Source of the DNA: Gleimia coleocanis DSM 15436
GTDB lineage: Bacteria; Actinomycetota; Actinomycetes; Actinomycetales; Actinomycetaceae
Direction: 5' to 3'
Length of the DNA: 64,000 bases
Assembly (NCBI RefSeq): GCF_000159015.1
Contig: NZ_DS999541.1
Coordinates: 1 to 64,000 of the forward strand
Shown here: one piece after another, positions 1 to 64,000 of the stretch
Layout: each line of letters begins with the position of its first letter
Numbering within the stretch: the first letter of the stretch is position 1
Program-made: the position numbers and the translations under genes
The notes under the pieces: model-generated
What the model was told of the DNA's origin: nothing
The model's database searches: none
Seen by the model: only the letters and a program-made list of their open reading frames with translations

Positions 1-54
1 GCAGGACAAGCATCGGCTGAGTTTTCCTACTTGATCACTGCTAAGATAAAAAGA

Positions 55-1245
55 ATGGGAAAGTTATTTAAGGTAAACGGGCACCCCAAGTATTATGCTT
101 GGGGTGATAAGCGTACCCTTTACGATTTTCTTGGCTGGCACCGTGGTAGCGAAAGGTTCGCGGAACTTTGGTTCGGCACCCACCCTAAAGGGCAGAGCAG
201 TATATCAAACGGTATTCCACTCATCACGATGGTTTCTAACCCTACTGGCTTTATGAAGCCAGTCAGTTCTGGCTTCCTAGATTATATTGGCCTTCCCTAC
301 CTGGTTAAGTTTTTGGCGCCAGCCGTGCCGCTCTCCGTACAGGTACATCCTTCTAAAACTCAGGCCATGGCAGGCTATAGTAAAGAGGAAATGCTACACA
401 TTCCGCTTAATGATCCTACTCGTATTTTTAAAGACCGGAATCATAAGCCAGAGCTTTTAGTTGCGCTCTCTGACTGGGAAGCGCTGGTCGGAATAACCTC
501 TGAAACTGAGGTTGCAGAGTTCTTGACTGCCTTGGACACGCGTCATGCTCGCGTAGCGCTAGTTGATATTGAAAGAATTGGTTTAGCCGAGTATCTGCGA
601 AGCGTGCTCACTGGCGAAGTGAGTATCTCTGCGTTTGCGATTGCTGAAACAGTTGCTCGCTGCGGTGAGCTCGCCGGTTCTGCTGTTTGTGACAGAGTGC
701 AGAAGCGTGCGCAGCTGATTTTACGTTTACATCAGCATTTTCCAAATGACATTGGTTTACTCTTAGCGTTGGCTATGAATCATGTAAAGCTATCTGCTGG
801 TGAAGCAATGTTTGTTCCGGTGGGAACTCTGCATGCTTACTTGTCTGGCATTGGGTTCGAAGTTATGGCATCTTCAGATAATGTTTTGCGTGCTGGTTTG
901 ACGAAGAAACATGTTGATCCGCAGGGTTTAGCGTCCTGTGCTAATTTCCACAGCGAAGATCCGGCGATTATTACTCCAGTGGCACAGCAGCTTCAAGGGG
1001 TGTCAGTGGTGCAGTATGCGGTGCCGGTAGCTGACTTTGGGGTGGAGATTTTTTCTTTCGAGGGCGGGCAAGTTGCGCTTACGAATACGTTGAATGAGCT
1101 TTTAGTTTGTTTAGAAGGCTCGGTAGAGATTGATACTCACGTGCAGAATCTTTGTTTACAGAAAGGCGAAGTTGCCTTCTTGACTGAGAATAGCCGGGTA
1201 TTAGTCACTGGTGAGGGTAAGGTAGCCCACGTTAAAGGAGTTTAA
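55..1245 (+). CDS. manA: Mannose-6-phosphate isomerase, class I
   Basis: Interconverts fructose-6-phosphate and mannose-6-phosphate, feeding GDP-mannose and glycoconjugate synthesis in the cytoplasm. The protein (396 aa from the ATG at 55) shows the type I PMI pattern: a QVHP zinc-site motif near residue 96, a KPELLVAL segment near 130, and the GEAMFVPVGTLHAYLSGIGFE block near 250 followed by SSDNVLRAGLT. The length matches the family. The frame is open upstream to a TTG at 31 and to the window edge; the ATG at 55 was chosen because MGKLFKVNG.. is the usual N-terminus and the upstream residues look non-conserved. No clear ribosome binding site is visible. Bases 1-34 in another frame could be the tail of an upstream gene, which cannot be judged from so little. 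Confidence 0.93.
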   Translation: MGKLFKVNGHPKYYAWGDKRTLYDFLGWHRGSERFAELWFGTHPKGQSSISNGIPLITMVSNPTGFMKPVSSGFLDYIGLPYLVKFLAPAVPLSVQVHPSKTQAMAGYSKEEMLHIPLNDPTRIFKDRNHKPELLVALSDWEALVGITSETEVAEFLTALDTRHARVALVDIERIGLAEYLRSVLTGEVSISAFAIAETVARCGELAGSAVCDRVQKRAQLILRLHQHFPNDIGLLLALAMNHVKLSAGEAMFVPVGTLHAYLSGIGFEVMASSDNVLRAGLTKKHVDPQGLASCANFHSEDPAIITPVAQQLQGVSVVQYAVPVADFGVEIFSFEGGQVALTNTLNELLVCLEGSVEIDTHVQNLCLQKGEVAFLTENSRVLVTGEGKVAHVKGV

Positions 1246-1257
1246 CTTGAAAGAATC

Positions 1258-1307
1258 CTAATACTATTAGATGATTACTCTCAGAAGAAAATAGCTAATA
1301 ATATTAG
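1258..1307. promoter_or_regulatory. Twin palindromic operators before the marR-ABC operon
   Basis: Two near-identical 13-bp palindromes, CTAATACTATTAG (1258-1270) and CTAATAATATTAG (1295-1307), lie immediately before the MarR gene, centres 37 bp apart. A -10-like TAATAT (1299-1304) lies inside the second site, only 6 bases before the ATG at 1311, so repressor binding there would cover the promoter and the mRNA would be essentially leaderless. MarR dimers typically bind such AT-rich palindromes; autoregulation is inferred. Confidence 0.7.
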
Positions 1308-1310
1308 GTA

Positions 1311-1778
1311 ATGATTTTGAGTACGACTTACACACATAACGACTATACTTCACTAGCCGTAGACTTAATCCACCACGTACACGTCCTCAACAAGTACGGA
1401 TTCAACCAAAAGTTTGCTGAATCCCAACGTGGTGAAGGCATGGTGTTAGGCTACCTAATGCATCAAGACCAGGCAGTAACGCCCTCGGAAATAGCACAAC
1501 ACGCCAACCTAACCAGCGCGCGAATAGCCACCATCTTGAAAACCCTAGAAAAGAAAGCCCTGATTACTCGCACCACCGACCCCAGCGACCAACGACGCTG
1601 CCTGGTAGAACTCACCACAACCGGATGCGAAGCTGCCAAAGAATTCCATGCCTCGGTAATGCACTACATTGAAAAAATGCTCGCCAGCATCGGCATTAAC
1701 GATGCCACCGAATACGTGAGAATCCTTGGGAAACTAGCCCGCAGTACCCAAGCCAACTACCAGGAGGAAAAACAATGA
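1311..1778 (+). CDS. MarR-family transcriptional regulator
   Basis: A 155-aa winged-helix regulator: an N-terminal dimerisation helix, then a DNA-binding core around residues 55-100 (TPSEIAQHANLTSARIATILKTLE recognition region, followed by the wing with DPSDQRRCLVELT, the typical MarR D-x-R-D/QxR wing motif). It overlaps the downstream ABC transporter gene by four bases (ATGA), so the two are translationally coupled and it almost certainly controls the exporter and itself. The ligand is unknown. No Shine-Dalgarno sequence precedes the ATG; a -10-like TAATAT six bases upstream suggests a leaderless transcript. Confidence 0.9.
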   Translation: MILSTTYTHNDYTSLAVDLIHHVHVLNKYGFNQKFAESQRGEGMVLGYLMHQDQAVTPSEIAQHANLTSARIATILKTLEKKALITRTTDPSDQRRCLVELTTTGCEAAKEFHASVMHYIEKMLASIGINDATEYVRILGKLARSTQANYQEEKQ

Positions 1779-3550
1779 GAAGCCTACTAAAACGCCTCAA
1801 CCAAAATCAGCGAGCAAGTCTCACCCTGGTAGTCGGACTTATCATCTGCCAAGTCTGGTTCGACCTAAAAATCCCAGACTATATGGCTGATATCGCGATC
1901 CTCACTCAAACACCCGGAAATCACCTGGAAGAAATCTGGCGTATCGGCGCACTCATGCTACTTTGTGCACTCGGAAGCATATTATCTTCGCTTAGCTCCG
2001 CCTACATAGTAGAACGCACTGCCGCTGGCTTCTCCCGGTCTCTGCGCCACGACCTATTCACCCGCGTAAACTCCTTTAGTGCTGCAGAAATCAACAAATT
2101 CTCAACAGCCAGCCTGATCACCCGCTCCACCAATGACGTCTCTCAAGTGCAGATGCTAATTTCCTCAGCCGTATGGTCGTTGGTACGCGGGCCAGTTATG
2201 GTAATTCTCGCCGTTACCAAAATCGCTGGGAAAGGTGACGCCTGGCTAACGGTAACCGCTCTCGCAGTCTTTACCATGGCTGCACTATTGGGACTAATGC
2301 TACGTCTAGTAATTCCGCGTTTTAAACAAATGCAAGAATTCACCGACGACATTTCAAGAGTTACTCGTGAACACCTCGTCGGGCTACCAGTAGTACATGC
2401 TACCAACTCCCAAAAACGTGAAGAAGAAAAATTTGCGCTTACCAACCAACGACTCACTTCAGCAACTCGCTTCACAGGACTGAGCTTTTCAACTATATTC
2501 CCAATGATTTTTACCACCGTCAGCCTACTGACTGTAGCCATCTACTGGGTTGGTGCCCAGCTCATTGACGGAGCAACAGAACCAGAGAAACTACAAATAT
2601 TCTCAGATATGGTCGTATTCTCAAACTACACTATGCAAATCATGATGGCATTCATGGTGATGTCCATGGTGCTATTCATTTACCCACGTGCTTCTGTAGC
2701 TGCCGGACGTATCAAAGAAGTATTAGAAACCGAACCAAGTATTGCAGATACTCCTGCAGGCACCGCGCAGAAGCAGCCAATCCAGGCAGGGGAAATTGAA
2801 TTTCGTAACGTCACTTTCCGATTCCCCGACGCCAGCGAAGATGCGTTAGAGAACATTAACCTCCAGATTCTGCCTGGCCAAACCGTAGGCATTATCGGAG
2901 CAACCGGAAGCGGAAAAACTTCACTAGTAAACCTAATTGCACGTTTCTATGACACCACCGGCGGACAAGTCCTCATCGATGGTCAAAACGTTAAAGATCT
3001 AGCTTTAGAAGAACTCTATGAGAAACTCGGCTACGTCACCCAGCAGGCAGTCCTATTTAAAGGAACTATCGCCTCAAACGTTAGCTACGGTATCAAAAAT
3101 ACTCAAACCCAGGAAGAAACCGAAAAGCGTATTTACAACGCCCTCGAAATAGCACAAGTAAGTGACTTCGTTAGTAGCCAAGCTGACGGAATCGAAACTG
3201 AAATCGCACAAGCTGGTAAAAACGTATCAGGTGGGCAAAAACAACGCCTCGCCATTGCCCGCGCAATCGCGAAGCAGCCACAAATCCTCATTTTTGATGA
3301 CTCATTCTCAGCTTTGGACTACCGTACCGACCGACAGGTACGAAATGAACTCAAAAAACACACCGCAGATGTGACGACACTGATTGTGGCACAACGCGTC
3401 GGCTCAATCCGAGACGCAGACCAAATCATTGTCATGGATAACGGGCACATTGTGGGGCAAGGAACCCACCAAGAACTAATGCACACCTGCGACGTTTATC
3501 AAGAAATTGCGAACTCGCAGCTCAGCGTCGCAGAACTGGAAGGGGAATAG
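1775..3550 (+). CDS. ABC exporter half-transporter, subunit 1 (degenerate ATPase site)
   Basis: A fused membrane domain plus ATPase (591 aa) of the multidrug/lipid exporter type. The first 320 residues hold about six membrane segments; the ATPase has Walker A GATGSGKTS (375-383), signature VSGGQ, and Walker B ending LIFDDSFSALD. The catalytic Glu position (about 509) is Asp, and the H-loop reads VAQR (Gln at about 540) instead of VAHR. These changes are the hallmark of the degenerate-site subunit of heterodimeric exporters such as LmrC or TM287. The partner follows directly with one base between stop and start. Regulated with marR; the substrate (drug, peptide or lipid) cannot be told from sequence. 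Confidence 0.92.
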   Translation: MRSLLKRLNQNQRASLTLVVGLIICQVWFDLKIPDYMADIAILTQTPGNHLEEIWRIGALMLLCALGSILSSLSSAYIVERTAAGFSRSLRHDLFTRVNSFSAAEINKFSTASLITRSTNDVSQVQMLISSAVWSLVRGPVMVILAVTKIAGKGDAWLTVTALAVFTMAALLGLMLRLVIPRFKQMQEFTDDISRVTREHLVGLPVVHATNSQKREEEKFALTNQRLTSATRFTGLSFSTIFPMIFTTVSLLTVAIYWVGAQLIDGATEPEKLQIFSDMVVFSNYTMQIMMAFMVMSMVLFIYPRASVAAGRIKEVLETEPSIADTPAGTAQKQPIQAGEIEFRNVTFRFPDASEDALENINLQILPGQTVGIIGATGSGKTSLVNLIARFYDTTGGQVLIDGQNVKDLALEELYEKLGYVTQQAVLFKGTIASNVSYGIKNTQTQEETEKRIYNALEIAQVSDFVSSQADGIETEIAQAGKNVSGGQKQRLAIARAIAKQPQILIFDDSFSALDYRTDRQVRNELKKHTADVTTLIVAQRVGSIRDADQIIVMDNGHIVGQGTHQELMHTCDVYQEIANSQLSVAELEGE

Positions 3551-3551
3551 A

Positions 3552-5348
3552 ATGGCCGGCCCTCATTCACGTATGCCAGAAAAAGCAAAAAACCTTGGTC
3601 CAGCACTGCGAAAACTGGCGAAAGACTCTAAACGCTTCACGCCCATAATTGTAGTTGCGATTACCGGCACCTCAATTGCGACTCTATTCACCGCGCTGGC
3701 ACCTGGGTATTTTAAGCAGCTGACGGACCTGATGCTCGCCGGTTTTAAAACCGGTATTGATTTTCAAGCAGTCAATAAGATTCTGCTGATCCTATTGGGA
3801 ATTTACCTGCTGAATATGGTTTTTACTCAAGTTGAAGGAGTCCTTTTAACGGAGATTTCCCAACGAATCGGTAAGGATCTGCGTCGCCGTATTTCGGAAA
3901 AGATCAACCGCCTGCCTTTTAAGTTCTTTGATAACGCTACTTACGGTGACATTATCAGTCGCGTAGCAAATGATGTAGACGCGATTGCGCAGACGCTGAA
4001 CCAAAGCCTGGGGAATCTTTTCTTTTCGGTAGTAATGTTTATTTCCGTGCTGGTGCTGATGTTCTACACCTCCTGGATCCTGGCGTTGGTAGCGTTAGGT
4101 TCGGTAGCGATTGGGATGAGTCTTACCACTGTGATAATGAAAAAATCGCGTAAGTATTTTGTGGCGCAGCAGAAACTATTGGGCGAGATTAACGGGCATA
4201 TTGAAGAAGTTTTCTCAAACCACCAGGTAGTTAAGGTGTATAACGGTTTCGGAAAGGAATTAGAAAAATTTAGGGCCGCTAACGATAACTTGTACAACGC
4301 AGCTTGGAAGGCGGGTTGGGTGTCTTCGTTGATGATGCCAATCATGCGTTTTATGGGAAACCTTGGGTATTTATCGGTGGCAGTTGCTGGTGGTATTTTA
4401 GTTTTCTATGGGCAGATTACCTTCGGTGTGATTGTTGCTTTCACTCTTTACTTGCGTATGTTGAACGAGCCTTTGCAGCAGTTTGCGCAGGCTGCTGCTA
4501 ATTTGCAGCGTACAGGTGCTGCTACGGAACGCATTTTTGAATTTTTAGAAGCGGAAGAGATTTTGCCTGATGGGATTTCTTCCGAGGGCGTTCCTTACCA
4601 GTTACAGTCTTTAGGAGCTGTAAAGGGGGCTGTGGAGTTTCGTAACGTTCATTTCGGCTATGAGCCGGGTAAAACGGTTATTAATAATTTCAGTGCATAT
4701 GCTCACCCCGGGCAAAAGGTTGCGATCGTGGGGCCAACTGGTGCGGGTAAAACTACGCTGGTGAATCTGCTCATGCGTTTTTATGAGCTTGAGAGTGGAC
4801 AGATTTTAGTTGACGGGGTGGATATTACCTACGTAAGTCGTAAGAACCTACGTGAGCAATTTTGCATGGTATTACAAGATACCTGGCTGTTTGCTGGTAG
4901 TGTCTATGAAAATGTTGCTTACGGTAGACCAACGGCAACTTTGGAAGAAGTTGAGGCTGCGTGTAAAACCGTAGGCATTGACCATTTTATTCAAGCCTTG
5001 CCGCAACGTTACCACACGGTCTTAGATGATAACACGCAGCTATCTGTGGGGCAGAAGCAGCTTCTCACTATTGCTCGGGCAATGGTGCAGGATGCGCCGA
5101 TTTTAATTTTAGATGAGGCAACTTCTTCAGTGGATACCCGAACTGAATTGATCGTGCAAAAAGCGATGGATCAGTTAATGCGCGGACGTACTTCTTTTGT
5201 TATTGCTCATCGTTTATCGACAATTAAGAACGCGGACTTGATTCTGGTGATGAAAGACGGCGACATTTTAGAAAGCGGAAACCACTCTTGTCTATTAGCA
5301 AAGGGAGGATTTTATGCTGACCTATACAATAGCCAATTCACGTCGTAG
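3552..5348 (+). CDS. ABC exporter half-transporter, subunit 2
   Basis: The second half (598 aa) of the heterodimeric exporter: an N-terminal membrane domain with six predicted spans (residues about 45-330) and an ATPase with Walker A GPTGAGKTT, Walker B ILILDEATSSVD and a canonical IAHR H-loop. Its signature motif is LSVGQ (497-501) rather than LSGGQ, which maps to the same composite ATP site that is degenerate in subunit 1. The ATG at 3552 was chosen: it lies just after subunit 1's stop, with GGGGAA upstream, whereas the longer reading frame back to 3507 would lie inside the preceding gene. Confidence 0.92.
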   Translation: MAGPHSRMPEKAKNLGPALRKLAKDSKRFTPIIVVAITGTSIATLFTALAPGYFKQLTDLMLAGFKTGIDFQAVNKILLILLGIYLLNMVFTQVEGVLLTEISQRIGKDLRRRISEKINRLPFKFFDNATYGDIISRVANDVDAIAQTLNQSLGNLFFSVVMFISVLVLMFYTSWILALVALGSVAIGMSLTTVIMKKSRKYFVAQQKLLGEINGHIEEVFSNHQVVKVYNGFGKELEKFRAANDNLYNAAWKAGWVSSLMMPIMRFMGNLGYLSVAVAGGILVFYGQITFGVIVAFTLYLRMLNEPLQQFAQAAANLQRTGAATERIFEFLEAEEILPDGISSEGVPYQLQSLGAVKGAVEFRNVHFGYEPGKTVINNFSAYAHPGQKVAIVGPTGAGKTTLVNLLMRFYELESGQILVDGVDITYVSRKNLREQFCMVLQDTWLFAGSVYENVAYGRPTATLEEVEAACKTVGIDHFIQALPQRYHTVLDDNTQLSVGQKQLLTIARAMVQDAPILILDEATSSVDTRTELIVQKAMDQLMRGRTSFVIAHRLSTIKNADLILVMKDGDILESGNHSCLLAKGGFYADLYNSQFTS

Positions 5349-5437
5349 AATTGGCGCTCTAGGCACTATTACTCATTAGGTTGATTTTTTTAATGAGATA
5401 CTAGGAAGGCCTTGACCATAATCAGGAGAGATCTACT

Positions 5438-7033
5438 GTGACTACTGTTTTTCATTTTTTGGCTGACCAGCCTATTTTGACGCTGTTCCTGGTGCTCGGC
5501 GTTGGTATGGCATTTGGCCACGTTAAGCTTAAGGGCGTCAGCCTCGGTGCTGCCGCAGTTCTTTTCTTCGCAATCGGATTATCAGCTTGGGCGCAAGCTT
5601 ACGAGATCGAAGTACGTATTCCACATGAACTAGGTATTCTTGGCCTCGCCATTTTTGCTTTCGCAATTGGTATAACTTCTGGTCCAAGTTTCTTCCACAA
5701 TTTGAAGACGGCTCTGGGACCAATTTTCGCAATGCTTACGCTCTACGTTGTGGCTGCGGGCGCAGCCTATGGCGTAGGTAAATACGTTTTCAAGATGCCA
5801 ATCGCACTGATTGCAGGTACTTTTGCGGGTGCAACCACTAACACTCCAGCTTTGCACGCTGCTCAGCATGCATCTGGCGACCCGGGTACTGCCACTGTCG
5901 GCTACGCAGTTGCGTACCTATTCGGCGTGATTGGCATGCTGATTGCTTCGCTGGCTGCTCTAGCATACGGCAAGTACGATACTGACAAGCCATCTGAAGT
6001 AAGCAACCGCACTATCCGCGTTGAACGTACGGACAGCCCAACTGTCGCTTCCCTTTACGAACTGGCAGATAAGAAAGTGACGTTCTCTCGTCTGCGTCGC
6101 GGTGAAACCGGACCAATCTTTACTCCAGCGATGGAAGACACCTTGGATAAAGATGACTTGATCACCATTGTTGGCCCACACGAAAAAATCACGGTTCTGG
6201 CAAACGAACTGGGACATGCATCCACTCACTCTCTGATTGCTGACCGTCGCTTCCTAGACTTCCGTCGTATTACGGTTTCTGATCCAAAGATCGCTGGCCG
6301 TACCATTGAATCTTTGGACTTGGATATTAAGTTCAATGCAACCGTATCCCGTGTTCGTCGTGGTGACATTGATTTAGTCGCTGAACCAACCACTGTACTG
6401 CAACAGGGTGACCGTGTTCGTGTTGTTGCTCCAACCCACACTATGAAGGAAGTTACCAAATTCTTTGGGGACTCCGCGCGTGGCTTGACAGACATCAACC
6501 CGATTGCCATGGGCTTGGGAATGACTCTGGGTGTGCTTTTGGGTGAACTTCCAATTTTGACTCCAACTGGCGAATACTTCTCTATCGGTTCCGCAGCAGG
6601 TACTCTGATCGTTGGTTTGATCTTTGGCAAGATTGGTCGTATCGGTAAGCTGGTAACCACTATTCCATCTTCTGCAGCTGCAGTATTAGCTGAGTTTGGT
6701 CTGTTGGTTTTCTTGGCAATGGCTGGTACTACCGCGGGCGGTCAGATTGCAGAAGCCTTTACCGGTGGCAAGTGGGTACAGATCCTACTTCTAGGTATGC
6801 TAGTAACTACCATCATGGCAACTGGTCTGTACGTTACTATGCGTTGGGTATTTAAGATGGGTGGCACTAAAACCGCAGGTATCCTGGGTGGTGCACAGAC
6901 TCAGCCGGCAGTTCTGGCTTTCGCAAATGCGCGTACCGGAGCTGATCCTCGTGTAGCTTTGGGCTACGCACTGGTTTACCCAGCTGCGATGATTGGTAAG
7001 ATTTTGGTAGCGCAGATCCTGGGTGGTCTGTAA
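5438..7033 (+). CDS. AspT/YidE-type aspartate-alanine exchanger family transporter
   Basis: A 531-aa membrane protein with the AAEx (YidE/YbjL/AspT) architecture: five to six N-terminal membrane segments, with the motif FAGATTNTPALHAA around residues 130-143; two cytosolic TrkA-C/RCK-C domains (about 190-260 and 270-350); then a second membrane half with GGAQTQPAVLAFANARTG near the C-terminus, a repeat of the first motif. Members exchange amino acids or dicarboxylates; the substrate is not predictable. GTG start with AGGAGAG 9 bases upstream. It stands alone between the ABC operon and a strong terminator. Confidence 0.88.
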   Translation: MTTVFHFLADQPILTLFLVLGVGMAFGHVKLKGVSLGAAAVLFFAIGLSAWAQAYEIEVRIPHELGILGLAIFAFAIGITSGPSFFHNLKTALGPIFAMLTLYVVAAGAAYGVGKYVFKMPIALIAGTFAGATTNTPALHAAQHASGDPGTATVGYAVAYLFGVIGMLIASLAALAYGKYDTDKPSEVSNRTIRVERTDSPTVASLYELADKKVTFSRLRRGETGPIFTPAMEDTLDKDDLITIVGPHEKITVLANELGHASTHSLIADRRFLDFRRITVSDPKIAGRTIESLDLDIKFNATVSRVRRGDIDLVAEPTTVLQQGDRVRVVAPTHTMKEVTKFFGDSARGLTDINPIAMGLGMTLGVLLGELPILTPTGEYFSIGSAAGTLIVGLIFGKIGRIGKLVTTIPSSAAAVLAEFGLLVFLAMAGTTAGGQIAEAFTGGKWVQILLLGMLVTTIMATGLYVTMRWVFKMGGTKTAGILGGAQTQPAVLAFANARTGADPRVALGYALVYPAAMIGKILVAQILGGL

Positions 7034-7043
7034 AACCTAGGGT

Positions 7044-7097
7044 TTTAAAACAAATAGGGTGGGACTTCAGTGCAAGTCCCACCCTATTTGTTTTAAA
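7044..7097. terminator. 24-bp perfect hairpin terminator
   Basis: Arms 7044-7067 and 7074-7097 are perfectly complementary over 24 bp with a 6-nt loop. The outer part is A/T-rich, so each strand ends in a T-rich tail. It lies just after the AspT-like gene and could act in both directions towards the convergent thrE gene. Confidence 0.85.
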
Positions 7098-7171
7098 CAT
7101 ACGAAATAAGATCTGTATCTTTTGGTTACGTGGGTGTATGTGTTTACGTGTTAAAGAAGCAGAATATAGAA

Positions 7172-7204
7172 AACTGGCGCGTGGTATTTCACCACACGCC
7201 AGTT
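7172..7204 (-). terminator. Terminator of the thrE-like gene
   Basis: Stem arms 7172-7185 and 7191-7204 (14 positions, one mismatch, 5-nt loop). On the minus strand the stem is followed by TTTTC, placing it about 110 bases past the stop of the ThrE-type exporter. Confidence 0.65.
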
Positions 7205-7314
7205 AATCTTGATTATTCTTGTGCAAGTTAATCCAGCAGTAATGCGTTAGTTACTTAGTTACGGTGCATTATCCTTTTTGGTAGGTTGTTACACCGAAAC
7301 TAATTTTCAAAAGG

Positions 7315-8796
7315 CTAACGGACAGTGTGTATGGACTCCGGAGACAGCTTAGCGGCACGTAGATTAACTTGATCGAATGCCCAACCACGGTCGGTAAGAA
7401 TGCGAGCCAATCCTAAACCAGCGCCGATAGCTAAGATCACGAATGTAACTTCCATAACGGATGCCATAGCAGTTTCGAAACTACCTTGGTTCAATGCCGT
7501 GATAGCGCGGTAGAATGGCACACCAGGAATCATGATGACCACAGCGGGAACGGATAAGGAAACACGTGAGAAGTAAGTCTGTGCAGCGATAGCGGAAGCT
7601 ACCAGACCAACTAGCAGGGCAGTGAGCGCCACCAGACCCTGGTTTGGTAGTCCAAAGTGAACTAGCAGAATCCGGATTGGGTTAAGAATCGCCCCTACTA
7701 AACCAGCCGTGAACGCAACCTTTAGTGGGGAGTTAAATAGAATTGCGAAGCAGAACGCTGCTATCCAAGTAGCGCAAGCATTCATTACGAATAGTAGTAC
7801 CAGGTTGGAAGGGACGTGCACAGTTGGTTCCACCGACCAATTTGTAACGCTTACTACCGCCCAAGTTGCTACGCCAGCTGAAACCATCAGAGTCATTACG
7901 TAGAATCCACGTGCAATGCCCGCCAGCATATCTAGACGAACCAGGTCAAGGATGGAAGTAACCAGTGGGAAACCTGGGACGAGGTAAAGAATCGTGGAAA
8001 TAACGCCAGACTGGTGGGAACTGTCAATGATAGTAGTTTGGAGTAGGACAGAGACGACTGCGATGTAGAAGCTGGTGGAAAGTACTGCGCAGGCTAACCA
8101 GGTAGCGACATGGTTGAAGCGTTTACCTAAGAGGATGGAACGCAAATATTGACCAATGAAAGCTGCGAAGAGAACTACGGAGCATTCAACAACGCCGCCT
8201 TTGTTTAAAAAAGCGAATCCCGCACATCCGAAACCTGACGCGAGAGCCAGTTGTAGGCGGGAATACAGGTGAGGCTTGGCAGCGATCTCATCGAGTTTTC
8301 GGTCGAGATCTTCCACAATCATGCCGGGTTGTAGATCGCGGAGGAAGACTCGCAAGGCATCTATGCGGTCAGCGTTTACGCCAACGATGCGTTGTTCCAC
8401 GATTTCAGTGCGGAATGTGCCTGAGGTATGCGCGGTAAGAGCAAGTTCAGTAAGACCTACCTGAGATTGAACTTTTTCAATGCCGACTGCTGCGGCTAAG
8501 CGAGCCATAGCGGTTTTTACGCGGTATGCGCCAGCTCCGGCAGCCATTAGTAGCGTGCCGAGTTTAATTACGAGGTTAGTTTGTGCAATCAGGCGGTCTG
8601 CTGCCGCTTGTCGTTCAGCAAGTTCAGTTTGACTTGCAGAGAACTGGGCTAAGCGGTCGTGAAACTCTTTATCGGTTAAGTGTGAAGCCGTGTTTTCTGC
8701 AGGGGATACAACAGGAGTATTAGCTTGGCTAGGGTTATTACGCTTTAGCGAATCAATAATTTTCTTTAACACGGAAATAATTTTATGACTGGGCAA
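7315..8796 (-). CDS. Threonine/serine exporter, ThrE family
   Basis: A 493-aa membrane protein matching actinobacterial ThrE: a soluble N-terminal domain (DUF1212, about residues 70-185, ending near QPGMIVEDLDRKLDEI) followed by about ten hydrophobic segments, with a second ThrE_2-like half holding VSLSVPAVVIMIPGVPFYRA at about 410-430. ThrE of Corynebacterium exports Thr and Ser using the proton gradient. Position next to the ilv genes is suggestive, since threonine is the precursor of isoleucine, but the two transcripts are divergent. The start is uncertain: TTG at 8796 or GTG at 8772, neither with a good ribosome binding site. Confidence 0.88.
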   Translation of the reverse strand: MPSHKIISVLKKIIDSLKRNNPSQANTPVVSPAENTASHLTDKEFHDRLAQFSASQTELAERQAAADRLIAQTNLVIKLGTLLMAAGAGAYRVKTAMARLAAAVGIEKVQSQVGLTELALTAHTSGTFRTEIVEQRIVGVNADRIDALRVFLRDLQPGMIVEDLDRKLDEIAAKPHLYSRLQLALASGFGCAGFAFLNKGGVVECSVVLFAAFIGQYLRSILLGKRFNHVATWLACAVLSTSFYIAVVSVLLQTTIIDSSHQSGVISTILYLVPGFPLVTSILDLVRLDMLAGIARGFYVMTLMVSAGVATWAVVSVTNWSVEPTVHVPSNLVLLFVMNACATWIAAFCFAILFNSPLKVAFTAGLVGAILNPIRILLVHFGLPNQGLVALTALLVGLVASAIAAQTYFSRVSLSVPAVVIMIPGVPFYRAITALNQGSFETAMASVMEVTFVILAIGAGLGLARILTDRGWAFDQVNLRAAKLSPESIHTVR

Positions 8797-8951
8797 CGAC
8801 GCTTAAAAGCATGCCTATATGGTTTGTGAGGAAAGAGACGAGCTGGTATCGAAAAGCGCTATAGGGTTTTGTTTATGAGGAATGCTCTATTGATGATTGG
8901 AGGGAAGATATCCAAAATAAGAGACAGCTTTCAGAAAATAAATGTGGTGCG

Positions 8952-8957
8952 TATAAT
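8952..8957 (+). promoter_or_regulatory. -10 element of the ilvBNC leader transcript
   Basis: A consensus TATAAT sits 8 bases before the ATG of the leader peptide, so transcription should begin at or within two or three bases of that ATG and the leader peptide would be read from a leaderless mRNA. No good -35 hexamer was seen. Confidence 0.6.
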
Positions 8958-8965
8958 AATTTATT

Positions 8966-9037
8966 ATGAGTCTAAACAGCGTAGTCATTATTAACGCCGT
9001 GGTCATTGTGTCATGGCGTGTGAGTTCTGCTGTTTGA
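8966..9037 (+). CDS. ilv operon leader peptide (attenuator)
   Basis: A 23-codon open reading frame in which 10 residues are Val or Ile, with runs VVII (codons 6-9) and VVIV (codons 12-15). It begins right after a TATAAT box and ends 23 bases before a Rho-independent hairpin upstream of ilvB. This is the classical layout of branched-chain amino acid attenuation: ribosomes stall at Val/Ile codons when charged tRNAs are scarce and let transcription enter ilvB. A 10-bp helix (9014-9023 with 9049-9058) spans the stop codon and may be part of the switch. A helix mutually exclusive with the terminator was not identified with confidence. Confidence 0.75.
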   Translation: MSLNSVVIINAVVIVSWRVSSAV

Positions 9038-9060
9038 AAATAGGTGAATCACACGCCAGG

Positions 9061-9097
9061 CCCTTTCGAAGCTAGAAGCATCCGAAAGGGGTTTTTT
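9061..9097 (+). terminator. ilvB attenuator hairpin
   Basis: CCCTTTCG (9061-9068) pairs with CGAAAGGG (9083-9090), followed by G and six T (9092-9097). Its position between the leader peptide and the ilvB start makes it a conditional terminator. It also argues against the GTG at 9044 as the ilvB start, because that reading would run through the hairpin. Confidence 0.8.
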
Positions 9098-9121
9098 ATA
9101 GTCAAAATAAGCACTGGCAGA

Positions 9122-10918
9122 ATGGACACAGACATGAAAAAACCGGCGAATACTGAAGAAACCCTACAAGCCGCTCCCGAACGTATAACCGGAGCGCAAG
9201 CGATTATCCGTACATTAGAAAACCTGGGGGTAACTGACGTATTTGGAATGCCCGGTGGCGCTATCCTCCCCACCTACGATCCGTTAATGGAATCAAACCT
9301 ACGCCACATTCTGATTCGCCATGAACAAGGAGCTGGACACGCAGCAGAAGGCTATGCAATCTCAACTGGGAAAATTGGGTGTGCCATCGTAACTTCAGGA
9401 CCTGGAGCAACCAACACTCTCACCGCCCTAGCTGACGCAAACTTGGACTCCGTACCAATCGTGGTTATATCTGGTCAGGTTGCTACGAATTTCATAGGTA
9501 CCGACGCATTCCAAGAAGCCGATGTGATTGGAGCTGCTATGCCAATCACAAAGCACGGGTTCATAGTCCGTGAAGCAAAAGACATTCCAGCACGAATCGT
9601 AGAAGCCTTTCACTTAGCAAATACCGGTCGCCCAGGCCCGATCCTAGTAGACATCACCAAGTCAGCGCAAAATGAAATGCTTGACTTCGTATGGCCACCC
9701 GTAATGGACTTGCCGGGTTACTCCCCAGCCCACGAACCCAAAGAAGACGAAGTAGTAGCAGCTGCTACACTCATCGCACAATCACAAAAACCAGTGTTTT
9801 ACGTTGGTGGAGGACTGGTACGTGCACAGGCAGCGCACCTCTTAAAAGACCTGGTAGCAATCACCGATATTCCAGTCGTTACAACACTACCAGCCCGAGG
9901 CGCATTCCCAGACACCGACCCACATCATCTAGGGATGCCAGGCATGCACGGCAGTGTCCCAGCTGTTGGAGCGCTACAACGTGCAGACCTAGTAATCTCC
10001 CTCGGTGCTCGTTTTGACGACCGAGTAACCGGTAACCTCGACTCCTTCGCTACCCGCGCGAAAGTAATCCACGTAGATATTGACCCAGCAGAAATCTCGA
10101 AACTACGCCATGCAGATGCTCCAATAGTTGGACACCTGCTACCAGTTCTAGAATCCCTAAAACAGCAAATCCCACTCGCCTATAAAGAACACGGCAAACC
10201 AAACCTAGACAATTGGTGGAGTTTCCTTAACAAACTCAAAGCAGACTACCCATTGGGATGGGCAGAACCCACAGACGGAATGCTCGCCCCACAATACGTC
10301 ATCAAACGAATCTCTGACCTGACCGGGCCAGAAGCCATCTACGTAACCGGTGTCGGCCAACACCAAATGTGGAGTGCCCAATTCATCGAATTTGGAAACC
10401 CCGGATCATTCGTATCCTCATCCGGACTTGGAACCATGGGCTATTGCATACCTGCAGCTATGGGAGCCCAAGTTGGCAACCCAGGTACGAAAGTTTGGGC
10501 AATTGATGGTGACGGATCATTCCAGATGACGAACCAAGAATTAGCTACCTGTGTAATCAATAACATTCCTATCAAAGTAGCTCTCATAAATAACTCGGTA
10601 CTAGGTATGGTAAGGCAGTGGCAAACGTTGTTCTACAACAGTCGCTACTCAAACACCGTACTATCTACACCAGGCCAAGAAGTACCAAACTTCTTAAAAT
10701 TAGCAGAAGCATACGGAATTGAAGGAAAACGGGTATACACTGAAGCAGAAGCAGATGAAGCGATCAAGTGGGCGCTCAGCGTGAACGACCGTCCAGTGTT
10801 CATAGACTTCCGCGTATCTAAGGACTCACAAGTATGGCCAATGGTTGCAGCAGGAGTCTCAAACGACGCAATCCAGTACGCTCGCGGTATTGCACCAGAA
10901 TGGGATGAGGAGATCTAA
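9122..10918 (+). CDS. ilvB: Acetolactate synthase large (catalytic) subunit
   Basis: Makes 2-acetolactate or 2-aceto-2-hydroxybutyrate from pyruvate, the first common step of Val/Leu/Ile synthesis; uses ThDP, Mg and FAD. The sequence shows VFGMPGGAILPTYDPL, the catalytic Glu region RHEQGAGHAAEGYA, TSGPGATN, and the ThDP/Mg motif DGDGSFQMTNQELAT..NNSVLGMVRQWQ. 598 aa from the ATG at 9122, the usual length. A GTG at 9044 in frame would add 26 residues encoded by the attenuator and was rejected; ATG 9134 is an alternative. First gene of ilvBNC, one base before ilvN. Confidence 0.95.
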   Translation: MDTDMKKPANTEETLQAAPERITGAQAIIRTLENLGVTDVFGMPGGAILPTYDPLMESNLRHILIRHEQGAGHAAEGYAISTGKIGCAIVTSGPGATNTLTALADANLDSVPIVVISGQVATNFIGTDAFQEADVIGAAMPITKHGFIVREAKDIPARIVEAFHLANTGRPGPILVDITKSAQNEMLDFVWPPVMDLPGYSPAHEPKEDEVVAAATLIAQSQKPVFYVGGGLVRAQAAHLLKDLVAITDIPVVTTLPARGAFPDTDPHHLGMPGMHGSVPAVGALQRADLVISLGARFDDRVTGNLDSFATRAKVIHVDIDPAEISKLRHADAPIVGHLLPVLESLKQQIPLAYKEHGKPNLDNWWSFLNKLKADYPLGWAEPTDGMLAPQYVIKRISDLTGPEAIYVTGVGQHQMWSAQFIEFGNPGSFVSSSGLGTMGYCIPAAMGAQVGNPGTKVWAIDGDGSFQMTNQELATCVINNIPIKVALINNSVLGMVRQWQTLFYNSRYSNTVLSTPGQEVPNFLKLAEAYGIEGKRVYTEAEADEAIKWALSVNDRPVFIDFRVSKDSQVWPMVAAGVSNDAIQYARGIAPEWDEEI

Positions 10919-10919
10919 A

Positions 10920-11432
10920 ATGCCTGCAAAACACGCACTTTCCGTCCTCGTAGAAAATAAGCCCGGCGTACTCACCCGCGTAACAGCTCTGTTCGCCCGA
11001 CGGTCTTTCAACATCGTGTCTCTTGCTGTGGGAGAAACAGAACATCCTAAAGTGTCACGTATTACTTTAGTAGTTGAAGCTAGCGACAACGAAGTAGAAC
11101 AAATCGTAAAACAGCTCAATAAGCTCATAAACGTGCTAAAAATCGTCGACCTTTCAGAAATTCCCGCTGTACAACGGCGCCTAATGATGATTAAAGTACG
11201 AGCCGACGAAAGTCGCCGTACCGGGGTCCTACAAATCGTGGAACTATTCCGCGCACATGTAGTTGATGTTTCCCCTGAATCCGTAGTCATCGAATCTATC
11301 GGAAACGAAGAAAAACTTAATGCCCTGCTGGGAGCTCTCTCTCCGTATGGTTTAATCGAAATTGTCCAATCCGGTTCAGTGGCAATCAGCCGTGGACCAG
11401 AAGCCATCCTGGATCAACTAAAAGGAGAATAA
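10920..11432 (+). CDS. ilvN: Acetolactate synthase regulatory subunit
   Basis: The 170-aa small subunit that activates IlvB and confers valine feedback control. An N-terminal ACT domain begins [31 protein letters not shown], and a C-terminal ALS_ss_C domain follows (residues about 85-165). ATG at 10920 was chosen because GAGGAG lies 7 bases upstream and the ACT domain starts right there; the frame is open further up inside ilvB. It follows ilvB by one base and precedes ilvC by two, so the three genes form one operon. Confidence 0.95.
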
Positions 11433-11434
11433 TC

Positions 11435-12460
11435 ATGGCTGAAATGTTTTACGATGACGACGCAGATTTGTCACTAATTCAAAATAAGAAAGTTGCCATT
11501 ATCGGCTACGGTTCACAAGGGCACGCACATGCGCTTAACCTACGCGATTCCGGAGTACAGGTAGTAGTAGGTTTGCGTGAAGGCTCCACTTCTTGGAATA
11601 AAGCAGCAGAACAAGGGTTGGAAGTAGCGCCAATCGCCCAGGCAGTTGCCAGTGCAGACATAGTTATGATCCTCACCCCAGACCAGGTGCAACGCCACGT
11701 TTATGCTTCTGAGATTGCTCCAAACCTCAAAGCAGACGCAGCTTTGTTTTTCGCACACGGTTTTAATATCCGTTTCGGATACATCAGCCCGGATGCTTCC
11801 CATGACATTTGCATGGTAGCGCCAAAAGGTCCAGGACACACGGTACGTCGCCAGTATGAGGAAGGTCGTGGCGTGCCAGCAATCGTAGCAGTTGAAAATG
11901 ATGCTTCTGGTTCTGCTTGGGATCTGGCACTCTCTTACGCAAAGGCAGTAGGTGCAACTCGTGCGGGCGTAGTAAAGACCACTTTCAACGAGGAAACTGA
12001 AACTGACCTGTTCGGTGAACAAGCAGTTCTTTGCGGCGGTGTTTCCCAACTAATCCAGTACGGTTTTGAAACCCTGGTGGAAGCCGGCTACCAGCCAGAG
12101 ATCGCTTACTTCGAAGTCTGTCACGAACTGAAACTCATCGTAGATCTGATTAACGAGGGCGGTTTGGCAAAGCAACGTTGGTCATGCTCTGACACTGCAG
12201 AATACGGAGACTACGTATCCGGCCCACGAGTAATCACCCCAGACGTAAAAGACCACATGAAGGACGTTTTGGCAGACATTCAGTCCGGTGCTTTCGCAAA
12301 GCGTTTCATCGACGACCAGGATGCTGGCGCTCCAGAATTCCTGGCACTGCGTGCTAAAGGCGAATCCCACCCAATTGAAGCCACCGGTCAGGCTCTGCGA
12401 AAGAGTTTCGGCTGGTCTTCACGCGACGAAGACTACACTGACGGTTCCGCAGCGCGCTGA
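11435..12460 (+). CDS. ilvC: Ketol-acid reductoisomerase, class I (short form)
   Basis: Second step of branched-chain synthesis: Mg-dependent alkyl migration and NADPH reduction of acetolactate to dihydroxyisovalerate. 341 aa, typical of class I. The N-terminal Rossmann fold carries [17 protein letters not shown] (24-40); the knotted C-terminal domain holds the metal-binding [13 protein letters not shown] and a conserved [17 protein letters not shown] region. AAAGGAG lies upstream of the ATG. Last gene of the attenuated ilvBNC operon, followed by a hairpin terminator. Confidence 0.97.
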
Positions 12461-12474
12461 AACTAACCCATGAG

Positions 12475-12518
12475 AGTTCGCCCTTCCTAATCCTTTAAAG
12501 TAGACGGAAGGGCGAACT
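12475..12518 (+). terminator. Terminator of ilvBNC
   Basis: A 13-bp perfect inverted repeat (12475-12487 with 12506-12518), 18-nt loop, 14 bases after the ilvC stop. The T-tail is weak (TCATAAT), so termination may be partial and ilvE may be partly co-transcribed. Confidence 0.6.
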
Positions 12519-12597
12519 TCATAATACGAAGAACGCTAAAAATCCGCCCTCGAAAATGATTATGGGCTTTTGTAAAACAGGTTCGGAAAGGACGTAG

Positions 12598-13743
12598 ATG
12601 AGTACTCAACCAACCCGTAGTTACCTGGAAGAACTGGGGAATCAGTCGGTTCCAGTTGCCACAGAAATTGCCGGTCGTTTTAAACCAACGGTACATCCTA
12701 ATCCCACACCTTTGGAAGCTAAAATAAAAATCCTAAAAGATTTAAAGTTTGGTCAAATGTTTAGTGACTACATGGCTCGGGCAGTGTGGACCCCTGAGAC
12801 CGGATGGACACAAAAAGTCATTCAACCTTACGGTCCAATCCAGCTTTCCCCAGCGGCAGCAGTGCTACACTACGGGCAAGAAGTCTTTGAAGGATTAAAA
12901 GCCTACCGTCATGCGGATGGATCAATCTGGAGTTTTCGACCAGGGTTTAACGCCGCGCGTTTCAACGCCTCTGCGCGGCGAATGGCAATGCCTGAACTGC
13001 CAGTTGAAGACTTCCTCAGCTCTATTATCGACACAGTGCGTGCAGATCCCACTTGGGTTCCTGAAACTAATGGATCTTCACTTTACCTACGCCCGTTCAT
13101 GTTCGCTTCAGAAGCATTTTTAGGTGTTCACTCTGCAAAAGAAATTACTTACCTAATGATTGCTTCCCCAGTGGGACCATATTTTGCTTCTGGGTTAAAG
13201 CCAGTGAAAATCTGGGTTAGCACAGAATATCACCGGGCTGCACCAGGTGGAACGGGAGCGGCGAAAACCGCTGGAAATTATGCGGCATCGTTACTTCCAC
13301 AACAGGAAGCTGCATCACGTGGATACGATCAAGTGTGCTACCTAGACGTAATAGAAAATCGTTTCTTAGAAGAGTTAGGTGGGATGAACGTATTCGCTGT
13401 ACGCAACGACGGAAGCATACTAACACCTGCAGTTACAGGCACGATTTTAGAAGGCGGTACGCGTTCTTCGATTATTACGTTGCTACACGATTCAGGTAGG
13501 GAAGTTTTTGAAACGCAGATTGCGGTGGACGACCTGGTTAAGTGGATTCAAACTGGAGAAGTGACTGAAATGTTTGCCTGTGGTACGGCTGCAGTAGTTA
13601 CTCCTATAGGTGAACTAGGTGGAGAAAATTTTAAGGCGCGCCCAAAGGGCGGGGAAGTTACTCAGTGGATTTACGATGAACTAACTGGAATCCAAAACGG
13701 GACTCGACCTGATAAGTATGGTTGGTTGTATCGTTTAGTGTAG
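12598..13743 (+). CDS. ilvE: Branched-chain amino acid aminotransferase
   Basis: Fold-type IV PLP aminotransferase (381 aa) for the last step of Val, Leu and Ile synthesis. It shows the actinobacterial IlvE features: LHYGQEVFEGLKAYRHADG near residue 91, the PLP-lysine segment GTGAAKTAGNYAASL near 219, LEELGGMNVFAV and CGTAAVVTPIGEL near 330. ATG at 12598 with GGAAAGGAC about 6 bases upstream. It lies 137 bases after ilvC, behind a hairpin, so it may have its own promoter. Convergent with ilvD. Confidence 0.95.
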   Translation: MSTQPTRSYLEELGNQSVPVATEIAGRFKPTVHPNPTPLEAKIKILKDLKFGQMFSDYMARAVWTPETGWTQKVIQPYGPIQLSPAAAVLHYGQEVFEGLKAYRHADGSIWSFRPGFNAARFNASARRMAMPELPVEDFLSSIIDTVRADPTWVPETNGSSLYLRPFMFASEAFLGVHSAKEITYLMIASPVGPYFASGLKPVKIWVSTEYHRAAPGGTGAAKTAGNYAASLLPQQEAASRGYDQVCYLDVIENRFLEELGGMNVFAVRNDGSILTPAVTGTILEGGTRSSIITLLHDSGREVFETQIAVDDLVKWIQTGEVTEMFACGTAAVVTPIGELGGENFKARPKGGEVTQWIYDELTGIQNGTRPDKYGWLYRLV

Positions 13744-13778
13744 CCCCGTACAGGGTAATGCGGATTGCAGATAGGAAA

Positions 13779-13817
13779 CGCCTGCCAGTTTAGGATAAAC
13801 CAAGGAACTGGCAGGCG
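13779..13817. terminator. Bidirectional terminator between ilvE and ilvD
   Basis: CGCCTGCCAGTT (13779-13790) pairs with AACTGGCAGGCG (13806-13817), a 12-bp perfect stem with a 15-nt loop in the 79-base gap between the convergent genes. Confidence 0.7.
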
Positions 13818-13822
13818 AAACT

Positions 13823-15700
13823 TTAGTTAAGTCGCTGGATTTGTGAAATATCGCGTGCGGCCCCTGATGAAGCAGAAGTTGCAGTTAAAGCATATAACTG
13901 CAACGACGCAGATACCTGGCGGTTACGTGTTAAAGGTGTCCACGGGCGCTCACGCTGTAACTGGGTTTGTCGACGAGCCTCTAAGACTTCATCCGATACA
14001 TCTAAATGCAATAGGCGTTGCTGTACGTCAATTACGATGCGGTCTCCGTTTTCAATTAGGCCAATCACGCCTCCAGCTGCTGCTTCAGGGGAAATATGTC
14101 CCACAGAAATACCTGAAGTGCCGCCAGAGAAACGACCATCAGTGATCAGAGCAACTTCCTTACCTAAGCCACGACCTTTTATGAAGGAAGTGGGGTAAAG
14201 CATTTCCTGCATGCCGGGACCACCAGAGGGGCCTTCGTAGCGGATAACTACGACGTGTCCGGCTTGGACAGTTTTATCTAAAATCTTTTCAATGGCTTCT
14301 TCTTGAGACTCAAAAACTATTGCTTCACCTTCAAAATGAAAGAGGGAAGGATCAATACCAGCAGCTTTAATGATTGCGCCATCTGCAGCTAGGTTGCCGT
14401 GCAGAACGGTTAAGCCACCATTTTGGGTGTACGCGTGTGCTACATCGCGGATACAACCTCTTGTAGCGTCAGTATCTAAAGTGGACCAACGATTGTCAGT
14501 AGAGAATGCTTCCGTAGTGCGTTTATTACCAGGGGCAGCGTGGAATAAGTCCAGGGCTTTTTCGGTAGCTTGCCCTCCGCGAATATCCCAGTCGTCCAAC
14601 CAGGAACGCAGGTCCCTAGAATGGATGGAACGAACAGTATGGCGAAGTAGCCCACCTCGGTCCAGTTCGCCTAATAACGCGGGTACACCACCTGCACGGT
14701 GTACATCTTCCATATGATAGTCATTGTGGTTTGGAGCTACTTTTGATAGGCATGGAACGGTGTCGCCTAATGCGCCAATATCGTCAATGTTGAAATCTAT
14801 GCCTGCTTCCACTGCGGCTGCCAGTAGGTGTAGGACTGTGTTAGAAGATCCTCCCATTGCCATGTCAAGAGTCATAGCGTTGTAGAAAGCGTCTTTGGAG
14901 GCAATCGAACGGGGCAGGACACTCTTATCCTCATGCTGATAGTAGTCGCGTGCCAGTTGCATGACTACGCGCCCGGCTTCTTCAAATAGTGCTTCGCGTG
15001 ATTTATGGGTGGCCAGGGTTGAGCCGTTACCCGGCAGGGATAGCCCCAGGGCTTCGGTTAAACAGTTCATGGAGTTCGCGGTGAACATGCCTGAGCAGGC
15101 TCCGCAGGTGGGGCAGGCTGCTTTTTCGAGGGCGGAGATGGCCGCGTCAGAGATTGAATCATCAGCTGTGGCGTTCATAACTGTAACTAGGTTGCCACGT
15201 CCATGTTCGGATGGGCCGACGATCAGGCTAGGGTCAATATTTTTACCGGCTTCCATTGGCCCGCCAGAGACAAATACTGTCGGAATGTTTAGGCGTAGTG
15301 CGGCGAGCAACATACCTGGGGTGATTTTGTCACAGTTTGAGATACAGACCAGGGCATCAGCACAGTGGGCGCGCACCATGTACTCTACTGCGTCTGCAAT
15401 GATTTCACGGCTGGGTAGGGAATATAGCATTCCCTCATGTCCCATGGCGATACCGTCATCTACGGCAATGGTATTGAATTCTTTGGAAACCCCACCGTTT
15501 TCAGTGATGGTTGCGGCGACGATTTTACCCATGTCACGCAGGTGCACGTGTCCGGGGACAAACTGGGTGAAAGAGTTAGCGATTGCTACGATTGGTTTGC
15601 CGAAGTCATCATCGCCCATGCCGGTAGCCCGCCAAAGCGCGCGAGCTCCAGCCATGTTACGACCACTGGTGGAGGTAGCTGAACGCAGGGGGATAGGCAT
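13823..15700 (-). CDS. ilvD: Dihydroxy-acid dehydratase
   Basis: Third step of Val/Leu/Ile synthesis, dehydrating dihydroxy acids to 2-keto acids with an Fe-S cluster. 625 aa. Cluster ligands are visible in [12 protein letters not shown] (near residue 122) and [17 protein letters not shown] (near 195); the C-terminal half has [20 protein letters not shown] and [22 protein letters not shown], which are diagnostic of the IlvD/Edd family. The ATG at 15700 is preceded by AAGGAG at good spacing. Transcribed on its own, opposite to the other ilv genes, so it sits outside the ilvBNC attenuator. Confidence 0.97.
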
Positions 15701-16327
15701 GGAATAACTCCTTAAAACTGTAGTTTAATAATGGCTGAACTGGCCAAAATATGCTTAATCTTATCTTATTAATGAAAGATGACTAATGAGTATCTCATAC
15801 AATGGCGATTGACGCTGTGAGTAGGCGCGTAAGATGAAGGGCATGGATAGAGATAACACTTTACTATCTGAAGTTGTGTGTTAGTACTGAAACTGTATTG
15901 CAGGATGCTGTTTTAACGAAGAAGAATTGAGAAGGAGTTTTGCTTCGTATCGGGCCAGGCGAGCCGGATCAAAGATACAGTTGATCTAATAAAAACTTTG
16001 GAATGTGTGCACTTTTGCTTCTAGAGTTTTCCGTAGTTATAGAAGATGCTCTCATTTGAGCTTTCCAATACATGGGCGTTACTGGGGTCCGGGTCAGAGC
16101 AACCTAGATAGACCCGTGGAATTATTAGATTATAGGTGCAATGCATGACGCACATTATCGAAGGTATGGGTACTTTGTAAAGAAGCGTGATACTGAACTT
16201 GTGAATAACATTATAATTGACATTATTGCGGGTAAGTATCGTGCAGTCATTTAGCCTAATGCACTAACGGATTAGCTGTTTTACGCCAAACGGAACTTAT
16301 TTGCCCAACCACCTTAGGAGATTCTAA
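15701..16327. other. Gene-poor decayed stretch upstream of ilvD
   Basis: About 630 bases with no credible intact gene. A 37-codon reading frame at 16141-16254 (+) contains RDTELVNNIIIDIIAGKYR, loosely like the first helix of GntR-type regulators (..I..DI.aG.y), then stops; frames either side are broken by many stops. This is best read as remnants of lost genes. The ilvD promoter must lie near 15710-15800 but no clear hexamers were identified. Confidence 0.35.
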
Positions 16328-16598
16328 ATGATTTATATAAAAGGGGAACCGAAAAATCATTTGGTGTTTTCTAAAAAGCTAAAACCATTAGCTTAATCGC
16401 TATGGTATTAGCATTTGGCGCCCTAGTAATAGTGATCTTCCACCGGCTAGTGGGGGATCACTGGTGCTGTGTAGTTTACCGTTAAGTGCAGGGGCTGCGA
16501 TACTGGGAACTGGAAACGCCTGTGGGGTATTTTGCCATAGGAATGCTACTTTGAGTATTTCCCGTCGCACTTATTCTGCTCTTAGGGGTCTGATATAA
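16328..16598 (+). pseudogene. Degraded small membrane-protein gene
   Basis: A good AGGAG (16316-16320) precedes an ATG at 16328, but the frame ends after 22 codons. Hydrophobic coding resumes in another frame (TISLIAMVLAFGALVIVIFH, about 16389-16448) and in a third (SLVLCSLPLSAGAAILGTGN, about 16459-16518) before ending at a TAA at 16598. The pattern fits a two-span membrane protein broken by two frameshifts. No family was recognised. The ORFs are short, so chance hydrophobic frames remain possible. Confidence 0.35.
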
Positions 16599-16601
16599 GT
16601 A

Positions 16602-16647
16602 TCCCCTGGCTGGTGCTTGCAAAGAATTTTTAGCGCCAGCCAGGGGA
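16602..16647. terminator. Hairpin terminator before the LLM oxidoreductase stop
   Basis: A 16-bp stem (16602-16617 with 16632-16647, one G-U pair) flanked by TTTTAAT on the plus side. It lies 7 bases past the stop of the minus-strand LLM gene and probably ends that transcript as well as any remnant plus-strand transcript. Confidence 0.7.
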
Positions 16648-16653
16648 TTTTAA

Positions 16654-17667
16654 TCACTTACCGTAAACCTCACGCAAAGCTGGTGCAACAACTTCGCCCA
16701 GTATCTGGATCTGTTCCAAAACCATGTCTACAGGCTGACCAGCGTGGTCAATCAGGAACAGTAGACGCTTAACATCACCGTAGTGATCCTTCATCTTCGC
16801 GTAGCGATCGATTACCATTTCTGGAGTGCCCACGGTCAGTGGGGTAGCCTGTTCAAAGCTTTCCAAAGATGGACCGTGACCGTAAACAGGAGCGTTATCA
16901 AAGAATGGGCGGAAAATACGCTTTGCTTCAGCTTCAGTATCAGCCATGTAAACCTGACCACCAATACCCACGATAGCGTCTTCCTTAGCGCCGTGGCCGT
17001 AAGCTTCCCAGCGTTCACGGTAGAGGTTAATTAGGGAAGCAGTATGTTCCATGTTCCAGAAAATGTTGTTATGGAAGAAACCATCCTTGTAACGAGCAGC
17101 TAAGTCAGCGGTTTCAACAGAACGAATGGAACCATGCCACACGAAAGGCGCCTTGCCGTTAAGCGGGCGAGGAGTAGAAGTGAAGTTAACCAGTGGAGTA
17201 CGGAACTTACCTTCCCAATTAACTACATCTTCATGCCATAGGCGGTGTAGCAAACCATAGTTTTCTTCTGCCAATTCCAAGCCATCAAACGGGCTCTTGC
17301 CAAACCAAGGGTAAACAGCAGTGGTGTTGCCACGACCTAGCATCACAGAAACACGGTCGCCTGCCATGTGCTGTAGCATCGCGAAATCTTCAGCAATTTT
17401 TACAGGGTCATTAGTAGTAATCAAAGTGGTTGCAGTAGTCAGATGCAGTTTAGTGGTCTGACCAGCAATGAAACCAAGCGTGGTAGTTGGAGAGGAAGAG
17501 AAGAAAGGTAGGTTGTGGTGTTCACCTAAACCGAAAGTATCCAGGCCAGCTGCTTCAGTTGCCTTAGCGATCTGCACGATTTCTTGAATACGCTGTGCTT
17601 CATCAGCTGGTTCGTTAGTCACTGGGTTAGTGGTTAAGTCGGATACTGAAAATACGCCGATTTCCAT
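16654..17667 (-). CDS. LLM-class flavin-dependent oxidoreductase
   Basis: A 337-aa bacterial-luciferase-like protein. The N-terminus MEIGVFSV, the GLGEHHNLPFFSSSPTTTLGFIAGQT strand, a TNDPVKIAEDFAMLQHMAGDRVSVMLGRGN segment and the late KDGFFHNNIFW region are typical of the F420/FMN-dependent LLM family (group 1). Such enzymes are monooxygenases or reductases; the substrate is unknown. GAAAGGA lies upstream of the ATG. Monocistronic, with its own terminator. Confidence 0.88.
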   Translation of the reverse strand: MEIGVFSVSDLTTNPVTNEPADEAQRIQEIVQIAKATEAAGLDTFGLGEHHNLPFFSSSPTTTLGFIAGQTTKLHLTTATTLITTNDPVKIAEDFAMLQHMAGDRVSVMLGRGNTTAVYPWFGKSPFDGLELAEENYGLLHRLWHEDVVNWEGKFRTPLVNFTSTPRPLNGKAPFVWHGSIRSVETADLAARYKDGFFHNNIFWNMEHTASLINLYRERWEAYGHGAKEDAIVGIGGQVYMADTEAEAKRIFRPFFDNAPVYGHGPSLESFEQATPLTVGTPEMVIDRYAKMKDHYGDVKRLLFLIDHAGQPVDMVLEQIQILGEVVAPALREVYGK

Positions 17668-17772
17668 TTTATTAGTCCTTTCGAAGGTTTATTTTCTCTA
17701 CAAGGAGAGGTTGGCTCTGATTCTAGTACGATTAAACAAGTAGTGCATAGTTGAAAGTAGGATAATAGCGGA

Positions 17773-18525
17773 ATGTGTTTCACTGCATTAAAAGAGGAAT
17801 TGAAGTGGACTTTTACGTTACCAATGACTTGGTTACAAGGGGTGCTTATAAACTTGGTTTTAGCAGGAGTCTATCGTTTATTTTGGACTCTGGAAGCAAA
17901 CCCTAAATATGACACGGTTTTACTTTACACAGTTTATTTTGCAACTTTCATAATGGCAGACGTAACTACTACTAATATTTTTGGTGCAGATTTAGAGCGA
18001 ACCTGGCGTAAACTTCAACAAGGCGAATCCTTCAGAGCGATTTTAATGCGTAAAAATGTTATACAGTTTTTAGTTATTATTCTGCCGTTTTTACTAATTA
18101 CTTATGCCTGGACAGAATACTTATATGTAGATGCGCAACTGCTGCGAACTATTCCCGGTATTTTATACCCGATGCTACTTTTCTTAGGAATAGGAAATCT
18201 AATATCAGTTCTATACGTAGTACCTGCAGTAGGGTTGCAATGGCACTTAAAAAACTTATTTAACATTCGTAAACAAATACCAGTAGTAGTTGCTTATCTG
18301 ATTCCGTTCGTGCTTTATGCAGTATGGGTTTTTACTGATCTACCCGGCTGGCTAAATCAGATTCTACGTGCGTTGGGAAGTGACATAATGGTTCTCCCTG
18401 CAGAGTCAGCTACACTGCTAGTAGTTAGTTCGTTTGTAGCCTATGGGGTTTTAACCTCTCTAGCGGTTGCCCTACACCGTCGGTTCGGATTAGTAATCTG
18501 GGGCGAATTTTCCAAAGGCGTCTGA
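17773..18525 (+). CDS. Hypothetical multi-pass membrane protein
   Basis: A 250-aa protein with about six hydrophobic segments (residues near 20-36, 50-68, 95-113, 130-155, 170-190, 215-235), with charged loops such as DLERTWRKLQQGESFRAILMRKN. The topology and size resemble the permease subunit of an ABC-2-type exporter, but no ATPase gene is adjacent, and I do not recognise the family. It is flanked by the divergent LLM gene and ends five bases before the convergent PLP-protein gene. The start at ATG 17773 lacks a clear ribosome binding site. Confidence 0.65.
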   Translation: MCFTALKEELKWTFTLPMTWLQGVLINLVLAGVYRLFWTLEANPKYDTVLLYTVYFATFIMADVTTTNIFGADLERTWRKLQQGESFRAILMRKNVIQFLVIILPFLLITYAWTEYLYVDAQLLRTIPGILYPMLLFLGIGNLISVLYVVPAVGLQWHLKNLFNIRKQIPVVVAYLIPFVLYAVWVFTDLPGWLNQILRALGSDIMVLPAESATLLVVSSFVAYGVLTSLAVALHRRFGLVIWGEFSKGV

Positions 18526-18530
18526 AAACA

Positions 18531-19253
18531 TCAAAGCCGAGGTCCAAACACAGCATTGCCAATCCTGATGCGAGTGCTGCCTTCCGCAATGGCTAATTCA
18601 AAATCAGAGCTCATCCCCATTGAAAGATTAATTGCTTTTTTTAGCGAAGGGTGCTTTATAGCCTCATCACGGATCGCGCGTAAGTTAGCGAAAGACTTCC
18701 CGATTAAAGCCTGATCAGTAGTGTGTGCGCCAATAGTCATGAACCCCGTGACTAATAAGCCAGGAAGGTCAGCTATTTCTAAAGCAGTTTCCAAAGCTAC
18801 CTCAGGAACTAAACCTGATTTTGAAAGTTCGCGTGAAGTATTGACTTGAAGCATGATTGGGAGCTGCTCAGTAGGATCTAAACGTTGGCTCAGAGCCCGG
18901 GCCAACGCTAAAGAGTCCACAGACTCAATTTCATCAAAAACCCTCACAGCCGCATTAATTTTATTCCTCTGGAGATTCCCAATCAGAACGGAATGAAAAC
19001 TAGAAAGCGGGCCATCACGAAGAATCGGGGTGGTCGCCTGCGCTTCCTGAACACGATTATGCGCCAGTAACGCCCGGCGTCCACTTGCTTCAAGAGCTAA
19101 ACCAGCGTGTAAAGCTTCTGTTGCAGAACGCGTTTTAATTGCGATTTCCAGCTCAATTTCAGCGGCATGACGATGATTCATCTCTGCGCAAGCCTGGATT
19201 TTATCAAGAACTTCCGATACATTCTGGTAAATGTGAGCGAAATTTGGAGTCAT
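18531..19253 (-). CDS. YggS/PLPBP family pyridoxal-phosphate homeostasis protein
   Basis: A 240-aa single-domain alanine-racemase-fold protein that binds PLP and buffers vitamin B6 and amino-acid pools. Diagnostic parts: HNRVQEAQA, FHSVLIGNLQRNKINAAV (family: H.IG.LQ.NK), LQVNTSRELSKSGL, GFMTIGA, LSMGMSSDFELAIAEGSTRIRIGNAVFG. The PLP-lysine motif is atypical: EIAIKTRS (Lys about 40) where AVSKTKP is usual. ATG 19253 was chosen because the domain starts there; the 36-residue upstream extension is Phe-rich. TATACT on the minus strand lies 7 bases before this ATG, suggesting a leaderless message. Confidence 0.85.
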   Translation of the reverse strand: MTPNFAHIYQNVSEVLDKIQACAEMNHRHAAEIELEIAIKTRSATEALHAGLALEASGRRALLAHNRVQEAQATTPILRDGPLSSFHSVLIGNLQRNKINAAVRVFDEIESVDSLALARALSQRLDPTEQLPIMLQVNTSRELSKSGLVPEVALETALEIADLPGLLVTGFMTIGAHTTDQALIGKSFANLRAIRDEAIKHPSLKKAINLSMGMSSDFELAIAEGSTRIRIGNAVFGPRL

Positions 19254-19359
19254 ATTAACCAGTATAAGAAGGAAGAAAAAGGAATGAAAAAAGCAAGGGA
19301 GCGTGATATGGTAAGGCATTGAAAATATAAAGTACAACGTGCCAGCAGAACGGAAAACC

Positions 19360-19929
19360 ATGCGTAAAGTACATTACGTCGAAGAGCTAACCCCAGCAGA
19401 AACCTACGACATGGCGATGAGTATCGTAGCCCCACGCCTAGTTGCCTGGGTTTCAACATACAACTCTGACGAAAGCGTGAATATTGCACCATACGCAATG
19501 AGCGGAGTAGTGTCAATCAATCCTCTCATCGTTGAGTTTTGCTCCATCGGTAAAAAAGACACCTACTTTAACGCGATGGACCGTAAAGCCTTTGGATTCA
19601 ACATTCCTTCACAACGCCATAAAGAACTAGTAATCACCAGTGCGAAACCATTAAAACGGAACGAATCTGAAGCTGAACAATGTGGCATCCACACACGTAA
19701 GGGCGAAAAAGTAGACGCGCCAGTAATCGAACTTACCCAAGCATCATTTGAATGCGAAGTAATCGATACTAAAGAAATCGGAGAATCCACCATCGTCTAC
19801 GGAGCAGTTAAAGCTATTCACACCGCAGAAGGCCTGGTATCCCCAGAAGGCTTCGCAGACTTCGCACAACTCAACCCACTCACAAAACTAGGTGGAAACC
19901 AGTGGGGAACCACTGAGGCTTTCGTTTAA
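19360..19929 (+). CDS. Flavin reductase-like (FMN-binding split-barrel) protein
   Basis: A 189-aa protein of the flavin reductase/DIM6-NTAB family that binds FMN and reduces or oxidises small substrates. Visible features: APRLVAWVSTYNSDESVNIAPYAMSGVVSINPLIVEF, then KDTYFNAMDRKAFGFNIPS, the usual order for the FMN-binding barrel. A TATAAA (19326-19331) gives a predicted start of transcription near 19339. Translation could begin at the GTG there (leaderless, 7 more residues) or at the ATG at 19360, which has a weak GGAAA upstream; I chose the ATG. Divergent from the PLPBP gene, sharing an 85-base promoter region. Confidence 0.82.
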   Translation: MRKVHYVEELTPAETYDMAMSIVAPRLVAWVSTYNSDESVNIAPYAMSGVVSINPLIVEFCSIGKKDTYFNAMDRKAFGFNIPSQRHKELVITSAKPLKRNESEAEQCGIHTRKGEKVDAPVIELTQASFECEVIDTKEIGESTIVYGAVKAIHTAEGLVSPEGFADFAQLNPLTKLGGNQWGTTEAFV

Positions 19930-19941
19930 ATTAGAGTTTTT

Positions 19942-19983
19942 TAGCCTCCGCTGGATTTGCTTAAAAGCGCCTGGTGGAGGCTA
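19942..19983 (+). terminator. Terminator of the flavin reductase-like gene
   Basis: TAGCCTCC (19942-19949) pairs with GGAGGCTA (19976-19983), followed by TTTTATT, starting 12 bases after the stop. Confidence 0.65.
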
Positions 19984-20016
19984 TTTTATTACCGTGTCAG
20001 CGCGGATACAAAAGTG

Positions 20017-20045
20017 GGGTGGTGAGTGCTTTGCACTCACCACCC
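20017..20045 (-). terminator. Hairpin downstream of the surface-protein gene
   Basis: GGGTGGTGAGTGC (20017-20029) pairs perfectly with GCACTCACCACCC (20033-20045), 13 bp with a 3-nt loop. On the minus strand it is followed by ACTTTTG, a modest T-tract, 33 bases past the stop. Confidence 0.7.
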
Positions 20046-20077
20046 TTGAGCTAACTCAAACGGTTTTTTAGTTTGAA

Positions 20078-22438
20078 TCAGTTATTGTGCTTGCGACGGG
20101 TAACAACGCCTGCAATACCAACCAGTCCCAGCAGACCAGCTAGAACAGCGAGTGCTGCGGCAGCGGTGCCGGTGTTAGCTAAACGTGGTGGTACTGCCAC
20201 TGGGACAGTGGTAGCGACAGGGGTTTGTGCTTTTGCTGGGCGCTTGAGGATTTCTACGCCTACGCGAGCCAGTTCCTTACCCTTAACGTCAGTAACAACT
20301 ATATGGTGTGCGCCAACTGGGAAGTCGGTTGGAACCTTCCAGCTGACAGTAGCCAGTACGGATCCGTCAGGTAGGGTGGTTAGAGCTTGCTTTCCCAGTT
20401 TCAGCGGGGAAGAATGCAGGTAGAAGATTACTTCTGTTTCCCCATTTGCTTTCGGCATGGTGAATGTGGCTTTAAGCTCTTCACCCCAGTAGTATTTAGC
20501 TGATTGGGTGCCAAGTACAATATCAGCCCAAACTGGTTCAGCTGGCTTGGTGCTTTCGTCCTTACCACCTTCAGGTTTAGAATCAGCACCCGGCTGGTTG
20601 CTGTCGCCAGGCTTGGTGTTGTCGCCGGGCTTTTCGCCACCGGGCTTGGTGTTGTCGCCAGGCTGGTTGTTTCCGTCATCTTTACCTTCGTCAGGCTTAG
20701 AACCATCACCTGGGGTAGCTCCGTTATCGCCAGCGTTATCTCCGGCGTTATCGCCACCGGGCTGTTCAGTGCCTGGGTTGTTGTCACCCTGGCCACCATT
20801 ACCTGGAGCGTTAGGATCTTCCTTAGGATCTTCCGGTGCAGCTGGGATCTCTTCCAGTTCAAATACTTTATCCAGGAAACGATCTTCGCCGGTTACGACA
20901 ACTTTTTGCTCTGGAGTAACAGTCTTATCCTTGTACTGCTTACCCTGTGGAGCAGCAGGCAGAGTGTAAGAAACTACCTGACCATCCGCAGTGGTTTCAA
21001 CAGTGAATGGTACTTTTTGACCACCGGTAACCTGGAAAGAACCAGCTTCCTTAGCTTTCCATTCAATGGTTTTTGCTTGGCCGTCTTCCACTACAGGAGC
21101 GTTATCTCTGTCTTCGGTTAGAACTACCAAAGTGGGGTTCTTTTTCAGTTCGTCAACCAACTTAGAGAAAAGATTTGCAGCAGTAAAATCGCCTTCAAAT
21201 TCGACATTATCCAAGACGATTACAGGATCATCTTCGCCAACCTTAACAACGCTTAAACTTGCAGTCTTATTTACTTCACGGCATTCAACTTCAGCAATAC
21301 CATTTCCGAAGTTGTAAGTACATCCTTCGGGTGCTGCATTTGCTGCCTTCAGTGTAACTTGATTTCCAATGTAAGCAACATACTGATGATCATTGAGTGG
21401 TTCATTAGCTTTATCAACATTCTGGATAATCACATTAATAATTGCACTTTTACCATTGATTTGAAGAGTGCTTTGTCCACCATTAATAAGGATATTGCCT
21501 TCGCCAACAAGGTTACCAGGAATCTCGAAAACTCCATTGCGTGCCGCCATAGGCTTGCGAACATCAAGATTGGTACCAGTTTGAACCTGTACATTTTCAG
21601 TTAGAGTTGAAAGTGGACCTAAGACAAGGTTGCCTTCCAATAGGGAAAGGGCTGGAACGTCAATAATATCTGCCTCTACTGAACCACCCTGCATATTTAC
21701 GCGGTTATTAGGCGCATCGGTGCCGATAATCTTATTAAAATTAGCGTTATGTAAATTTAGGATTACCTTATCTGCACTGTTTGGACCAAGAACAATGTCA
21801 GCTCCCTGTGGAAGCACAACATTGTCTTTTAAATTAACGGTAGCATCAATGTTTGTGGGTGAATTAGTATCTTCATCTGAAGTAATAACTCCAGCCAGCT
21901 GAGTATTCGCAGGTGAATTCTGAACAGTTACCTCTGCTTTATTACCCACACCATCCTTTTCTTTTACCGCACCGGTATAGATGGTAGGAGCATTAGAAGA
22001 AGTATTATTAACAGTAGTCACATTATCGAAAGTCAGCTTATGCCCATTGGCAAAAATACGGAATGCGCTATTTGATTCTGGACGTGACTCAAGTTGAATG
22101 TTCTTAAAAGTTACATCCTTAGTGATGTAAGTCTTCTTAGTTGAATCAGTACGAAGAACAAGCGTTCCCCCCTGAATGGTTACAGCCTTATCGATCTTAA
22201 GGTCGGTTCCCCCCTGACGAGTTACTGTTCCCTCGATTTGGATGACATCGCCGTCAGCAGCATTTTGAATAGCAGTATCCAAACTGCCGTATGCCTGTTC
22301 AACCGAAGATCCATCACCGCTACCGGAATCCTTAACAAAAATAGTTTTTCCGCCAGTAGCGTTTGCAACCCCAATCCCTGAGGACAGTCCCGCCAGGATC
22401 AGGGCAGTTGCTGAGAACAAAGAAAGCGTCCTCTTCAT
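20078..22438 (-). CDS. Cell-wall-anchored surface protein, beta-helix-like, LANTG sorting signal
   Basis: A secreted 786-aa protein. Residues 1-27 form a signal peptide (MKRTLSLFSATALILAGLSS.. ending VANA). Residues about 28-330 look like a pectate-lyase-type right-handed beta helix: GGTLVLRTDS, ITKDVTFKNIQL, GHKLTFDNVTTVNN repeats of short strands and Asn. Then about 140 residues of mixed fold, a roughly 100-residue Gly/Asn/Asp/Pro/Lys linker with GDNTKPG repeats, an Ig-like C-terminal domain, and LANTG followed by a hydrophobic span and RRKHNN. LAxTG is the signal of class E sortases in actinobacteria. The start at 22438 has AGGAGAAA before it; an upstream ATG six codons earlier overlaps that site. 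Likely an adhesin or glycan-binding protein. Confidence 0.82.
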   Translation of the reverse strand: MKRTLSLFSATALILAGLSSGIGVANATGGKTIFVKDSGSGDGSSVEQAYGSLDTAIQNAADGDVIQIEGTVTRQGGTDLKIDKAVTIQGGTLVLRTDSTKKTYITKDVTFKNIQLESRPESNSAFRIFANGHKLTFDNVTTVNNTSSNAPTIYTGAVKEKDGVGNKAEVTVQNSPANTQLAGVITSDEDTNSPTNIDATVNLKDNVVLPQGADIVLGPNSADKVILNLHNANFNKIIGTDAPNNRVNMQGGSVEADIIDVPALSLLEGNLVLGPLSTLTENVQVQTGTNLDVRKPMAARNGVFEIPGNLVGEGNILINGGQSTLQINGKSAIINVIIQNVDKANEPLNDHQYVAYIGNQVTLKAANAAPEGCTYNFGNGIAEVECREVNKTASLSVVKVGEDDPVIVLDNVEFEGDFTAANLFSKLVDELKKNPTLVVLTEDRDNAPVVEDGQAKTIEWKAKEAGSFQVTGGQKVPFTVETTADGQVVSYTLPAAPQGKQYKDKTVTPEQKVVVTGEDRFLDKVFELEEIPAAPEDPKEDPNAPGNGGQGDNNPGTEQPGGDNAGDNAGDNGATPGDGSKPDEGKDDGNNQPGDNTKPGGEKPGDNTKPGDSNQPGADSKPEGGKDESTKPAEPVWADIVLGTQSAKYYWGEELKATFTMPKANGETEVIFYLHSSPLKLGKQALTTLPDGSVLATVSWKVPTDFPVGAHHIVVTDVKGKELARVGVEILKRPAKAQTPVATTVPVAVPPRLANTGTAAAALAVLAGLLGLVGIAGVVTRRKHNN

Positions 22439-22599
22439 ACTGGTTTCTCCTTGCATAATCGCCTAATAAAATCACTTACTCGCCTAAAACAACTTAAATA
22501 AGTTAGCTTTTTCAGTTTACCCTATGTGTTTTATCGATAAATAAATAATGACAAACTATCCTATACGCCTAAAGAACAAAGACAAAACTAAGACGAAAA

Positions 22600-25245
22600 C
22601 TAACTACCAACATAAAGCAAATTAATAACCGGCACGCCCTCATCACCAGACGCCCTCACATCCACCCCCGCAACCAAATGCCAAGCACCATCGCCCTCGG
22701 GATCTTCAAAAACATAAGAAACCAACCAAGCCGAACCAATCTCCAAAGCCGCGTCCAAAGCTGCCCCCGGACGTACCCCAAAATCTAAATAATCAGCCAA
22801 CTGCGGATTAAAAACAAAAGTGAAACGAGACTTCGACTGAGCTTCCAAACCAGAACCAAGCCAATCATACTCATCCCAATAAGCATCTAAAATATCCGCC
22901 CAACGATCCTCAGACCAAGCCGCAACCCCATCAGAATCGCCAAAATCTAACAAACCATCTAAATCATCCAACGCAAAACGACTAACACGCGCAAACACTT
23001 CCTTACGCACCGCAGCCTGCAAAACCAACGGATTCGAATCTAAACGCACCACACCATTCTCATCCGCGCCAAAAGGTAACTCCGAAACCTCCAATGCAGA
23101 CTCCGCCTTACCCGTTGCCGGATTCGCTAAAGACTCCCACTCATCCAACAAAGAAGAATCCACCGAACGAACTAAACCACCCAACCACTCAATAATCTGC
23201 TCAACCATTTCAGAACGCAAAGACTCAGGCACCAACTGACGCAACGCGCGGTAAGCATCCGTCAAATAACGCAACAACACACCCTCAGACATTGAAATAT
23301 CATAACGAGAAATCACATCAGAGAAAGTCATCGCATTCTCAACCATCATGCGCACAACAGACTTATGTGCCAGTTCTAAATCTCCAATCCAAGGATTAGC
23401 ACCTCGGAAAATATGAAAAACAGGATCCAACAACTCCTTCAACGGCATCGGCCACATAATATCCTCAACCGCTGACATCCGCTCCTCATATTCAACGCCA
23501 GCACGTTTCATGGCCTCAATCGCGGCCCCACGTTCTTCCCGCTGCTGCGCAAACAACAAAGGACGCGGATCCTCTAACACCGCCTCAACTACAGAAACCA
23601 CATCCAAAGCCAGCGAATCTGAATCCGGATCCAACACCTCAAACGCTGCTAAAGCAAAAGGAGACAACGGCTGGTTCAGAGCAAAAGACTCCGGAATATC
23701 CAACTTCAAACGAAGCCGATCCGCACCCTCAACAACACTGTCTGAACCCATCAACTCAACAACCCCCGACTTACGCATAGACACGTAAATCTGACCAAGG
23801 CGCCGCAAATGTGGGTTAGATTCCGTTGGCTTATCATGGTTTTTAGTAGCTAAAAACCACAACCGTTCAGAAGGATTAACCACAGACTCGCGGTTAGATA
23901 AAACATTTAAAACCATCGCATGAGTCATTTCAAACTGAGACACCAATGCCTCAGGCGTAGCCTCGACCAGGCGGTTAAAAGTAGACTCAGACCACGAAAC
24001 CTGCCCCTCAGCTGGCTTCTTCCTAACCAGCTTCTTCAACTTCTTAGGATCATCACCAGCTTTTAACTCCAACAGGCGATTCTCAATCACATGATCCGGG
24101 GCTTGCACCACAACCCAGCCGACCTCGTCAAAACCAGCACGACCCGCACGACCCGCAATCTGGTGAAATTCACGAGCCGACAAAGTACGCTGACGCACCC
24201 CGTCAAACTTTACAAGAGACGTAATCAACACCGTAGTAATAGGTACATTAATGCCCACGCCCAAAGTATCCGTACCACAAATAACCGCCAACAACCCCTG
24301 CTGAGTCAAATGCTCCACCAACAAACGATAGCGAGGCAACATCCCCGCATGGTGAATCCCCACGCCCTGATGCAACAGCTTCCGTAACGTCTGCCCAAAA
24401 CCCTTACCGAACCTAAACCCGGCAGTAGCTTCCTTAATCTTTTCCTGGTGACGCTTAGAAACCAAAGTAGGAGTCGCCAGATTGTTAGCCGTCTCTAAAG
24501 CAGCCTTCTGCCCAAAATGCACAATATAAATCGGATACTTCCCGGACTCAATCAGCTCAGCAACACTATCAGCTAACGGGAATACCGAATAAGACATCTC
24601 TAGTGGCACCGGACGCTGGGCAGCACTCACCAAAGCAACTTCCCGCCCAGTACGTCTCAACAAGTCCTCTTGGAAGAAATCCACAGCACCCAAAGTTGCC
24701 GAAAGTAACACGAACTGTGGCTTAGTCAGTTCAAGCAACGGTACTTGCCATGCCCAACCCCGCTCGCGGTCACCATAAAAGTGAAATTCGTCAATAATAA
24801 TCATATCCGCGTCTAACTCAGCACCCTCGCGTAGAGCCTGGTTAGCTAAAATCTCTGCCGTGCAACAAATAATCGGTGCGTCCGCATTCACAGAAGCGTC
24901 CCCAGTAACCATGCCGACATTGTCAGCACCGAACATACGAACCAACTCAAAAAACTTCTCACTTACCAACGCTTTAAGCGGAGCAGTATAAAAGGAACGA
25001 CCGCCCCGTGCTAAGGAAATGAAATGTGCAGCTAAAGCAATCAAAGACTTACCTGAGCCAGTTGGGGTAGCGGCAATAACGTGTAAGTCATCAAGCAAAT
25101 GTAAAAAAGATTCATCCTGATGTGGGTAAAGCGGACGCCCCCCAGCAGATGCCCAGCCAGAAAAAGCCTCATAAATAGCATCACAATCAGTTAAACGGCC
25201 AGAATCTTCAAGTTGGTCAAGCAAATCATTTAGCGGATAACTCAT
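22600..25245 (-). CDS. DEAD/DEAH-box helicase with DUF3516 C-terminus
   Basis: An 881-aa superfamily 2 helicase widespread in actinobacteria. Motif I TPTGSGKSLIA (near 59), motif II IIDEFHFYG (a DEFH variant of DExH, near 150), motif III LSATLG, and motif VI region HQIAGRAGRAGFDEVG (near 360) place it with Ski2/HelY-like enzymes. The C-terminal half (RKKPAEGQVSWSESTFNRLVEATPEALVSQFE onward) matches DUF3516. Probably acts on RNA, by family. GAGG immediately precedes the ATG at 25245. Monocistronic; the gene contains one copy of the GCCCTCGG oligomer near its 3' end. Confidence 0.9.
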   Translation of the reverse strand: MSYPLNDLLDQLEDSGRLTDCDAIYEAFSGWASAGGRPLYPHQDESFLHLLDDLHVIAATPTGSGKSLIALAAHFISLARGGRSFYTAPLKALVSEKFFELVRMFGADNVGMVTGDASVNADAPIICCTAEILANQALREGAELDADMIIIDEFHFYGDRERGWAWQVPLLELTKPQFVLLSATLGAVDFFQEDLLRRTGREVALVSAAQRPVPLEMSYSVFPLADSVAELIESGKYPIYIVHFGQKAALETANNLATPTLVSKRHQEKIKEATAGFRFGKGFGQTLRKLLHQGVGIHHAGMLPRYRLLVEHLTQQGLLAVICGTDTLGVGINVPITTVLITSLVKFDGVRQRTLSAREFHQIAGRAGRAGFDEVGWVVVQAPDHVIENRLLELKAGDDPKKLKKLVRKKPAEGQVSWSESTFNRLVEATPEALVSQFEMTHAMVLNVLSNRESVVNPSERLWFLATKNHDKPTESNPHLRRLGQIYVSMRKSGVVELMGSDSVVEGADRLRLKLDIPESFALNQPLSPFALAAFEVLDPDSDSLALDVVSVVEAVLEDPRPLLFAQQREERGAAIEAMKRAGVEYEERMSAVEDIMWPMPLKELLDPVFHIFRGANPWIGDLELAHKSVVRMMVENAMTFSDVISRYDISMSEGVLLRYLTDAYRALRQLVPESLRSEMVEQIIEWLGGLVRSVDSSLLDEWESLANPATGKAESALEVSELPFGADENGVVRLDSNPLVLQAAVRKEVFARVSRFALDDLDGLLDFGDSDGVAAWSEDRWADILDAYWDEYDWLGSGLEAQSKSRFTFVFNPQLADYLDFGVRPGAALDAALEIGSAWLVSYVFEDPEGDGAWHLVAGVDVRASGDEGVPVINLLYVGS

Positions 25246-25354
25246 ACCTCTATCTTCGCACGGGATACGGAGACAAAGAAGCTAAGCGTAATTAGAAAGG
25301 AAAAACAGCTCTCATTAACAAACTTAACTAGCGGACGGCAGTTTCTTAAACCCC

Positions 25355-25411
25355 TGAGACACCAACAAGTAGGTTGAGACCAAACCGTTACTAAAGCCCG
25401 TAAGCTGAGAC
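25355..25411 (+). repeat. Three TGAGAC direct repeats upstream of the AGCS cluster
   Basis: TGAGAC occurs at 25355-25360, 25375-25380 and 25406-25411, spacings 20 and 31 bases, close to two and three helical turns, so the copies face the same side of DNA. They lie 75-130 bases before the first AGCS symporter gene in the 240-base gap. A regulator binding array is possible; no known motif was recognised. Confidence 0.35.
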
Positions 25412-25484
25412 ATTTTATGACTAAAGGCGAAAGTAGAGTAACGTAGCTAAAGTTAAAAGTGCCTGATTCAGAAAGGAATAAGTA

Positions 25485-26927
25485 ATGGAACTTATTATCC
25501 TCCCTGCAACCCTTGAAAGCCTCACTGAATCTATTGGCACTGTTGCAGACTGGCTAACCCTACATGTCACTATGTGGGCGCTGGTAGGTGTAGGTTTGTT
25601 TTTAACCGTGGTAAGCCGCGGAGTACAGTTAAGACACTTTCCGCGAATGGTATCTACTGTGCTTCGCTCAAGGAACGGGGCCGGAAACGGAATCTCATCA
25701 TTCCAAGCGTTTACTATTTCCTTGGCTGCCCGAGTCGGCATCGGTAACGTATTCGGCGTTGCTGCAGCACTAATGTTCGGTGGGCCCGGAGCGATCTTCT
25801 GGATGTGGATAGTCGCACTAGTTGGTATGGCAACCGCTTTCTTTGAAGCAACCTTAGCGCAAATCTTCAAAATCAAAGGAACAGACGGATCATTCCGTGG
25901 TGGTCCAGCCTACTACATTTACTACGGCATGAATCGTAAAGTCTTAGCTTCCATCTTTGCATTGATTACGGTAATTACCTGCGCATTTGCGATTACTTCC
26001 GTACAGGCAAACGCAATCGCCTCTACCTTGGAATCAGCTGCCCCGAAATCTACCCTAGTAGTAGCAGCTTTACTGGTAGCGTTCACAGGCCCAATTGTTT
26101 TCGGAGGAATACGCTCAGTTGCGAAAGTTACAGAAATCGTTGCACCGGTAATGGCCACATTCTACGTAGCGGTGGTAACAGTCATCATTTTGATGAACAT
26201 TAGCGAATTTTTCTCTGTGATTTCATTGATACTGGCATCGGCATTCGCGCCAGAACCGCTGGTTGGCGGATTAGGAGGCGGAATTTTTGCCGCCCTCATA
26301 AATGGTACAAAACGCGGCCTATTCTCAAACGAAGCAGGACAGGGAACCGCGCCTAATGCGGCTGCCACCGCAACCGTCGCACACCCAGTCCAACAAGGGC
26401 TAATACAATCCCTAGGAGTTTTCGTAGACACAATCATCGTGTGTACCGCTACCGCGGTAGTCATTCTCCTAGCGGGACCAGAAACCTGGGGAGCTGAGGG
26501 AGTGAATCCCGCAAATCTAACTACCCTCGCGGTAGCACACCATTTAGGGGACTGGGCAGTATTCCCAATGGCACTGATGATTTTCGTACTAGCTTTCTCA
26601 TCCATCATCGCGGCCTATGTCTACTCGGAAGTTAATATGGCTTTCATTACTGAACACCGCTACGCGCGACTAGCTGTACGCCTAGTATCTGTGGCCTCAG
26701 TTGGATTGGGAGCGGTAGCTTCTCTGCCTCTAGTGTGGAACGCCGTGGATATAGCTATGGCCGTGATGACTGTTTCTAACCTAATCGCACTGGTGTACCT
26801 CTATAAATGGGGTACCGGTGCTTTACGTGACTTTGAAGCCCAAACAGCTGAAAAGGAAATCCGATTTTATACCTTTAAAAACCCTCACCTGCCACGGGAA
26901 CTTCCGATTTCTGTATGGGACCACTAA
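25485..26927 (+). CDS. AGCS-family sodium:alanine/glycine symporter (copy 1)
   Basis: A 480-aa membrane transporter with about 11 spans that couples Na or H to uptake of alanine or glycine. Family signatures: ISSFQAFTISLAARVGIGNVFGVA, FGGPGAIFWMWIVALVGMATAFFEATLAQ, DGSFRGGPAYYI, NGTKRGLFSNEAGQGTAPNAAATA, and VDTIIVCTATA. GAAAGGA lies upstream of the ATG. First of three tandem paralogues in the same direction; the gap to copy 2 is 94 bases with no clear terminator. Confidence 0.92.
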   Translation: MELIILPATLESLTESIGTVADWLTLHVTMWALVGVGLFLTVVSRGVQLRHFPRMVSTVLRSRNGAGNGISSFQAFTISLAARVGIGNVFGVAAALMFGGPGAIFWMWIVALVGMATAFFEATLAQIFKIKGTDGSFRGGPAYYIYYGMNRKVLASIFALITVITCAFAITSVQANAIASTLESAAPKSTLVVAALLVAFTGPIVFGGIRSVAKVTEIVAPVMATFYVAVVTVIILMNISEFFSVISLILASAFAPEPLVGGLGGGIFAALINGTKRGLFSNEAGQGTAPNAAATATVAHPVQQGLIQSLGVFVDTIIVCTATAVVILLAGPETWGAEGVNPANLTTLAVAHHLGDWAVFPMALMIFVLAFSSIIAAYVYSEVNMAFITEHRYARLAVRLVSVASVGLGAVASLPLVWNAVDIAMAVMTVSNLIALVYLYKWGTGALRDFEAQTAEKEIRFYTFKNPHLPRELPISVWDH

Positions 26928-26988
26928 GTCCGGACACAGTTTTAAAGTATGGGCGTTATCCACTAAGTGGCTGACGTCCATTTATTAT

Positions 26989-27003
26989 TTGTTATGGTAA
27001 CAA
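26989..27003 (+). promoter_or_regulatory. Small inverted repeat before AGCS copy 2
   Basis: TTGTTA-TGG-TAACAA, a perfect 6-3-6 inverted repeat 18 bases before the ATG at 27022. It could be an operator or a chance palindrome. Confidence 0.3.
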
Positions 27004-27021
27004 CCAAGTGAAGGAAAAAAC

Positions 27022-28440
27022 ATGATAAACACAATCCTCAAAGCATTAACTGACGCGTTGAACGTATCAGTCGGCTTTCTATATTCATGGGTGCTGCTCT
27101 TCCTACTCGTCGGAGTTGGTGTTTATCTTACTTTCTTCTTAAACTTCCCACAGTTTCGTAATATCAAGGATATTTTCACTTCTTTAAATGGGTCCCGCAC
27201 CTCCTCTGGAACAGGAATGTCCTCATTCCAAGCATTTACCATTGGAGTAGGTACCCGAGTTGGAGTTGGCAATATTATTGGAGTTGCCCTTGCGCTGATT
27301 CTAGGCGGCCCAGGTGCGATCTTCTGGATGTGGGTAGTCGCGCTTCTAGGTATGTCTACTTCATACGCCGAATCGGTATTAGCACAGGTTTTCAAAGTAC
27401 GACAAGCAGATGGAACTTTTCGTGGTGGACCAGCCGACTATATGACCCGTGGACTGGGATGGAAACTTCCAGCTACACTATTTGCCGTTTTCGCGGTCAT
27501 TGCCACTGGACTGGCTGTACCTATGGTGCAGGTAAATACCATTTCTGCAACCCTGGAAACCAGTCACAACATTCCTACCTGGGCTTCAATGCTATTAATG
27601 TTTACGCTGTTAGCGCCAGTTATCCTAGGTGGCATGCGCTCTATTGCGCGTGTATCTGAGTTTTTAGCTCCTTTTATGGCGGGAGCTTACCTGCTAATTA
27701 CTGTGGTTGTGATTGCTTTACACCCACAGGCCGCTTGGAATGCGCTGGTGTTGATACTGGAATCCGCGTTCGGATTTGGCCCAGTAAGTGGCGGTATCGT
27801 CGGTGGTGTTTTCACAGCTTTAGTAAATGGTGTGCGGCGTGGTCTTTTCTCAAACGAAGCAGGTTTAGGAACTACACCTCACGTAGCAGGTTCTGCAACT
27901 GTTTTACACCCTGCAGAGCAGGGGTGGGTACAGTCGCTTGGTGTGTTTGTCGATACAATGATTGTCTGCACCACAACCGCGTTACTAATTCTGGTTTCTG
28001 GGGTTTACCATCCCGGCTTAGAAGCTGAAGCTGCTGGTGGTTTAACAGCTGTTGCTGTGACCACTGTTTTAGGTGATTGGATGGCGTTGCCAGTAAGTTT
28101 TATCATCTTGATTTTTGGTTATACTTCCGCCTATGGTGCCTACTATTATGGTCAAGTAGCACTCTCACATTTGACTTCTTCTAAGCCTGTTGTCTGGATT
28201 TTTAGAGCAGTATCCGTGGTGGTGGCTTCTTCAGGGGCAATGGTGGCATTACCTACGGCATGGGCCTTATCTGATTTACTGTTGGGGCTGGGTGCGTTGA
28301 TTAATCTGACTGCTGTAATTCTTTTAGCTAAGTATGCGCGTTTAGTTTTGCATGACTGGAATAAGCGTAAGTCTGAAGGAAGAACCTTGGTTTTCGATGC
28401 TTCGATTTATCCGGAGCTAAAAGATGTTTATCAGGGATAA
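27022..28440 (+). CDS. AGCS-family sodium:alanine/glycine symporter (copy 2)
   Basis: A 472-aa paralogue of its neighbours with the same motif order: MSSFQAFTIGVGTRVGVGNIIGVA, LGGPGAIFWMWVVALLGMSTSYAESVLAQ, DGTFRGGPADYMTRG (Asp replaces Tyr of AYY in the other copies), NGVRRGLFSNEAGLGTTPHVAGSATV. The changed residues in the substrate-cavity motif (GQGTAPNAAATA versus GLGTTPHVAGSA) are the most obvious divergence and may alter specificity. GTGAAGGA precedes the ATG. Followed by a strong hairpin. Confidence 0.92.
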   Translation: MINTILKALTDALNVSVGFLYSWVLLFLLVGVGVYLTFFLNFPQFRNIKDIFTSLNGSRTSSGTGMSSFQAFTIGVGTRVGVGNIIGVALALILGGPGAIFWMWVVALLGMSTSYAESVLAQVFKVRQADGTFRGGPADYMTRGLGWKLPATLFAVFAVIATGLAVPMVQVNTISATLETSHNIPTWASMLLMFTLLAPVILGGMRSIARVSEFLAPFMAGAYLLITVVVIALHPQAAWNALVLILESAFGFGPVSGGIVGGVFTALVNGVRRGLFSNEAGLGTTPHVAGSATVLHPAEQGWVQSLGVFVDTMIVCTTTALLILVSGVYHPGLEAEAAGGLTAVAVTTVLGDWMALPVSFIILIFGYTSAYGAYYYGQVALSHLTSSKPVVWIFRAVSVVVASSGAMVALPTAWALSDLLLGLGALINLTAVILLAKYARLVLHDWNKRKSEGRTLVFDASIYPELKDVYQG

Positions 28441-28457
28441 TTCTTTGGAAAACTGAA

Positions 28458-28485
28458 CGGGTGCGCAGGTTATGCTGCGCACCCG
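28458..28485 (+). terminator. Terminator after AGCS copy 2
   Basis: CGGGTGCGCAG (28458-28468) pairs with CTGCGCACCCG (28475-28485), an 11-bp GC-rich stem with a 6-nt loop, then GTTTATG. It separates copy 2 from copy 3. Confidence 0.65.
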
Positions 28486-28602
28486 GTTTATGTTCAGCAC
28501 ACCAATTGGTAAAGAGAAGGTCAAGTCGAGGTTGTGTATTATTCAACTTTGGGTGTAGTGTGAGAAGGTAATCCTCATTAACAGAGTAAATGAAAGGGAA
28601 CA

Positions 28603-30078
28603 ATGAGCGGGCACTATAGCACTATCTTGCCAAGTGAGTCACTTTTTACGCAGGTAGACTCCACCTTGGCAAATATTTTTGCAGCTATCTACTCTAACCC
28701 AATGGAGATGAATATCATCTTCGCCCTGATAACCGCAGGCTTGTACTACACTATCAAGTCAAAAGCAGTGCAAATCCGCCTATTCCCAGCTGCCGTAAAA
28801 GCCGTCCTCGGATCACGACAAGATTCAAATGGCGGCATTTCTTCTTTCCAAGCATTTGCCATCGGTATTGCTTCTCGAGTAGGTACCGGTAATATTGCTG
28901 GTGTAGCAATCGCAATTGTCGCCGGTGGGCCAGGAGCTATTTTCTGGATGTGGGTAATCGCCTTCCTAGGCATGGCAACTGGTTTTATGGAAGCCGTACT
29001 CGCACAGTTATTCAAAGTACGTGGTCCAGACAACACCTTCCGCGGCGGGCCAGCCTACTATATTAGAGACGGTTTAGGATCAAAAGGTTGGGGCGCAACC
29101 TTTGCGATATTCCTGATTTTCGCTTTCGGATTCGCATTTGAAATGGTACAAGCAAACACCATAGCAAACGTCGCTCACGCCCATTTCGGCTACGAACCCT
29201 GGATAGTTGCATTAGGTTTAATCATCCTTTCCGCACCAATCATCTTTGGCGGACTCCGCCCAGTTGCGCGTATTGCAGAACTTATGGCACCAGCCATGGC
29301 GCTAGCTTACCTGCTTCTGGCAGGTGCAGTACTGGTACTTAACTTCACTGAAATCCCAGCAGTACTAGCACTCATCGTAAAGTCCGCATTCGGTTTCGAT
29401 CAGGTTGTGGGCGGTTCTGCAGGTGCATTCTTCGCAGCCCTCACCAACGGTACCAAGCGCGGTTTGTTCTCAAACGAAGCCGGTATGGGGTCCGCACCAA
29501 ACGCCGCTGCAACCGCGACCATTAAGCACCCGGTACAGCAGGGTCTAATCCAGTCACTGGGCGTATTCGTAGACACCATCTTAGTATGTACCGCTACCGC
29601 ATGTATCGTGCTCTTCTCTGGTCTGTACCATCCAGGACAGTCCATCAACGACGGTGCAGCATTAACTGTAGAATCCCTACAGCACTCCCTGGGCGACTGG
29701 GTAGGCACCCCAATGGTAATCATCATCTTCGTATTCGCCTACTCATCCATCTTGGGTAACTACACCTACGCGGAAATCAACTGGAACTTCCTACGTGGCA
29801 TGAAAGCTTCCCAGCTGCCACTAAAGGCAATGGTTCTAGTAGCAATCGGTCTGGGCGCAGTCATGTCCCTGTCTTCCGCCTGGAACCTCGCGGATATCGC
29901 TACCGCCTTTATGGCATTGCTGAACATCTTCTCTCTATTCCTGCTCTCTAAGTATGCGCTTGGCGCACTTAAGGACTGGGAATCCCAGCTAAAGCAGAAA
30001 CCAGGTGAAGTGCCAGTATTCAAGGTAACTGACAACGAGTTCTTCCCACAGGGACTGCCAGGCGACATCTGGAAGTAA
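28603..30078 (+). CDS. AGCS-family sodium:alanine/glycine symporter (copy 3)
   Basis: 491 aa, with the same family signatures: ISSFQAFAIGIASRVGTGNIAGVA, AGGPGAIFWMWVIAFLGMATGFMEAVLAQ, DNTFRGGPAYYI, NGTKRGLFSNEAGMGSAPNAAATATI, VDTILVCTATA. It is closer to copy 1 than to copy 2 by eye. AAGGGA lies just before the ATG. Its own upstream region (162 bases) and the hairpin after copy 2 suggest separate transcription. Confidence 0.92.
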   Translation: MSGHYSTILPSESLFTQVDSTLANIFAAIYSNPMEMNIIFALITAGLYYTIKSKAVQIRLFPAAVKAVLGSRQDSNGGISSFQAFAIGIASRVGTGNIAGVAIAIVAGGPGAIFWMWVIAFLGMATGFMEAVLAQLFKVRGPDNTFRGGPAYYIRDGLGSKGWGATFAIFLIFAFGFAFEMVQANTIANVAHAHFGYEPWIVALGLIILSAPIIFGGLRPVARIAELMAPAMALAYLLLAGAVLVLNFTEIPAVLALIVKSAFGFDQVVGGSAGAFFAALTNGTKRGLFSNEAGMGSAPNAAATATIKHPVQQGLIQSLGVFVDTILVCTATACIVLFSGLYHPGQSINDGAALTVESLQHSLGDWVGTPMVIIIFVFAYSSILGNYTYAEINWNFLRGMKASQLPLKAMVLVAIGLGAVMSLSSAWNLADIATAFMALLNIFSLFLLSKYALGALKDWESQLKQKPGEVPVFKVTDNEFFPQGLPGDIWK

Positions 30079-30094
30079 CTTAATAAGACAACAG

Positions 30095-30132
30095 CTTTGG
30101 GGTATGTTTTCAATCGAAAACATACCCCAAAG
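30095..30132. terminator. Terminator after AGCS copy 3
   Basis: A 16-bp perfect stem (30095-30110 with 30117-30132), 6-nt loop; the inner end of the stem is T-rich and the outer end is followed by ATTTATAA. Confidence 0.8.
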
Positions 30133-30215
30133 ATTTATAAACCCTCATACCCCCAGAACCGACTATAATAAGAAACGGTACAGAAAGCCTCAAACCAATG
30201 AAGTCGGAGGACCCC

Positions 30216-30989
30216 ATGAAAGTTGTACGCTTTAGCGCCGGCGGAGACCCAAAATACGCCGCCCTCGAAGAAAAATCCACTAAACTTGTGGTTCTCAAAG
30301 GTGACCCACTATTCCAAACCGTGGAACCATCCGGCGAAATCCTGGAACTCGACGACGTACGCCTACTCTCCCCAATGATCCCACGCTCCAAAGTACTGGG
30401 TGCCGCTTTCAACTTCCGCAACCCAGCAAACCCCGGCGCAGAAGAACCCAAAGAACCTATCGTGTTCATGAAACCCAATACCGCGGTAATCGGTCCAGAC
30501 GACCCAATCGTACTGCCCGAATGGACAAATGAAGTCGTGTTTGAAACGGAAGTAGCCGTAATCATTAAAACCCTCTGCAAGGACGTTAAAGCAGCTGATG
30601 CGCAGGACGTAATCTTTGGCTACACCATCGCTAACGACGTAACTGCTCGTGACCGCTTACTGGCAGACCGCACCATGCTGCGTGCAAAGACTTTCGACAC
30701 CTCCTGCCCAGTCGGCCCATGGATTACCATCGACCCTGAACTAGACGTCTATAACCTGGCAGTCACCACCCGCATTAACGGGGAAGTTGTCCACCAGGGT
30801 AATACTCGCGACATGATCCATAAGATTCCCGCACTGATTGAATACATTTCCCACACCTGCACGTTGCTACCAGGTGACATGATCTTGGTAGGCACACCAG
30901 CTGGCAACGGTGAAATCAAAGCCGGCGATGTGGTGGAATGTGAAATCGAGGGCCTGGGCGTACTACGCAACCAGGTTGTGCGCCGCTAA
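30216..30989 (+). CDS. Fumarylacetoacetate hydrolase (FAH) family protein
   Basis: A 257-aa FAH-fold enzyme. The catalytic metal-site pattern is visible: FNFRNPANP and FMKPNTAVIGPDDPIVLP, VVFETEVAVII (metal Glu), GYTIANDVTARD, DTSCPVGPWI and the C-terminal LLPGDMILVGTPAGNGEIKAGDVVECEIEGLG. Relatives hydrolyse C-C bonds of 3-acyl pyruvates, hydrate, or decarboxylate oxaloacetate; the exact activity is not predictable. ATG 30216 was chosen because GGAGGA sits 5 bases upstream; another ATG six codons earlier is less likely. Followed after six bases by hrpB. Confidence 0.88.
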   Translation: MKVVRFSAGGDPKYAALEEKSTKLVVLKGDPLFQTVEPSGEILELDDVRLLSPMIPRSKVLGAAFNFRNPANPGAEEPKEPIVFMKPNTAVIGPDDPIVLPEWTNEVVFETEVAVIIKTLCKDVKAADAQDVIFGYTIANDVTARDRLLADRTMLRAKTFDTSCPVGPWITIDPELDVYNLAVTTRINGEVVHQGNTRDMIHKIPALIEYISHTCTLLPGDMILVGTPAGNGEIKAGDVVECEIEGLGVLRNQVVRR

Positions 30990-30995
30990 GTTTAA

Positions 30996-33521
30996 GTGAC
31001 TAAAAGCCTGATTACAGAGGTTCTAGCCCGCTGTGATCTGCCGATTATGCAGGTCCGCAGCGGGCTAAACCGCGTCCTGGAAGACTCAAACCAACTGGTT
31101 TTAACAGCGTCTCCGGGCGCGGGTAAAACCACTATGGTTCCGCTGATGCTTTTAGAATCGCTACCAGCCGAAGCGGGGCGGATTATTGTGGCGCAACCGC
31201 GTCGCGTGGCAGTTCGTTCAGCAGCCAGTTACGTTGCTTCTTTACTGGGGGAGCCTGTTGGGGAAACCGTTGGCTGGCGGATGCGTGCAGATACGCGGGT
31301 GTCGGCGTCTACGCGCATTGAGTTCACTACCACGGGGACTCTGTTGAGGCGTTTACTTGCTGACCCAGATTTAGTTGGCGTATCTGCGGTGATTATAGAT
31401 GAAGTCCACGAACGCCATTTAGACGCGGATTTAAGTTTAGCTTTTGCCTTAGACTCGGCTTTATTGCGCGATGATTTGCGTCTTATTGCTATGTCTGCAA
31501 CCGCGGATGCCGCGCGTTTTCAGAAGCTTCTGGGAGATTGCCCGCTGATTTCGGTTGAGACACCTCCGTACCCGTTGGAAACGAAGTGGGTTCCGTTTCG
31601 TGAGGCTGGTTTAACTGCGGGTGGGTTGAGTGCTGCGTTCTTAGAGTATTTAGCTTCGGTAATTGAGCGTGCTTTCAACGCACACGGCTCAGCGCTGGCG
31701 TTTGTAGATTCGATTGCAAATACGACGCGTCTAGTAACTATGCTTACGGAACGGGGCGTACCAGCTTTCCCACTGCACGGGCAGTTGTCTGCAGCTGAGC
31801 AGGATACGGCGTTGTCTTTCACGGGTGATGCACGTGTGATTGTGGCGACGGAGATAGCAGAAACTTCGCTGACAGTTCCCGGTGTGAATTGCGTAGTTGA
31901 TGCGGGGGTTTCGCGAGTACCGCGTTTTGAGGTGGCGTCGGGAACTACTCACTTGGTGACGGTTGGTGCCAGCCAGTCGGCGATGCAGCAGCGTGCAGGT
32001 CGTGCGAACCGTACTGGACCGGGCGTAGTTTACCGAGCGTTTTCTGAGTCTGATTATGCGCGGGCGTTGCGTTACGCGGTTCCAGAGATTTTGGCTGCGG
32101 ATTTAACTGAGGCGACGCTACTGGCGTACGCGTGGAGTTGCCCAGCGGATTTGCAACTTCTGGATGCTTTCCCTGTTGCTGCTTTAGCTCGCGCAGAGGC
32201 CACTTTGCGCGGCATTGGGGCGTTGGAAACTGCTGCTGATAGACTGCAGATTTCTGCTTCGGGGCGGATTCTGAGTAGCATTCCCACGGTGCCGCAGGTG
32301 GCGCATGGTTTACTTTCCGCTTGCGTTTGGGGCGTCCCTAGCGAGGTTGCGGCCCGTGTGGCGGCGGTACTTTCCGGCTCGCAGATTTTCCCGAGGGCGG
32401 TGTCTGTAGACTCTGCAATGCGCAGTGCTGACCCACAGCTGGTGAAACGTTTCAAAGCTTTAGTCACCCAATGGGGTTCCGACTATACGCAGGTGATTGA
32501 GGCTCCAAAACGTCGCCTATCTGAGGCGGATTGGCCAGGACTTGTTGTTGGAGCTGCTTACCCACAACGTATCTGCCGGGTTAACCCGGGAACAGTGGTT
32601 TCCACTTTAAAGCCTGTGCGTTTTACTTCCGTGGGAGGAACCGGGTTCGAGGTAGAAGCTGAATCTGAATTGGCTTCCGCCCAGTGGCTGGCAGCAGCCA
32701 GTGTGCAAGGTGTAAACGGGGTAGTCAAACTACGCTTAGGCGCGGAAATTTCTGAACCAACCGCTTTATTTTTAGCGGATGCTTACCGGCAGGTGAGTCG
32801 TTCAGTGCAAGTAAATAATGGCGTTATCAAAGCGATTGAAACAGTTTCGTTAGGAGCTTTACCGTTGCACCAAAAGCCTGTGAGTGCAACAGATACGGAA
32901 GTTTATGATTGCTTAGCTGAAGCTTTGCAACATTGTGAGCCAGCTGGTTGGATTAGTATTTTTAAACCTACGAAACCTGCACTGCAACTGGCAGACACCT
33001 GTAACTACTTGCATTCTTTAGATGATGCGTATCCGCAGATTAACTCTGCTTGGATAAGTGAAAACCTTGAAATTTTCTTGGGAACTTCCATTACAGAACT
33101 AAGCGTGGGGAGGCCTTGTGCGGAAGTAGATGCTTTGACTGGTCTGCGTCTGAGTTTAGGTTGGGAAACCGCTATGCAGATTGAACAGTTAGTTCCTAGA
33201 GTCGTTAAAGTCCCTAGTGGCAGGGAAGTACCGGTAACTATTGATCCGGATCGGGGGCCAACAATCTCAGTGAAGCTACAGGAATGTTTCGGATGGCGTA
33301 ACGTCCCCACTATTTTAGGTAAGCAAATCAGTATTGAGCTGCTTTCTCCCGCTGGCCGTCCACTAGCAGTAACCGGTGATTTAACGCATTTCTTTAATGA
33401 AACTTATGTAACCGTCCGCGCTGAAATGCGTGGTCGTTACCCGAAGCATCCGTGGCCAGAAGATCCCTGGCAGGCAACAGCTACTGTAAAAACTAATCGT
33501 GTTTTAGATAGTGAAACTTGA
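30996..33521 (+). CDS. hrpB: ATP-dependent helicase HrpB
   Basis: An 841-aa DEAH-box helicase. Motif I SPGAGKTTMVPL (near 38), motif II DEVHERH (near 134), SATAD (near 167), ATEIAETSLTVPGV (motif V) and QRAGRANRTGPGVVYR (motif VI, near 335) are in order, followed by the HA2-like and HrpB C-terminal domains (last about 130 residues, ending RAEMRGRYPKHPWPEDPW, the usual HrpB tail). Function in bacteria is poorly defined; RNA remodelling is presumed. GTG start six bases after the FAH gene, so probably co-transcribed. Confidence 0.92.
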   Translation: MTKSLITEVLARCDLPIMQVRSGLNRVLEDSNQLVLTASPGAGKTTMVPLMLLESLPAEAGRIIVAQPRRVAVRSAASYVASLLGEPVGETVGWRMRADTRVSASTRIEFTTTGTLLRRLLADPDLVGVSAVIIDEVHERHLDADLSLAFALDSALLRDDLRLIAMSATADAARFQKLLGDCPLISVETPPYPLETKWVPFREAGLTAGGLSAAFLEYLASVIERAFNAHGSALAFVDSIANTTRLVTMLTERGVPAFPLHGQLSAAEQDTALSFTGDARVIVATEIAETSLTVPGVNCVVDAGVSRVPRFEVASGTTHLVTVGASQSAMQQRAGRANRTGPGVVYRAFSESDYARALRYAVPEILAADLTEATLLAYAWSCPADLQLLDAFPVAALARAEATLRGIGALETAADRLQISASGRILSSIPTVPQVAHGLLSACVWGVPSEVAARVAAVLSGSQIFPRAVSVDSAMRSADPQLVKRFKALVTQWGSDYTQVIEAPKRRLSEADWPGLVVGAAYPQRICRVNPGTVVSTLKPVRFTSVGGTGFEVEAESELASAQWLAAASVQGVNGVVKLRLGAEISEPTALFLADAYRQVSRSVQVNNGVIKAIETVSLGALPLHQKPVSATDTEVYDCLAEALQHCEPAGWISIFKPTKPALQLADTCNYLHSLDDAYPQINSAWISENLEIFLGTSITELSVGRPCAEVDALTGLRLSLGWETAMQIEQLVPRVVKVPSGREVPVTIDPDRGPTISVKLQECFGWRNVPTILGKQISIELLSPAGRPLAVTGDLTHFFNETYVTVRAEMRGRYPKHPWPEDPWQATATVKTNRVLDSET

Positions 33522-33554
33522 GAGTCTGATTTCAGCTACCGGTTAATAGAACTG

Positions 33555-33604
33555 GTGGCGTTTATGAATAGTGAATTTTAGGTTCCCACATCAATAAACG
33601 CCAC
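33555..33604. terminator. Terminator between hrpB and the MalY-like gene
   Basis: GTGGCGTTTAT (33555-33565) pairs with ATAAACGCCAC (33594-33604), 11 bp with a 28-nt loop, in the gap between convergent genes. Confidence 0.5.
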
Positions 33605-33622
33605 TGACTATTAACACCTACG

Positions 33623-34810
33623 TTAGAGTAGGGAATTGAAGCTAGCTAAAGCTTCTAAAGACTCTGTTAAAACTTCTTTTGAAGAAGCAAAGTTAAACCG
33701 GACACCAGAAGAGAAGCCAACTCCTAAGGCGCTACCTGGAACAGTGGCGACACCAGTTCGTTTGAAAAATACTCCTGATAGACCGCCCTCGGCAAGCATT
33801 GCGAAATTTGCTAGACCACTATCGTAAGATAAGAAGCCAAGGTAGCCGCCTTGCGGAACTTGCCAAGACCAACCGGATTCAGGAATTAAAATCGACTTCG
33901 CTAACTCTAGGTTATCTGCTAAATAAGCACGTACTTCCTGCAACCAAGGCTCACCAGAATCATAAGCTGCGATCGTCGCAAAAGACCCTAACGGTGCTGA
34001 CCAACCCAGAAAACCTGTAACTTCAGACCAGCGACCAGCTAACGCTGAATCAGCAGCAACTAAAGCCTGTGCTGAATGTAAGCCAGGAATGTTAAAAGCC
34101 TTAGACGCAGCCGTAGCAGTAACAGTATGATCTGCGGTGCCGGGTAATGAAGCATACGGAGTATGTGAAAAACCAGGTAAAACTAGAGGCGCGTGAATTT
34201 CATCTGCGAAAACCAGCAGTTCCTTTTCAACCGCTATATTCCGGATAATTTCTAGCTCTTCCCGGGTGAAAACACGGCCGGTAGGATTCCAGGGGTTGCA
34301 TAGAACTAAAGCCTCAGCAGATTCAGCTAATAAGCGTAGGCGATCAAAATCTAAACGCCATTCACGACCACGGAACCGGCCATTTACTTGTACGACTTCC
34401 ACTCCGAAAGATTGCGGAATCGAGAGGAATGGCATATAGGCAGGAGTAGGGACAAGAATTTTTGAGCCAGCGGGTAAGAGTTTTAAAAATGCGCGGAACA
34501 CATCTAAAACCGATGCAGCTGGATACACGGATTCTTCTGCCACATCCCAACCGTACTGCTGTTTTTGGAAGTTTGCAGTTGCACGCTGTAAGTCTGCATT
34601 TAGCCAGGCAGGAGGATAACCATAGAACTGTTGTTTAACGGCTTTTTCAATAGCTTCTTGTACTACCGGTGCAGTTGCATAATCCATTTCTGCCACCCAG
34701 TGACCACGTACGGGCATTTCAGAAGCGGGGAGGAAATCTGGTGCGGTCCATTTCAATGAACCTGCTGATTGAAGTTGGGAAATTGATGGTGTTGTGAGGA
34801 GCTCACTCAT
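33623..34810 (-). CDS. MalY/PatB-type PLP aminotransferase (probable cystathionine beta-lyase)
   Basis: A 395-aa fold-type I PLP enzyme. LVLCNPWNPTGRVFTREEL, FADEIHAPLVLPGFSHTPYASL and the PLP-lysine segment ATAASKAFNIPGLHSA are the MalY/PatB signature rather than general AspC (note DEIHAPL, the C-S lyase variant). These enzymes cleave cystathionine to homocysteine, pyruvate and ammonia; some act as aminotransferases. Start ATG 34810 with GGAACGA upstream. Divergent from gltX. Confidence 0.88.
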   Translation of the reverse strand: MSELLTTPSISQLQSAGSLKWTAPDFLPASEMPVRGHWVAEMDYATAPVVQEAIEKAVKQQFYGYPPAWLNADLQRATANFQKQQYGWDVAEESVYPAASVLDVFRAFLKLLPAGSKILVPTPAYMPFLSIPQSFGVEVVQVNGRFRGREWRLDFDRLRLLAESAEALVLCNPWNPTGRVFTREELEIIRNIAVEKELLVFADEIHAPLVLPGFSHTPYASLPGTADHTVTATAASKAFNIPGLHSAQALVAADSALAGRWSEVTGFLGWSAPLGSFATIAAYDSGEPWLQEVRAYLADNLELAKSILIPESGWSWQVPQGGYLGFLSYDSGLANFAMLAEGGLSGVFFKRTGVATVPGSALGVGFSSGVRFNFASSKEVLTESLEALASFNSLL

Positions 34811-34882
34811 ATTCGTTCCTTAATTTTTGGAGTTACTCATCTAGTATTTCACACAGTATTTAATACCGACGCTAGAAAAGAG

Positions 34883-34888
34883 TAAAAT
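34883..34888 (+). promoter_or_regulatory. Probable -10 of gltX
   Basis: TAAAAT lies 9 bases before the gltX ATG, with no Shine-Dalgarno sequence between, which suggests a leaderless or nearly leaderless message. No good -35 was seen. Confidence 0.4.
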
Positions 34889-34897
34889 ATACATATT

Positions 34898-36397
34898 ATG
34901 AGTACTAATACTAGCGGCAAGGTCCGCGTTCGTTTTTGCCCTTCACCAACTGGCACCCCTCACGTAGGTATGGTGCGTACCTGCCTTTTCAACTGGGCGT
35001 GGGCGCGCCACGTTGGTGGAACTTTCGTATTCCGTATTGAAGATACGGATGCGGCACGCGATTCTGAAGAATCGTTTAATCAGATTATTGACTCCCTCAC
35101 CTGGCTGGGACTGGACTGGGACGAAGGTATCCTCAAGGGTGGCCCGCACGAACCATACCGTCAGTCACAGCGCATGGATATTTACAAGGACGTAGCTGAA
35201 AAGCTCCTCGCAGCTGGTTACGCTTACGAATCTTGGTCAACTCCAGAAGAAATCGAAGCTCGCCACCGTGCAGCAGGGCGTGATCCAAAGCTGGGCTACG
35301 ACGGTTTCGACCGCGACCTGACCGAAGAACAGAAGGAAGCATACCGCGCAGAAGGACGTCAGCCAGTTCTGCGTATGCGCATGCCGGATGAGCCAATCAC
35401 TTTCACTGACCTGGTACGTGGTGAGATTACCTTCCAGCCTGGCTCCGTGCCAGACTACGTAATTGTTCGCGCCAACGGCGACCCACTCTATACTCTGGTA
35501 AACCCAGTGGATGACGCTCTCATGGACATCACCCACGTGCTGCGTGGTGAAGACCTGCTGTCTTCCACTCCACGACAGATTGTGCTTTACCGCGCGCTGT
35601 TGGAACTGGGTATTGCTCAGCAGATGCCAGAGTTTGGTCACTTGCCTTACGTTATGGGTGAAGGCAACAAGAAGCTTTCCAAGCGTGATCCAGAATCTAA
35701 CCTGCTGCTACACCGCGAAAAGGGCATGATTCGTGAAGGTCTGCTGAACTACCTGGCTTTGCTAGGCTGGTCCATCAGCCCAGACTACGATATCTTCACC
35801 CCTGAAGAAATGATTAAGGCGTTTGATATTCACAACGTGAACCCAAACCCAGCTCGTTTCGACGCGAAGAAGTGTATTGCTATTAACGCTGAGCACATTC
35901 GTCGCCTTGACACTGACGACTTCATGCGTCGTTGCGTTCCATACCTGCACACTGACGGTCTGGTGTCTGCAACTGATTTTGATGCACTCACTGACCGTGA
36001 AAAGGAAATCCTGGTAGCAGGTGCACCGCTGATTCAGACTCGTATTCAGTTGCTTGGTGAAGCAACTGGCATGCTTGGTTTCCTATTTCTGGGTACTGAA
36101 ACTGTTGAGTATGACGAAAAGTCCCTTTCCAAGGTTGGGGATGATGCTGTGGCTGTGCTGGAAAAGGGGATTGAAGTTCTAGAAACTGTTTCTGACTTCA
36201 CCACTGAAACTATTGAAGCTGCTATGCGCGTAGCATTGATTGACGAAATGGGCTTGAAGCCTCGTTTCGCATTCGGCCCACTGCGCCTGGCGATTTCTGG
36301 TCGTCCAGTTTCCCCTCCATTGTTTGAATCCATTGAGATTCTGGGCAAGGAAGTTACGATTGAGCGCTTCAAGAAATTGAGTGCGGCTCTGCGTTGA
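34898..36397 (+). CDS. gltX: Glutamyl-tRNA synthetase
   Basis: Charges tRNA-Glu (and, in most actinobacteria using the GatCAB route, also tRNA-Gln). 499 aa, class I: the HIGH variant [10 protein letters not shown] (residues about 11-20), the KMSKS equivalent [10 protein letters not shown] (near 262), [13 protein letters not shown] and the [23 protein letters not shown] block. No Shine-Dalgarno sequence. Two tRNA genes for its likely substrates (Glu-CTC and Gln-CTG) lie just downstream on the opposite strand, an arrangement worth noting functionally. Confidence 0.96.
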
Positions 36398-36447
36398 GTA
36401 GTTGCTTAACTTAGCAGTTTTTAGGCTACGTCGTTTACGTTTCGTAT

Positions 36448-36490
36448 AAAATATCCGAGGGCATTAAGTAAGTGTCCTCGGATATTTTTT
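36448..36490 (+). terminator. gltX terminator containing a GCCCTCGG copy
   Basis: A 13-bp stem (36448-36460 with 36476-36488) ending in a T-run. The left arm runs into CCGAGGGC (36455-36462), one of the window's repeated oligomers; the right arm contains CCTCGG. Confidence 0.8.
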
Positions 36491-36529
36491 ATGTAGCTGC
36501 GGGTATAGACACAGCTTGGGGAGGGTATT

Positions 36530-36551
36530 AAAAAAGCCCGGTATTCCGGGC
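36530..36551 (-). terminator. Terminator of the tRNA-Gln/Glu transcript
   Basis: GCCCGG-TATT-CCGGGC (36536-36551) preceded on the plus strand by six A (36530-36535), which read as a six-T tail on the minus strand, right after tRNA-Glu. Confidence 0.8.
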
Positions 36552-36558
36552 GAAAATG

Positions 36559-36634
36559 TGGTACTCCCAACGGGATTTGAACCCGTGTCGCCGCCGTGAG
36601 AGGGCGGTGTCCTAGGCCGCTAGACGATGGGAGC
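36559..36634 (-). tRNA. tRNA-Glu (CTC)
   Basis: Full cloverleaf on the minus strand: acceptor GCTCCCA with TGGGAGT, D arm TCTAGCGGCCTAGGA, anticodon stem CCGCC/GGCGG with loop CTCTCAC (anticodon CTC), T arm ACGGGTTCAAATCCCGT, and an encoded CCA end (36559-36561). Confidence 0.95.
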
Positions 36635-36668
36635 CTAAGGTGTTAAGTCTAATGACTGAAACACTTCG

Positions 36669-36740
36669 CTGGGGTACTAGGACTCGAACCTAGACTAAAT
36701 GAACCAGAATCACTCGTGCTGCCAATTACACCATACCCCA
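36669..36740 (-). tRNA. tRNA-Gln (CTG)
   Basis: Minus-strand cloverleaf of 72 nt: acceptor TGGGGTA with TACCCCA, anticodon loop TTCTGGT (anticodon CTG), T arm CTAGGTTCGAGTCCTAG, discriminator G. The CCA end is not encoded. Located 34 bases upstream of tRNA-Glu in the same transcript. Confidence 0.95.
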
Positions 36741-36982
36741 TGGTGTGTTCCGCGGGTAAACTCTATAACCCGTGGCACGTTTAATAACTCTACCGGACTT
36801 AGCTGGTAACAAGCAAATTGCAAACCTGTGTTCCCAGCCACAGCTTTATTGAGTCAAAGTTAAATTCTGTGTACACAGGCGGTTTATGGCAGTCAAGTTA
36901 TCCACAAAATGAGAGAGCTGGACTTCACGCCCTCGGGAAAACCCACTAAAGTCAAGGAAAACCCGCAACGAAAGGAAAAACT

Positions 36983-38101
36983 ATGTGGGACTACCCAGAC
37001 TCAATCAACGCCTACGGAGTCGGCTACGAACTACGCAACTGCGACTTCAACTTCGACCTGGAAACCATCCTGCCGCGCCTGCTACCCGCCAACTACTGCA
37101 GTAACGCAAACCCGCAAAAACCCTGGCACCAAGGAAACCTACACGGGCTACTAACCATGGGCGTATGCATCTACACCGGAAACGTCACCGAAAAACTCCT
37201 CAGTTTCAAAGAACTCAGCAAACACCTACAAACCGAAGCCCAATCAACTGACTTCCAAATCTATGCGCGCCTCAACCTGCATGAAAAAATCACTGCCGAT
37301 GGAGGTATCCAGTTAGCACCCAGCCGCTGGCTCAAGGGGCTTTGGAAAGTAACTAACCTGCCCGGGAATAGCGCAGCCTGTTTCTTTGATGAATTTGAAA
37401 TGAGCCGTATCCTCGCGCAGAAATATGCTGAAACCGGCGTAAACTGGCTGGTGCTTCCGTGGGATGCTGACGCACTCTACCTAGTTAATCCCGCAGAAGT
37501 TGACTGGCTCACCCTAACTGAAGCCATGCGGGAAGAACTTTAAATCGAATACCCCAGCCACCTGCTCAACACCGTCACCGACCAATGGAACCTAATCGAC
37601 GACCCCAGTTTTTGGTTAATCCCACGCTATTCAGCGCTGCGACAGTTCTACATCCTCAACGACGGTGACTGGGCGGAAGTACCACCATTTGGCACAGACT
37701 CAGAAACCTCCATCACGTACATTAACTACCGCAGTCAAGCAATCCTGAACACCTACGCGACCGCAGGGATTAAAAATCTAACACCGCACTATATTTTGCA
37801 TCTGGATGAACTTAGCCTAGTGGTCGCAGAAATTAAAGTAGGGGAGCCAGTTCTGCTTCCACGCTGTGACTGGGTTTCCCTGCCAGACGCGCCCACGCCC
37901 CTTTGCAAACTCGGAGCATTAGAAGCAGTTCTAGGGATCAAGTTGGAACCCACCCCAGATTCCAGCCCGGCTCTCATGCAAATCCCTGCTTTAACCCGGC
38001 GTCAGATTAAAAAGCTACAGCGCCTGGACCAGTGGAAAATTGTTGAAGCCTGCGAAGCTGCGACGAAAGCCCTGCGAGAATATGAGCGTTACGCTAGTTA
38101 A
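36983..38101 (+). pseudogene. Unrecognised gene split by a single in-frame TAA
   Basis: ATG at 36983 with GAAAGGA upstream opens a 186-codon frame (first residues MWDYPDSINAYGVGYELRN) that ends at TAA 37541-37543. The same frame then stays open for 185 more codons to 38101, with no ATG, GTG or TTG until 37796, and with the same protein-like composition (for example WNLIDDPSFWLIPRYSALRQF right after the stop). It reads as one 372-codon gene with a nonsense change, or a case of readthrough. No domain or family was recognised; it lies next to two tRNA genes and overlaps the convergent glycosyltransferase by eight bases, so it may be an acquired gene. Confidence 0.6.
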
Positions 38102-39230
38102 ACACAGTATGGTAAGCCTGCAAATACGCGGGAAGTTGTGCCTCCCAAGAAAGATTTACAGGAGTATTCGCAGCATTATGTTGCAGTTCCCGAAGCTTTT
38201 CAGGATGAGTTTGGAACTCTTCTAAAACCTGAGGTAAAGACGCGTCACTTTCTAACGCAATCCCGTCAAAACCATCAGTTATGAAATCCCCAATACCGTT
38301 ACCGCGCCGGAATAACACCGGCAAGCCAGCGGCACGCGCTTCTAACGCAGCGATTCCAAAAGCTTCAAACTCTACTAACGACACGAAACAATCTGCCTCA
38401 GCATAAGCAGCTGCTAAACGGTAGGCAGAAACTGCTCCGGCAAAATGAATGCTTTTATCCGCGTAGCGGGCTGCTTTGGCAGTGAGCGTCGCTTGCGAAG
38501 CGCCACCCCCATACACAGTGAGTTCCCAAGGGCGGGTAGGGAAAACCTCTAAGAGAGGAGCAATGCGTTTGCGTTTGGAAAGCCGCGCAGCCGTAACTGC
38601 TTTAAAACTACGGTTTTTAGACTTAGGGAACTCTGCAAGAGTTAAGGCTCTTTTCTGTCGCACTGCTTCCCAGTGAGATAAATCCACAGGATTAGGCAAC
38701 ACCAGGGGAGCCTGCTCCTGTGCGAAAGCCCCAGCGGCAGCGCACTTTACTAAAGCCCCACAGGCAGCATTGGAAACCGCACTGAAGTTAAAACCAGCCC
38801 GCAACCACTTACTGAAAGGAACATAAAACCGATACCAAGAAATAGCATCACCCAAATGCGAATGCCAGGTTACTAACGCCCGCTTACCTAACGAAACACA
38901 CAAATCAGCAGCAAGCTTCGCGAAAGGAGACACCATTCCAAAATGAATATGGATAACCTCTGCCCAGCGCAAATGCGGATCTAAAAGTGGTTTAGCAAAA
39001 GGATTAAACGGAAGCCCCAGCGTCCACTTAGTGTCGAAACGGAAAATTTCATACGCTAAGTTTTGGCAACCGCCCTTGGGAAAAGGAAAAGACGCATTCC
39101 CAACTGCCGTCGTAGTGAGAACCCGCACCTCATGCCCAGCCTGCGCTAGAGCATCCGCCAACTGCGCGACATGAGTTTCAATCCCCCCAACGCGCGGTAA
39201 AAAACAGTCTGAAACCAGTGCGATCCGCAC
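38094..39230 (-). CDS. Glycosyltransferase family 4 protein
   Basis: A 378-aa GT-B fold glycosyltransferase. The N-terminus MRIALVSDCFLPRVGGIETHVAQLADALAQAGHEVRVLT is the standard GT4 acceptor-domain start; the donor domain has VTAARLSKRKRIAPLLEV, YGGGA and the EX7E-type FVSLVEFEAFGIAALEARAAGLPVLF. It probably transfers a sugar to a lipid or cell-wall glycan at the inner membrane face; substrates are not predictable. It ends overlapping the interrupted gene and starts six bases after the IclR gene stop, so it is likely co-transcribed with it. Confidence 0.88.
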   Translation of the reverse strand: MRIALVSDCFLPRVGGIETHVAQLADALAQAGHEVRVLTTTAVGNASFPFPKGGCQNLAYEIFRFDTKWTLGLPFNPFAKPLLDPHLRWAEVIHIHFGMVSPFAKLAADLCVSLGKRALVTWHSHLGDAISWYRFYVPFSKWLRAGFNFSAVSNAACGALVKCAAAGAFAQEQAPLVLPNPVDLSHWEAVRQKRALTLAEFPKSKNRSFKAVTAARLSKRKRIAPLLEVFPTRPWELTVYGGGASQATLTAKAARYADKSIHFAGAVSAYRLAAAYAEADCFVSLVEFEAFGIAALEARAAGLPVLFRRGNGIGDFITDGFDGIALESDASLPQVLEEFQTHPEKLRELQHNAANTPVNLSWEAQLPAYLQAYHTVFN

Positions 39231-39236
39231 GAAAGC

Positions 39237-39977
39237 CTACAAGCCAGCTTCTTCAGCGCGACGCAAGAACTCAGACAAACGGTTAGCAGCAGCCACCACC
39301 GAAGGACCAAACTGGCGACCCGGCTGGCGTCCCATGCGCTCAATCGGACCAGAAATAGATAGTGCCGCAATCACCTTGCCACCCGGGCCGCGCACTGGAG
39401 CAGAAACGGAAGCAACCCCTTCTTCACGTTCGCCCACCGACTGAGCCCAGCCACGGCGGCGGACAGAAGAAAGCATAGTCGCATTGAAAGAAGCCCCGTA
39501 TAAACCACGGTGCAGGCGGTCGGGTTCTTCCCACGCCAAAAGAATCTGAGAAGCGGAACCCACCTTCATAGAGAGGGTCGCACCAACTGGAATGGAATCA
39601 CGTAGCCCCATTTGCCGTTCTGCAGCTGCCACACAGATCCGCTGGTCGCCTTGCGCGCGGAAAAGTTGGGTGGATTCCTTAGTGTGGTCACGTAACGCTA
39701 CAAGCACAGGAGTTGCGGAAGCCAACAGCCGGTCCTCGCCAGCTACGGAAGCAAGTTCATTTAAACGTGGCCCTAAAACAAAACGACCTTGCATATCGCG
39801 GGCTACGAACCTGTGGTGTTCGAGCGCAACAGCAAGGCGGTGGGCGGTAGGGCGCGCCAGCTCGGTAGCTGCAACTAACTGAGCTAGGGTAGCGGGCCCG
39901 CTTTCTAAAGCAGAGAGAACTAAGGCGGCTTTATCAAGAACGCCTACACCAGAACCGGTTGATACTTCTTCCTCCAT
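39237..39977 (-). CDS. IclR-family regulator, NdgR/LtbR type
   Basis: A 246-aa regulator with an N-terminal winged helix (VLDKAALVLSALESGPATLAQLVAATELARPTAHRLAVALE, residues about 13-53) and a C-terminal IclR effector domain (about 80-240). The sequence closely resembles NdgR of Streptomyces and LtbR of Corynebacterium, which control leucine and related amino-acid genes, usually from next to leuCD. Here leuCD is absent: the divergent neighbour is murA. A GCCCTCGG copy (40050-40057) lies in the shared upstream region. Function by homology: amino-acid-responsive regulation, possibly of ilv/leu genes elsewhere. Confidence 0.88.
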   Translation of the reverse strand: MEEEVSTGSGVGVLDKAALVLSALESGPATLAQLVAATELARPTAHRLAVALEHHRFVARDMQGRFVLGPRLNELASVAGEDRLLASATPVLVALRDHTKESTQLFRAQGDQRICVAAAERQMGLRDSIPVGATLSMKVGSASQILLAWEEPDRLHRGLYGASFNATMLSSVRRRGWAQSVGEREEGVASVSAPVRGPGGKVIAALSISGPIERMGRQPGRQFGPSVVAAANRLSEFLRRAEEAGL

Positions 39978-40186
39978 ATAGGAAATTATGCCATCTCACT
40001 TTTCGAGATGACAAATCTTTTTTCTAAATCAACTTAAATTTTTCAATTTCCGAGGGCATTTAAGAAACCCTGTAAAGGATGAGAAAAAACTAACGAATGT
40101 TAAGAGGGAAGTTTCTAGATGTAAACGCTACTCTAAGAGACAGAGTAGAATCAGTTATTAGAACTGAAATTTTAAGGAAAGAGACT

Positions 40187-41509
40187 ATGGAACGCATTCT
40201 GCGGGTAAACGGCGGCAAGCCCCTAAATGGTGAAATCACCGTCCGAGGCGCGAAAAACTTCGTCCCTAAAGCAATGGTGGCATCCCTGCTAGGTAACAAA
40301 CCTTCAGTACTATCAAACGTGCCGCTCATCCGCGACGTTGACGTAGTCTCAGAACTCCTCAGCCTACACGGCGTCCACGTAAACTACGACCAGGGTTCCG
40401 GCACTCTGCAGCTAGACCCATCCAACGTAGAAACCGCTCACGTAGCTGACATTGACGCCTTGGCTGGTTCCTCACGTATTCCAATTCTCTTCTGTGGTCC
40501 GTTGCTACACCGCCTGGGTGAAGCCTTCATCCCAGACTTAGGTGGCTGCAACATTGGCGGTCGCCCGATTGACTTCCACCTGGAAACCCTACGTGCTTTC
40601 GGTGCGCGCGTTGAAAAACTAGAAGGCGGGATTCGCCTATCTGCTCCAGACGGCCTACACGGCACCAAGATTCACCTGCCATTCCCATCCGTAGGTGCTA
40701 CGGAACAAACCCTGCTCACAGCAGTCATGGCAGAAGGGCTGACGGAACTCAGCGGCGCAGCAATCGAACCTGAAATCATGGACCTCATTAACGTACTCCA
40801 AAAGATGGGTGCGATTATGAGCGTCGATACTGACCGTACAATCCGCATCGAAGGCGTTAAGGAACTTGGAGGTTTCGTACACACCTCCCTCCCAGACCGC
40901 ATCGAAGCAGCCTCTTGGGCGTCCGCCGCACTCGCAACTCGTGGGAACATTTTCGTCAGAGGCGCACACCAGCCAGACATGACTACCTTCCTTAACACCT
41001 ACCGTAAAGTTGGGGGAGCCTTCGATATCTCTGACGAAGGCATTCGTTTTTGGCATCCAGGTGGCGAACTAAACTCCATCGTTTTAGAAACCAACGTACA
41101 CCCAGGTTTCATGACTGACTGGCAACAACCACTGGTAGTGGCTCTCACTCAAGCGCAGGGGCTGTCAATCGTTCACGAAACCGTCTACGAAAACCGCTTA
41201 GGTTTCACCCGCGCACTGAAAGAAATGGGCGCAAACATTCAAACCTACCGTGAATGCCTTGGCGGCTTACAGTGTCGCTTCGGGCAGAGAAACTTCACGC
41301 ACTCTGCAGTTATTTCTGGTCCAACTCCTCTGCGAGGCGCAGAAATTACCGTTCCAGATCTGCGTGGGGGATTCTCTTACCTGATTGCCGCTTTGGCTGC
41401 CGAAGGCGAATCTCAAGTACACGGCATTGACGTAATTTCACGCGGCTATGAACACTTCATCACCAAACTACGCGCCCTAAACGCTGACGTAGAGTTAATT
41501 ACCCGCTGA
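40187..41509 (+). CDS. murA: UDP-N-acetylglucosamine 1-carboxyvinyltransferase
   Basis: First committed step of peptidoglycan synthesis: adds enolpyruvate from PEP to UDP-GlcNAc. 440 aa. MERILRVNGGKPLNGEITVRGAKN is the typical start, and the active-site Cys lies in DLGGCNIGGRP (the family Cys115 position, so fosfomycin-sensitive by this residue). FPSVGATEQTLLTAVMAEG and the final DLRGGFSYLIAALAAEGES match. ATG 40187 with AAGGAAAG upstream; the frame is open back to 40097 but those 30 residues are not MurA-like. First of a murA-plsC-ddl set. Confidence 0.95.
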   Translation: MERILRVNGGKPLNGEITVRGAKNFVPKAMVASLLGNKPSVLSNVPLIRDVDVVSELLSLHGVHVNYDQGSGTLQLDPSNVETAHVADIDALAGSSRIPILFCGPLLHRLGEAFIPDLGGCNIGGRPIDFHLETLRAFGARVEKLEGGIRLSAPDGLHGTKIHLPFPSVGATEQTLLTAVMAEGLTELSGAAIEPEIMDLINVLQKMGAIMSVDTDRTIRIEGVKELGGFVHTSLPDRIEAASWASAALATRGNIFVRGAHQPDMTTFLNTYRKVGGAFDISDEGIRFWHPGGELNSIVLETNVHPGFMTDWQQPLVVALTQAQGLSIVHETVYENRLGFTRALKEMGANIQTYRECLGGLQCRFGQRNFTHSAVISGPTPLRGAEITVPDLRGGFSYLIAALAAEGESQVHGIDVISRGYEHFITKLRALNADVELITR

Positions 41510-41561
41510 AAACAGGGTTAAGCACTAACTGGGTAGAAACCAGAAGAGGAAGGGGGAAACG

Positions 41562-42281
41562 GTGAGTAAACCACCTGAAGGAATGTACAAATTTGTACTA
41601 ACTGCCTGTCGTCCACTCGTTTATGCAATCACTAAGCGCAACTGGTCCGGACAGGAAAATTTCCCTAAAAACCAGCCGTTCATTGTCATCATGAACCACG
41701 TAACCGAAGCAGACGCGTTCCTGGTTATGCATTTCATCGCTGACGAAGGACATGCAGTGCGCGCCCTCGCGAAAGATTCCCTCTTCCGCGTGCCGGTACT
41801 AAAGACCATTCTGTCCAAATCTGGAATGGTACCTGTCGCTCGTGGAACCTCCCGCAGTGGGGAAGCCTTAGAAGCCGCTAAACGTGCGATCGCAGCCGGT
41901 GAATCCATTGCATTTTTCCCAGAGGGAACTCTCACACAAGACCCAGATTTATGGCCAATGCAATTCAAAACTGGAGCTGCACGCCTGGCTTTAGCAACAG
42001 GAGCACCAGTCATTCCAGTCGCACACTGGGGTGGGCACAACATCATGCACCGCTTCCGTAACTCGCTGGCAAATATTTGGAAACGTCATGATATCCACGT
42101 AATGGCTGGCCCAGCGATTGATCTAAGCGACCTCAACCATGATTCTGAAGACCGTGAAACAGTAGCGGAAGCGAACCGTCGTATGGAAACGGCTATACGT
42201 GAAATGGTGGCGCAACTGCGTGGCGAGCCTGTACCAACTCAAGTGTGGGATCCGAAAACTTCCGCTTATATTCCACTGTAA
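41562..42281 (+). CDS. plsC: 1-acyl-sn-glycerol-3-phosphate acyltransferase
   Basis: A 239-aa membrane-associated acyltransferase making phosphatidic acid. The catalytic motif appears as NHVTEAD (family NHxxxxD, near residue 43), with FFPEGTLTQDPDL (motif III) and APVIPVAHWGG (motif IV). GTG start preceded by GAGGAAGGGG. Placed between murA and ddl as in many actinobacteria, 52 bases after murA. Confidence 0.9.
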   Translation: MSKPPEGMYKFVLTACRPLVYAITKRNWSGQENFPKNQPFIVIMNHVTEADAFLVMHFIADEGHAVRALAKDSLFRVPVLKTILSKSGMVPVARGTSRSGEALEAAKRAIAAGESIAFFPEGTLTQDPDLWPMQFKTGAARLALATGAPVIPVAHWGGHNIMHRFRNSLANIWKRHDIHVMAGPAIDLSDLNHDSEDRETVAEANRRMETAIREMVAQLRGEPVPTQVWDPKTSAYIPL

Positions 42282-42305
42282 TAAACCACAGAAAAGGTGA
42301 GTGAA

Positions 42306-43418
42306 ATGACTGAAAACACTGTAAAGACTCGCGTTATGCTACTTTTTGGTGGTCGCAGTGGGGAACACATGATTTCTTGTGCTACTGCTTCTGCGGTGAT
42401 GGCAGCGATTGATCGGGAACGTTTTGAAGTAGTCCCAGTTGGCATTACTTTAGAAGGACAATGGGTGCCTGCGCTGGATGATCCACAGCACTATGCGTTA
42501 AAGGACGGAGAAGGTGCGTTTGTGGAGGCACAGGGCACTCAGGTGGCGTTTTTAGCGGGCACCAACCGACTGGTGGAATTTTCTGCTTCGAACCCGGAAG
42601 TTTTTAAAGATTTGGGTGAAGTTGATGTAGTTTTCCCACTGTTGCATGGCCCTTTTGGGGAAGACGGTACTATCCAGGGGTTGTTGGATACCGCGGACGT
42701 GCGTTACGTTGGTTGCGGTTTGACGGCTTCTGCGGCGGGAATGGATAAGCATTTAACAAAGACGATTATCCAGCAGGCGGGGATTCCAGTTGGTCGTTGG
42801 GAACTCATTACTGATCGTCAATGGTTGCAAGATCGTGAGGGCTGCTTGGAACGTATTAAGGCTTTAGGGGAGGTTGTTTTCGTGAAGCCTAACCGGGCTG
42901 GGTCTTCTGTGGGAATTACTCGCGTAGCTGATTTTACGCAGTTGGAAGCGGCGGTTGAGGAAGCGCGTCGGCATGATCCACGTGTGATTGTAGAGGCAGC
43001 AACTCCGGGTCGTGAGTTGGAATGTGGTGTCTTGGAATTCTTAGATGGTCCACGTGCTTCTGCTGTTGGTGAGATTACGGTTAGTGGCGCAGATTTTTAT
43101 GATTTTGAAACTAAGTACCAAGATCCGGATGCAGTTTCTCTTTCCATTCCTGCTGATATTCCCGAGGGCGTGCGAATGCGTCTGCAGGAAGCGGCGGTGA
43201 AGGTTTTTGACGCTTTGGGATGTGAAGGGTTGTCTCGAGTAGACTTCTTCTACAATGAGGAAACTGATGAGCTGTCCCTGAATGAAATTAATACGATGCC
43301 GGGCTTTACTCCGTTTTCTATGTATCCAACGATGTGGCAGCAGCAGGGGCTTTCCTATCCAGAGTTGGTTACGCATCTGATTGACATGGCGCTTACTCGT
43401 CGTGTTGGACTGCGCTAA
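42306..43418 (+). CDS. ddl: D-alanine:D-alanine ligase
   Basis: Makes the D-Ala-D-Ala dipeptide for peptidoglycan. About 370 aa with the ATP-grasp order: LFGGRSGEHMISCATA at the start, FPLLHGPFGEDGTIQGLLD, VFVKPNRAGSSVGITRV, REL.CGVLE, and SRVDFFYNEETDELSLNEINTMPGFTPFSMYP, where the Mg ligands lie in DFF and NEIN. A GTG at 42297 is a possible alternative start; ATG 42306 has AAGGTGAG about five bases upstream. 24 bases after plsC, so probably co-transcribed. Confidence 0.95.
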   Translation: MTENTVKTRVMLLFGGRSGEHMISCATASAVMAAIDRERFEVVPVGITLEGQWVPALDDPQHYALKDGEGAFVEAQGTQVAFLAGTNRLVEFSASNPEVFKDLGEVDVVFPLLHGPFGEDGTIQGLLDTADVRYVGCGLTASAAGMDKHLTKTIIQQAGIPVGRWELITDRQWLQDREGCLERIKALGEVVFVKPNRAGSSVGITRVADFTQLEAAVEEARRHDPRVIVEAATPGRELECGVLEFLDGPRASAVGEITVSGADFYDFETKYQDPDAVSLSIPADIPEGVRMRLQEAAVKVFDALGCEGLSRVDFFYNEETDELSLNEINTMPGFTPFSMYPTMWQQQGLSYPELVTHLIDMALTRRVGLR

Positions 43419-43498
43419 GCTAGTATTAAATGCTTTTACAATAGGACGATTGGGTTAAAAATAGCTTAATGTGTAGCTATTTAAACTAAGGTAGAGAT

Positions 43499-44410
43499 AT
43501 GAAACCACGCGTAACGCTTGTAACCTCGAAAGAAATGCCAAACCTATATTCAGATGAAGCTGGTCTGGTTGACCTGCTAGCTGAACGAGGCTGTGACCCA
43601 CAGATTAAATGCTGGGATGACCCAGAAGTAGACTGGGCTGAAGCTGGTCTGGTAGTGATCCGTTCTGTATCTGACTACGCAACTCGTCGTGAAGAATTTT
43701 TAGCTTGGGCGCGTTCTGTCCCACGTCTACTTAATCATCCTGACGTGTTGGAATGGAACACTGATAAGCATTATCTGCAGGTATTGGAAAAGTATGGTTT
43801 GCCAATTATTCCAACTACTTGGATTGAGGTGAGGGACAACCTTTCCAAGCACCGTGTGCATTCTCGTTTCCCCGCTTTACAAGACTTCGTTATTAAACCA
43901 GCGGTTTCTTCTGGTCTGCGAGATATTGGTCGTTACTCTGCGATTAAGCCAGCTTCCCGTCAGGCAGCCGTTCTGCACGTGATGGATCTGCTGGAAAGTG
44001 GTCGTGACGTCATGTTGCAGCGTTACCGTGAAGAAATTGATACTCAGGGCGAAATATCCCTAGTGTTCTTTAATGGTTTGGTTTCTCACGCTGTAGAAAA
44101 GAAAGCAATGCTGCACCCAGCTGAGGTGACTGACGCAGCAATGCATGAAACCCTCTCTGTAGCACGTGAAGCAACCGCTGAAGAATGGGCTTGGGGTGAG
44201 CAGATTCGCCGTGCCGTACACGCTTACGTGAAGGAACGTCTGGGTCGGGACGAGCAGTTCTTGTTTAATCGGGTTGATATCGTTCCTGACGGTAAGGGGT
44301 CTTTCATGGTGATGGAGGTTTCCCTGGTGGACGCTCAGCTTTACTTGAACTCTTCCCCGGAGGCATTGCGTAACTTCGCCGACGCGATTTCTGTGCGTGC
44401 TCACTGGTGA
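43499..44410 (+). CDS. ATP-grasp fold protein of unknown substrate
   Basis: A 303-aa protein resembling RimK-type/DcsG ATP-grasp enzymes. The opening WDDPEVDWAEAGLVVIRSVSDYATRREEFLAWA is typical of this family; FVIKPAVSSGL and MLQRYREEIDTQGEISLVFFNGL carry the ATP-binding Lys and adenine-contact region, and LFNRVDIVPDGKGSFMVMEVSLVDAQLYL the metal site. Relatives ligate amino acids or make amide bonds in peptide and antibiotic pathways; no substrate can be named. It follows ddl by 80 bases with its own terminator downstream. Confidence 0.82.
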   Translation: MKPRVTLVTSKEMPNLYSDEAGLVDLLAERGCDPQIKCWDDPEVDWAEAGLVVIRSVSDYATRREEFLAWARSVPRLLNHPDVLEWNTDKHYLQVLEKYGLPIIPTTWIEVRDNLSKHRVHSRFPALQDFVIKPAVSSGLRDIGRYSAIKPASRQAAVLHVMDLLESGRDVMLQRYREEIDTQGEISLVFFNGLVSHAVEKKAMLHPAEVTDAAMHETLSVAREATAEEWAWGEQIRRAVHAYVKERLGRDEQFLFNRVDIVPDGKGSFMVMEVSLVDAQLYLNSSPEALRNFADAISVRAHW

Positions 44411-44426
44411 GTTTGCCTTGCTTTTG

Positions 44427-44456
44427 AAGTGGCGGGAGGTGTTCCTCCCGCCACTT
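44427..44456. terminator. Terminator after the ATP-grasp gene
   Basis: AAGTGGCGGGAGG (44427-44439), loop TGTT, CCTCCCGCCACTT (44444-44456): a 13-bp perfect stem followed by TTGTTCT. Confidence 0.85.
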
Positions 44457-44483
44457 TTGTTCTGTGGACTTTGCGTGCGAAAT

Positions 44484-44529
44484 CAAGTTCACGCGCAGGG
44501 GAAACGTGGGAAAGCAAGTTCGCGCGCAG
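44484..44529 (+). repeat. Direct repeat CAAGTTC(A/G)CGCGCAG
   Basis: Two 15-bp copies (44484-44498 and 44515-44529), differing at one base, 31 bases apart between the ATP-grasp gene and tRNA-His. A related AAGTTCGCGCG occurs in the ndk terminator at 54355. Function unknown. Confidence 0.45.
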
Positions 44530-44618
44530 ATATTGAGTAATGCAGGTAACAGAGTGGATAATTTGTGTTTCTAAATAGAAACCTGCTAATCTTTTATCTG
44601 TTGTCACAAAACAACGAT

Positions 44619-44692
44619 GGTGGCTGTAGTTCAGCTGGTAGAGCACCTGGTTGTGGTCCAGGACGTCGCGGGTTCGAGTCCCGTCAGCCACC
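44619..44692 (+). tRNA. tRNA-His (GTG)
   Basis: Cloverleaf with the extra 5' G (44619) paired to C73, acceptor GTGGCTG with CAGCCAC, D arm TTCAGCTGGTAGAG, anticodon stem CCTGG/CCAGG with loop TTGTGGT (anticodon GTG), T arm GCGGGTTCGAGTCCCGT. CCA is not encoded (CCGG follows). Confidence 0.95.
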
Positions 44693-44698
44693 CGGCTA

Positions 44699-44728
44699 AT
44701 CGCCTCAGAGAAATCTGAGGCGATTTTT
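44699..44728 (+). terminator. tRNA-His terminator
   Basis: ATCGCCTCAGA (44699-44709), GAAA loop, TCTGAGGCGAT (44714-44724), then T-run to 44728. An 11-bp perfect stem six bases after the tRNA. Confidence 0.85.
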
Positions 44729-44750
44729 CATTACGGAGAATGTTCTGCGG

Positions 44751-44780
44751 TTGCTGAACTAAACCAAAAGTCGCTAAGAT
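44751..44780 (+). promoter_or_regulatory. Promoter of the ileS T-box transcript
   Basis: TTGCTG (44751-44756) and TAAGAT (44775-44780), spaced 18 bases, directly upstream of the T-box leader. The predicted transcription start is near 44788, giving a leader of about 300 bases. Confidence 0.55.
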
Positions 44781-44789
44781 AAAACTGGT

Positions 44790-45080
44790 TATGACTCGGC
44801 CAGTATGACTAACACCCACACTGGGTATCACCGACGAGCCTCTGGAAGAACAGCGAAGTAGCGCAGATAGTTCTGAAAAACAGCAACTCTGCCAAACCAC
44901 AACGCCAATTAGAACCAGACGGGTAAGCCCGAAACAGCTGTCATTAAGCGGCTTTTGTGAAACTGCAGAAGCAAGCGAGGTGGTACCGCGCAGCGATACT
45001 GATACCAGTACGCGACGTCCTCGGAAAAGAAGAATAAGCGCAAACGCTGGCAGGCTAACAAGCCCGCCCTACCGAGGACG
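44790..45080 (+). ncRNA. T-box riboswitch (ileS leader, translational type)
   Basis: The conserved T-box stretch GCGAGGTGGTACCGCG spans 44975-44990; its TGG pairs with the CCA end of uncharged tRNA. The stem I region (about 44795-44860) contains ATC (44827-44829), a good candidate specifier codon for tRNA-Ile(GAT). Instead of a terminator with a T-run, CGTCCTCGG (45016-45024) pairs with CCGAGGACG (45072-45080), covering GAGGA at 45074-45078, the likely ribosome binding site of ileS (ATG 45089). This fits the actinobacterial class in which uncharged tRNA frees the ribosome binding site. Folding of the middle stems was not worked out. Confidence 0.85.
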
Positions 45081-45088
45081 AAAAAGGA

Positions 45089-48000
45089 ATGACACAGAAC
45101 ACTTCCGCTCAATACCCGTTGCACCGCGACGGAACAGTAGAAGCTGCCCCATCTTTCCCACAGCTAGAAGAAGCAACCCTGGCTTACTGGAAAGCAAACG
45201 ATACCTTCAAGCGTTCCATTAGTAACCGTCCCGCGGGCGAAAACGGCGCTAACGAATTCGTATTCTACGACGGCCCTCCATTCGCAAACGGCCTGCCACA
45301 CTACGGACACCTGCTTACCGGCTATGTAAAAGACCTGGTCGGACGTTACCGCACCATGCACGGACAACACGTCGAACGACGATTCGGCTGGGACACCCAC
45401 GGGCTGCCAGCAGAACTCGAAGCAGAACGAATCCTAGGCATCACAGATAAGTCCCAAATCGAAGGTGAAGGCGGCATCGGCATCGGTGCTTTCAACGACG
45501 CCTGTAGAACCTCTGTCATGCGCTACACCAAAGAATGGCAGGAATACATTACCCGCCAGGCACGCTGGGTAGACTTCGAAAACGACTATAAGACCATGGA
45601 CTTGGACTACATGGAGTCCGTCATCTGGGCATTCAAGACCCTCTACGACAAGGGCCTAGCATACGAAGGACACCGCGTACTTCCATACTGTTGGAATGAC
45701 CAAACTCCACTGTCCAACCACGAGCTAAAAATGGATGACGACGTCTACCAAGACCGTCAGGACAACACCGTCACCGTCGGCTTGCGCCTGGAAACCGGAG
45801 AACTGGCACTAATCTGGACCACCACTCCATGGACCTTGCCTTCTAACCTGGCAATCGCTGTTGGTCCAGACGTAGATTACGTCACCGTAGAACCAACCGA
45901 AGGCGTACTGGCTGGCGAAAAGGTAATCCTGGCACAGGCACTACTGGCATCCTACGCGCGTGAACTTGGTGAAGAACCAACCGTCGTAGCCCAATGCAAG
46001 GGTAAAGACCTGGTGGGCCGCGCATACGCCCCAATCTTTGACTACTTCGTTGGCAAGGACGACAAAGTACCTGGACCAAACGCATGGCACATCATCCCAG
46101 GTGACTTCGTAACCACTGAAGATGGTACTGGTCTGGTCCACATTGCACCAGCATTCGGTGAAGACGATATGAATATCTGTGTTGACGCGCAGATTCTGCC
46201 AGTCGTCCCAGTAGACGACGGTGGTCGTTTCACCGCGGAAGTTTCAGACTACGTAGGGCAGCAGGTATTCGACGCCAACAAGCAGATCATCACTGACCTG
46301 CGTGACGGTTCCGGTCCGCTGAGCCGCCGCCCAGAGAACGAACGTGCCGTGCTGGTACGCCAGGCATCCTACGTACACTCTTACCCACACTGTTGGCGTT
46401 GCCGTCAGCCACTCATCTACCGTGCAGTTGGCTCATGGTTCGTAGCAGTCACCAAGTTCCGTGACCGCATGGTTGAACTCAACCAGGACATCCGTTGGGT
46501 ACCAGACCACATCAAGGACGGTCAGTTCGGTAAGTGGCTGGAAGGTGCCCGTGACTGGTCAATTTCCCGTAACCGCTTCTGGGGTTCCCCAATCCCAGTG
46601 TGGAAGTCAGATAACCCAGAATACCCACGCGTAGACGTTTACGGCTCTATCGCAGAACTGGAAGCTGACTTTGGCGTAGAGGTAAAGGACCTGCACCGTC
46701 CATTCATTGACTCCCTGGTACGACCAAACCCAGACGATCCAACCGGAAAGTCTATGATGCGTCGTATCCCAGACGTGCTTGACTGCTGGTTCGACTCTGG
46801 TTCCATGCCATTCGCGCAGGTACACTACCCATTTGAAAACCAGGAGTGGTTCGAAAACCACTACCCAGGTGACTTCATTGTGGAATACATCGGTCAGACT
46901 CGTGGCTGGTTCTACACCCTGCACGTACTGGCAACCGCGCTGTTTGACCGACCAGCGTTCCGTAACTGTATTTCCCACGGTATCGTTTTAGGCGACGACG
47001 GACGCAAGATGTCTAAGTCCCTGCGTAACTACCCAGACGTAAACGGCGTATTCAACGACTATGGTTCTGACGCAATGCGTTGGTTCCTGATGTCCAGCCC
47101 AATCGTGCGTGGTGGTAACCTCATCGTTGCAGAACAGGGTATTCGCGACACTGTCCGCCAGATTCTGCTCCCAATGTGGAACTCCTACTACTTCTTTACC
47201 CTCTACGCAGGTACCTGCAACAGCGGTGGAGGCTATGTAGCAAAGGAAATCGGCTTTGACGATGCTACGCGTGTAGCCGGACTGCCAGTAATGGACCGTT
47301 ACTTGCTGGCTCGTACCCGTGAACTAGCTGCCGCTGTTGCACAGTCCATGGAAGCCTTCGATATTCCAGGTGCCTGTGGTCTAATCCGTGAACACTTGGA
47401 TCTGCTGACCAACTGGTACGTGCGTACTTCCCGTCAGCGTTTCTGGGATGAAGATAAGGACGCATTCGACACCTTATTCACCGCCCTCGAAGTACTGATG
47501 CGCGTCTCCGCACCATTCCTACCACTGCTGTCTGAAGAAATCTGGCGTGGCCTGACCGGTGGCGAATCCGTCCACCTCACCGACTACCCAGTAATCGGGG
47601 AAGCCTGGGCTGATGATGCTCTGGTTGCCACCATGGATGAAACTCGCGCAGTAGTTTCTGCCGCTCACTCTCTGCGTAAGGCAGAAAAGATTCGCGTGCG
47701 TCAGCCACTGCACACTCTCACCGTGGTTTCCGAACTGGCTTCTGAGCTAGCTCCATACGCTTCCTTGATTGCTTCCGAAGTAAACGTTAAGGAAGTTAAG
47801 CTGCAGTCCCCAGACGAATCCGGTCTAAAGGTAAGCGAAGAACTGTTGCTGAACCCACGCGAATTCCCACCAGCTGTTCGTAAGCTAACTTCTAAGCTAT
47901 TCGCAGCTCAAAAGAGTGGTGCTTGGGAAGTTGACGGCGACGCAGTGGTCTTCCCAGGAATCGACGTTGACGGTGTCCCAGCTCGCCTGGAAGCCGGACA

Positions 48001-48328
48001 ATTCAGCCTGTCTACTAAGGTTGAAGCAGCTGAAGGTACTTCCGCAGCTGTACTATCCTCTGGTTCCTTCATTGTCTTGGATACCACTTTGGATGAAGCC
48101 CTGATCGCAGAGGGTTACGCACGTGACGTTATCCGCGCAGTTCAGGATGAACGTAAGGCAGCTGATCTGTACGTTGCAGACCGTATTAAGTTGGAACTGG
48201 GTGTTCCAGCTGACTGCGTAGCAGCTGTTGAAACTCACCTGGAAATGATTAAGGAAGACACCCTGGCACTGGAAGCAACGGTTTCAGTGGCCGAGGAACT
48301 GACTGTGAAAGTTGAGAAACTCGCTTGA
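45089..48328 (+). CDS. ileS: Isoleucyl-tRNA synthetase (long, IleS2-like type)
   Basis: Charges tRNA-Ile. 1079 aa, longer than the E. coli type, as in actinobacteria and eukaryote-like IleRS. HIGH region [19 protein letters not shown] (near residue 68), the [10 protein letters not shown] motif, [11 protein letters not shown] and KMSKS in [18 protein letters not shown] (near 635); the editing CP1 domain includes [14 protein letters not shown]. The IleS2-like type is often associated with mupirocin insensitivity; that is family knowledge, not shown here. Controlled by the T-box upstream; overlaps folC by four bases. Confidence 0.96.
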
Positions 48329-49911
48329 GCAAAGACTTTACTGAACCAGGCGCTGGTTTAGATCCAGAAATGCTGGGCTACCTGGCACAAACGGTTGAGC
48401 AAGAGGAAACAACTCCAGCTGAAATCGTCGATGAGGTTTTGAATCGCGACGTTCAGGCAGAGTTGGAAGCCTTTTTCAACGAACACCGTTTTGGCATTCC
48501 CGAGGACGATTTGGACGATGACTCAGAAGAAGTCGTGCGCCCACAGACTTCTCTAATGTCAAAGCAGGAAGCTGCCCAGGTGGAAGCCGATTACTTAGCT
48601 TTGCAAGAAGCTATTTTGACGCGGACTCCGGAGCATAAGTTTGAACCAACTTTGGATCGAATGCTTATGGCATTCAACCTCTTAGGGGATCCGCAGTTAA
48701 GCTACCGTAGCGTACACGTAACTGGTACGAACGGTAAGACTTCAACTTCACGGATGATTTCTGCTTTGCTGCAGGCATCAGGACGTAAGGTTGGGCGTTA
48801 CACCAGCCCACACCTAACTTCCATGAAGGAACGCATTTGCGTTAATGAGGAGCCCATCAGTGAGCGTCAGTTCTTGGAAGCCTATGCTGATGTAGCTCCA
48901 TACATTGGCATGGTGGATGAGCTGGGGCGTCGCAATAACGGTCCACAGATGTCTTTCTTTGAAGTATTCACAGTCACGGGGCTAGCTGCTTTTGCGGATA
49001 TTCCAGTTGATGCGGCAGTAGTTGAAGTTGGCATCGGCGGTGAATGGGATGCTACTAACGTAATTAATGCTGAGGTAGCAGTATTTACTCCGATTGGGGT
49101 AGACCATGAAGCCTACTTGGGTCCGACTGCTGAGAGTGCTGCGCGCATTAAGTCTGGCATTATGAAGCCGGGTGCGATTGCGGTTTCTGCACCGCAGGAA
49201 CCTGAGGTTGAAGCAGTTTTGCGAGCTAAAGCTGCGGAAGTGGGCGCAGTTATTCGCTTCATCGGCCAGGAAGTGCAGTTGCTAGACCGTAAGGTGGCTG
49301 TGGGTGGTCAGGTGATTACCGTGCAGACCTCGGCTGCGGTTTACCAGGATATTTTCGTGCCGTTGCATGGTGAACATCAGGCGCAGAACGCTACTTTAGC
49401 GTTGGCGGCGTTGGAAGCTTTCAATGGTGGTCGCGCGTTGGAAGACCGGATTGTGGAGGAAGGCTTTGCGATGAGCACTTCTCCAGGTCGGTTGGAAGTT
49501 GTGCGTACTTCACCTTCAATTTTGGTCGATGCTGCGCATAATCCGCATGGTGCAAGTGCTTTGGCGGCTGCTTTGCAGGAGTCTTTCGACTATTCGCATA
49601 TCGTGGGTGTTTATTCGGCTATGGCTGATAAACAGGTGGAAGCGGTTTTGGCTGAGATGGAACCTATTTTGGATGAAATCGTGATTACCGGTATGAATTC
49701 TGCGCGTGCGATGGACGTTGAAGAGCTTGCTGAGGTTGCTCGTGACGTGTTTGGTGAGGATCGCGTGCACGTAGAACGAAAGCTACTGGATGCGGTTGAT
49801 AAGGCGGTTGAGCTTAGTGATGCGACGCTTGATCCGGCAACTTCAACTGGTGTGGTGGTTTTCGGTTCAGTGGTATTGGCTGGTAGCGCGCGTGAGTTGC
49901 TTTTGAAGTAG
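48325..49911 (+). CDS. folC: Folylpolyglutamate/dihydrofolate synthase
   Basis: Adds glutamates to folates (and glutamate to dihydropteroate). 528 aa. Mur-ligase fold: P-loop [19 protein letters not shown] (near residue 132), [40 protein letters not shown], and [16 protein letters not shown] in the C-terminal domain. The first about 75 residues, acidic ([12 protein letters not shown]), precede the usual start and look disordered. Start TTG 48325 overlaps the ileS stop; the first ATG in frame (48370) would still leave about 60 of those residues. Co-transcribed with ileS, so under the T-box. Confidence 0.93.
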
Positions 49912-49928
49912 CGGTTTGTTTTAAGGGG

Positions 49929-49959
49929 CGCCCTCGGGAATGTTTTCCGAGGGCGTTCT
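49929..49959 (+). terminator. ileS-folC terminator built from inverted GCCCTCGG copies
   Basis: CGCCCTCGG (49929-49937) pairs with CCGAGGGCG (49947-49955), loop of 9, then TTCTTTT. Both arms are copies of the window's repeated oligomer in opposite orientation. Confidence 0.85.
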
Positions 49960-50092
49960 TTTAATGTTTTCGTACGGTTTTAGTCGATTAATTCGGTAAA
50001 CTGTCTAAAAGTGTTGGAAACTAATGCTTTTGAAATGTAGGTAGATCGTTTTACAAGAAAACTGTCTATTTTGTGTATGGTAAGGGGGAAAT

Positions 50093-50521
50093 GTGCGGGG
50101 GTTTAAGGTTTTTAACTTCGCCATCAGCTTACTGGTGGGCGTGCCTCTAATGGTTGTAATCGTTAGTTTCTTTCTAGTCACCAACGGAGGCGCCAATATT
50201 GGAGCTGGGGTTGCCTTCTTCATAGGCCCAGTTTTATGGGGAATCATTGCTTTACTGTGGCTAATATATTTCGCAAGATTGAGACCAGTCTCCGTTAAAT
50301 CTGAGCAACCACCAAGACTACTTGAAATCATGCGTTACGTTGGCTTAGGGGCTTTAGCTTTCGCAGTGGTTTGCGCGATTTACGGTTATGCGCAGCTTTA
50401 TCAAACTTCCCCAAATATTAAACCGATTATCTACTGGGAGTTCTTAGCATTAGGAATCATTGCTTACTGGCTGGTATATCACCTGGTTAAACGCCAGGTT
50501 TTGGGGAAACAGTGCAAGTAG
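50093..50521 (+). CDS. Small four-span membrane protein
   Basis: 142 aa, GTG start with AAGGGGGAAA upstream. Four hydrophobic segments (about residues 7-28, 36-58, 80-100, 112-132) with Lys/Arg-rich loops and a basic tail. No motif recognised. In many actinobacteria a small DUF4233 membrane protein lies between folC and ndk; this gene holds the corresponding place, but I cannot confirm the family from sequence alone. Confidence 0.7.
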   Translation: MRGFKVFNFAISLLVGVPLMVVIVSFFLVTNGGANIGAGVAFFIGPVLWGIIALLWLIYFARLRPVSVKSEQPPRLLEIMRYVGLGALAFAVVCAIYGYAQLYQTSPNIKPIIYWEFLALGIIAYWLVYHLVKRQVLGKQCK

Positions 50522-50546
50522 CTAACTTAACTTGAACATCCGCCTA

Positions 50547-50577
50547 AAGTCCCGCTTGCCATTGGCAGGTGGGGCTT
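50547..50577 (+). terminator. Hairpin after the small membrane-protein gene
   Basis: A 14-bp stem with several G-U pairs (50547-50560 with 50564-50577), 3-nt loop. No T-tract follows, so its role as a terminator is uncertain. Confidence 0.45.
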
Positions 50578-50689
50578 AGTTATGCAAAACTTGAAAGTGT
50601 GAGCTGGATTAAAAAATACGCCAGTTCGCTCATAGACCCCAAAGCTTTAACCGTCGAAGGCGACGTGGAAAATAAAAGAAGGAGCCAAA

Positions 50690-51691
50690 ATGAAGAAGCT
50701 GGTAAACGACGTTCATAACGTAGTGAAAGAAACCCTGGAAGGCTTCGAAGCAGCCCACGCAGATGTAGTCACCGTACACTACGACCCAGACTTCATCACC
50801 CGTACCGTTAAGAAAGAAACCGGCAAGGTAGGTTTGATTTCCGGTGGTGGCTCCGGACACGAGCCACTACACGGTGGATTCGTAGGCTACGGCATGCTCG
50901 ACGCAGCCGTACCAGGCGCAGTATTCACCTCTCCAACCCCAGACCCAATCGTCGAAGCCACCAAGGCAGCAGACCACGGAGCAGGTGTACTCCACATCGT
51001 AAAGAACTACACCGGTGACGTCCTCAACTTTGAAACTGCCGCAGAACTATGCGACATGGAAGACATCAAGGTAGCCACCGTTATCACCAACGACGACGTT
51101 GCTGTAGAAGACTCTCTCTACACTGCGGGTCGCCGTGGCGTAGCCGGTACCTTCTTCGTAGAAAAGATTGCTGGTGCAGCCGCAGAACGTGGCGACGACC
51201 TGGAAACCGTCCGTGCGATTGCACAAAAGGTAAACGACAACACCCGTTCCATGGGCTTGGCACTGGGCGCATGTACTGTCCCACACGCTGGTAAGCCATC
51301 CTTTGAACTGGATGAAACTGAAGTGGAAATGGGCATCGGTATTCACGGTGAACCAGGCTATCGTCGTATCCCAATGGCACCTGCAGACGTACTCACCGAA
51401 GAAATGTACGAAAAGATTAAGGCAGACCTGCCATTCGCAGAAGGCGACGAAGTAATCGTCTTAGTAAACGGCATGGGTGGCACCCCGGTTTCCGAACTTT
51501 ACATCGTAAACCGTAAGGTACATGAACTGCTTAAGCGCGATGGAATCACCCCGGTGCGCACCCTGGTAGGCAACTACGTTACCTCCCTGGAAATGCCAGG
51601 TTGCTCCATCAGCTTGCTGAAGGTCCACGACGATGTTGTGGAACTCTTTGACGCACCAGTAAACACTGTTGCATACCGGAAAGGAATGTAA
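50690..51691 (+). CDS. dhaK: PTS-dependent dihydroxyacetone kinase, substrate-binding subunit
   Basis: Binds dihydroxyacetone covalently and passes it for phosphorylation by DhaL. 333 aa; GLISGGGSGHEPLHGGFVGYGMLDAA near residue 45 and the hemiaminal His in GIHGEPGYRR near 217 are diagnostic. GAAGGAG lies upstream of the ATG. First gene of dhaK-dhaL-dhaM with gaps of 3 and 1 bases. Confidence 0.95.
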   Translation: MKKLVNDVHNVVKETLEGFEAAHADVVTVHYDPDFITRTVKKETGKVGLISGGGSGHEPLHGGFVGYGMLDAAVPGAVFTSPTPDPIVEATKAADHGAGVLHIVKNYTGDVLNFETAAELCDMEDIKVATVITNDDVAVEDSLYTAGRRGVAGTFFVEKIAGAAAERGDDLETVRAIAQKVNDNTRSMGLALGACTVPHAGKPSFELDETEVEMGIGIHGEPGYRRIPMAPADVLTEEMYEKIKADLPFAEGDEVIVLVNGMGGTPVSELYIVNRKVHELLKRDGITPVRTLVGNYVTSLEMPGCSISLLKVHDDVVELFDAPVNTVAYRKGM

Positions 51692-51694
51692 TCA

Positions 51695-52330
51695 ATGACT
51701 TTGAATACTCAGTGGGCCCTGCAGTGGATCCGCAACTGTCAGAAGGAAGTTCACGCAAACCGTGACTACCTGATTGACCTGGACCGCGAAATCGGTGACG
51801 GCGACCACGGTGAAAACCTAGATCGTGGTTTCACTGCTGTAGTCACCTCTTTGGAAACCACTGAAACTCCTGACATTGCAGCAGTTCTGAAGCTGGTTGC
51901 AAAGACCCTGATGTCCACTGTCGGTGGTGCTGCTGGCCCGTTGTACGGCACAGCATTCTTACGAGCTGCTGGCAAGTGTGCGAAAGAAGAACTGGAACCA
52001 GCAGACGTCGCTGAATTTATCGAGGGTGGACTGGGCGGCATCCAGGCGCGTGGTAAAGCCACCACCGGTGAAAAGACTATGGTTGATGTTTGGACTCCAG
52101 CTTTAGAAGCCGCTAAAGCTGCAGCAGCGAACGGAGCATCCGCCGTTGAAACCCTGGAAGCAGCTGCTTTAGCTGCTCGAGCTGGGGCTGAAGCAACCCT
52201 GGAGATGAAGGCAACGAAGGGGCGGGCATCCTACCTGGGAGAACGCTCAATCGGTCACCTAGATCCTGGTTCGGTATCTTCTGCAATCATCTTCGAACAG
52301 GCTGTTAAAGCTGCTAAGGCAGGAGCATAA
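51695..52330 (+). CDS. dhaL: Dihydroxyacetone kinase, ADP-binding subunit
   Basis: Holds ADP as a bound cofactor that is rephosphorylated by DhaM and transfers phosphate to DHA on DhaK. 211 aa; the Mg-ADP motif LDREIGDGDHGENLDRGF (near residue 27) and TVGGAAGPLYGTAFLRA, GEKTMVDVWTPAL, KGRASYLGERSIGHLDPGS are family hallmarks. Middle gene of the operon. Confidence 0.95.
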   Translation: MTLNTQWALQWIRNCQKEVHANRDYLIDLDREIGDGDHGENLDRGFTAVVTSLETTETPDIAAVLKLVAKTLMSTVGGAAGPLYGTAFLRAAGKCAKEELEPADVAEFIEGGLGGIQARGKATTGEKTMVDVWTPALEAAKAAAANGASAVETLEAAALAARAGAEATLEMKATKGRASYLGERSIGHLDPGSVSSAIIFEQAVKAAKAGA

Positions 52331-52331
52331 A

Positions 52332-53015
52332 ATGGCTAACACTGCTCTGGTAATCGTTTCACACTCAGTTGGTTTAGCTGCCGGAGTTACTGAAGTTGCT
52401 CAGCAGATGGCACCAGACGTGCTGATTCTTCCTGCCGGAGGAACCGACGAAGGTGGAGTCGGCACCAGCTTCGACAAAATCGACGCTGCCGTTAATGAAG
52501 CGATTGCCAGTGGGGAAGTAGTAATTCTGTCTGACCTGGGATCAGCCACAATGACCGTGGAAAACGTCTTAGAATTCTTAGACGATGACCGAGCACAATG
52601 GGTGGATGGACCACTGGTAGAAGGCGCTGTCCTGGCAGCAGTAGCTGCCCAGCAAGGCGGCGACTTAGTAACCGTGATTAACGCTGTTAAAGAAGCAGCC
52701 ACGCAGTGGGATTATGCTTCAAACGGAGAGGTGGAAGAAACGCCCTCGGGAGCAGAATCTGCAACCTTGCCAACAGACGCAACCACTGCAACCGTAGTGC
52801 TCGCTGACCCAGATGGTCTGCACGCCCGCCCAGCCGCCATGGTTGCTCGCGCCGCCAGCGGTAAAGACGCACAAGTAACCGTCAACGGCGTGGACGCACG
52901 GTCTGTACTGGCACTAATGGGACTTGGAGCAAAGTACGGTGACACCGTTACCGTTGCCGCAACTGGACCTGACGCGGCCCTGGCAATCGAAGCGGTAGTT
53001 AAAGAACTCAGCTAA
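52332..53015 (+). CDS. dhaM: DhaM phosphotransferase, EIIA-Man plus HPr domains
   Basis: Relays PEP-derived phosphate to DhaL-ADP. 227 aa: an N-terminal EIIA-mannose-like domain with the phosphorylated His in VIVSHSVGLAAG (His 11), and a C-terminal HPr domain with DPDGLHARPAAMVARAA (His near 160) joined by a short linker that contains a GCCCTCGG copy at the DNA level. No enzyme I domain follows, unlike E. coli DhaM, so a separate enzyme I is needed. Overall the operon links DHA (from glycerol) to glycolysis through the PTS. Confidence 0.93.
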   Translation: MANTALVIVSHSVGLAAGVTEVAQQMAPDVLILPAGGTDEGGVGTSFDKIDAAVNEAIASGEVVILSDLGSATMTVENVLEFLDDDRAQWVDGPLVEGAVLAAVAAQQGGDLVTVINAVKEAATQWDYASNGEVEETPSGAESATLPTDATTATVVLADPDGLHARPAAMVARAASGKDAQVTVNGVDARSVLALMGLGAKYGDTVTVAATGPDAALAIEAVVKELS

Positions 53016-53023
53016 CGAAATAG

Positions 53024-53063
53024 ATAGTTAAGCCCTCCAAGAAAAGTTGGAGGGCTTAACTAT
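53024..53063 (+). terminator. dhaKLM terminator
   Basis: A 17-bp perfect stem (53024-53040 with 53047-53063), GAAAAG loop, 8 bases after the dhaM stop. Confidence 0.85.
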
Positions 53064-53873
53064 TAGAATCCTTTGGAAACAACTTAGCCAAATCGCAGCG
53101 TAACGTGAATTCCAGTAACTATGTTCAGAGCCAGATAATGTACTTCAAACCGCAAATAGTTAACCGCGCTGAAACACAGTAAAATCCTTAAAATGCTGCT
53201 AACACCACTTCCTATCAGCAAATTCTCACCCTGATTATCCAGGAAACGCCAATGCATAATCTTAAAACTAAGGTCCAGACTGGATGGCTGGCGCATAAAA
53301 AATAACTCATGCCATTAAAACCCAAGCTCTACTACAATCACCCTACCCAGGCGAATTTTCTATTGCAAAACCCAGCAAAATCACCTATGAGACTTTACTA
53401 AGCGTGGTGAAGAACGACAGCTAGAATCAGAAAGATTGGGAAACAGCTAGACAAAACAATAGTTATGCTTAGAGATTTCCGGGTGCATTCGTCAGGGAAA
53501 CATTAGCATAATCCACCAGGTGAAAATATCTCCATAAGATTGCACGCACTGTATAAAACAGAGTGCGTATGCAGAGTAGGAGCCCCGGTTAAACCAGCCG
53601 CTTCATAGATAAATTTCAGTAGTTAGAACCCAGAAGGGACATGCGCGCTATGTTTACTATTTCCTTAGCATCCCACCTATTTCTGCAGCTGATAGCGTAA
53701 CGAGCAACATTGTTAGAGACCCATCGAAGTCCAGTAATATTCCAAGGAAGAAAAGTTATGGTTGTCTAAAGATCCACTCTAAGGAAAACAAAACCATGTG
53801 TCTAAAGACCGAATTAAGGCGAAAATAAGCCGGTACACTAAAGGCAAGATAAACCATCTTCAAAGGAGAAAAA
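53064..53873. other. Gene-free stretch between dhaM and ndk
   Basis: About 800 bases in which every frame is broken by stops; the longest open stretch (53084-53296, minus strand) has no protein-like features or ribosome binding site. Short fragments such as PYPGEFSIAKPSKITYETLLSVVKND (plus strand, about 53341-53421) look coding-like but are isolated, so lost genes are plausible. The ndk promoter should lie at its right end; AAGAT-AAACC-ATCTT (53848-53862) is a small inverted repeat just before the ndk ribosome binding site. Confidence 0.4.
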
Positions 53874-54323
53874 ATGAGCCGTCCATTCTTTGACGAAACC
53901 CGCCAACACACTCTGATTGTAGTGAAGCCAGACGGTTACGCTCGCGGGCTAACCGGCGAAGTAATCCGTCGCATCGAACGCAAAGGCTACAAAGTAGTAG
54001 CACTAAAGCTCATGCAGGCATCTAAAGAACTACTCACCGCACACTACACTGAGCTGGTAGAACGCCCATTCTTCCCAGACATCGTTGAATACATGACTTC
54101 TGGTCCAGTGGTAGCAATGGTCGTAGAAGGCGACCGCGTCATTGAAGGCATGCGCGTAATCATGGGGCCAACTGACCCAACTGTGGCTCCTGCAGGTACT
54201 ATCCGTGGCGACCTGGGACGAGACTGGAACTCAGGCAATATTGAAAACATTGTGCATGGTTCCGACTGCCCAGAAAACGCTGAACGTGAAATCGGCCTGT
54301 GGTTCCCTGAACTAACCGCCTGA
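53874..54323 (+). CDS. ndk: Nucleoside diphosphate kinase
   Basis: Transfers phosphate from ATP to other NDPs. 149 aa; HTLIVVKPDGYARGLTGEVIRRIERKGY at the start, and the catalytic His in NIENIVHGSDCPENAEREIGLWF near residue 126. AAAGGAG lies six bases before the ATG. Monocistronic with its own terminator. It lies downstream of folC as usual for the phylum, separated here by the membrane gene and dhaKLM. Confidence 0.96.
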   Translation: MSRPFFDETRQHTLIVVKPDGYARGLTGEVIRRIERKGYKVVALKLMQASKELLTAHYTELVERPFFPDIVEYMTSGPVVAMVVEGDRVIEGMRVIMGPTDPTVAPAGTIRGDLGRDWNSGNIENIVHGSDCPENAEREIGLWFPELTA

Positions 54324-54340
54324 GCTTTCTAACTTCAACT

Positions 54341-54369
54341 AACGCGCGAACTTAAGTTCGCGCGTTTTT
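54341..54369 (+). terminator. ndk terminator
   Basis: A perfect 26-base palindrome (54341-54353 with 54354-54366) followed by TTTT; built from AACGCGCGAACTT, related to the repeat near tRNA-His. Confidence 0.8.
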
Positions 54370-54436
54370 GTTGCATGGGAACTAGAGCTCGCATGTTTCC
54401 GCAGTGAATTACAGCGTCTCATTGTAGAATGAATCC

Positions 54437-54760
54437 GTGGTTAAACTGATTATTATCTTCTGTTTCGTAATGGGCTTAAGCCTGCTGCTTGCAGTAGGCA
54501 TCATTCTAAGTATGCTGGTAAGCCGACGTACCCTACGCGGCTGGCAAGAGCATTACACTGCTGAAAATCGCCAGTGGAAACAACAGGATGAAGAAGGAAT
54601 CGTTTACGCTTCTGTTACCCCTGAACAAGCTGATTTCTATGACATTGTCGATGAGTCTACCGAAGGCTCCGGTTATCTGGCAGCTGAAGAACTAACTCTG
54701 CCGGAACAAATCACCCGTCGTACTATCAAAAACCCTGAAGACAAATGGAAAGAAATCTGA
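54437..54760 (+). CDS. Small single-pass membrane protein, unknown
   Basis: 107 aa, GTG start. One N-terminal membrane segment (about residues 3-27: IIIFCFVMGLSLLLAVGII), then a soluble acidic tail with no recognised motif (EEGIVYASVTPEQADFYDIVDESTEG). Overlaps the next gene by 16 bases, so the pair is probably coupled. No clear ribosome binding site. Confidence 0.6.
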   Translation: MVKLIIIFCFVMGLSLLLAVGIILSMLVSRRTLRGWQEHYTAENRQWKQQDEEGIVYASVTPEQADFYDIVDESTEGSGYLAAEELTLPEQITRRTIKNPEDKWKEI

Positions 54761-55092
54761 CAGCAGCAGAAGCCGCAGTATTAGAAGTTCTCTTACTGAA
54801 CGCCAGCTCCGACCAAGAAACTGAGCCAACCGCGGAATTACGCAACCAGTGGGTAGCACAAATTCCAAATTTGCAGGTAGTCCATGAATGTGGATGCGGA
54901 GCCTGTCCAACCATCGATTTCACCGATCCGAAAGCGAAATTTAACCACCGGATTGTGCTCAGTGCTTTTGACGATACTCAAGGTGCGGGGATTCTAGTAT
55001 TCATCGACGATAACCAGCTTTCCTGTTTGGAAGTGTATCCCTCAGCAAATGAAGCTGCTGAGCTACCGGCGGTAGAAAATATTAGCTTTTAA
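54745..55092 (+). CDS. Small cytosolic protein with a CGCGAC cysteine motif, unknown
   Basis: 115 aa. An N-terminal helix (LTAAEAAVLEVLLLN) then a beta-rich part with HECGCGACPTIDF (three Cys, near residue 50) and VLSAFDDTQGAGILVFIDDNQLSCLEVYP. The Cys cluster could bind metal. The family is not recognised beyond resembling uncharacterised actinobacterial proteins. The start (ATG 54745) lies within the end of the upstream gene. Confidence 0.6.
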   Translation: MERNLTAAEAAVLEVLLLNASSDQETEPTAELRNQWVAQIPNLQVVHECGCGACPTIDFTDPKAKFNHRIVLSAFDDTQGAGILVFIDDNQLSCLEVYPSANEAAELPAVENISF

Positions 55093-55109
55093 CCCATTGT
55101 TTTTGCTGG

Positions 55110-55199
55110 CGGGAGGATTTTTAGCTCTTCCTCCCGTAGTGTCTGAAAACTATATTTTTCATAATTTGCGGGAGGATTTTTAATAAAAATTCTCCCGCA
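55110..55199. terminator. Two tandem GGGAGGATTTTTA hairpins
   Basis: Hairpin 1: CGGGAGGA (55110-55117) with TCCTCCCG (55129-55136). Hairpin 2: 15-bp stem 55167-55181 with 55185-55199. Both contain GGGAGGATTTTTA and lie between convergent genes, so they probably terminate in both directions. Confidence 0.7.
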
Positions 55200-55206
55200 G
55201 TATTAA

Positions 55207-55728
55207 TTAGTTTTCTAGGGCGGTGAGGTCTTGGTGGGCTTTGAGGATTTCGAGTTTTAGTGGTGGGCTTTGGGTTTGGTGGGTTCCGTTGAAGCGTAGG
55301 GTTATGTTGTTTAAGGTTACTTCCGCGTCCCAGGTGGTAGTGAGTGTTGGGTAGTAGATGCCGGTTTTGTCGTAGGGGTGGGTTACTGTCTGGTTGGGGT
55401 AGGGGCTGCCGGGGTCTTGGGTTTGTAGTTGGGTGCCGCCTCCGAAGTTGTAGGTGTAGGATTGGGGGATCCATTTGATGTTTACGTTGCCGAGTTCGGA
55501 GTCTAGGGTTTGGGTTTGTGGGGTAGGGGTGGTGGTGAGTAGGTGGAGTTCGTATCCGTCGGGTGAGTAACCATGAAACTGATCAGAACGACCCGTATAA
55601 ACAACACCAGTCTTATCAGTAGAATCATCTTGTGAATTCTTAGGCACTTCTACTGCTAGGGCGGAATAAGAAAAGGTAATGGTAAACGTAAGCGAAAAAA
55701 TCACCGCAAGCGGAGCATACTTTTTCAT
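55207..55728 (-). CDS. Secreted protein with a PKD-like domain
   Basis: 173 aa with a signal peptide (MKKYAPLAVIFSLTFTITFS.., cleavage near ALA-VE about residue 25). The C-terminal region has the PKD-like pattern seen in actinobacterial exported proteins: YTYNFGGGTQLQTQDPGSPYPNQ and VTHPYDKTGIYYPTLTTTWDAEV. Start 55728 was chosen because GGAG lies 7 bases upstream. It directly follows the frameshifted lipoprotein gene (one-base gap). Function unknown; likely cell-surface. Confidence 0.72.
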   Translation of the reverse strand: MKKYAPLAVIFSLTFTITFSYSALAVEVPKNSQDDSTDKTGVVYTGRSDQFHGYSPDGYELHLLTTTPTPQTQTLDSELGNVNIKWIPQSYTYNFGGGTQLQTQDPGSPYPNQTVTHPYDKTGIYYPTLTTTWDAEVTLNNITLRFNGTHQTQSPPLKLEILKAHQDLTALEN

Positions 55729-55729
55729 T

Positions 55730-56451
55730 TTAATGCTCCAAATTTGCCGCAACTACAACCCATTTACCATTAGCGAATGCGAAACTTACACGCTTAACAA
55801 GTGTTTCCGCAGGGATAGTTTCTAATGTCATAGTCGGAGCTGTGTAACCAAGATATTTGGAGACATCGGATGAAATCCGGAATGATATTTCACCGGGGTT
55901 TTCAACGCCGTCAGGAATGCCTACACCTAGAACCGTGACATTCGTTTCGTTGTAGTTAGCCAACCATTCTTTGTTTGTTTCGTTTTCTGGATTGCTGCAA
56001 CCATTTTGTTGCACATATCTGATGCTTCGCTACAGGTTTCCCCCAGGTATGTATGGTCACCGGTTGTGAATGCGTATGTGATTAGTTCTTGCAGGTAGAT
56101 TGCTACTGCTTCAGCACCTTCTTGGGTGTGTTCGTAGCCTTTGGCGGGGTATTCAGGTTTAGGGTACTTCAGGTTCGCAGCTGGTCGTGGCAGTGGTTTC
56201 GTAGCTTTCCACACGTTAGGGTCATCGGTGGGTTTAAGGACTCCCGTGTCTTTCCACGCTTGAATCTGCTCATCAACGGTGGCGTATTCTTTAGACTGGG
56301 TTTCATCCTGGTTTTCAGGTTTGTCTATTACCTTGTTGTGTTCAACAACAGGGTGTTTGTCAGCGGAGTCTGAGGTACCGCAGGCTGTTAAAGAAACGGG
56401 TGTGGCGACTAGTAGCAGTGCTAGTAGTGCGGGGAGAGGGTTTTTACGCAT
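55730..56451 (-). pseudogene. DUF6318-like lipoprotein gene with a frameshift
   Basis: The first frame (56451 to 55927) encodes a lipoprotein: signal MRKNPLPALLALLLVATPVSLTAC with a lipobox Cys at 24, a charged linker, then YPAKGYEHTQEGAEAVAIYLQELITYAF.. SEASDMCNKM. After that the conserved-looking part (NKEWLANYNETNVTVLGVG.., to ..FANGKWVVVAANLEH at 55733) continues in the -1 frame. The two frames overlap at 55927-56014, with the switch near 55983-56000. The pattern fits a one-base indel in an A-rich stretch; no good slippery heptamer for programmed frameshifting was seen. Confidence 0.7.
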
Positions 56452-56612
56452 GTCATCTTCCTTGAGTACATGTTGTTACCTATTACTTTAAGGTTATTAC
56501 GTGTAGGCATAAAGTGAAACCAGATTCAAAAACCTGTGGATAAGCTAAGGAATGGTTAAGCACCACAAAACTTAACCTATCGATACAGCAGAGGTTTAGT
56601 ATCATTGACAGT

Positions 56613-57791
56613 ATGACTGAATTTCTGACTTCAACTCTTGCAATCATTATTTACGTTGTGCTTGGCTTAGCTGCCGTAGCTGGCGTGGGCTTTGCTGTCG
56701 CTAAATCCCGTAAGGAACTACCTCCAGCACCGCAGCGACCACAGCTGGAAACTCCTAAAGCTTCAGAAACTCACGGAGAAGCTGCAGAGGGCGCCCTCGA
56801 AAATGTGGAAACGGTGGACGCACCCGTTGAAGCAGAACCAGAATACGACAAACCAGAAACTGCCGTGGGACGCATGGAACGTCTGCGTTCTCGCCTGGCA
56901 GGATCCGGACGCCTGGGTGCCACCCTGCTGGCAATTCTTTCCAAGGGCGATCTGTCTGAAGCCGACTGGGAAGAATTTGAAGACACCCTGCTCATGGCTG
57001 ACCTGGGGCTCGACGCAACTGAAGAAATCCTGGGGAATCTGCGTAAAGCCGTGCAGGTAAAGAACACCACTGACCCAGCGGAAGTTAAAGAACTGCTGCG
57101 TGCAGAGCTTCTAAAGCAGGTAAATCCAGAACTTGACCGTTCTCTGAACCTCTCAGTCACCGAAACCGCAGAAGGAAAGCGTCACCCAGCGGTAGTGCTG
57201 ATGGTAGGTGTAAACGGTACGGGTAAGACCACCACAGTGGGTAAACTAGCGCGTCTGTTCGTTGCAGAAGATCGCAAGGTAGTACTGGGTGCTGCAGACA
57301 CATTCCGCGCTGCCGCCGCAGAACAGCTCACCACCTGGGGCGACCGCGTTGGGATTGAAACCGTCCGCTCTGAGCAAGAAGGCGCAGACCCAGCTTCCGT
57401 CGCATTCGATGCCGTAAAACGCGGTCAAGAAGTAGAAGCAGACGTAGTACTGGTGGATACTGCTGGTCGCTTGCAAAACAAGTCCACCCTCATGGATGAG
57501 CTTGGGAAAGTAAAACGCGTAATGGAAAAACGCGGTCCAGTTTCCGAAGTACTACTGGTATTGGACGCTACCACCGGACAGAACGGTTTACGCCAGGCAC
57601 AAGTATTCGCAGAAGTAGTAGATGTAACCGGCGTAGTACTCACTAAACTAGACGGTTCCGCAAAAGGCGGGGTAGTAGTCTCCGTACAGCGTGAGCTGGG
57701 CGTGCCAGTGAAGCTTGTTGGTCTGGGTGAAGGCGCTGATGACTTAGCGCCATTTAACCCAGCAGACTTCGTCGACGCAATCCTCAATTAA
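56613..57791 (+). CDS. ftsY: Signal recognition particle receptor
   Basis: The GTPase that docks SRP-ribosome complexes at the membrane. 392 aa: an N-terminal membrane span (residues about 8-28, so membrane-anchored), an acidic A domain (to about 90), then the NG domain with G1 GVNGTGKTTTVGKLA, DTFRAAAAEQL, DTAGRLQNKSTLM and TKLDGSAKGG. No Shine-Dalgarno before the ATG; TAGTAT sits 10 bases upstream. Partner of ffh, 63 bases downstream. Confidence 0.95.
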   Translation: MTEFLTSTLAIIIYVVLGLAAVAGVGFAVAKSRKELPPAPQRPQLETPKASETHGEAAEGALENVETVDAPVEAEPEYDKPETAVGRMERLRSRLAGSGRLGATLLAILSKGDLSEADWEEFEDTLLMADLGLDATEEILGNLRKAVQVKNTTDPAEVKELLRAELLKQVNPELDRSLNLSVTETAEGKRHPAVVLMVGVNGTGKTTTVGKLARLFVAEDRKVVLGAADTFRAAAAEQLTTWGDRVGIETVRSEQEGADPASVAFDAVKRGQEVEADVVLVDTAGRLQNKSTLMDELGKVKRVMEKRGPVSEVLLVLDATTGQNGLRQAQVFAEVVDVTGVVLTKLDGSAKGGVVVSVQRELGVPVKLVGLGEGADDLAPFNPADFVDAILN

Positions 57792-57854
57792 CCGCTAGAA
57801 TCTAACGTAGCGAAGTAAGCGCGTAAGCGACCAGAACAACTAAAGGCTTAACCA

Positions 57855-59429
57855 GTGTTTCAGAACCTCTCAGATAAACTAACGGACTCATTTAAAAAAC
57901 TACGTGGCAAAGGTGTCATCACCGAAGCTGATATTGACGCAACCGCTTCAGAGATTCGTCGCGCCCTTTTGGATGCTGACGTAGCTCTGCCAGTAGTGCG
58001 TCAATTCGTATCCGCAGTTAAAGAAAAAGCACTGGGCGCAACTGTTACCCAAGGTCTGAAACCAGGCCAGCAGGTAGTGCGTGTAGTACACGACGAACTG
58101 GTTGAAATCCTCGGTGGTGAAACTCGCGAACTGCACTTTGCACAGCGCGGACCAACGATTTTCATGCTGGCTGGTCTGCAAGGTGCCGGTAAGACTACTT
58201 TGGCAGGTAAACTCGCGAAATGGATGCGTTCTGAGAATAAGCGCGTCCTGCTAGTCGCAGCTGACTTGCAGCGTCCAAATGCGGTAAATCAGCTGCAGGT
58301 AATGGGACAGCGAGCCGGCGTGGAAGTTTGGGCTCCGGAACCCGGTAACGGTGTGGGCGACCCCGTACAGGTAGCGCGCACTGGTGTAAACCACGCAATC
58401 GAAAACGGATTTGACCTGGTAATCGTTGATACTGCCGGTCGTCTGGGCATCGATGAAGAAATGATGCAACAGGCTCGTAATATCCGCGAAGCCATCAACC
58501 CACATGAAGTGCTGTTCGTACTTGATGCCATGGTTGGTCAAGACGCGGTGCAGACCTCTGTTGCTTTCCGCGACGGCGTAGGCTTCACCGGTGTCGTTCT
58601 TTCCAAGCTGGATGGTGACGCTCGTGGTGGTGCGGCACTTTCTGTACGTGGTGTTACCGGGCAGCCAATCCTCTTTGCTTCCACCGGTGAAGGCCTGGAT
58701 GATTTTGAACGTTTCCACCCTGATCGTATGGCCAGCCGAATTCTGGACATGGGTGATATTCTCACGCTGATTGAACAGGCTGAGAAGAAGATTGATCAGG
58801 CGCAGGCGCAGGAAGTTGCTGAAAAAGCACTGTCTGGTGGTTTAACCCTAGATGACTTCCTCACCCAGTTGCAGCAGATTCGTAAGCTCGGCTCCATGAA
58901 GAAAATCTTGGGGATGCTGCCAGGGGTGGGACAGTTTAAAGACCAGTTGGATAACTTCGATGAAAAAGAAGTTAACCGGATTGAAGCTATCGTGCGTTCT
59001 ATGACCCCAGCTGAACGCCGTGACGTGCGTTTGCTGAATGGTTCCCGTCGTGCGCGTATTGCTGCGGGCTCTGGTACTACCGTAGCGGAAGTAAACGCTT
59101 TGGTTAAGCGTTTTGAAGCTGCCCGGGAAATGATGAAGCGCATGGGTGGCATGGCCGGTGGTGGCATGGGCGGTTTCCCAGGTATGGGTAACTTACCTGG
59201 CTCCGGTAAGCGTTCTAAGGCTCGTCAACCAAAGGCTGCGAAGAAGAAGTCCAAGAGTAAGGTATCTGGCAACCCAGCGAAGCGTCGTGAAGCTGAGCTT
59301 GGCTCCATGATTCCAGCTGAACACCGCGCTGGTTCTGCGTTTGGTGCGCCTACACAGGCAGTGCCAGAGTCTCGTCCATCTTTAGATGAACTGCCAGACG
59401 ATATTAAGCGTATGTTGGGTGGTCTGTAG
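57855..59429 (+). CDS. ffh: Signal recognition particle protein Ffh
   Basis: The SRP54 GTPase that binds signal peptides and 4.5S RNA. 524 aa: N domain, G domain with GLQGAGKTTLAGKLAKWM, DLQRPNAVNQL, DTAGRLGIDEEMM and SKLDGDARGGAALS; M domain from about 325 (KLGSMKKILGMLPGVGQ, GSRRARIAAGSGTTVAEVNALVKRFEAAREMMKRMG) and a Met/Gly stretch followed by a basic tail. GTG start. Overlaps the next gene by one base. Confidence 0.96.
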   Translation: MFQNLSDKLTDSFKKLRGKGVITEADIDATASEIRRALLDADVALPVVRQFVSAVKEKALGATVTQGLKPGQQVVRVVHDELVEILGGETRELHFAQRGPTIFMLAGLQGAGKTTLAGKLAKWMRSENKRVLLVAADLQRPNAVNQLQVMGQRAGVEVWAPEPGNGVGDPVQVARTGVNHAIENGFDLVIVDTAGRLGIDEEMMQQARNIREAINPHEVLFVLDAMVGQDAVQTSVAFRDGVGFTGVVLSKLDGDARGGAALSVRGVTGQPILFASTGEGLDDFERFHPDRMASRILDMGDILTLIEQAEKKIDQAQAQEVAEKALSGGLTLDDFLTQLQQIRKLGSMKKILGMLPGVGQFKDQLDNFDEKEVNRIEAIVRSMTPAERRDVRLLNGSRRARIAAGSGTTVAEVNALVKRFEAAREMMKRMGGMAGGGMGGFPGMGNLPGSGKRSKARQPKAAKKKSKSKVSGNPAKRREAELGSMIPAEHRAGSAFGAPTQAVPESRPSLDELPDDIKRMLGGL

Positions 59430-60541
59430 TGCGTTTACGCGGACAAGCCCTGTGGAGATCCCCTGCGGTAGCGGGGGATTCCCCATTTTCTGCGCCTGCC
59501 CCAGAATGGGTAGCAGGAGATTTCGAGATTCGTGAGGGGCACATTTATCAGGTGCCGGCGACGGGTAGCGCAGATGTGGAAGGTTGGATTGTTCCTGGTT
59601 TAGTTGATGTGCACTGCCATATCGGCATTAAGCAGGGTGGATTCGCTAACCCAGATGAGATGTTGGAACAGGCTCGCATAAATCACCGAGCTGGTGTGCT
59701 TTTAGTACGTGACTGTGGCAGCCCTAGTGATAACTCGCATGTGCGTGACCGCGCTGATACGGTGCGTTTGGTACGTGCTGGGCGGCATTTGGCGAAGCCG
59801 AAGCGTTACATTCGCGGGTCTGCTCTTGAGTTGGTAACTGATGCGCAACTGCCTGCCGTGATGCTTGCGCAGGCACGGGCGGGTGACGGCTGGGTGAAGC
59901 TAGTGGGGGACTGGATTGACCGTGCGGATGGGGCTGAGTCCGATTTGCGTCCGCTGTGGGATGGTGCGGCTTTGCGTGAGGGCGTGGCGGCTGTGCATGA
60001 AGTTGGCGGCCGCGTCACGGTACATTCATTCGCGCATGCGACGATTGACGCGTTGCTGGACGCGGGGGTGGACTGTATTGAGCATGGCACGGGTATGGAT
60101 TCTGATCAGATTCGCCAGGCTGCTGCGCAGGGGATTGCGATTACGCCAACTTTGTTGCAGGTAGCTTTATTTGATCAGTTTGCGGCGCAGGCGGGGGATA
60201 AGTTCCCAGTTTATCGTGACCATATGTTGGGTTTGCAGGCTCGTCATGAGCAAGTTTTGGCTGATTTTTTGGATGCTGGAGTACAGCTTTTGCCGGGGAC
60301 GGATGCGGGTGGTTTTCAACCGCATGGGTTGCTTCCACAGGAGTTGTTGCGTTGGCGTGAGCTTGGTTTGTCGGATGCGCAGATTTTGGATTTGGGTTCT
60401 TGGCGGGCGCGGGATTATTTGGGTTTCCCTTCTCTTTCCGAGGGCGCAATGGCGGATCTTGTCGTTTATGCTTCGAACCCGGCAGCGGATATTTCTGTAC
60501 TGGCACGGCCGATTTTCACGAATTTGGGTGTAACCGGGTAA
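59429..60541 (+). CDS. Amidohydrolase family protein
   Basis: A 370-aa metal-dependent hydrolase (imidazolonepropionase-like). VPGLVDVHCHIG holds the HxH metal motif (near residue 66); VTVHSFAHATIDALLDAGVDCIEHGTG and LLPGTDAGG carry the further His and Asp ligands. The substrate is unknown. The GTG start overlaps the ffh stop, so it is co-translated with ffh; the link is probably only transcriptional. Its 3' end contains one GCCCTCGG copy. Confidence 0.88.
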   Translation: MRLRGQALWRSPAVAGDSPFSAPAPEWVAGDFEIREGHIYQVPATGSADVEGWIVPGLVDVHCHIGIKQGGFANPDEMLEQARINHRAGVLLVRDCGSPSDNSHVRDRADTVRLVRAGRHLAKPKRYIRGSALELVTDAQLPAVMLAQARAGDGWVKLVGDWIDRADGAESDLRPLWDGAALREGVAAVHEVGGRVTVHSFAHATIDALLDAGVDCIEHGTGMDSDQIRQAAAQGIAITPTLLQVALFDQFAAQAGDKFPVYRDHMLGLQARHEQVLADFLDAGVQLLPGTDAGGFQPHGLLPQELLRWRELGLSDAQILDLGSWRARDYLGFPSLSEGAMADLVVYASNPAADISVLARPIFTNLGVTG

Positions 60542-60747
60542 TTGGTGAGCAATCCCACCTTAATATCTGGTTGGCTTTTTTGAAAAAGACTTTGGGTTTT
60601 AGCTAGAAATCTGGCAAAATAGATTGTTGTACTCGAAGTATATAGACCCTCTCTCTATAGGACTTCGCGTCCGGGAATCATTTTGATATCCATGACCCCC
60701 GGATTGATACATGATTCCAAAACTAATAATGAGGAGTGACCACTAAA
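60542..60747 (+). promoter_or_regulatory. rpsP leader region
   Basis: A 206-base gap before rpsP without a gene. It must carry the rpsP operon promoter; TATAGA-CCCTCTC-TCTATA (60641-60659) is a 6-7-6 inverted repeat in the middle. No T-tract terminator or known leader structure was recognised. Confidence 0.35.
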
Positions 60748-61209
60748 GTGGCAGTTCGTATTCGACTCAAGCGAATGGGTAAGATCCACGCACCTTTCTA
60801 CCGCGTGGTAGTAGTTGACCAGCGTAAGAAGCGCGATGGTCGCGTAATTGAAGAAATCGGTATTTACGATCCAACTCGTACTCCATCCGTCATCGAAATC
60901 AAGGGTGACCGTGCACAGTACTGGTTGGGCGTTGGCGCACAGCCATCCGATCAGGTTCTGAACCTGCTGAAGCTGACCGGTGACTGGGCAGCTCACAAGG
61001 GTGTTAAGAACCCTGTTTCTCGCGTGAAGTACGCTTCCACCGACGCTGAAGCAGCTGCTAAGGCAGTTAAGGCTGCTGAAGAAGAAGCTATTAAGCGTAA
61101 GGCAGAAGCTGCTGAAGCTAAGGCTAAGGAAGAAGCTGAAAAGGCTGCAGCTGCTGAAGCAGAAGCAGTTGAAGAAGTAGCTGAAGAAGCTCCAGCTGAG
61201 GAAGCCTGA
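60748..61209 (+). CDS. rpsP: Ribosomal protein S16
   Basis: Small-subunit protein needed for 16S assembly. 153 aa from the GTG at 60748 ([38 protein letters not shown], the standard start). GAGGAG (60731-60736) precedes it; a GTG inside that site at 60736 would add four residues and was rejected. Beyond the core (about 85 residues) it has a long Ala/Glu/Lys-rich tail ([14 protein letters not shown].., predicted helical), as in many actinobacteria. First of rpsP-khpA-rimM-trmD. Confidence 0.95.
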
Positions 61210-61211
61210 GC

Positions 61212-61451
61212 ATGTTAGCTGACGCACTTGAGCATTTGGTAAGCGGGATTGTAGATAATCCTGAGGACGTAGAAGTTACCTCCCGTTCTATGCGACGTGG
61301 ACAGCTTCTGGAAGTCCGTGTGAATCCAGATGACTTGGGCCGTGTAATCGGTCGTAACGGTCGTACAGCACGGGCACTGCGCTCAGTTATTTCTGCGCTT
61401 TCAACTCGAGGACCGGTTCGAGTAGACGTAATCGATACCGATCGGGACTAA
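61212..61451 (+). CDS. khpA: KH-domain RNA-binding protein
   Basis: A 79-aa single KH domain protein (KhpA/YlqC type), with VNPDDLGRVIGRNGRTARALRSVISAL, including the GRNG loop (GxxG). Acts with KhpB in RNA binding related to cell size and ribosome assembly in Firmicutes; role here by homology. Begins two bases after rpsP. Confidence 0.93.
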   Translation: MLADALEHLVSGIVDNPEDVEVTSRSMRRGQLLEVRVNPDDLGRVIGRNGRTARALRSVISALSTRGPVRVDVIDTDRD

Positions 61452-61460
61452 ACCTTGAGT

Positions 61461-61497
61461 TTTAGGGCGGTGTGGGGAAGCCTCACACCGCCCTAAA
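61461..61497. terminator. Strong hairpin between khpA and rimM
   Basis: A 14-bp perfect stem (61461-61474 with 61484-61497) that can extend to 17 bp with a 3-nt loop. No T-run follows, so it could be a weak terminator, a processing site or a stability element splitting the operon. Confidence 0.6.
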
Positions 61498-61551
61498 GCA
61501 TATTTACTATACTGTTACTGTACTTTCACTAAACCTAAAGGGAATATCACT

Positions 61552-62082
61552 GTGGACCTAACTGTTGCGGAAATCGGCGCAGCACACGCGCTGAAAGGCG
61601 AAGTGCTTCTTAACCTGCACACTGACGTACCAGAAGAACGCATTTACCCAGGCGCACAGTTCCGCACTGTCCCAGCCGGACGCGGTCCACTCACCGTTGA
61701 TACGATTCGCGTACACAAGGGCCGCCTGGCAGTTCGCTTCGCAGGACATGCTGACCGCAACGCCGCTGAAGCCCTCCGCAGCACTAAACTTGTCATTGAC
61801 TTTGATGAAGTAGAACTAGAAGAAGACGCCTGGTACGCTGACGAACTAATCGGTTTTAAAGCCTTGCATGTAAACGGAACCGAGCTGGGGGAAGTATCTG
61901 ACCTGATTTTGGGAGATGCTCAGGACCTATTGGAAATCAAATACCAGGGTCGTAAAGTTTTAGTGCCTTTCGTAGAAGAGTTAGTACCAGTAATCGACGA
62001 AGAAGCTGAAACTGTTCTACTTGATCCACCGGGTGGACTATTCGACGAAGACTTCGTAACGACTGCTGCACCCGAGCAGTAA
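61552..62082 (+). CDS. rimM: Ribosome maturation factor RimM
   Basis: Binds S19 and helps 30S maturation. 176 aa: N-terminal RimM barrel (VAEIGAAHALKGEVLLNLHTD) and C-terminal PRC barrel (WYADELIGFKALHVNGTELGEVSDLI.. DLLEIKYQGRKVLVPFVEELVPVID). GTG start with AAAGGG upstream. 100 bases after khpA behind the hairpin; a TATACT (61508-61513) might give it its own promoter. Confidence 0.95.
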   Translation: MDLTVAEIGAAHALKGEVLLNLHTDVPEERIYPGAQFRTVPAGRGPLTVDTIRVHKGRLAVRFAGHADRNAAEALRSTKLVIDFDEVELEEDAWYADELIGFKALHVNGTELGEVSDLILGDAQDLLEIKYQGRKVLVPFVEELVPVIDEEAETVLLDPPGGLFDEDFVTTAAPEQ

Positions 62083-62132
62083 CCAACTGATACTTACTAA
62101 AAACTGGCAACCAGTAAGGTATTTTAAACACT

Positions 62133-63314
62133 ATGCGTTTTGACTTTATCTCCATCTTCCCGCAGTATTTCAACGCTTTGGAACTGTCTCTCATGGGTAA
62201 AGCCGTGCAGAATGGGCAGCTTTCCATCAACGTACATGACTTGCGTGACTGGACTGAAGATAAGCATCGCACAGTTGATGATGCTCCTTATGGTGGGGGC
62301 GCCGGCATGGTTATGCGCGCCGATATTTGGGGCAAGGCATTGGACTCAGTGATTGCTGGTTCAGGCCGCCGCGTTTTAGCTGTCCCAACGCCCTCGGGAA
62401 TTCCTCTCACCCAAGCAGCTGCGCGTGAACTGGTGTCGGCTGACCAGATTATTTTTGCGTGCGGACGCTATGAGGGAATTGATTACCGCGTGGTGGAACA
62501 CTACCGGAATGCCGGCGAAATTGAAGTTTTTGAGTATTCTATCGGTGACTACGTACTTAACGGTGGGGAAGTTGCTGCTCTGGTTTTAGTTGAAGCTGTG
62601 GCACGTTTGTTGGACGGCTTCATGTCTAACCCAGAATCTTTGGTGGAAGAATCCTTTGAAAATAACCTTTTAGAATACCCGGCTTTTACGCGTCCACTGC
62701 AGTGGCGCGAGCTGGAAGTACCTGAGGTTCTACGTACGGGTGACCACGGGCGGATTGAAGCTTGGCGTCGGGACTTGTCTTTGATGCGCACGGCAACGCG
62801 CCGCCCGGATATGGTTCGGGAACTTGATCCGCATCAGTTGAGCTTGAGCGATTTACAGAAGCTCGCCTACTACGGTTGGGTTTGGGCCGGTAGCGACCAG
62901 CCGGTTCTGCCCGGAGAAACACCTGATTTCGCGTGGACTGAGCTGGCAGTAGAATCTTCTGCCGTGGACCTGCAGATGGTTGCGAAAGACGGTCGGGTAG
63001 TGGCCGAGGGCGTCTGGGTGGAAGCCGCAGAGAATCCTCAGCTGGTTCCTAAACGAATGTTAGAAAGCCATCCGCTGGTAGTGAAACTCTGGGTGGATTC
63101 TAAATTTATGGGACGCGGTTTAGAAGGCGCGCTCTTAATGCATTTGCTAGAGGCATCCGCTCTAAAGGAGCGTAGCCTGGTGATTGCAGTTGATGCTGCC
63201 GATAAAGAGCTTACGAAGCTAGTGAAGTCCCTGGGCTTTAAGAAGCAGGGTCGTAAGTTTATCGAAGGCAGTGCTGGTAAAGAAAATCGTGCGGAAGTGT
63301 TTTTCCAACGGTAA
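62133..63314 (+). CDS. trmD: tRNA (guanine37-N1)-methyltransferase fused to a GNAT-like domain
   Basis: Residues 1 to about 250 are TrmD: MRFDFISIFPQYF, PYGGGAGMVMRADIW, and the knot region FACGRYEGIDYRVVEHY, EIEVFEYSIGDYVLNGGEVAALVLVEAVARLL, then LLEYPAFTRP. Usual TrmD ends near 250-270. Here about 125 more residues follow (from WTELAVESSAVDLQM), with LVVKLWVDSKFMGRGLEGALLMHLLEA, which has the acyl-CoA-binding pattern of GNAT acetyltransferases (V..x..R/GxG.A..L), then VIAVDAADKELTKLVKSLGFKKQG. The fusion is in frame. The N-terminal half carries one GCCCTCGG copy and the C-terminal half another. Confidence 0.88.
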   Translation: MRFDFISIFPQYFNALELSLMGKAVQNGQLSINVHDLRDWTEDKHRTVDDAPYGGGAGMVMRADIWGKALDSVIAGSGRRVLAVPTPSGIPLTQAAARELVSADQIIFACGRYEGIDYRVVEHYRNAGEIEVFEYSIGDYVLNGGEVAALVLVEAVARLLDGFMSNPESLVEESFENNLLEYPAFTRPLQWRELEVPEVLRTGDHGRIEAWRRDLSLMRTATRRPDMVRELDPHQLSLSDLQKLAYYGWVWAGSDQPVLPGETPDFAWTELAVESSAVDLQMVAKDGRVVAEGVWVEAAENPQLVPKRMLESHPLVVKLWVDSKFMGRGLEGALLMHLLEASALKERSLVIAVDAADKELTKLVKSLGFKKQGRKFIEGSAGKENRAEVFFQR

Positions 63315-63359
63315 CTATTGAGGCGGTAACGCTTAGCCTAGCTTCTACCGTAGAAAACA

Positions 63360-63450
63360 AAAACTCACATGGCAACGTGCGCTGGCATATGAGTTTTGGG
63401 CTTTTTAATTAAAAACTCACATGGCAACGAGTAGTCGCATGTGAGTTTTT
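63360..63450. terminator. Tandem ACTCACATGGCAACG hairpins after trmD
   Basis: Two adjacent hairpins share AAAACTCACATGGCAACG: the first pairs AAAACTCA (63360-63367) with TGAGTTTT (63390-63397), the second is a 13-bp perfect stem (63411-63423 with 63438-63450). They lie between trmD and the convergent DUF2469 gene and end in T-runs on both sides. Confidence 0.75.
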
Positions 63451-63465
63451 GCTTAAAGGGGGAAG

Positions 63466-63765
63466 TTAGGGGAGTTCCAAATCAGACTTGGCAATCTCTT
63501 CAATATTCACGTCCTTAAAAGACAAAACGTGAACATTTTTTACGAAACGGGAAGTCCGGTAAATATCCCACACCCAGGCATCGGTTAGGCGTAGTTCAAA
63601 GAAAACATCGTTACCAACAGGCTTAACCTGCACGTCCACCTGGTTACACAGGTAGAAACGACGTTCAGTTTCTACCACGTAGGTGAACAGATGCATAACA
63701 TCGCGGTATTCGCGGAATAGGTCTAACTCAAGGTTATTCTCGTAGCCTTCAATATCCTGGCTCAT
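63466..63765 (-). CDS. DUF2469 family protein
   Basis: A 99-aa actinobacterial protein of unknown function, normally next to rnhB. The family start is visible (MSQDIEGYENNLELDLFREYRDVMHLFTYVVETERRFYLCNQV). ATG 63765 was chosen; an ATG one codon earlier has the ribosome binding site (GAAGGG) too close. Same strand and 33 bases after rnhB, so in one transcript with it. Confidence 0.9.
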   Translation of the reverse strand: MSQDIEGYENNLELDLFREYRDVMHLFTYVVETERRFYLCNQVDVQVKPVGNDVFFELRLTDAWVWDIYRTSRFVKNVHVLSFKDVNIEEIAKSDLELP

Positions 63766-63798
63766 CATATTCCCTTCTCTAAAACTCTCTAACAGCTA

Positions 63799-64000
63799 TT
63801 AAACCAGTTTCCAACTGGTTCTATGCCACTGGCTCACGCCCAGACTGCGAATTGCCTCGCGGTGCGCTGCGGAGCCATAGCCTTTATTTTTCGCCCAACC
63901 ATAACCAGGGTCAGGAAGTTCTTCCATCAGCTTATCCCGCGCAACCTTTGCCATTACCGAAGCTGCAGCAACCACGGAGCAAGACGCATCCGCTTTAACT
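63799..64000 (-). CDS. rnhB: Ribonuclease HII, C-terminal part (runs off the window)
   Basis: The last 67 residues of RNase HII, which removes ribonucleotides from DNA: KADASCSVVAAASVMAKVARDKLM and GYGWAKNKGYGSAAHREAIRSLGVSQWHRTSW match the family's third active-site region and C-terminal helices. The 5' part lies beyond position 64000. Confidence 0.93.
   Translation of the reverse strand, partial: VKADASCSVVAAASVMAKVARDKLMEELPDPGYGWAKNKGYGSAAHREAIRSLGVSQWHRTSWKLV

Follow-up and report, generated by a model that had tools for sequence, protein, structure and literature searches.

A probable leaderless attenuator of ilvBNC in Gleimia coleocanis with a candidate antiterminator hairpin beside the terminator

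The ilvBNC operon of Gleimia coleocanis DSM 15436 is preceded by a very short reading frame rich in valine and isoleucine codons and by a terminator-like hairpin, which raises the question of how translation of the one could govern the other. A first-pass annotation of the window (the whole 64,000-nt stretch of DNA analysed here) had read the frame as a Val/Ile leader peptide controlling ilvBNC, had reported no antiterminator and had suggested a switching logic possibly unlike that of enteric bacteria. We consider the best explanation, and a likely one, to be a leaderless ribosome-mediated transcription attenuator of ilvBNC that switches between two hairpins, H_A and H_B, the second lying next to the terminator. 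What computation shows directly is the reading frame, the pair of competing hairpins and how well they are conserved, the rules of spacing and the link between Leu codons and leuC.

Leader, promoter and operon

The sequence TATAAT lies at 8952-8957 (+ strand) and is followed, after 8 nt, by an ATG at 8966, as the annotation had it. The reading frame that starts there (8966..9037, + strand) has 23 codons and a TGA stop codon at 9035-9037. Its product, MSLNSVVIINAVVIVSWRVSSAV, holds the ten Val/Ile residues claimed for it (7 Val and 3 Ile among the 22 residues beyond Met). Codons 6-15 (VVIINAVVIV; 8981..9010, + strand) form a sensor run free of Leu; codon 3, outside the run, is Leu. Among 58 ATG or GTG ORFs of 10-40 codons with TAnnnT 6-8 nt upstream on both strands of the window, this was the only one with at least 40% Val/Ile, and no second leaderless Val/Ile leader was found on either strand of these 64 kb; 60 Markov sequences gave a chance expectation of 0.18 Val/Ile-rich leader ORFs per 64 kb. 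The U-tailed hairpin is likewise present: a predicted intrinsic terminator (9061..9097, + strand) comprises a stem at 9061-9090 and six U residues at 9092-9097, ahead of an ilvB start at 9122 or 9134. A simple terminator scan, limited to loops of 3-8, found none.

The operon itself consists of ilvB (acetolactate synthase large subunit, 9134..10918 with an alternative start at 9122), which matched NCBIfam models NF005860 and TIGR00118 above their cut-offs, ilvN (acetolactate synthase small subunit, 10920..11432) and ilvC (ketol-acid reductoisomerase, 11435..12460), all on the + strand and the latter two identified by NCBIfam search. In the named collection, from which very near records were possibly omitted, the best IlvB identities were to Actinomycetaceae MAGs (81% and 72%) and Schaalia (71 and 70%). 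The genome is 1.72 Mb in size. Divergent from ilvB is a membrane-protein-like gene (7315-8796, - strand) with no NCBIfam match at 1e-10, which we take to resemble a ThrE-type exporter, and a perfect 12-bp inverted repeat (gttcgcccttcc / ggaagggcgaac, 12477-12517) without a long U run lies between ilvC and ilvE.

A candidate -35 hexamer, TTCAGA (8930..8935, + strand), was located by consensus scan 16 nt upstream of the -10 hexamer, and TTCAGA-16-TATAAT gives 10 of 12 consensus matches. The scan returned 2 sites in the region on both strands, compared with a mean of 1.0 in shuffles. The start codon would lie at most about 2 nt from the putative transcription start; we infer this start site and initiation by 70S ribosomes, and regard a leaderless reading frame as highly probable. 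Translation of the leader from a longer transcript appears very improbable: inspection by eye revealed no Shine-Dalgarno sequence 5' of the ATG, TAnnnT stands 6-8 nt upstream of the start codon in 28 of 28 close leaders (a spacing not independent of how the leaders were chosen), and leaderless ilvB leaders are reported, in the parts of the accounts compared below, from Corynebacterium glutamicum, C. diphtheriae and Streptomyces lividans. Rfam covariance models, including T-box models and any ppGpp riboswitch model there, gave 0 matches with E up to 5 in 8700-9400, and on this ground a known RNA family was rejected as the identity of the leader.

Conservation in relatives

Comparison with sister species, which the annotation had proposed as a check, showed the leader, the hairpin and the spacing of the promoter in relatives as well. 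Ten of the 11 genomes of the genus have the arrangement; the eleventh (G002) is cut, its ilvB lying 78 nt from a contig end. A covariance model (R1) was built from an alignment of 22 of the 28 close leaders (L013, L014, L117, L124, L129 and L131, all similar to kept rows, were left out). In 10 of 11 genus genomes it has a strong match upstream of ilvB (E 6.5e-15 or better); nine of these are training rows and matched by construction, and G009 is not a training row. Since the model matches 13 of 39 relatives, similarity of sequence appears to be largely gone beyond the close genera. The order of elements is nevertheless conserved across the genus and a large part of the family: TAnnnT, 6-8 nt, a start codon, a run of codons for branched-chain amino acids (BCAA), a hairpin round the stop codon, the terminator and ilvB. 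The leader ORF has 22-24 codons in the 28 close leaders, and 64 of 85 family genomes have a scorable BCAA run directly 5' of the hairpin.

A leader detector was applied to 170 upstream stretches, some of them shortened and some from genomes represented twice. It annotated 104 loci, of which 88 scored at least 50 and 83 were unique; 67 of the unique leaders belong to the family, 2 to the order and 14 to the named loci. Its choice of terminator and ORF used closeness of H_B to the terminator, fit to the -10 hexamer and V/I/L content, and therefore the gap, the -10 spacing and, in part, the BCAA profile are not independent of that choice. Because only 17 of 80 named actinobacterial loci passed, many of the misses being Microbacteriaceae to judge by the titles of their records, the device appears to be widespread, not universal.

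Two predicted, mutually exclusive hairpins

The leader RNA is predicted to form two hairpins 5' of the terminator. H_A (8973..9036, + strand) is the leader ORF folded on itself and is a candidate anti-antiterminator; H_B (9014..9058, + strand), an 18-bp hairpin whose apical loop holds the UGA stop codon, is a candidate antiterminator. The annotation's statement that no antiterminator could be found thus holds in part: a strong candidate hairpin does exist at 9014-9058, and no conserved strand common to antiterminator and terminator was found by folding and shuffling of the 28 close leaders, which fits the suggestion that the logic may be unlike the enteric one. The folding that had been proposed as a check found all three structures more stable than most shuffles. 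H_B folds with -22.4 kcal/mol (z -4.65; equalled by 0 of 200 shuffles), H_A with -25.7 kcal/mol (z -3.77) and the terminator with -13.7 kcal/mol (z -2.30; equalled by 6 of 200 shuffles).

In 25 unique close leaders the outer and inner stems of H_B retain 92% and 87% standard pairs, respectively, against 32-44% for a slid inner stem, and one inner pair, between the next-to-last codon (third base) and a base located 3' of the stop codon, appears as C-G in 14 of them and as T-A in the other 11. Two-sided changes in the inner stem occupy 16 cells, and 12 and 11 in two slid versions, a count that alone does not single out H_B. End-to-end pairing of H_A averages 9.8 pairs compared with 3.6 in shuffles and exceeds the shuffle mean in 28 of 28 leaders, being equalled in single leaders by up to 17% of shuffles (z -0.22 in L033).

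H_A and H_B have 9014-9036 in common and are mutually exclusive as nested structures. The full-length minimum-energy fold of the window leader is H_A; at equilibrium, with the leader wholly free and the 3' arm of the terminator not yet made, H_B (0.88) beats H_A. The sharing of strands matches, in this model, a 1:2 and 2:3 logic. The conservation of H_B supports its assignment as antiterminator, and the missing antiterminator is probably H_B. That the H_A/H_B switch operates we think fairly likely.

Sensor codons and ribosome position

In the 83 leaders, whose BCAA profile depends partly on the way they were chosen, BCAA codons occupy position -4 relative to H_B in 70 of 82, -3 in 73 of 83, -2 in 71 of 82 and -1 in 14 of 82. 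The run thus ends one codon upstream of H_B. With a modelled ribosome, H_B of the window stays formed at ribosome positions up to and including codon 14 (footprint +9) or 13 (footprint +13); at the last sensor codon, 15, a fraction of ∼0.7 (+9) or 0 (+13) of its core pairs remains, and from codon 17 through the stop codon it is gone. The scan of ribosome positions was run for 15 of the 28 leaders, all of which behave like the window, with H_B intact until the ribosome is a few codons away. The placement of the BCAA run, the recurrence of the leader in relatives and the studied leaderless ilvB leaders all support the annotation's view of a peptide that controls ilvBNC, and we consider it very likely that the leader is a BCAA attenuator.

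We propose the following scheme. When BCAA-tRNAs are plentiful, the ribosome would reach the UGA at the tip of H_B and melt H_B, and the terminator would form (OFF). If no ribosome is loaded, H_A, which is transcribed first, could form, and the terminator could again form (OFF). When charged Val- or Ile-tRNA is short, the ribosome would halt within codons 6-15, covering the 5' strand of H_A and stopping just 5' of H_B. With that strand covered H_B would form and, ending 2 nt 5' of the terminator stem, would prevent closure of the stem base in the exit channel of RNA polymerase, giving read-through (ON). Of the steps in this scheme we infer leaderless initiation, ribosome halting and, most of all, the steric effect that H_B would have on the terminator.

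Position of H_B relative to the terminator

H_B ends at 9058 and the terminator stem starts at 9061, so the two have no common base and are separated by 2 nt. The gap is -1 to +5 nt in the 28 close leaders, for which it also entered into the choice. In 75 of 83 unique leaders the distance from the strongest stem to the terminator is -3 to +5 nt, as it is in 320 of 1245 shuffles (26%). This comparison is partly circular: the stem was found again without a gap condition, yet on leaders that the detector had chosen, among which a few are doubtful (L049, L070). A longer H_B that would reach into the terminator was considered and rejected; in the window the extension gains one C-G pair past a mismatch and produces no overlap. 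In equilibrium folding of the window the terminator has a probability of 0.89-0.92 in all four states, whether H_B is present or absent, and H_B and the terminator can coexist. Because they coexist, H_B, if it is the antiterminator, must act by position or timing.

Coexistence would also be expected if H_B were an insulator, holding the leader off the terminator without any antiterminator role and leaving control to the presence of a ribosome or the speed of RNA polymerase. The low pairing of the 5' arm of the terminator with free upstream RNA points the same way, since in the 28 leaders it averages 0.35, below the 0.46 of shuffled sequences. An insulator, however, need not abut the terminator, as the strongest stem does in most leaders, and it has no need of BCAA codons that end one codon upstream of H_B. 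We consider this reading unlikely.

A more conventional possibility is an overlapping antiterminator, in which the stop region (9033-9044) pairs with the 5' arm of the terminator (9061-9071) during the halt. This pairing fits the window, where upstream pairing of the terminator arm is 0.69 in the halted state and 0.13 with the ribosome at the stop codon, and in L119 and L128 it is equalled by only 0% and 5% of shuffles. Moreover, in L003 and L119 the halted state itself leaves the terminator at 0.20 and 0.05, the effect expected of an overlapping antiterminator. The pairing is nevertheless not conserved, being 0.14 or less in 9 of the 28 leaders and reaching the top tenth in 2 of the 28; in the window it is equalled by 17% of shuffles, and the mean given above lies under that of shuffles. 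It was rejected as the general antiterminator, and we regard it as improbable.

For H_B acting from beside the terminator, the geometry of transcription is relevant. The stem of a terminator closes within the exit channel of RNA polymerase, at the point where the RNA-DNA hybrid ends, and a long helix 2 nt from the base of that stem would also have to occupy the channel. H_B may in this way block the terminator sterically. We give such action by juxtaposition a little less than an even chance.

Leucine codons and the leucine pathway

Profile searches found no match to leuA, leuB or leuC in the G. coleocanis genome, and the absence of Leu codons from its sensor would seem to match the genome's apparent loss of the leucine pathway. 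The relation was examined across the family with leuC as the marker, which was chosen because the other two models are unreliable: one leuC+ genome (G006) escaped the leuA model, and within the genus no leuB match rose above the cut-off of its model. Of 85 family genomes, 9 had no annotated attenuator and 12 were skipped because codons -4 to -2 held fewer than two V/I/L. In the 64 counted, Leu codons were present in 51 of 56 leuC+ and 1 of 8 leuC- genomes (Fisher 9.4e-6, phylogeny ignored). Twelve leuC+ genomes, all with Leu (7 newly fetched and 5 earlier skipped), and two leuC- genomes, G068 without and G148 with Leu, were added by eye, bringing the family to 63 of 68 leuC+ against 2 of 10 leuC- genomes with sensor Leu codons. 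In this by-eye set 8 of 22 stretches gave no leader under the filter, including G021 and G131, whose detector ORFs contain Leu. G143, G148 and G149 are classed as leuC- by elimination, lying outside the 129 leuC positives and within 12 unlisted negatives.

Within the genus, Leu occurs in the run of 4 of 4 readable leuC+ leaders and 0 of 6 leuC- leaders. G000, G001, G004, G005, G008 and G009 gave no leuC match above cut-off and have kept ilvB. In a tree of IlvB, G001, G004 and G009 group with leuC+ G002 and G010 (support 100/98), apart from G000, G005 and G008; the leuC- genomes G149 and G068 belong to other genera. Since the leuC- genomes thus form two groups in the tree plus two other genera, about four separate losses of the leucine pathway are suggested, all with Leu-free sensors. 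The leader of leuC- G068 reads MPKISVIVVT, and that of its leuC+ congener G011 reads MANIFVLVIS.

Two leuC- genomes are exceptions in having kept Leu. G143 is 85% complete, and its leader is nearly the same as that of leuC+ G117. G148 (leader L183) has an ilvB match with one in-frame TAG, while its leader and terminator look intact, and is perhaps a pathway in early decay. Conversely, five leuC+ genomes lack Leu in the counted codons (L027, L144, L139, L121 and L158, from G022, G082, G105, G132 and G138, respectively). The pattern as a whole supports a working sensor that would be tuned to the products still made.

Relation to known attenuators

Enteric trp and ilv attenuators operate by a 1:2, 2:3 and terminator logic with a halted ribosome, and such a logic is also proposed here. 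In contrast to the enteric systems, in which strand 3 of the antiterminator is the 5' strand of the terminator, strand 3 here lies outside the terminator, and no ribosome-binding site was seen 5' of the leader.

The comparisons that follow draw on parts of the cited accounts. The ilvBNC operon of C. glutamicum has a three-hairpin attenuator model with the leader gene ilvL, in which a change of VVV to AAA abolishes regulation and +1 lies one nucleotide from the start codon (PMC11857589). As here, a leader ORF with BCAA codons, an antiantiterminator, an antiterminator and a terminator precede ilvBNC. Its leader has 15 codons and contains Leu, compared with 23 codons and a Leu-free Val/Ile run, and its antiterminator and terminator share a GCC trinucleotide (PMC11857589), a base overlap that is absent in G. 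coleocanis. The ilvB-II motif, described from 103 Corynebacterium sequences (PMC10272879), resembles the present leader in having a uORF that covers most of the first hairpin, followed by a terminator stem, before ilvB. Its antiterminator uses the right shoulder of the terminator, a comparison made by description and not by alignment. In the ilvB1NC attenuator of Mycobacterium tuberculosis (PMC13236596), a ribosome at the stop codon or halted in a BCAA uORF likewise decides the fate of the terminator, and a change of LVVI to AAAA abolishes regulation. There the mutually exclusive hairpins were predicted by masking and are compared by description, and the uORF is not called leaderless in the account compared.

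Leaderless leader peptide genes before ilvB are described in S. lividans (IlvL, with hairpins and a U-rich tract downstream; PMC8079986) and C. diphtheriae (PMC5784534), with peptides that contain Leu and are shorter than the present one (13 and 15 residues, respectively). A survey of 2005 listed ilvB leaders with terminators in Actinobacteria and noted missing components (PMC1262725). Counting against an attenuator reading, it cites a substitution of the candidate codons upstream of S. coelicolor ilvB that was without effect. The G. coleocanis locus has the features of the broad actinobacterial type, namely a short BCAA-rich ORF before ilvB, a predicted U-tailed terminator between the two and, 5' of that terminator, a pair of predicted and conserved hairpins that exclude each other. 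Because such devices are documented in C. glutamicum, C. diphtheriae and S. lividans, at least in the parts of those accounts compared, a leaderless ilvB attenuator is of a known kind and has an ordinary function in a known class.

What appears to be new is the H_A/H_B pair in Actinomycetaceae, predicted to abut rather than overlap the terminator, and the link to Leu codons. A limited search of open-access PubMed Central returned nothing on an ilvB attenuator in Actinomycetaceae, on antitermination without overlap in an ilvB attenuator or on a Leu-codon link. We tentatively suggest, at rather worse than even odds, that the ilvB attenuator of Actinomycetaceae, and perhaps of other Actinobacteria, switches by juxtaposition without stealing bases and that its sensor sheds Leu upon loss of the pathway. 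If juxtaposition is true, the 3-nt overlap of C. glutamicum would be one end of the -3 to +5 range, H_B would offer a switching part for attenuators whose antiterminator is hard to find, and the geometry could be tested by simple insertion of a spacer. If the shedding of Leu is true, a short ORF would report which amino acids a genome still makes, and the pattern looks like repeated evolutionary tuning of attenuator codons to the remaining pathway.

Upstream box and an IclR-type regulator

A conserved box, CCAAAATAAGAGAC (8912..8925, + strand; consensus approximately CCAnnATnTGAGAC), lies upstream of the promoter as a candidate regulator site. In the 104 annotated loci, which include some duplicates and some doubtful starts, CCAnnATnTGAGAC occurs at -52..-55 from the leader start codon in 14 and at -63..-65 in 26, and is absent in 40; the two distances differ by about one helical turn. 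A scan of the G. coleocanis genome for CCANNATNNGAGAC gave 1 match against 3 for a reversed control, and in the window 10 sites matched the box when up to 2 mismatches were allowed, compared with 13.65 expected. Since neither scan shows an excess, it is the position of the box in relatives that speaks for it. The box looks like an operator of the IclR type, and we take it to resemble an LtbR box. As an NdgR site it was rejected, there being no clear match to the Streptomyces NdgR consensus in the published part compared (PMC4340878).

The recurrence of the box at two phased distances and the presence of an IclR-type gene in the window would suit control by a DNA-binding regulator at this box only, with the peptide incidental. 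The conserved frame, the BCAA run, the RNA pairing and the Leu/leuC link point instead to a translated sensor, and we consider control by the regulator only to be most improbable. Attenuation through the leader, as proposed above, is the reading that we retain. The IclR-type gene (39237-39977, - strand) is the best HTH_IclR match in the genome, and the ORFs beside it resemble, by eye, murA, plsC and ddl; going by this synteny, it is possibly an LtbR/NdgR orthologue that outlived its leu genes.
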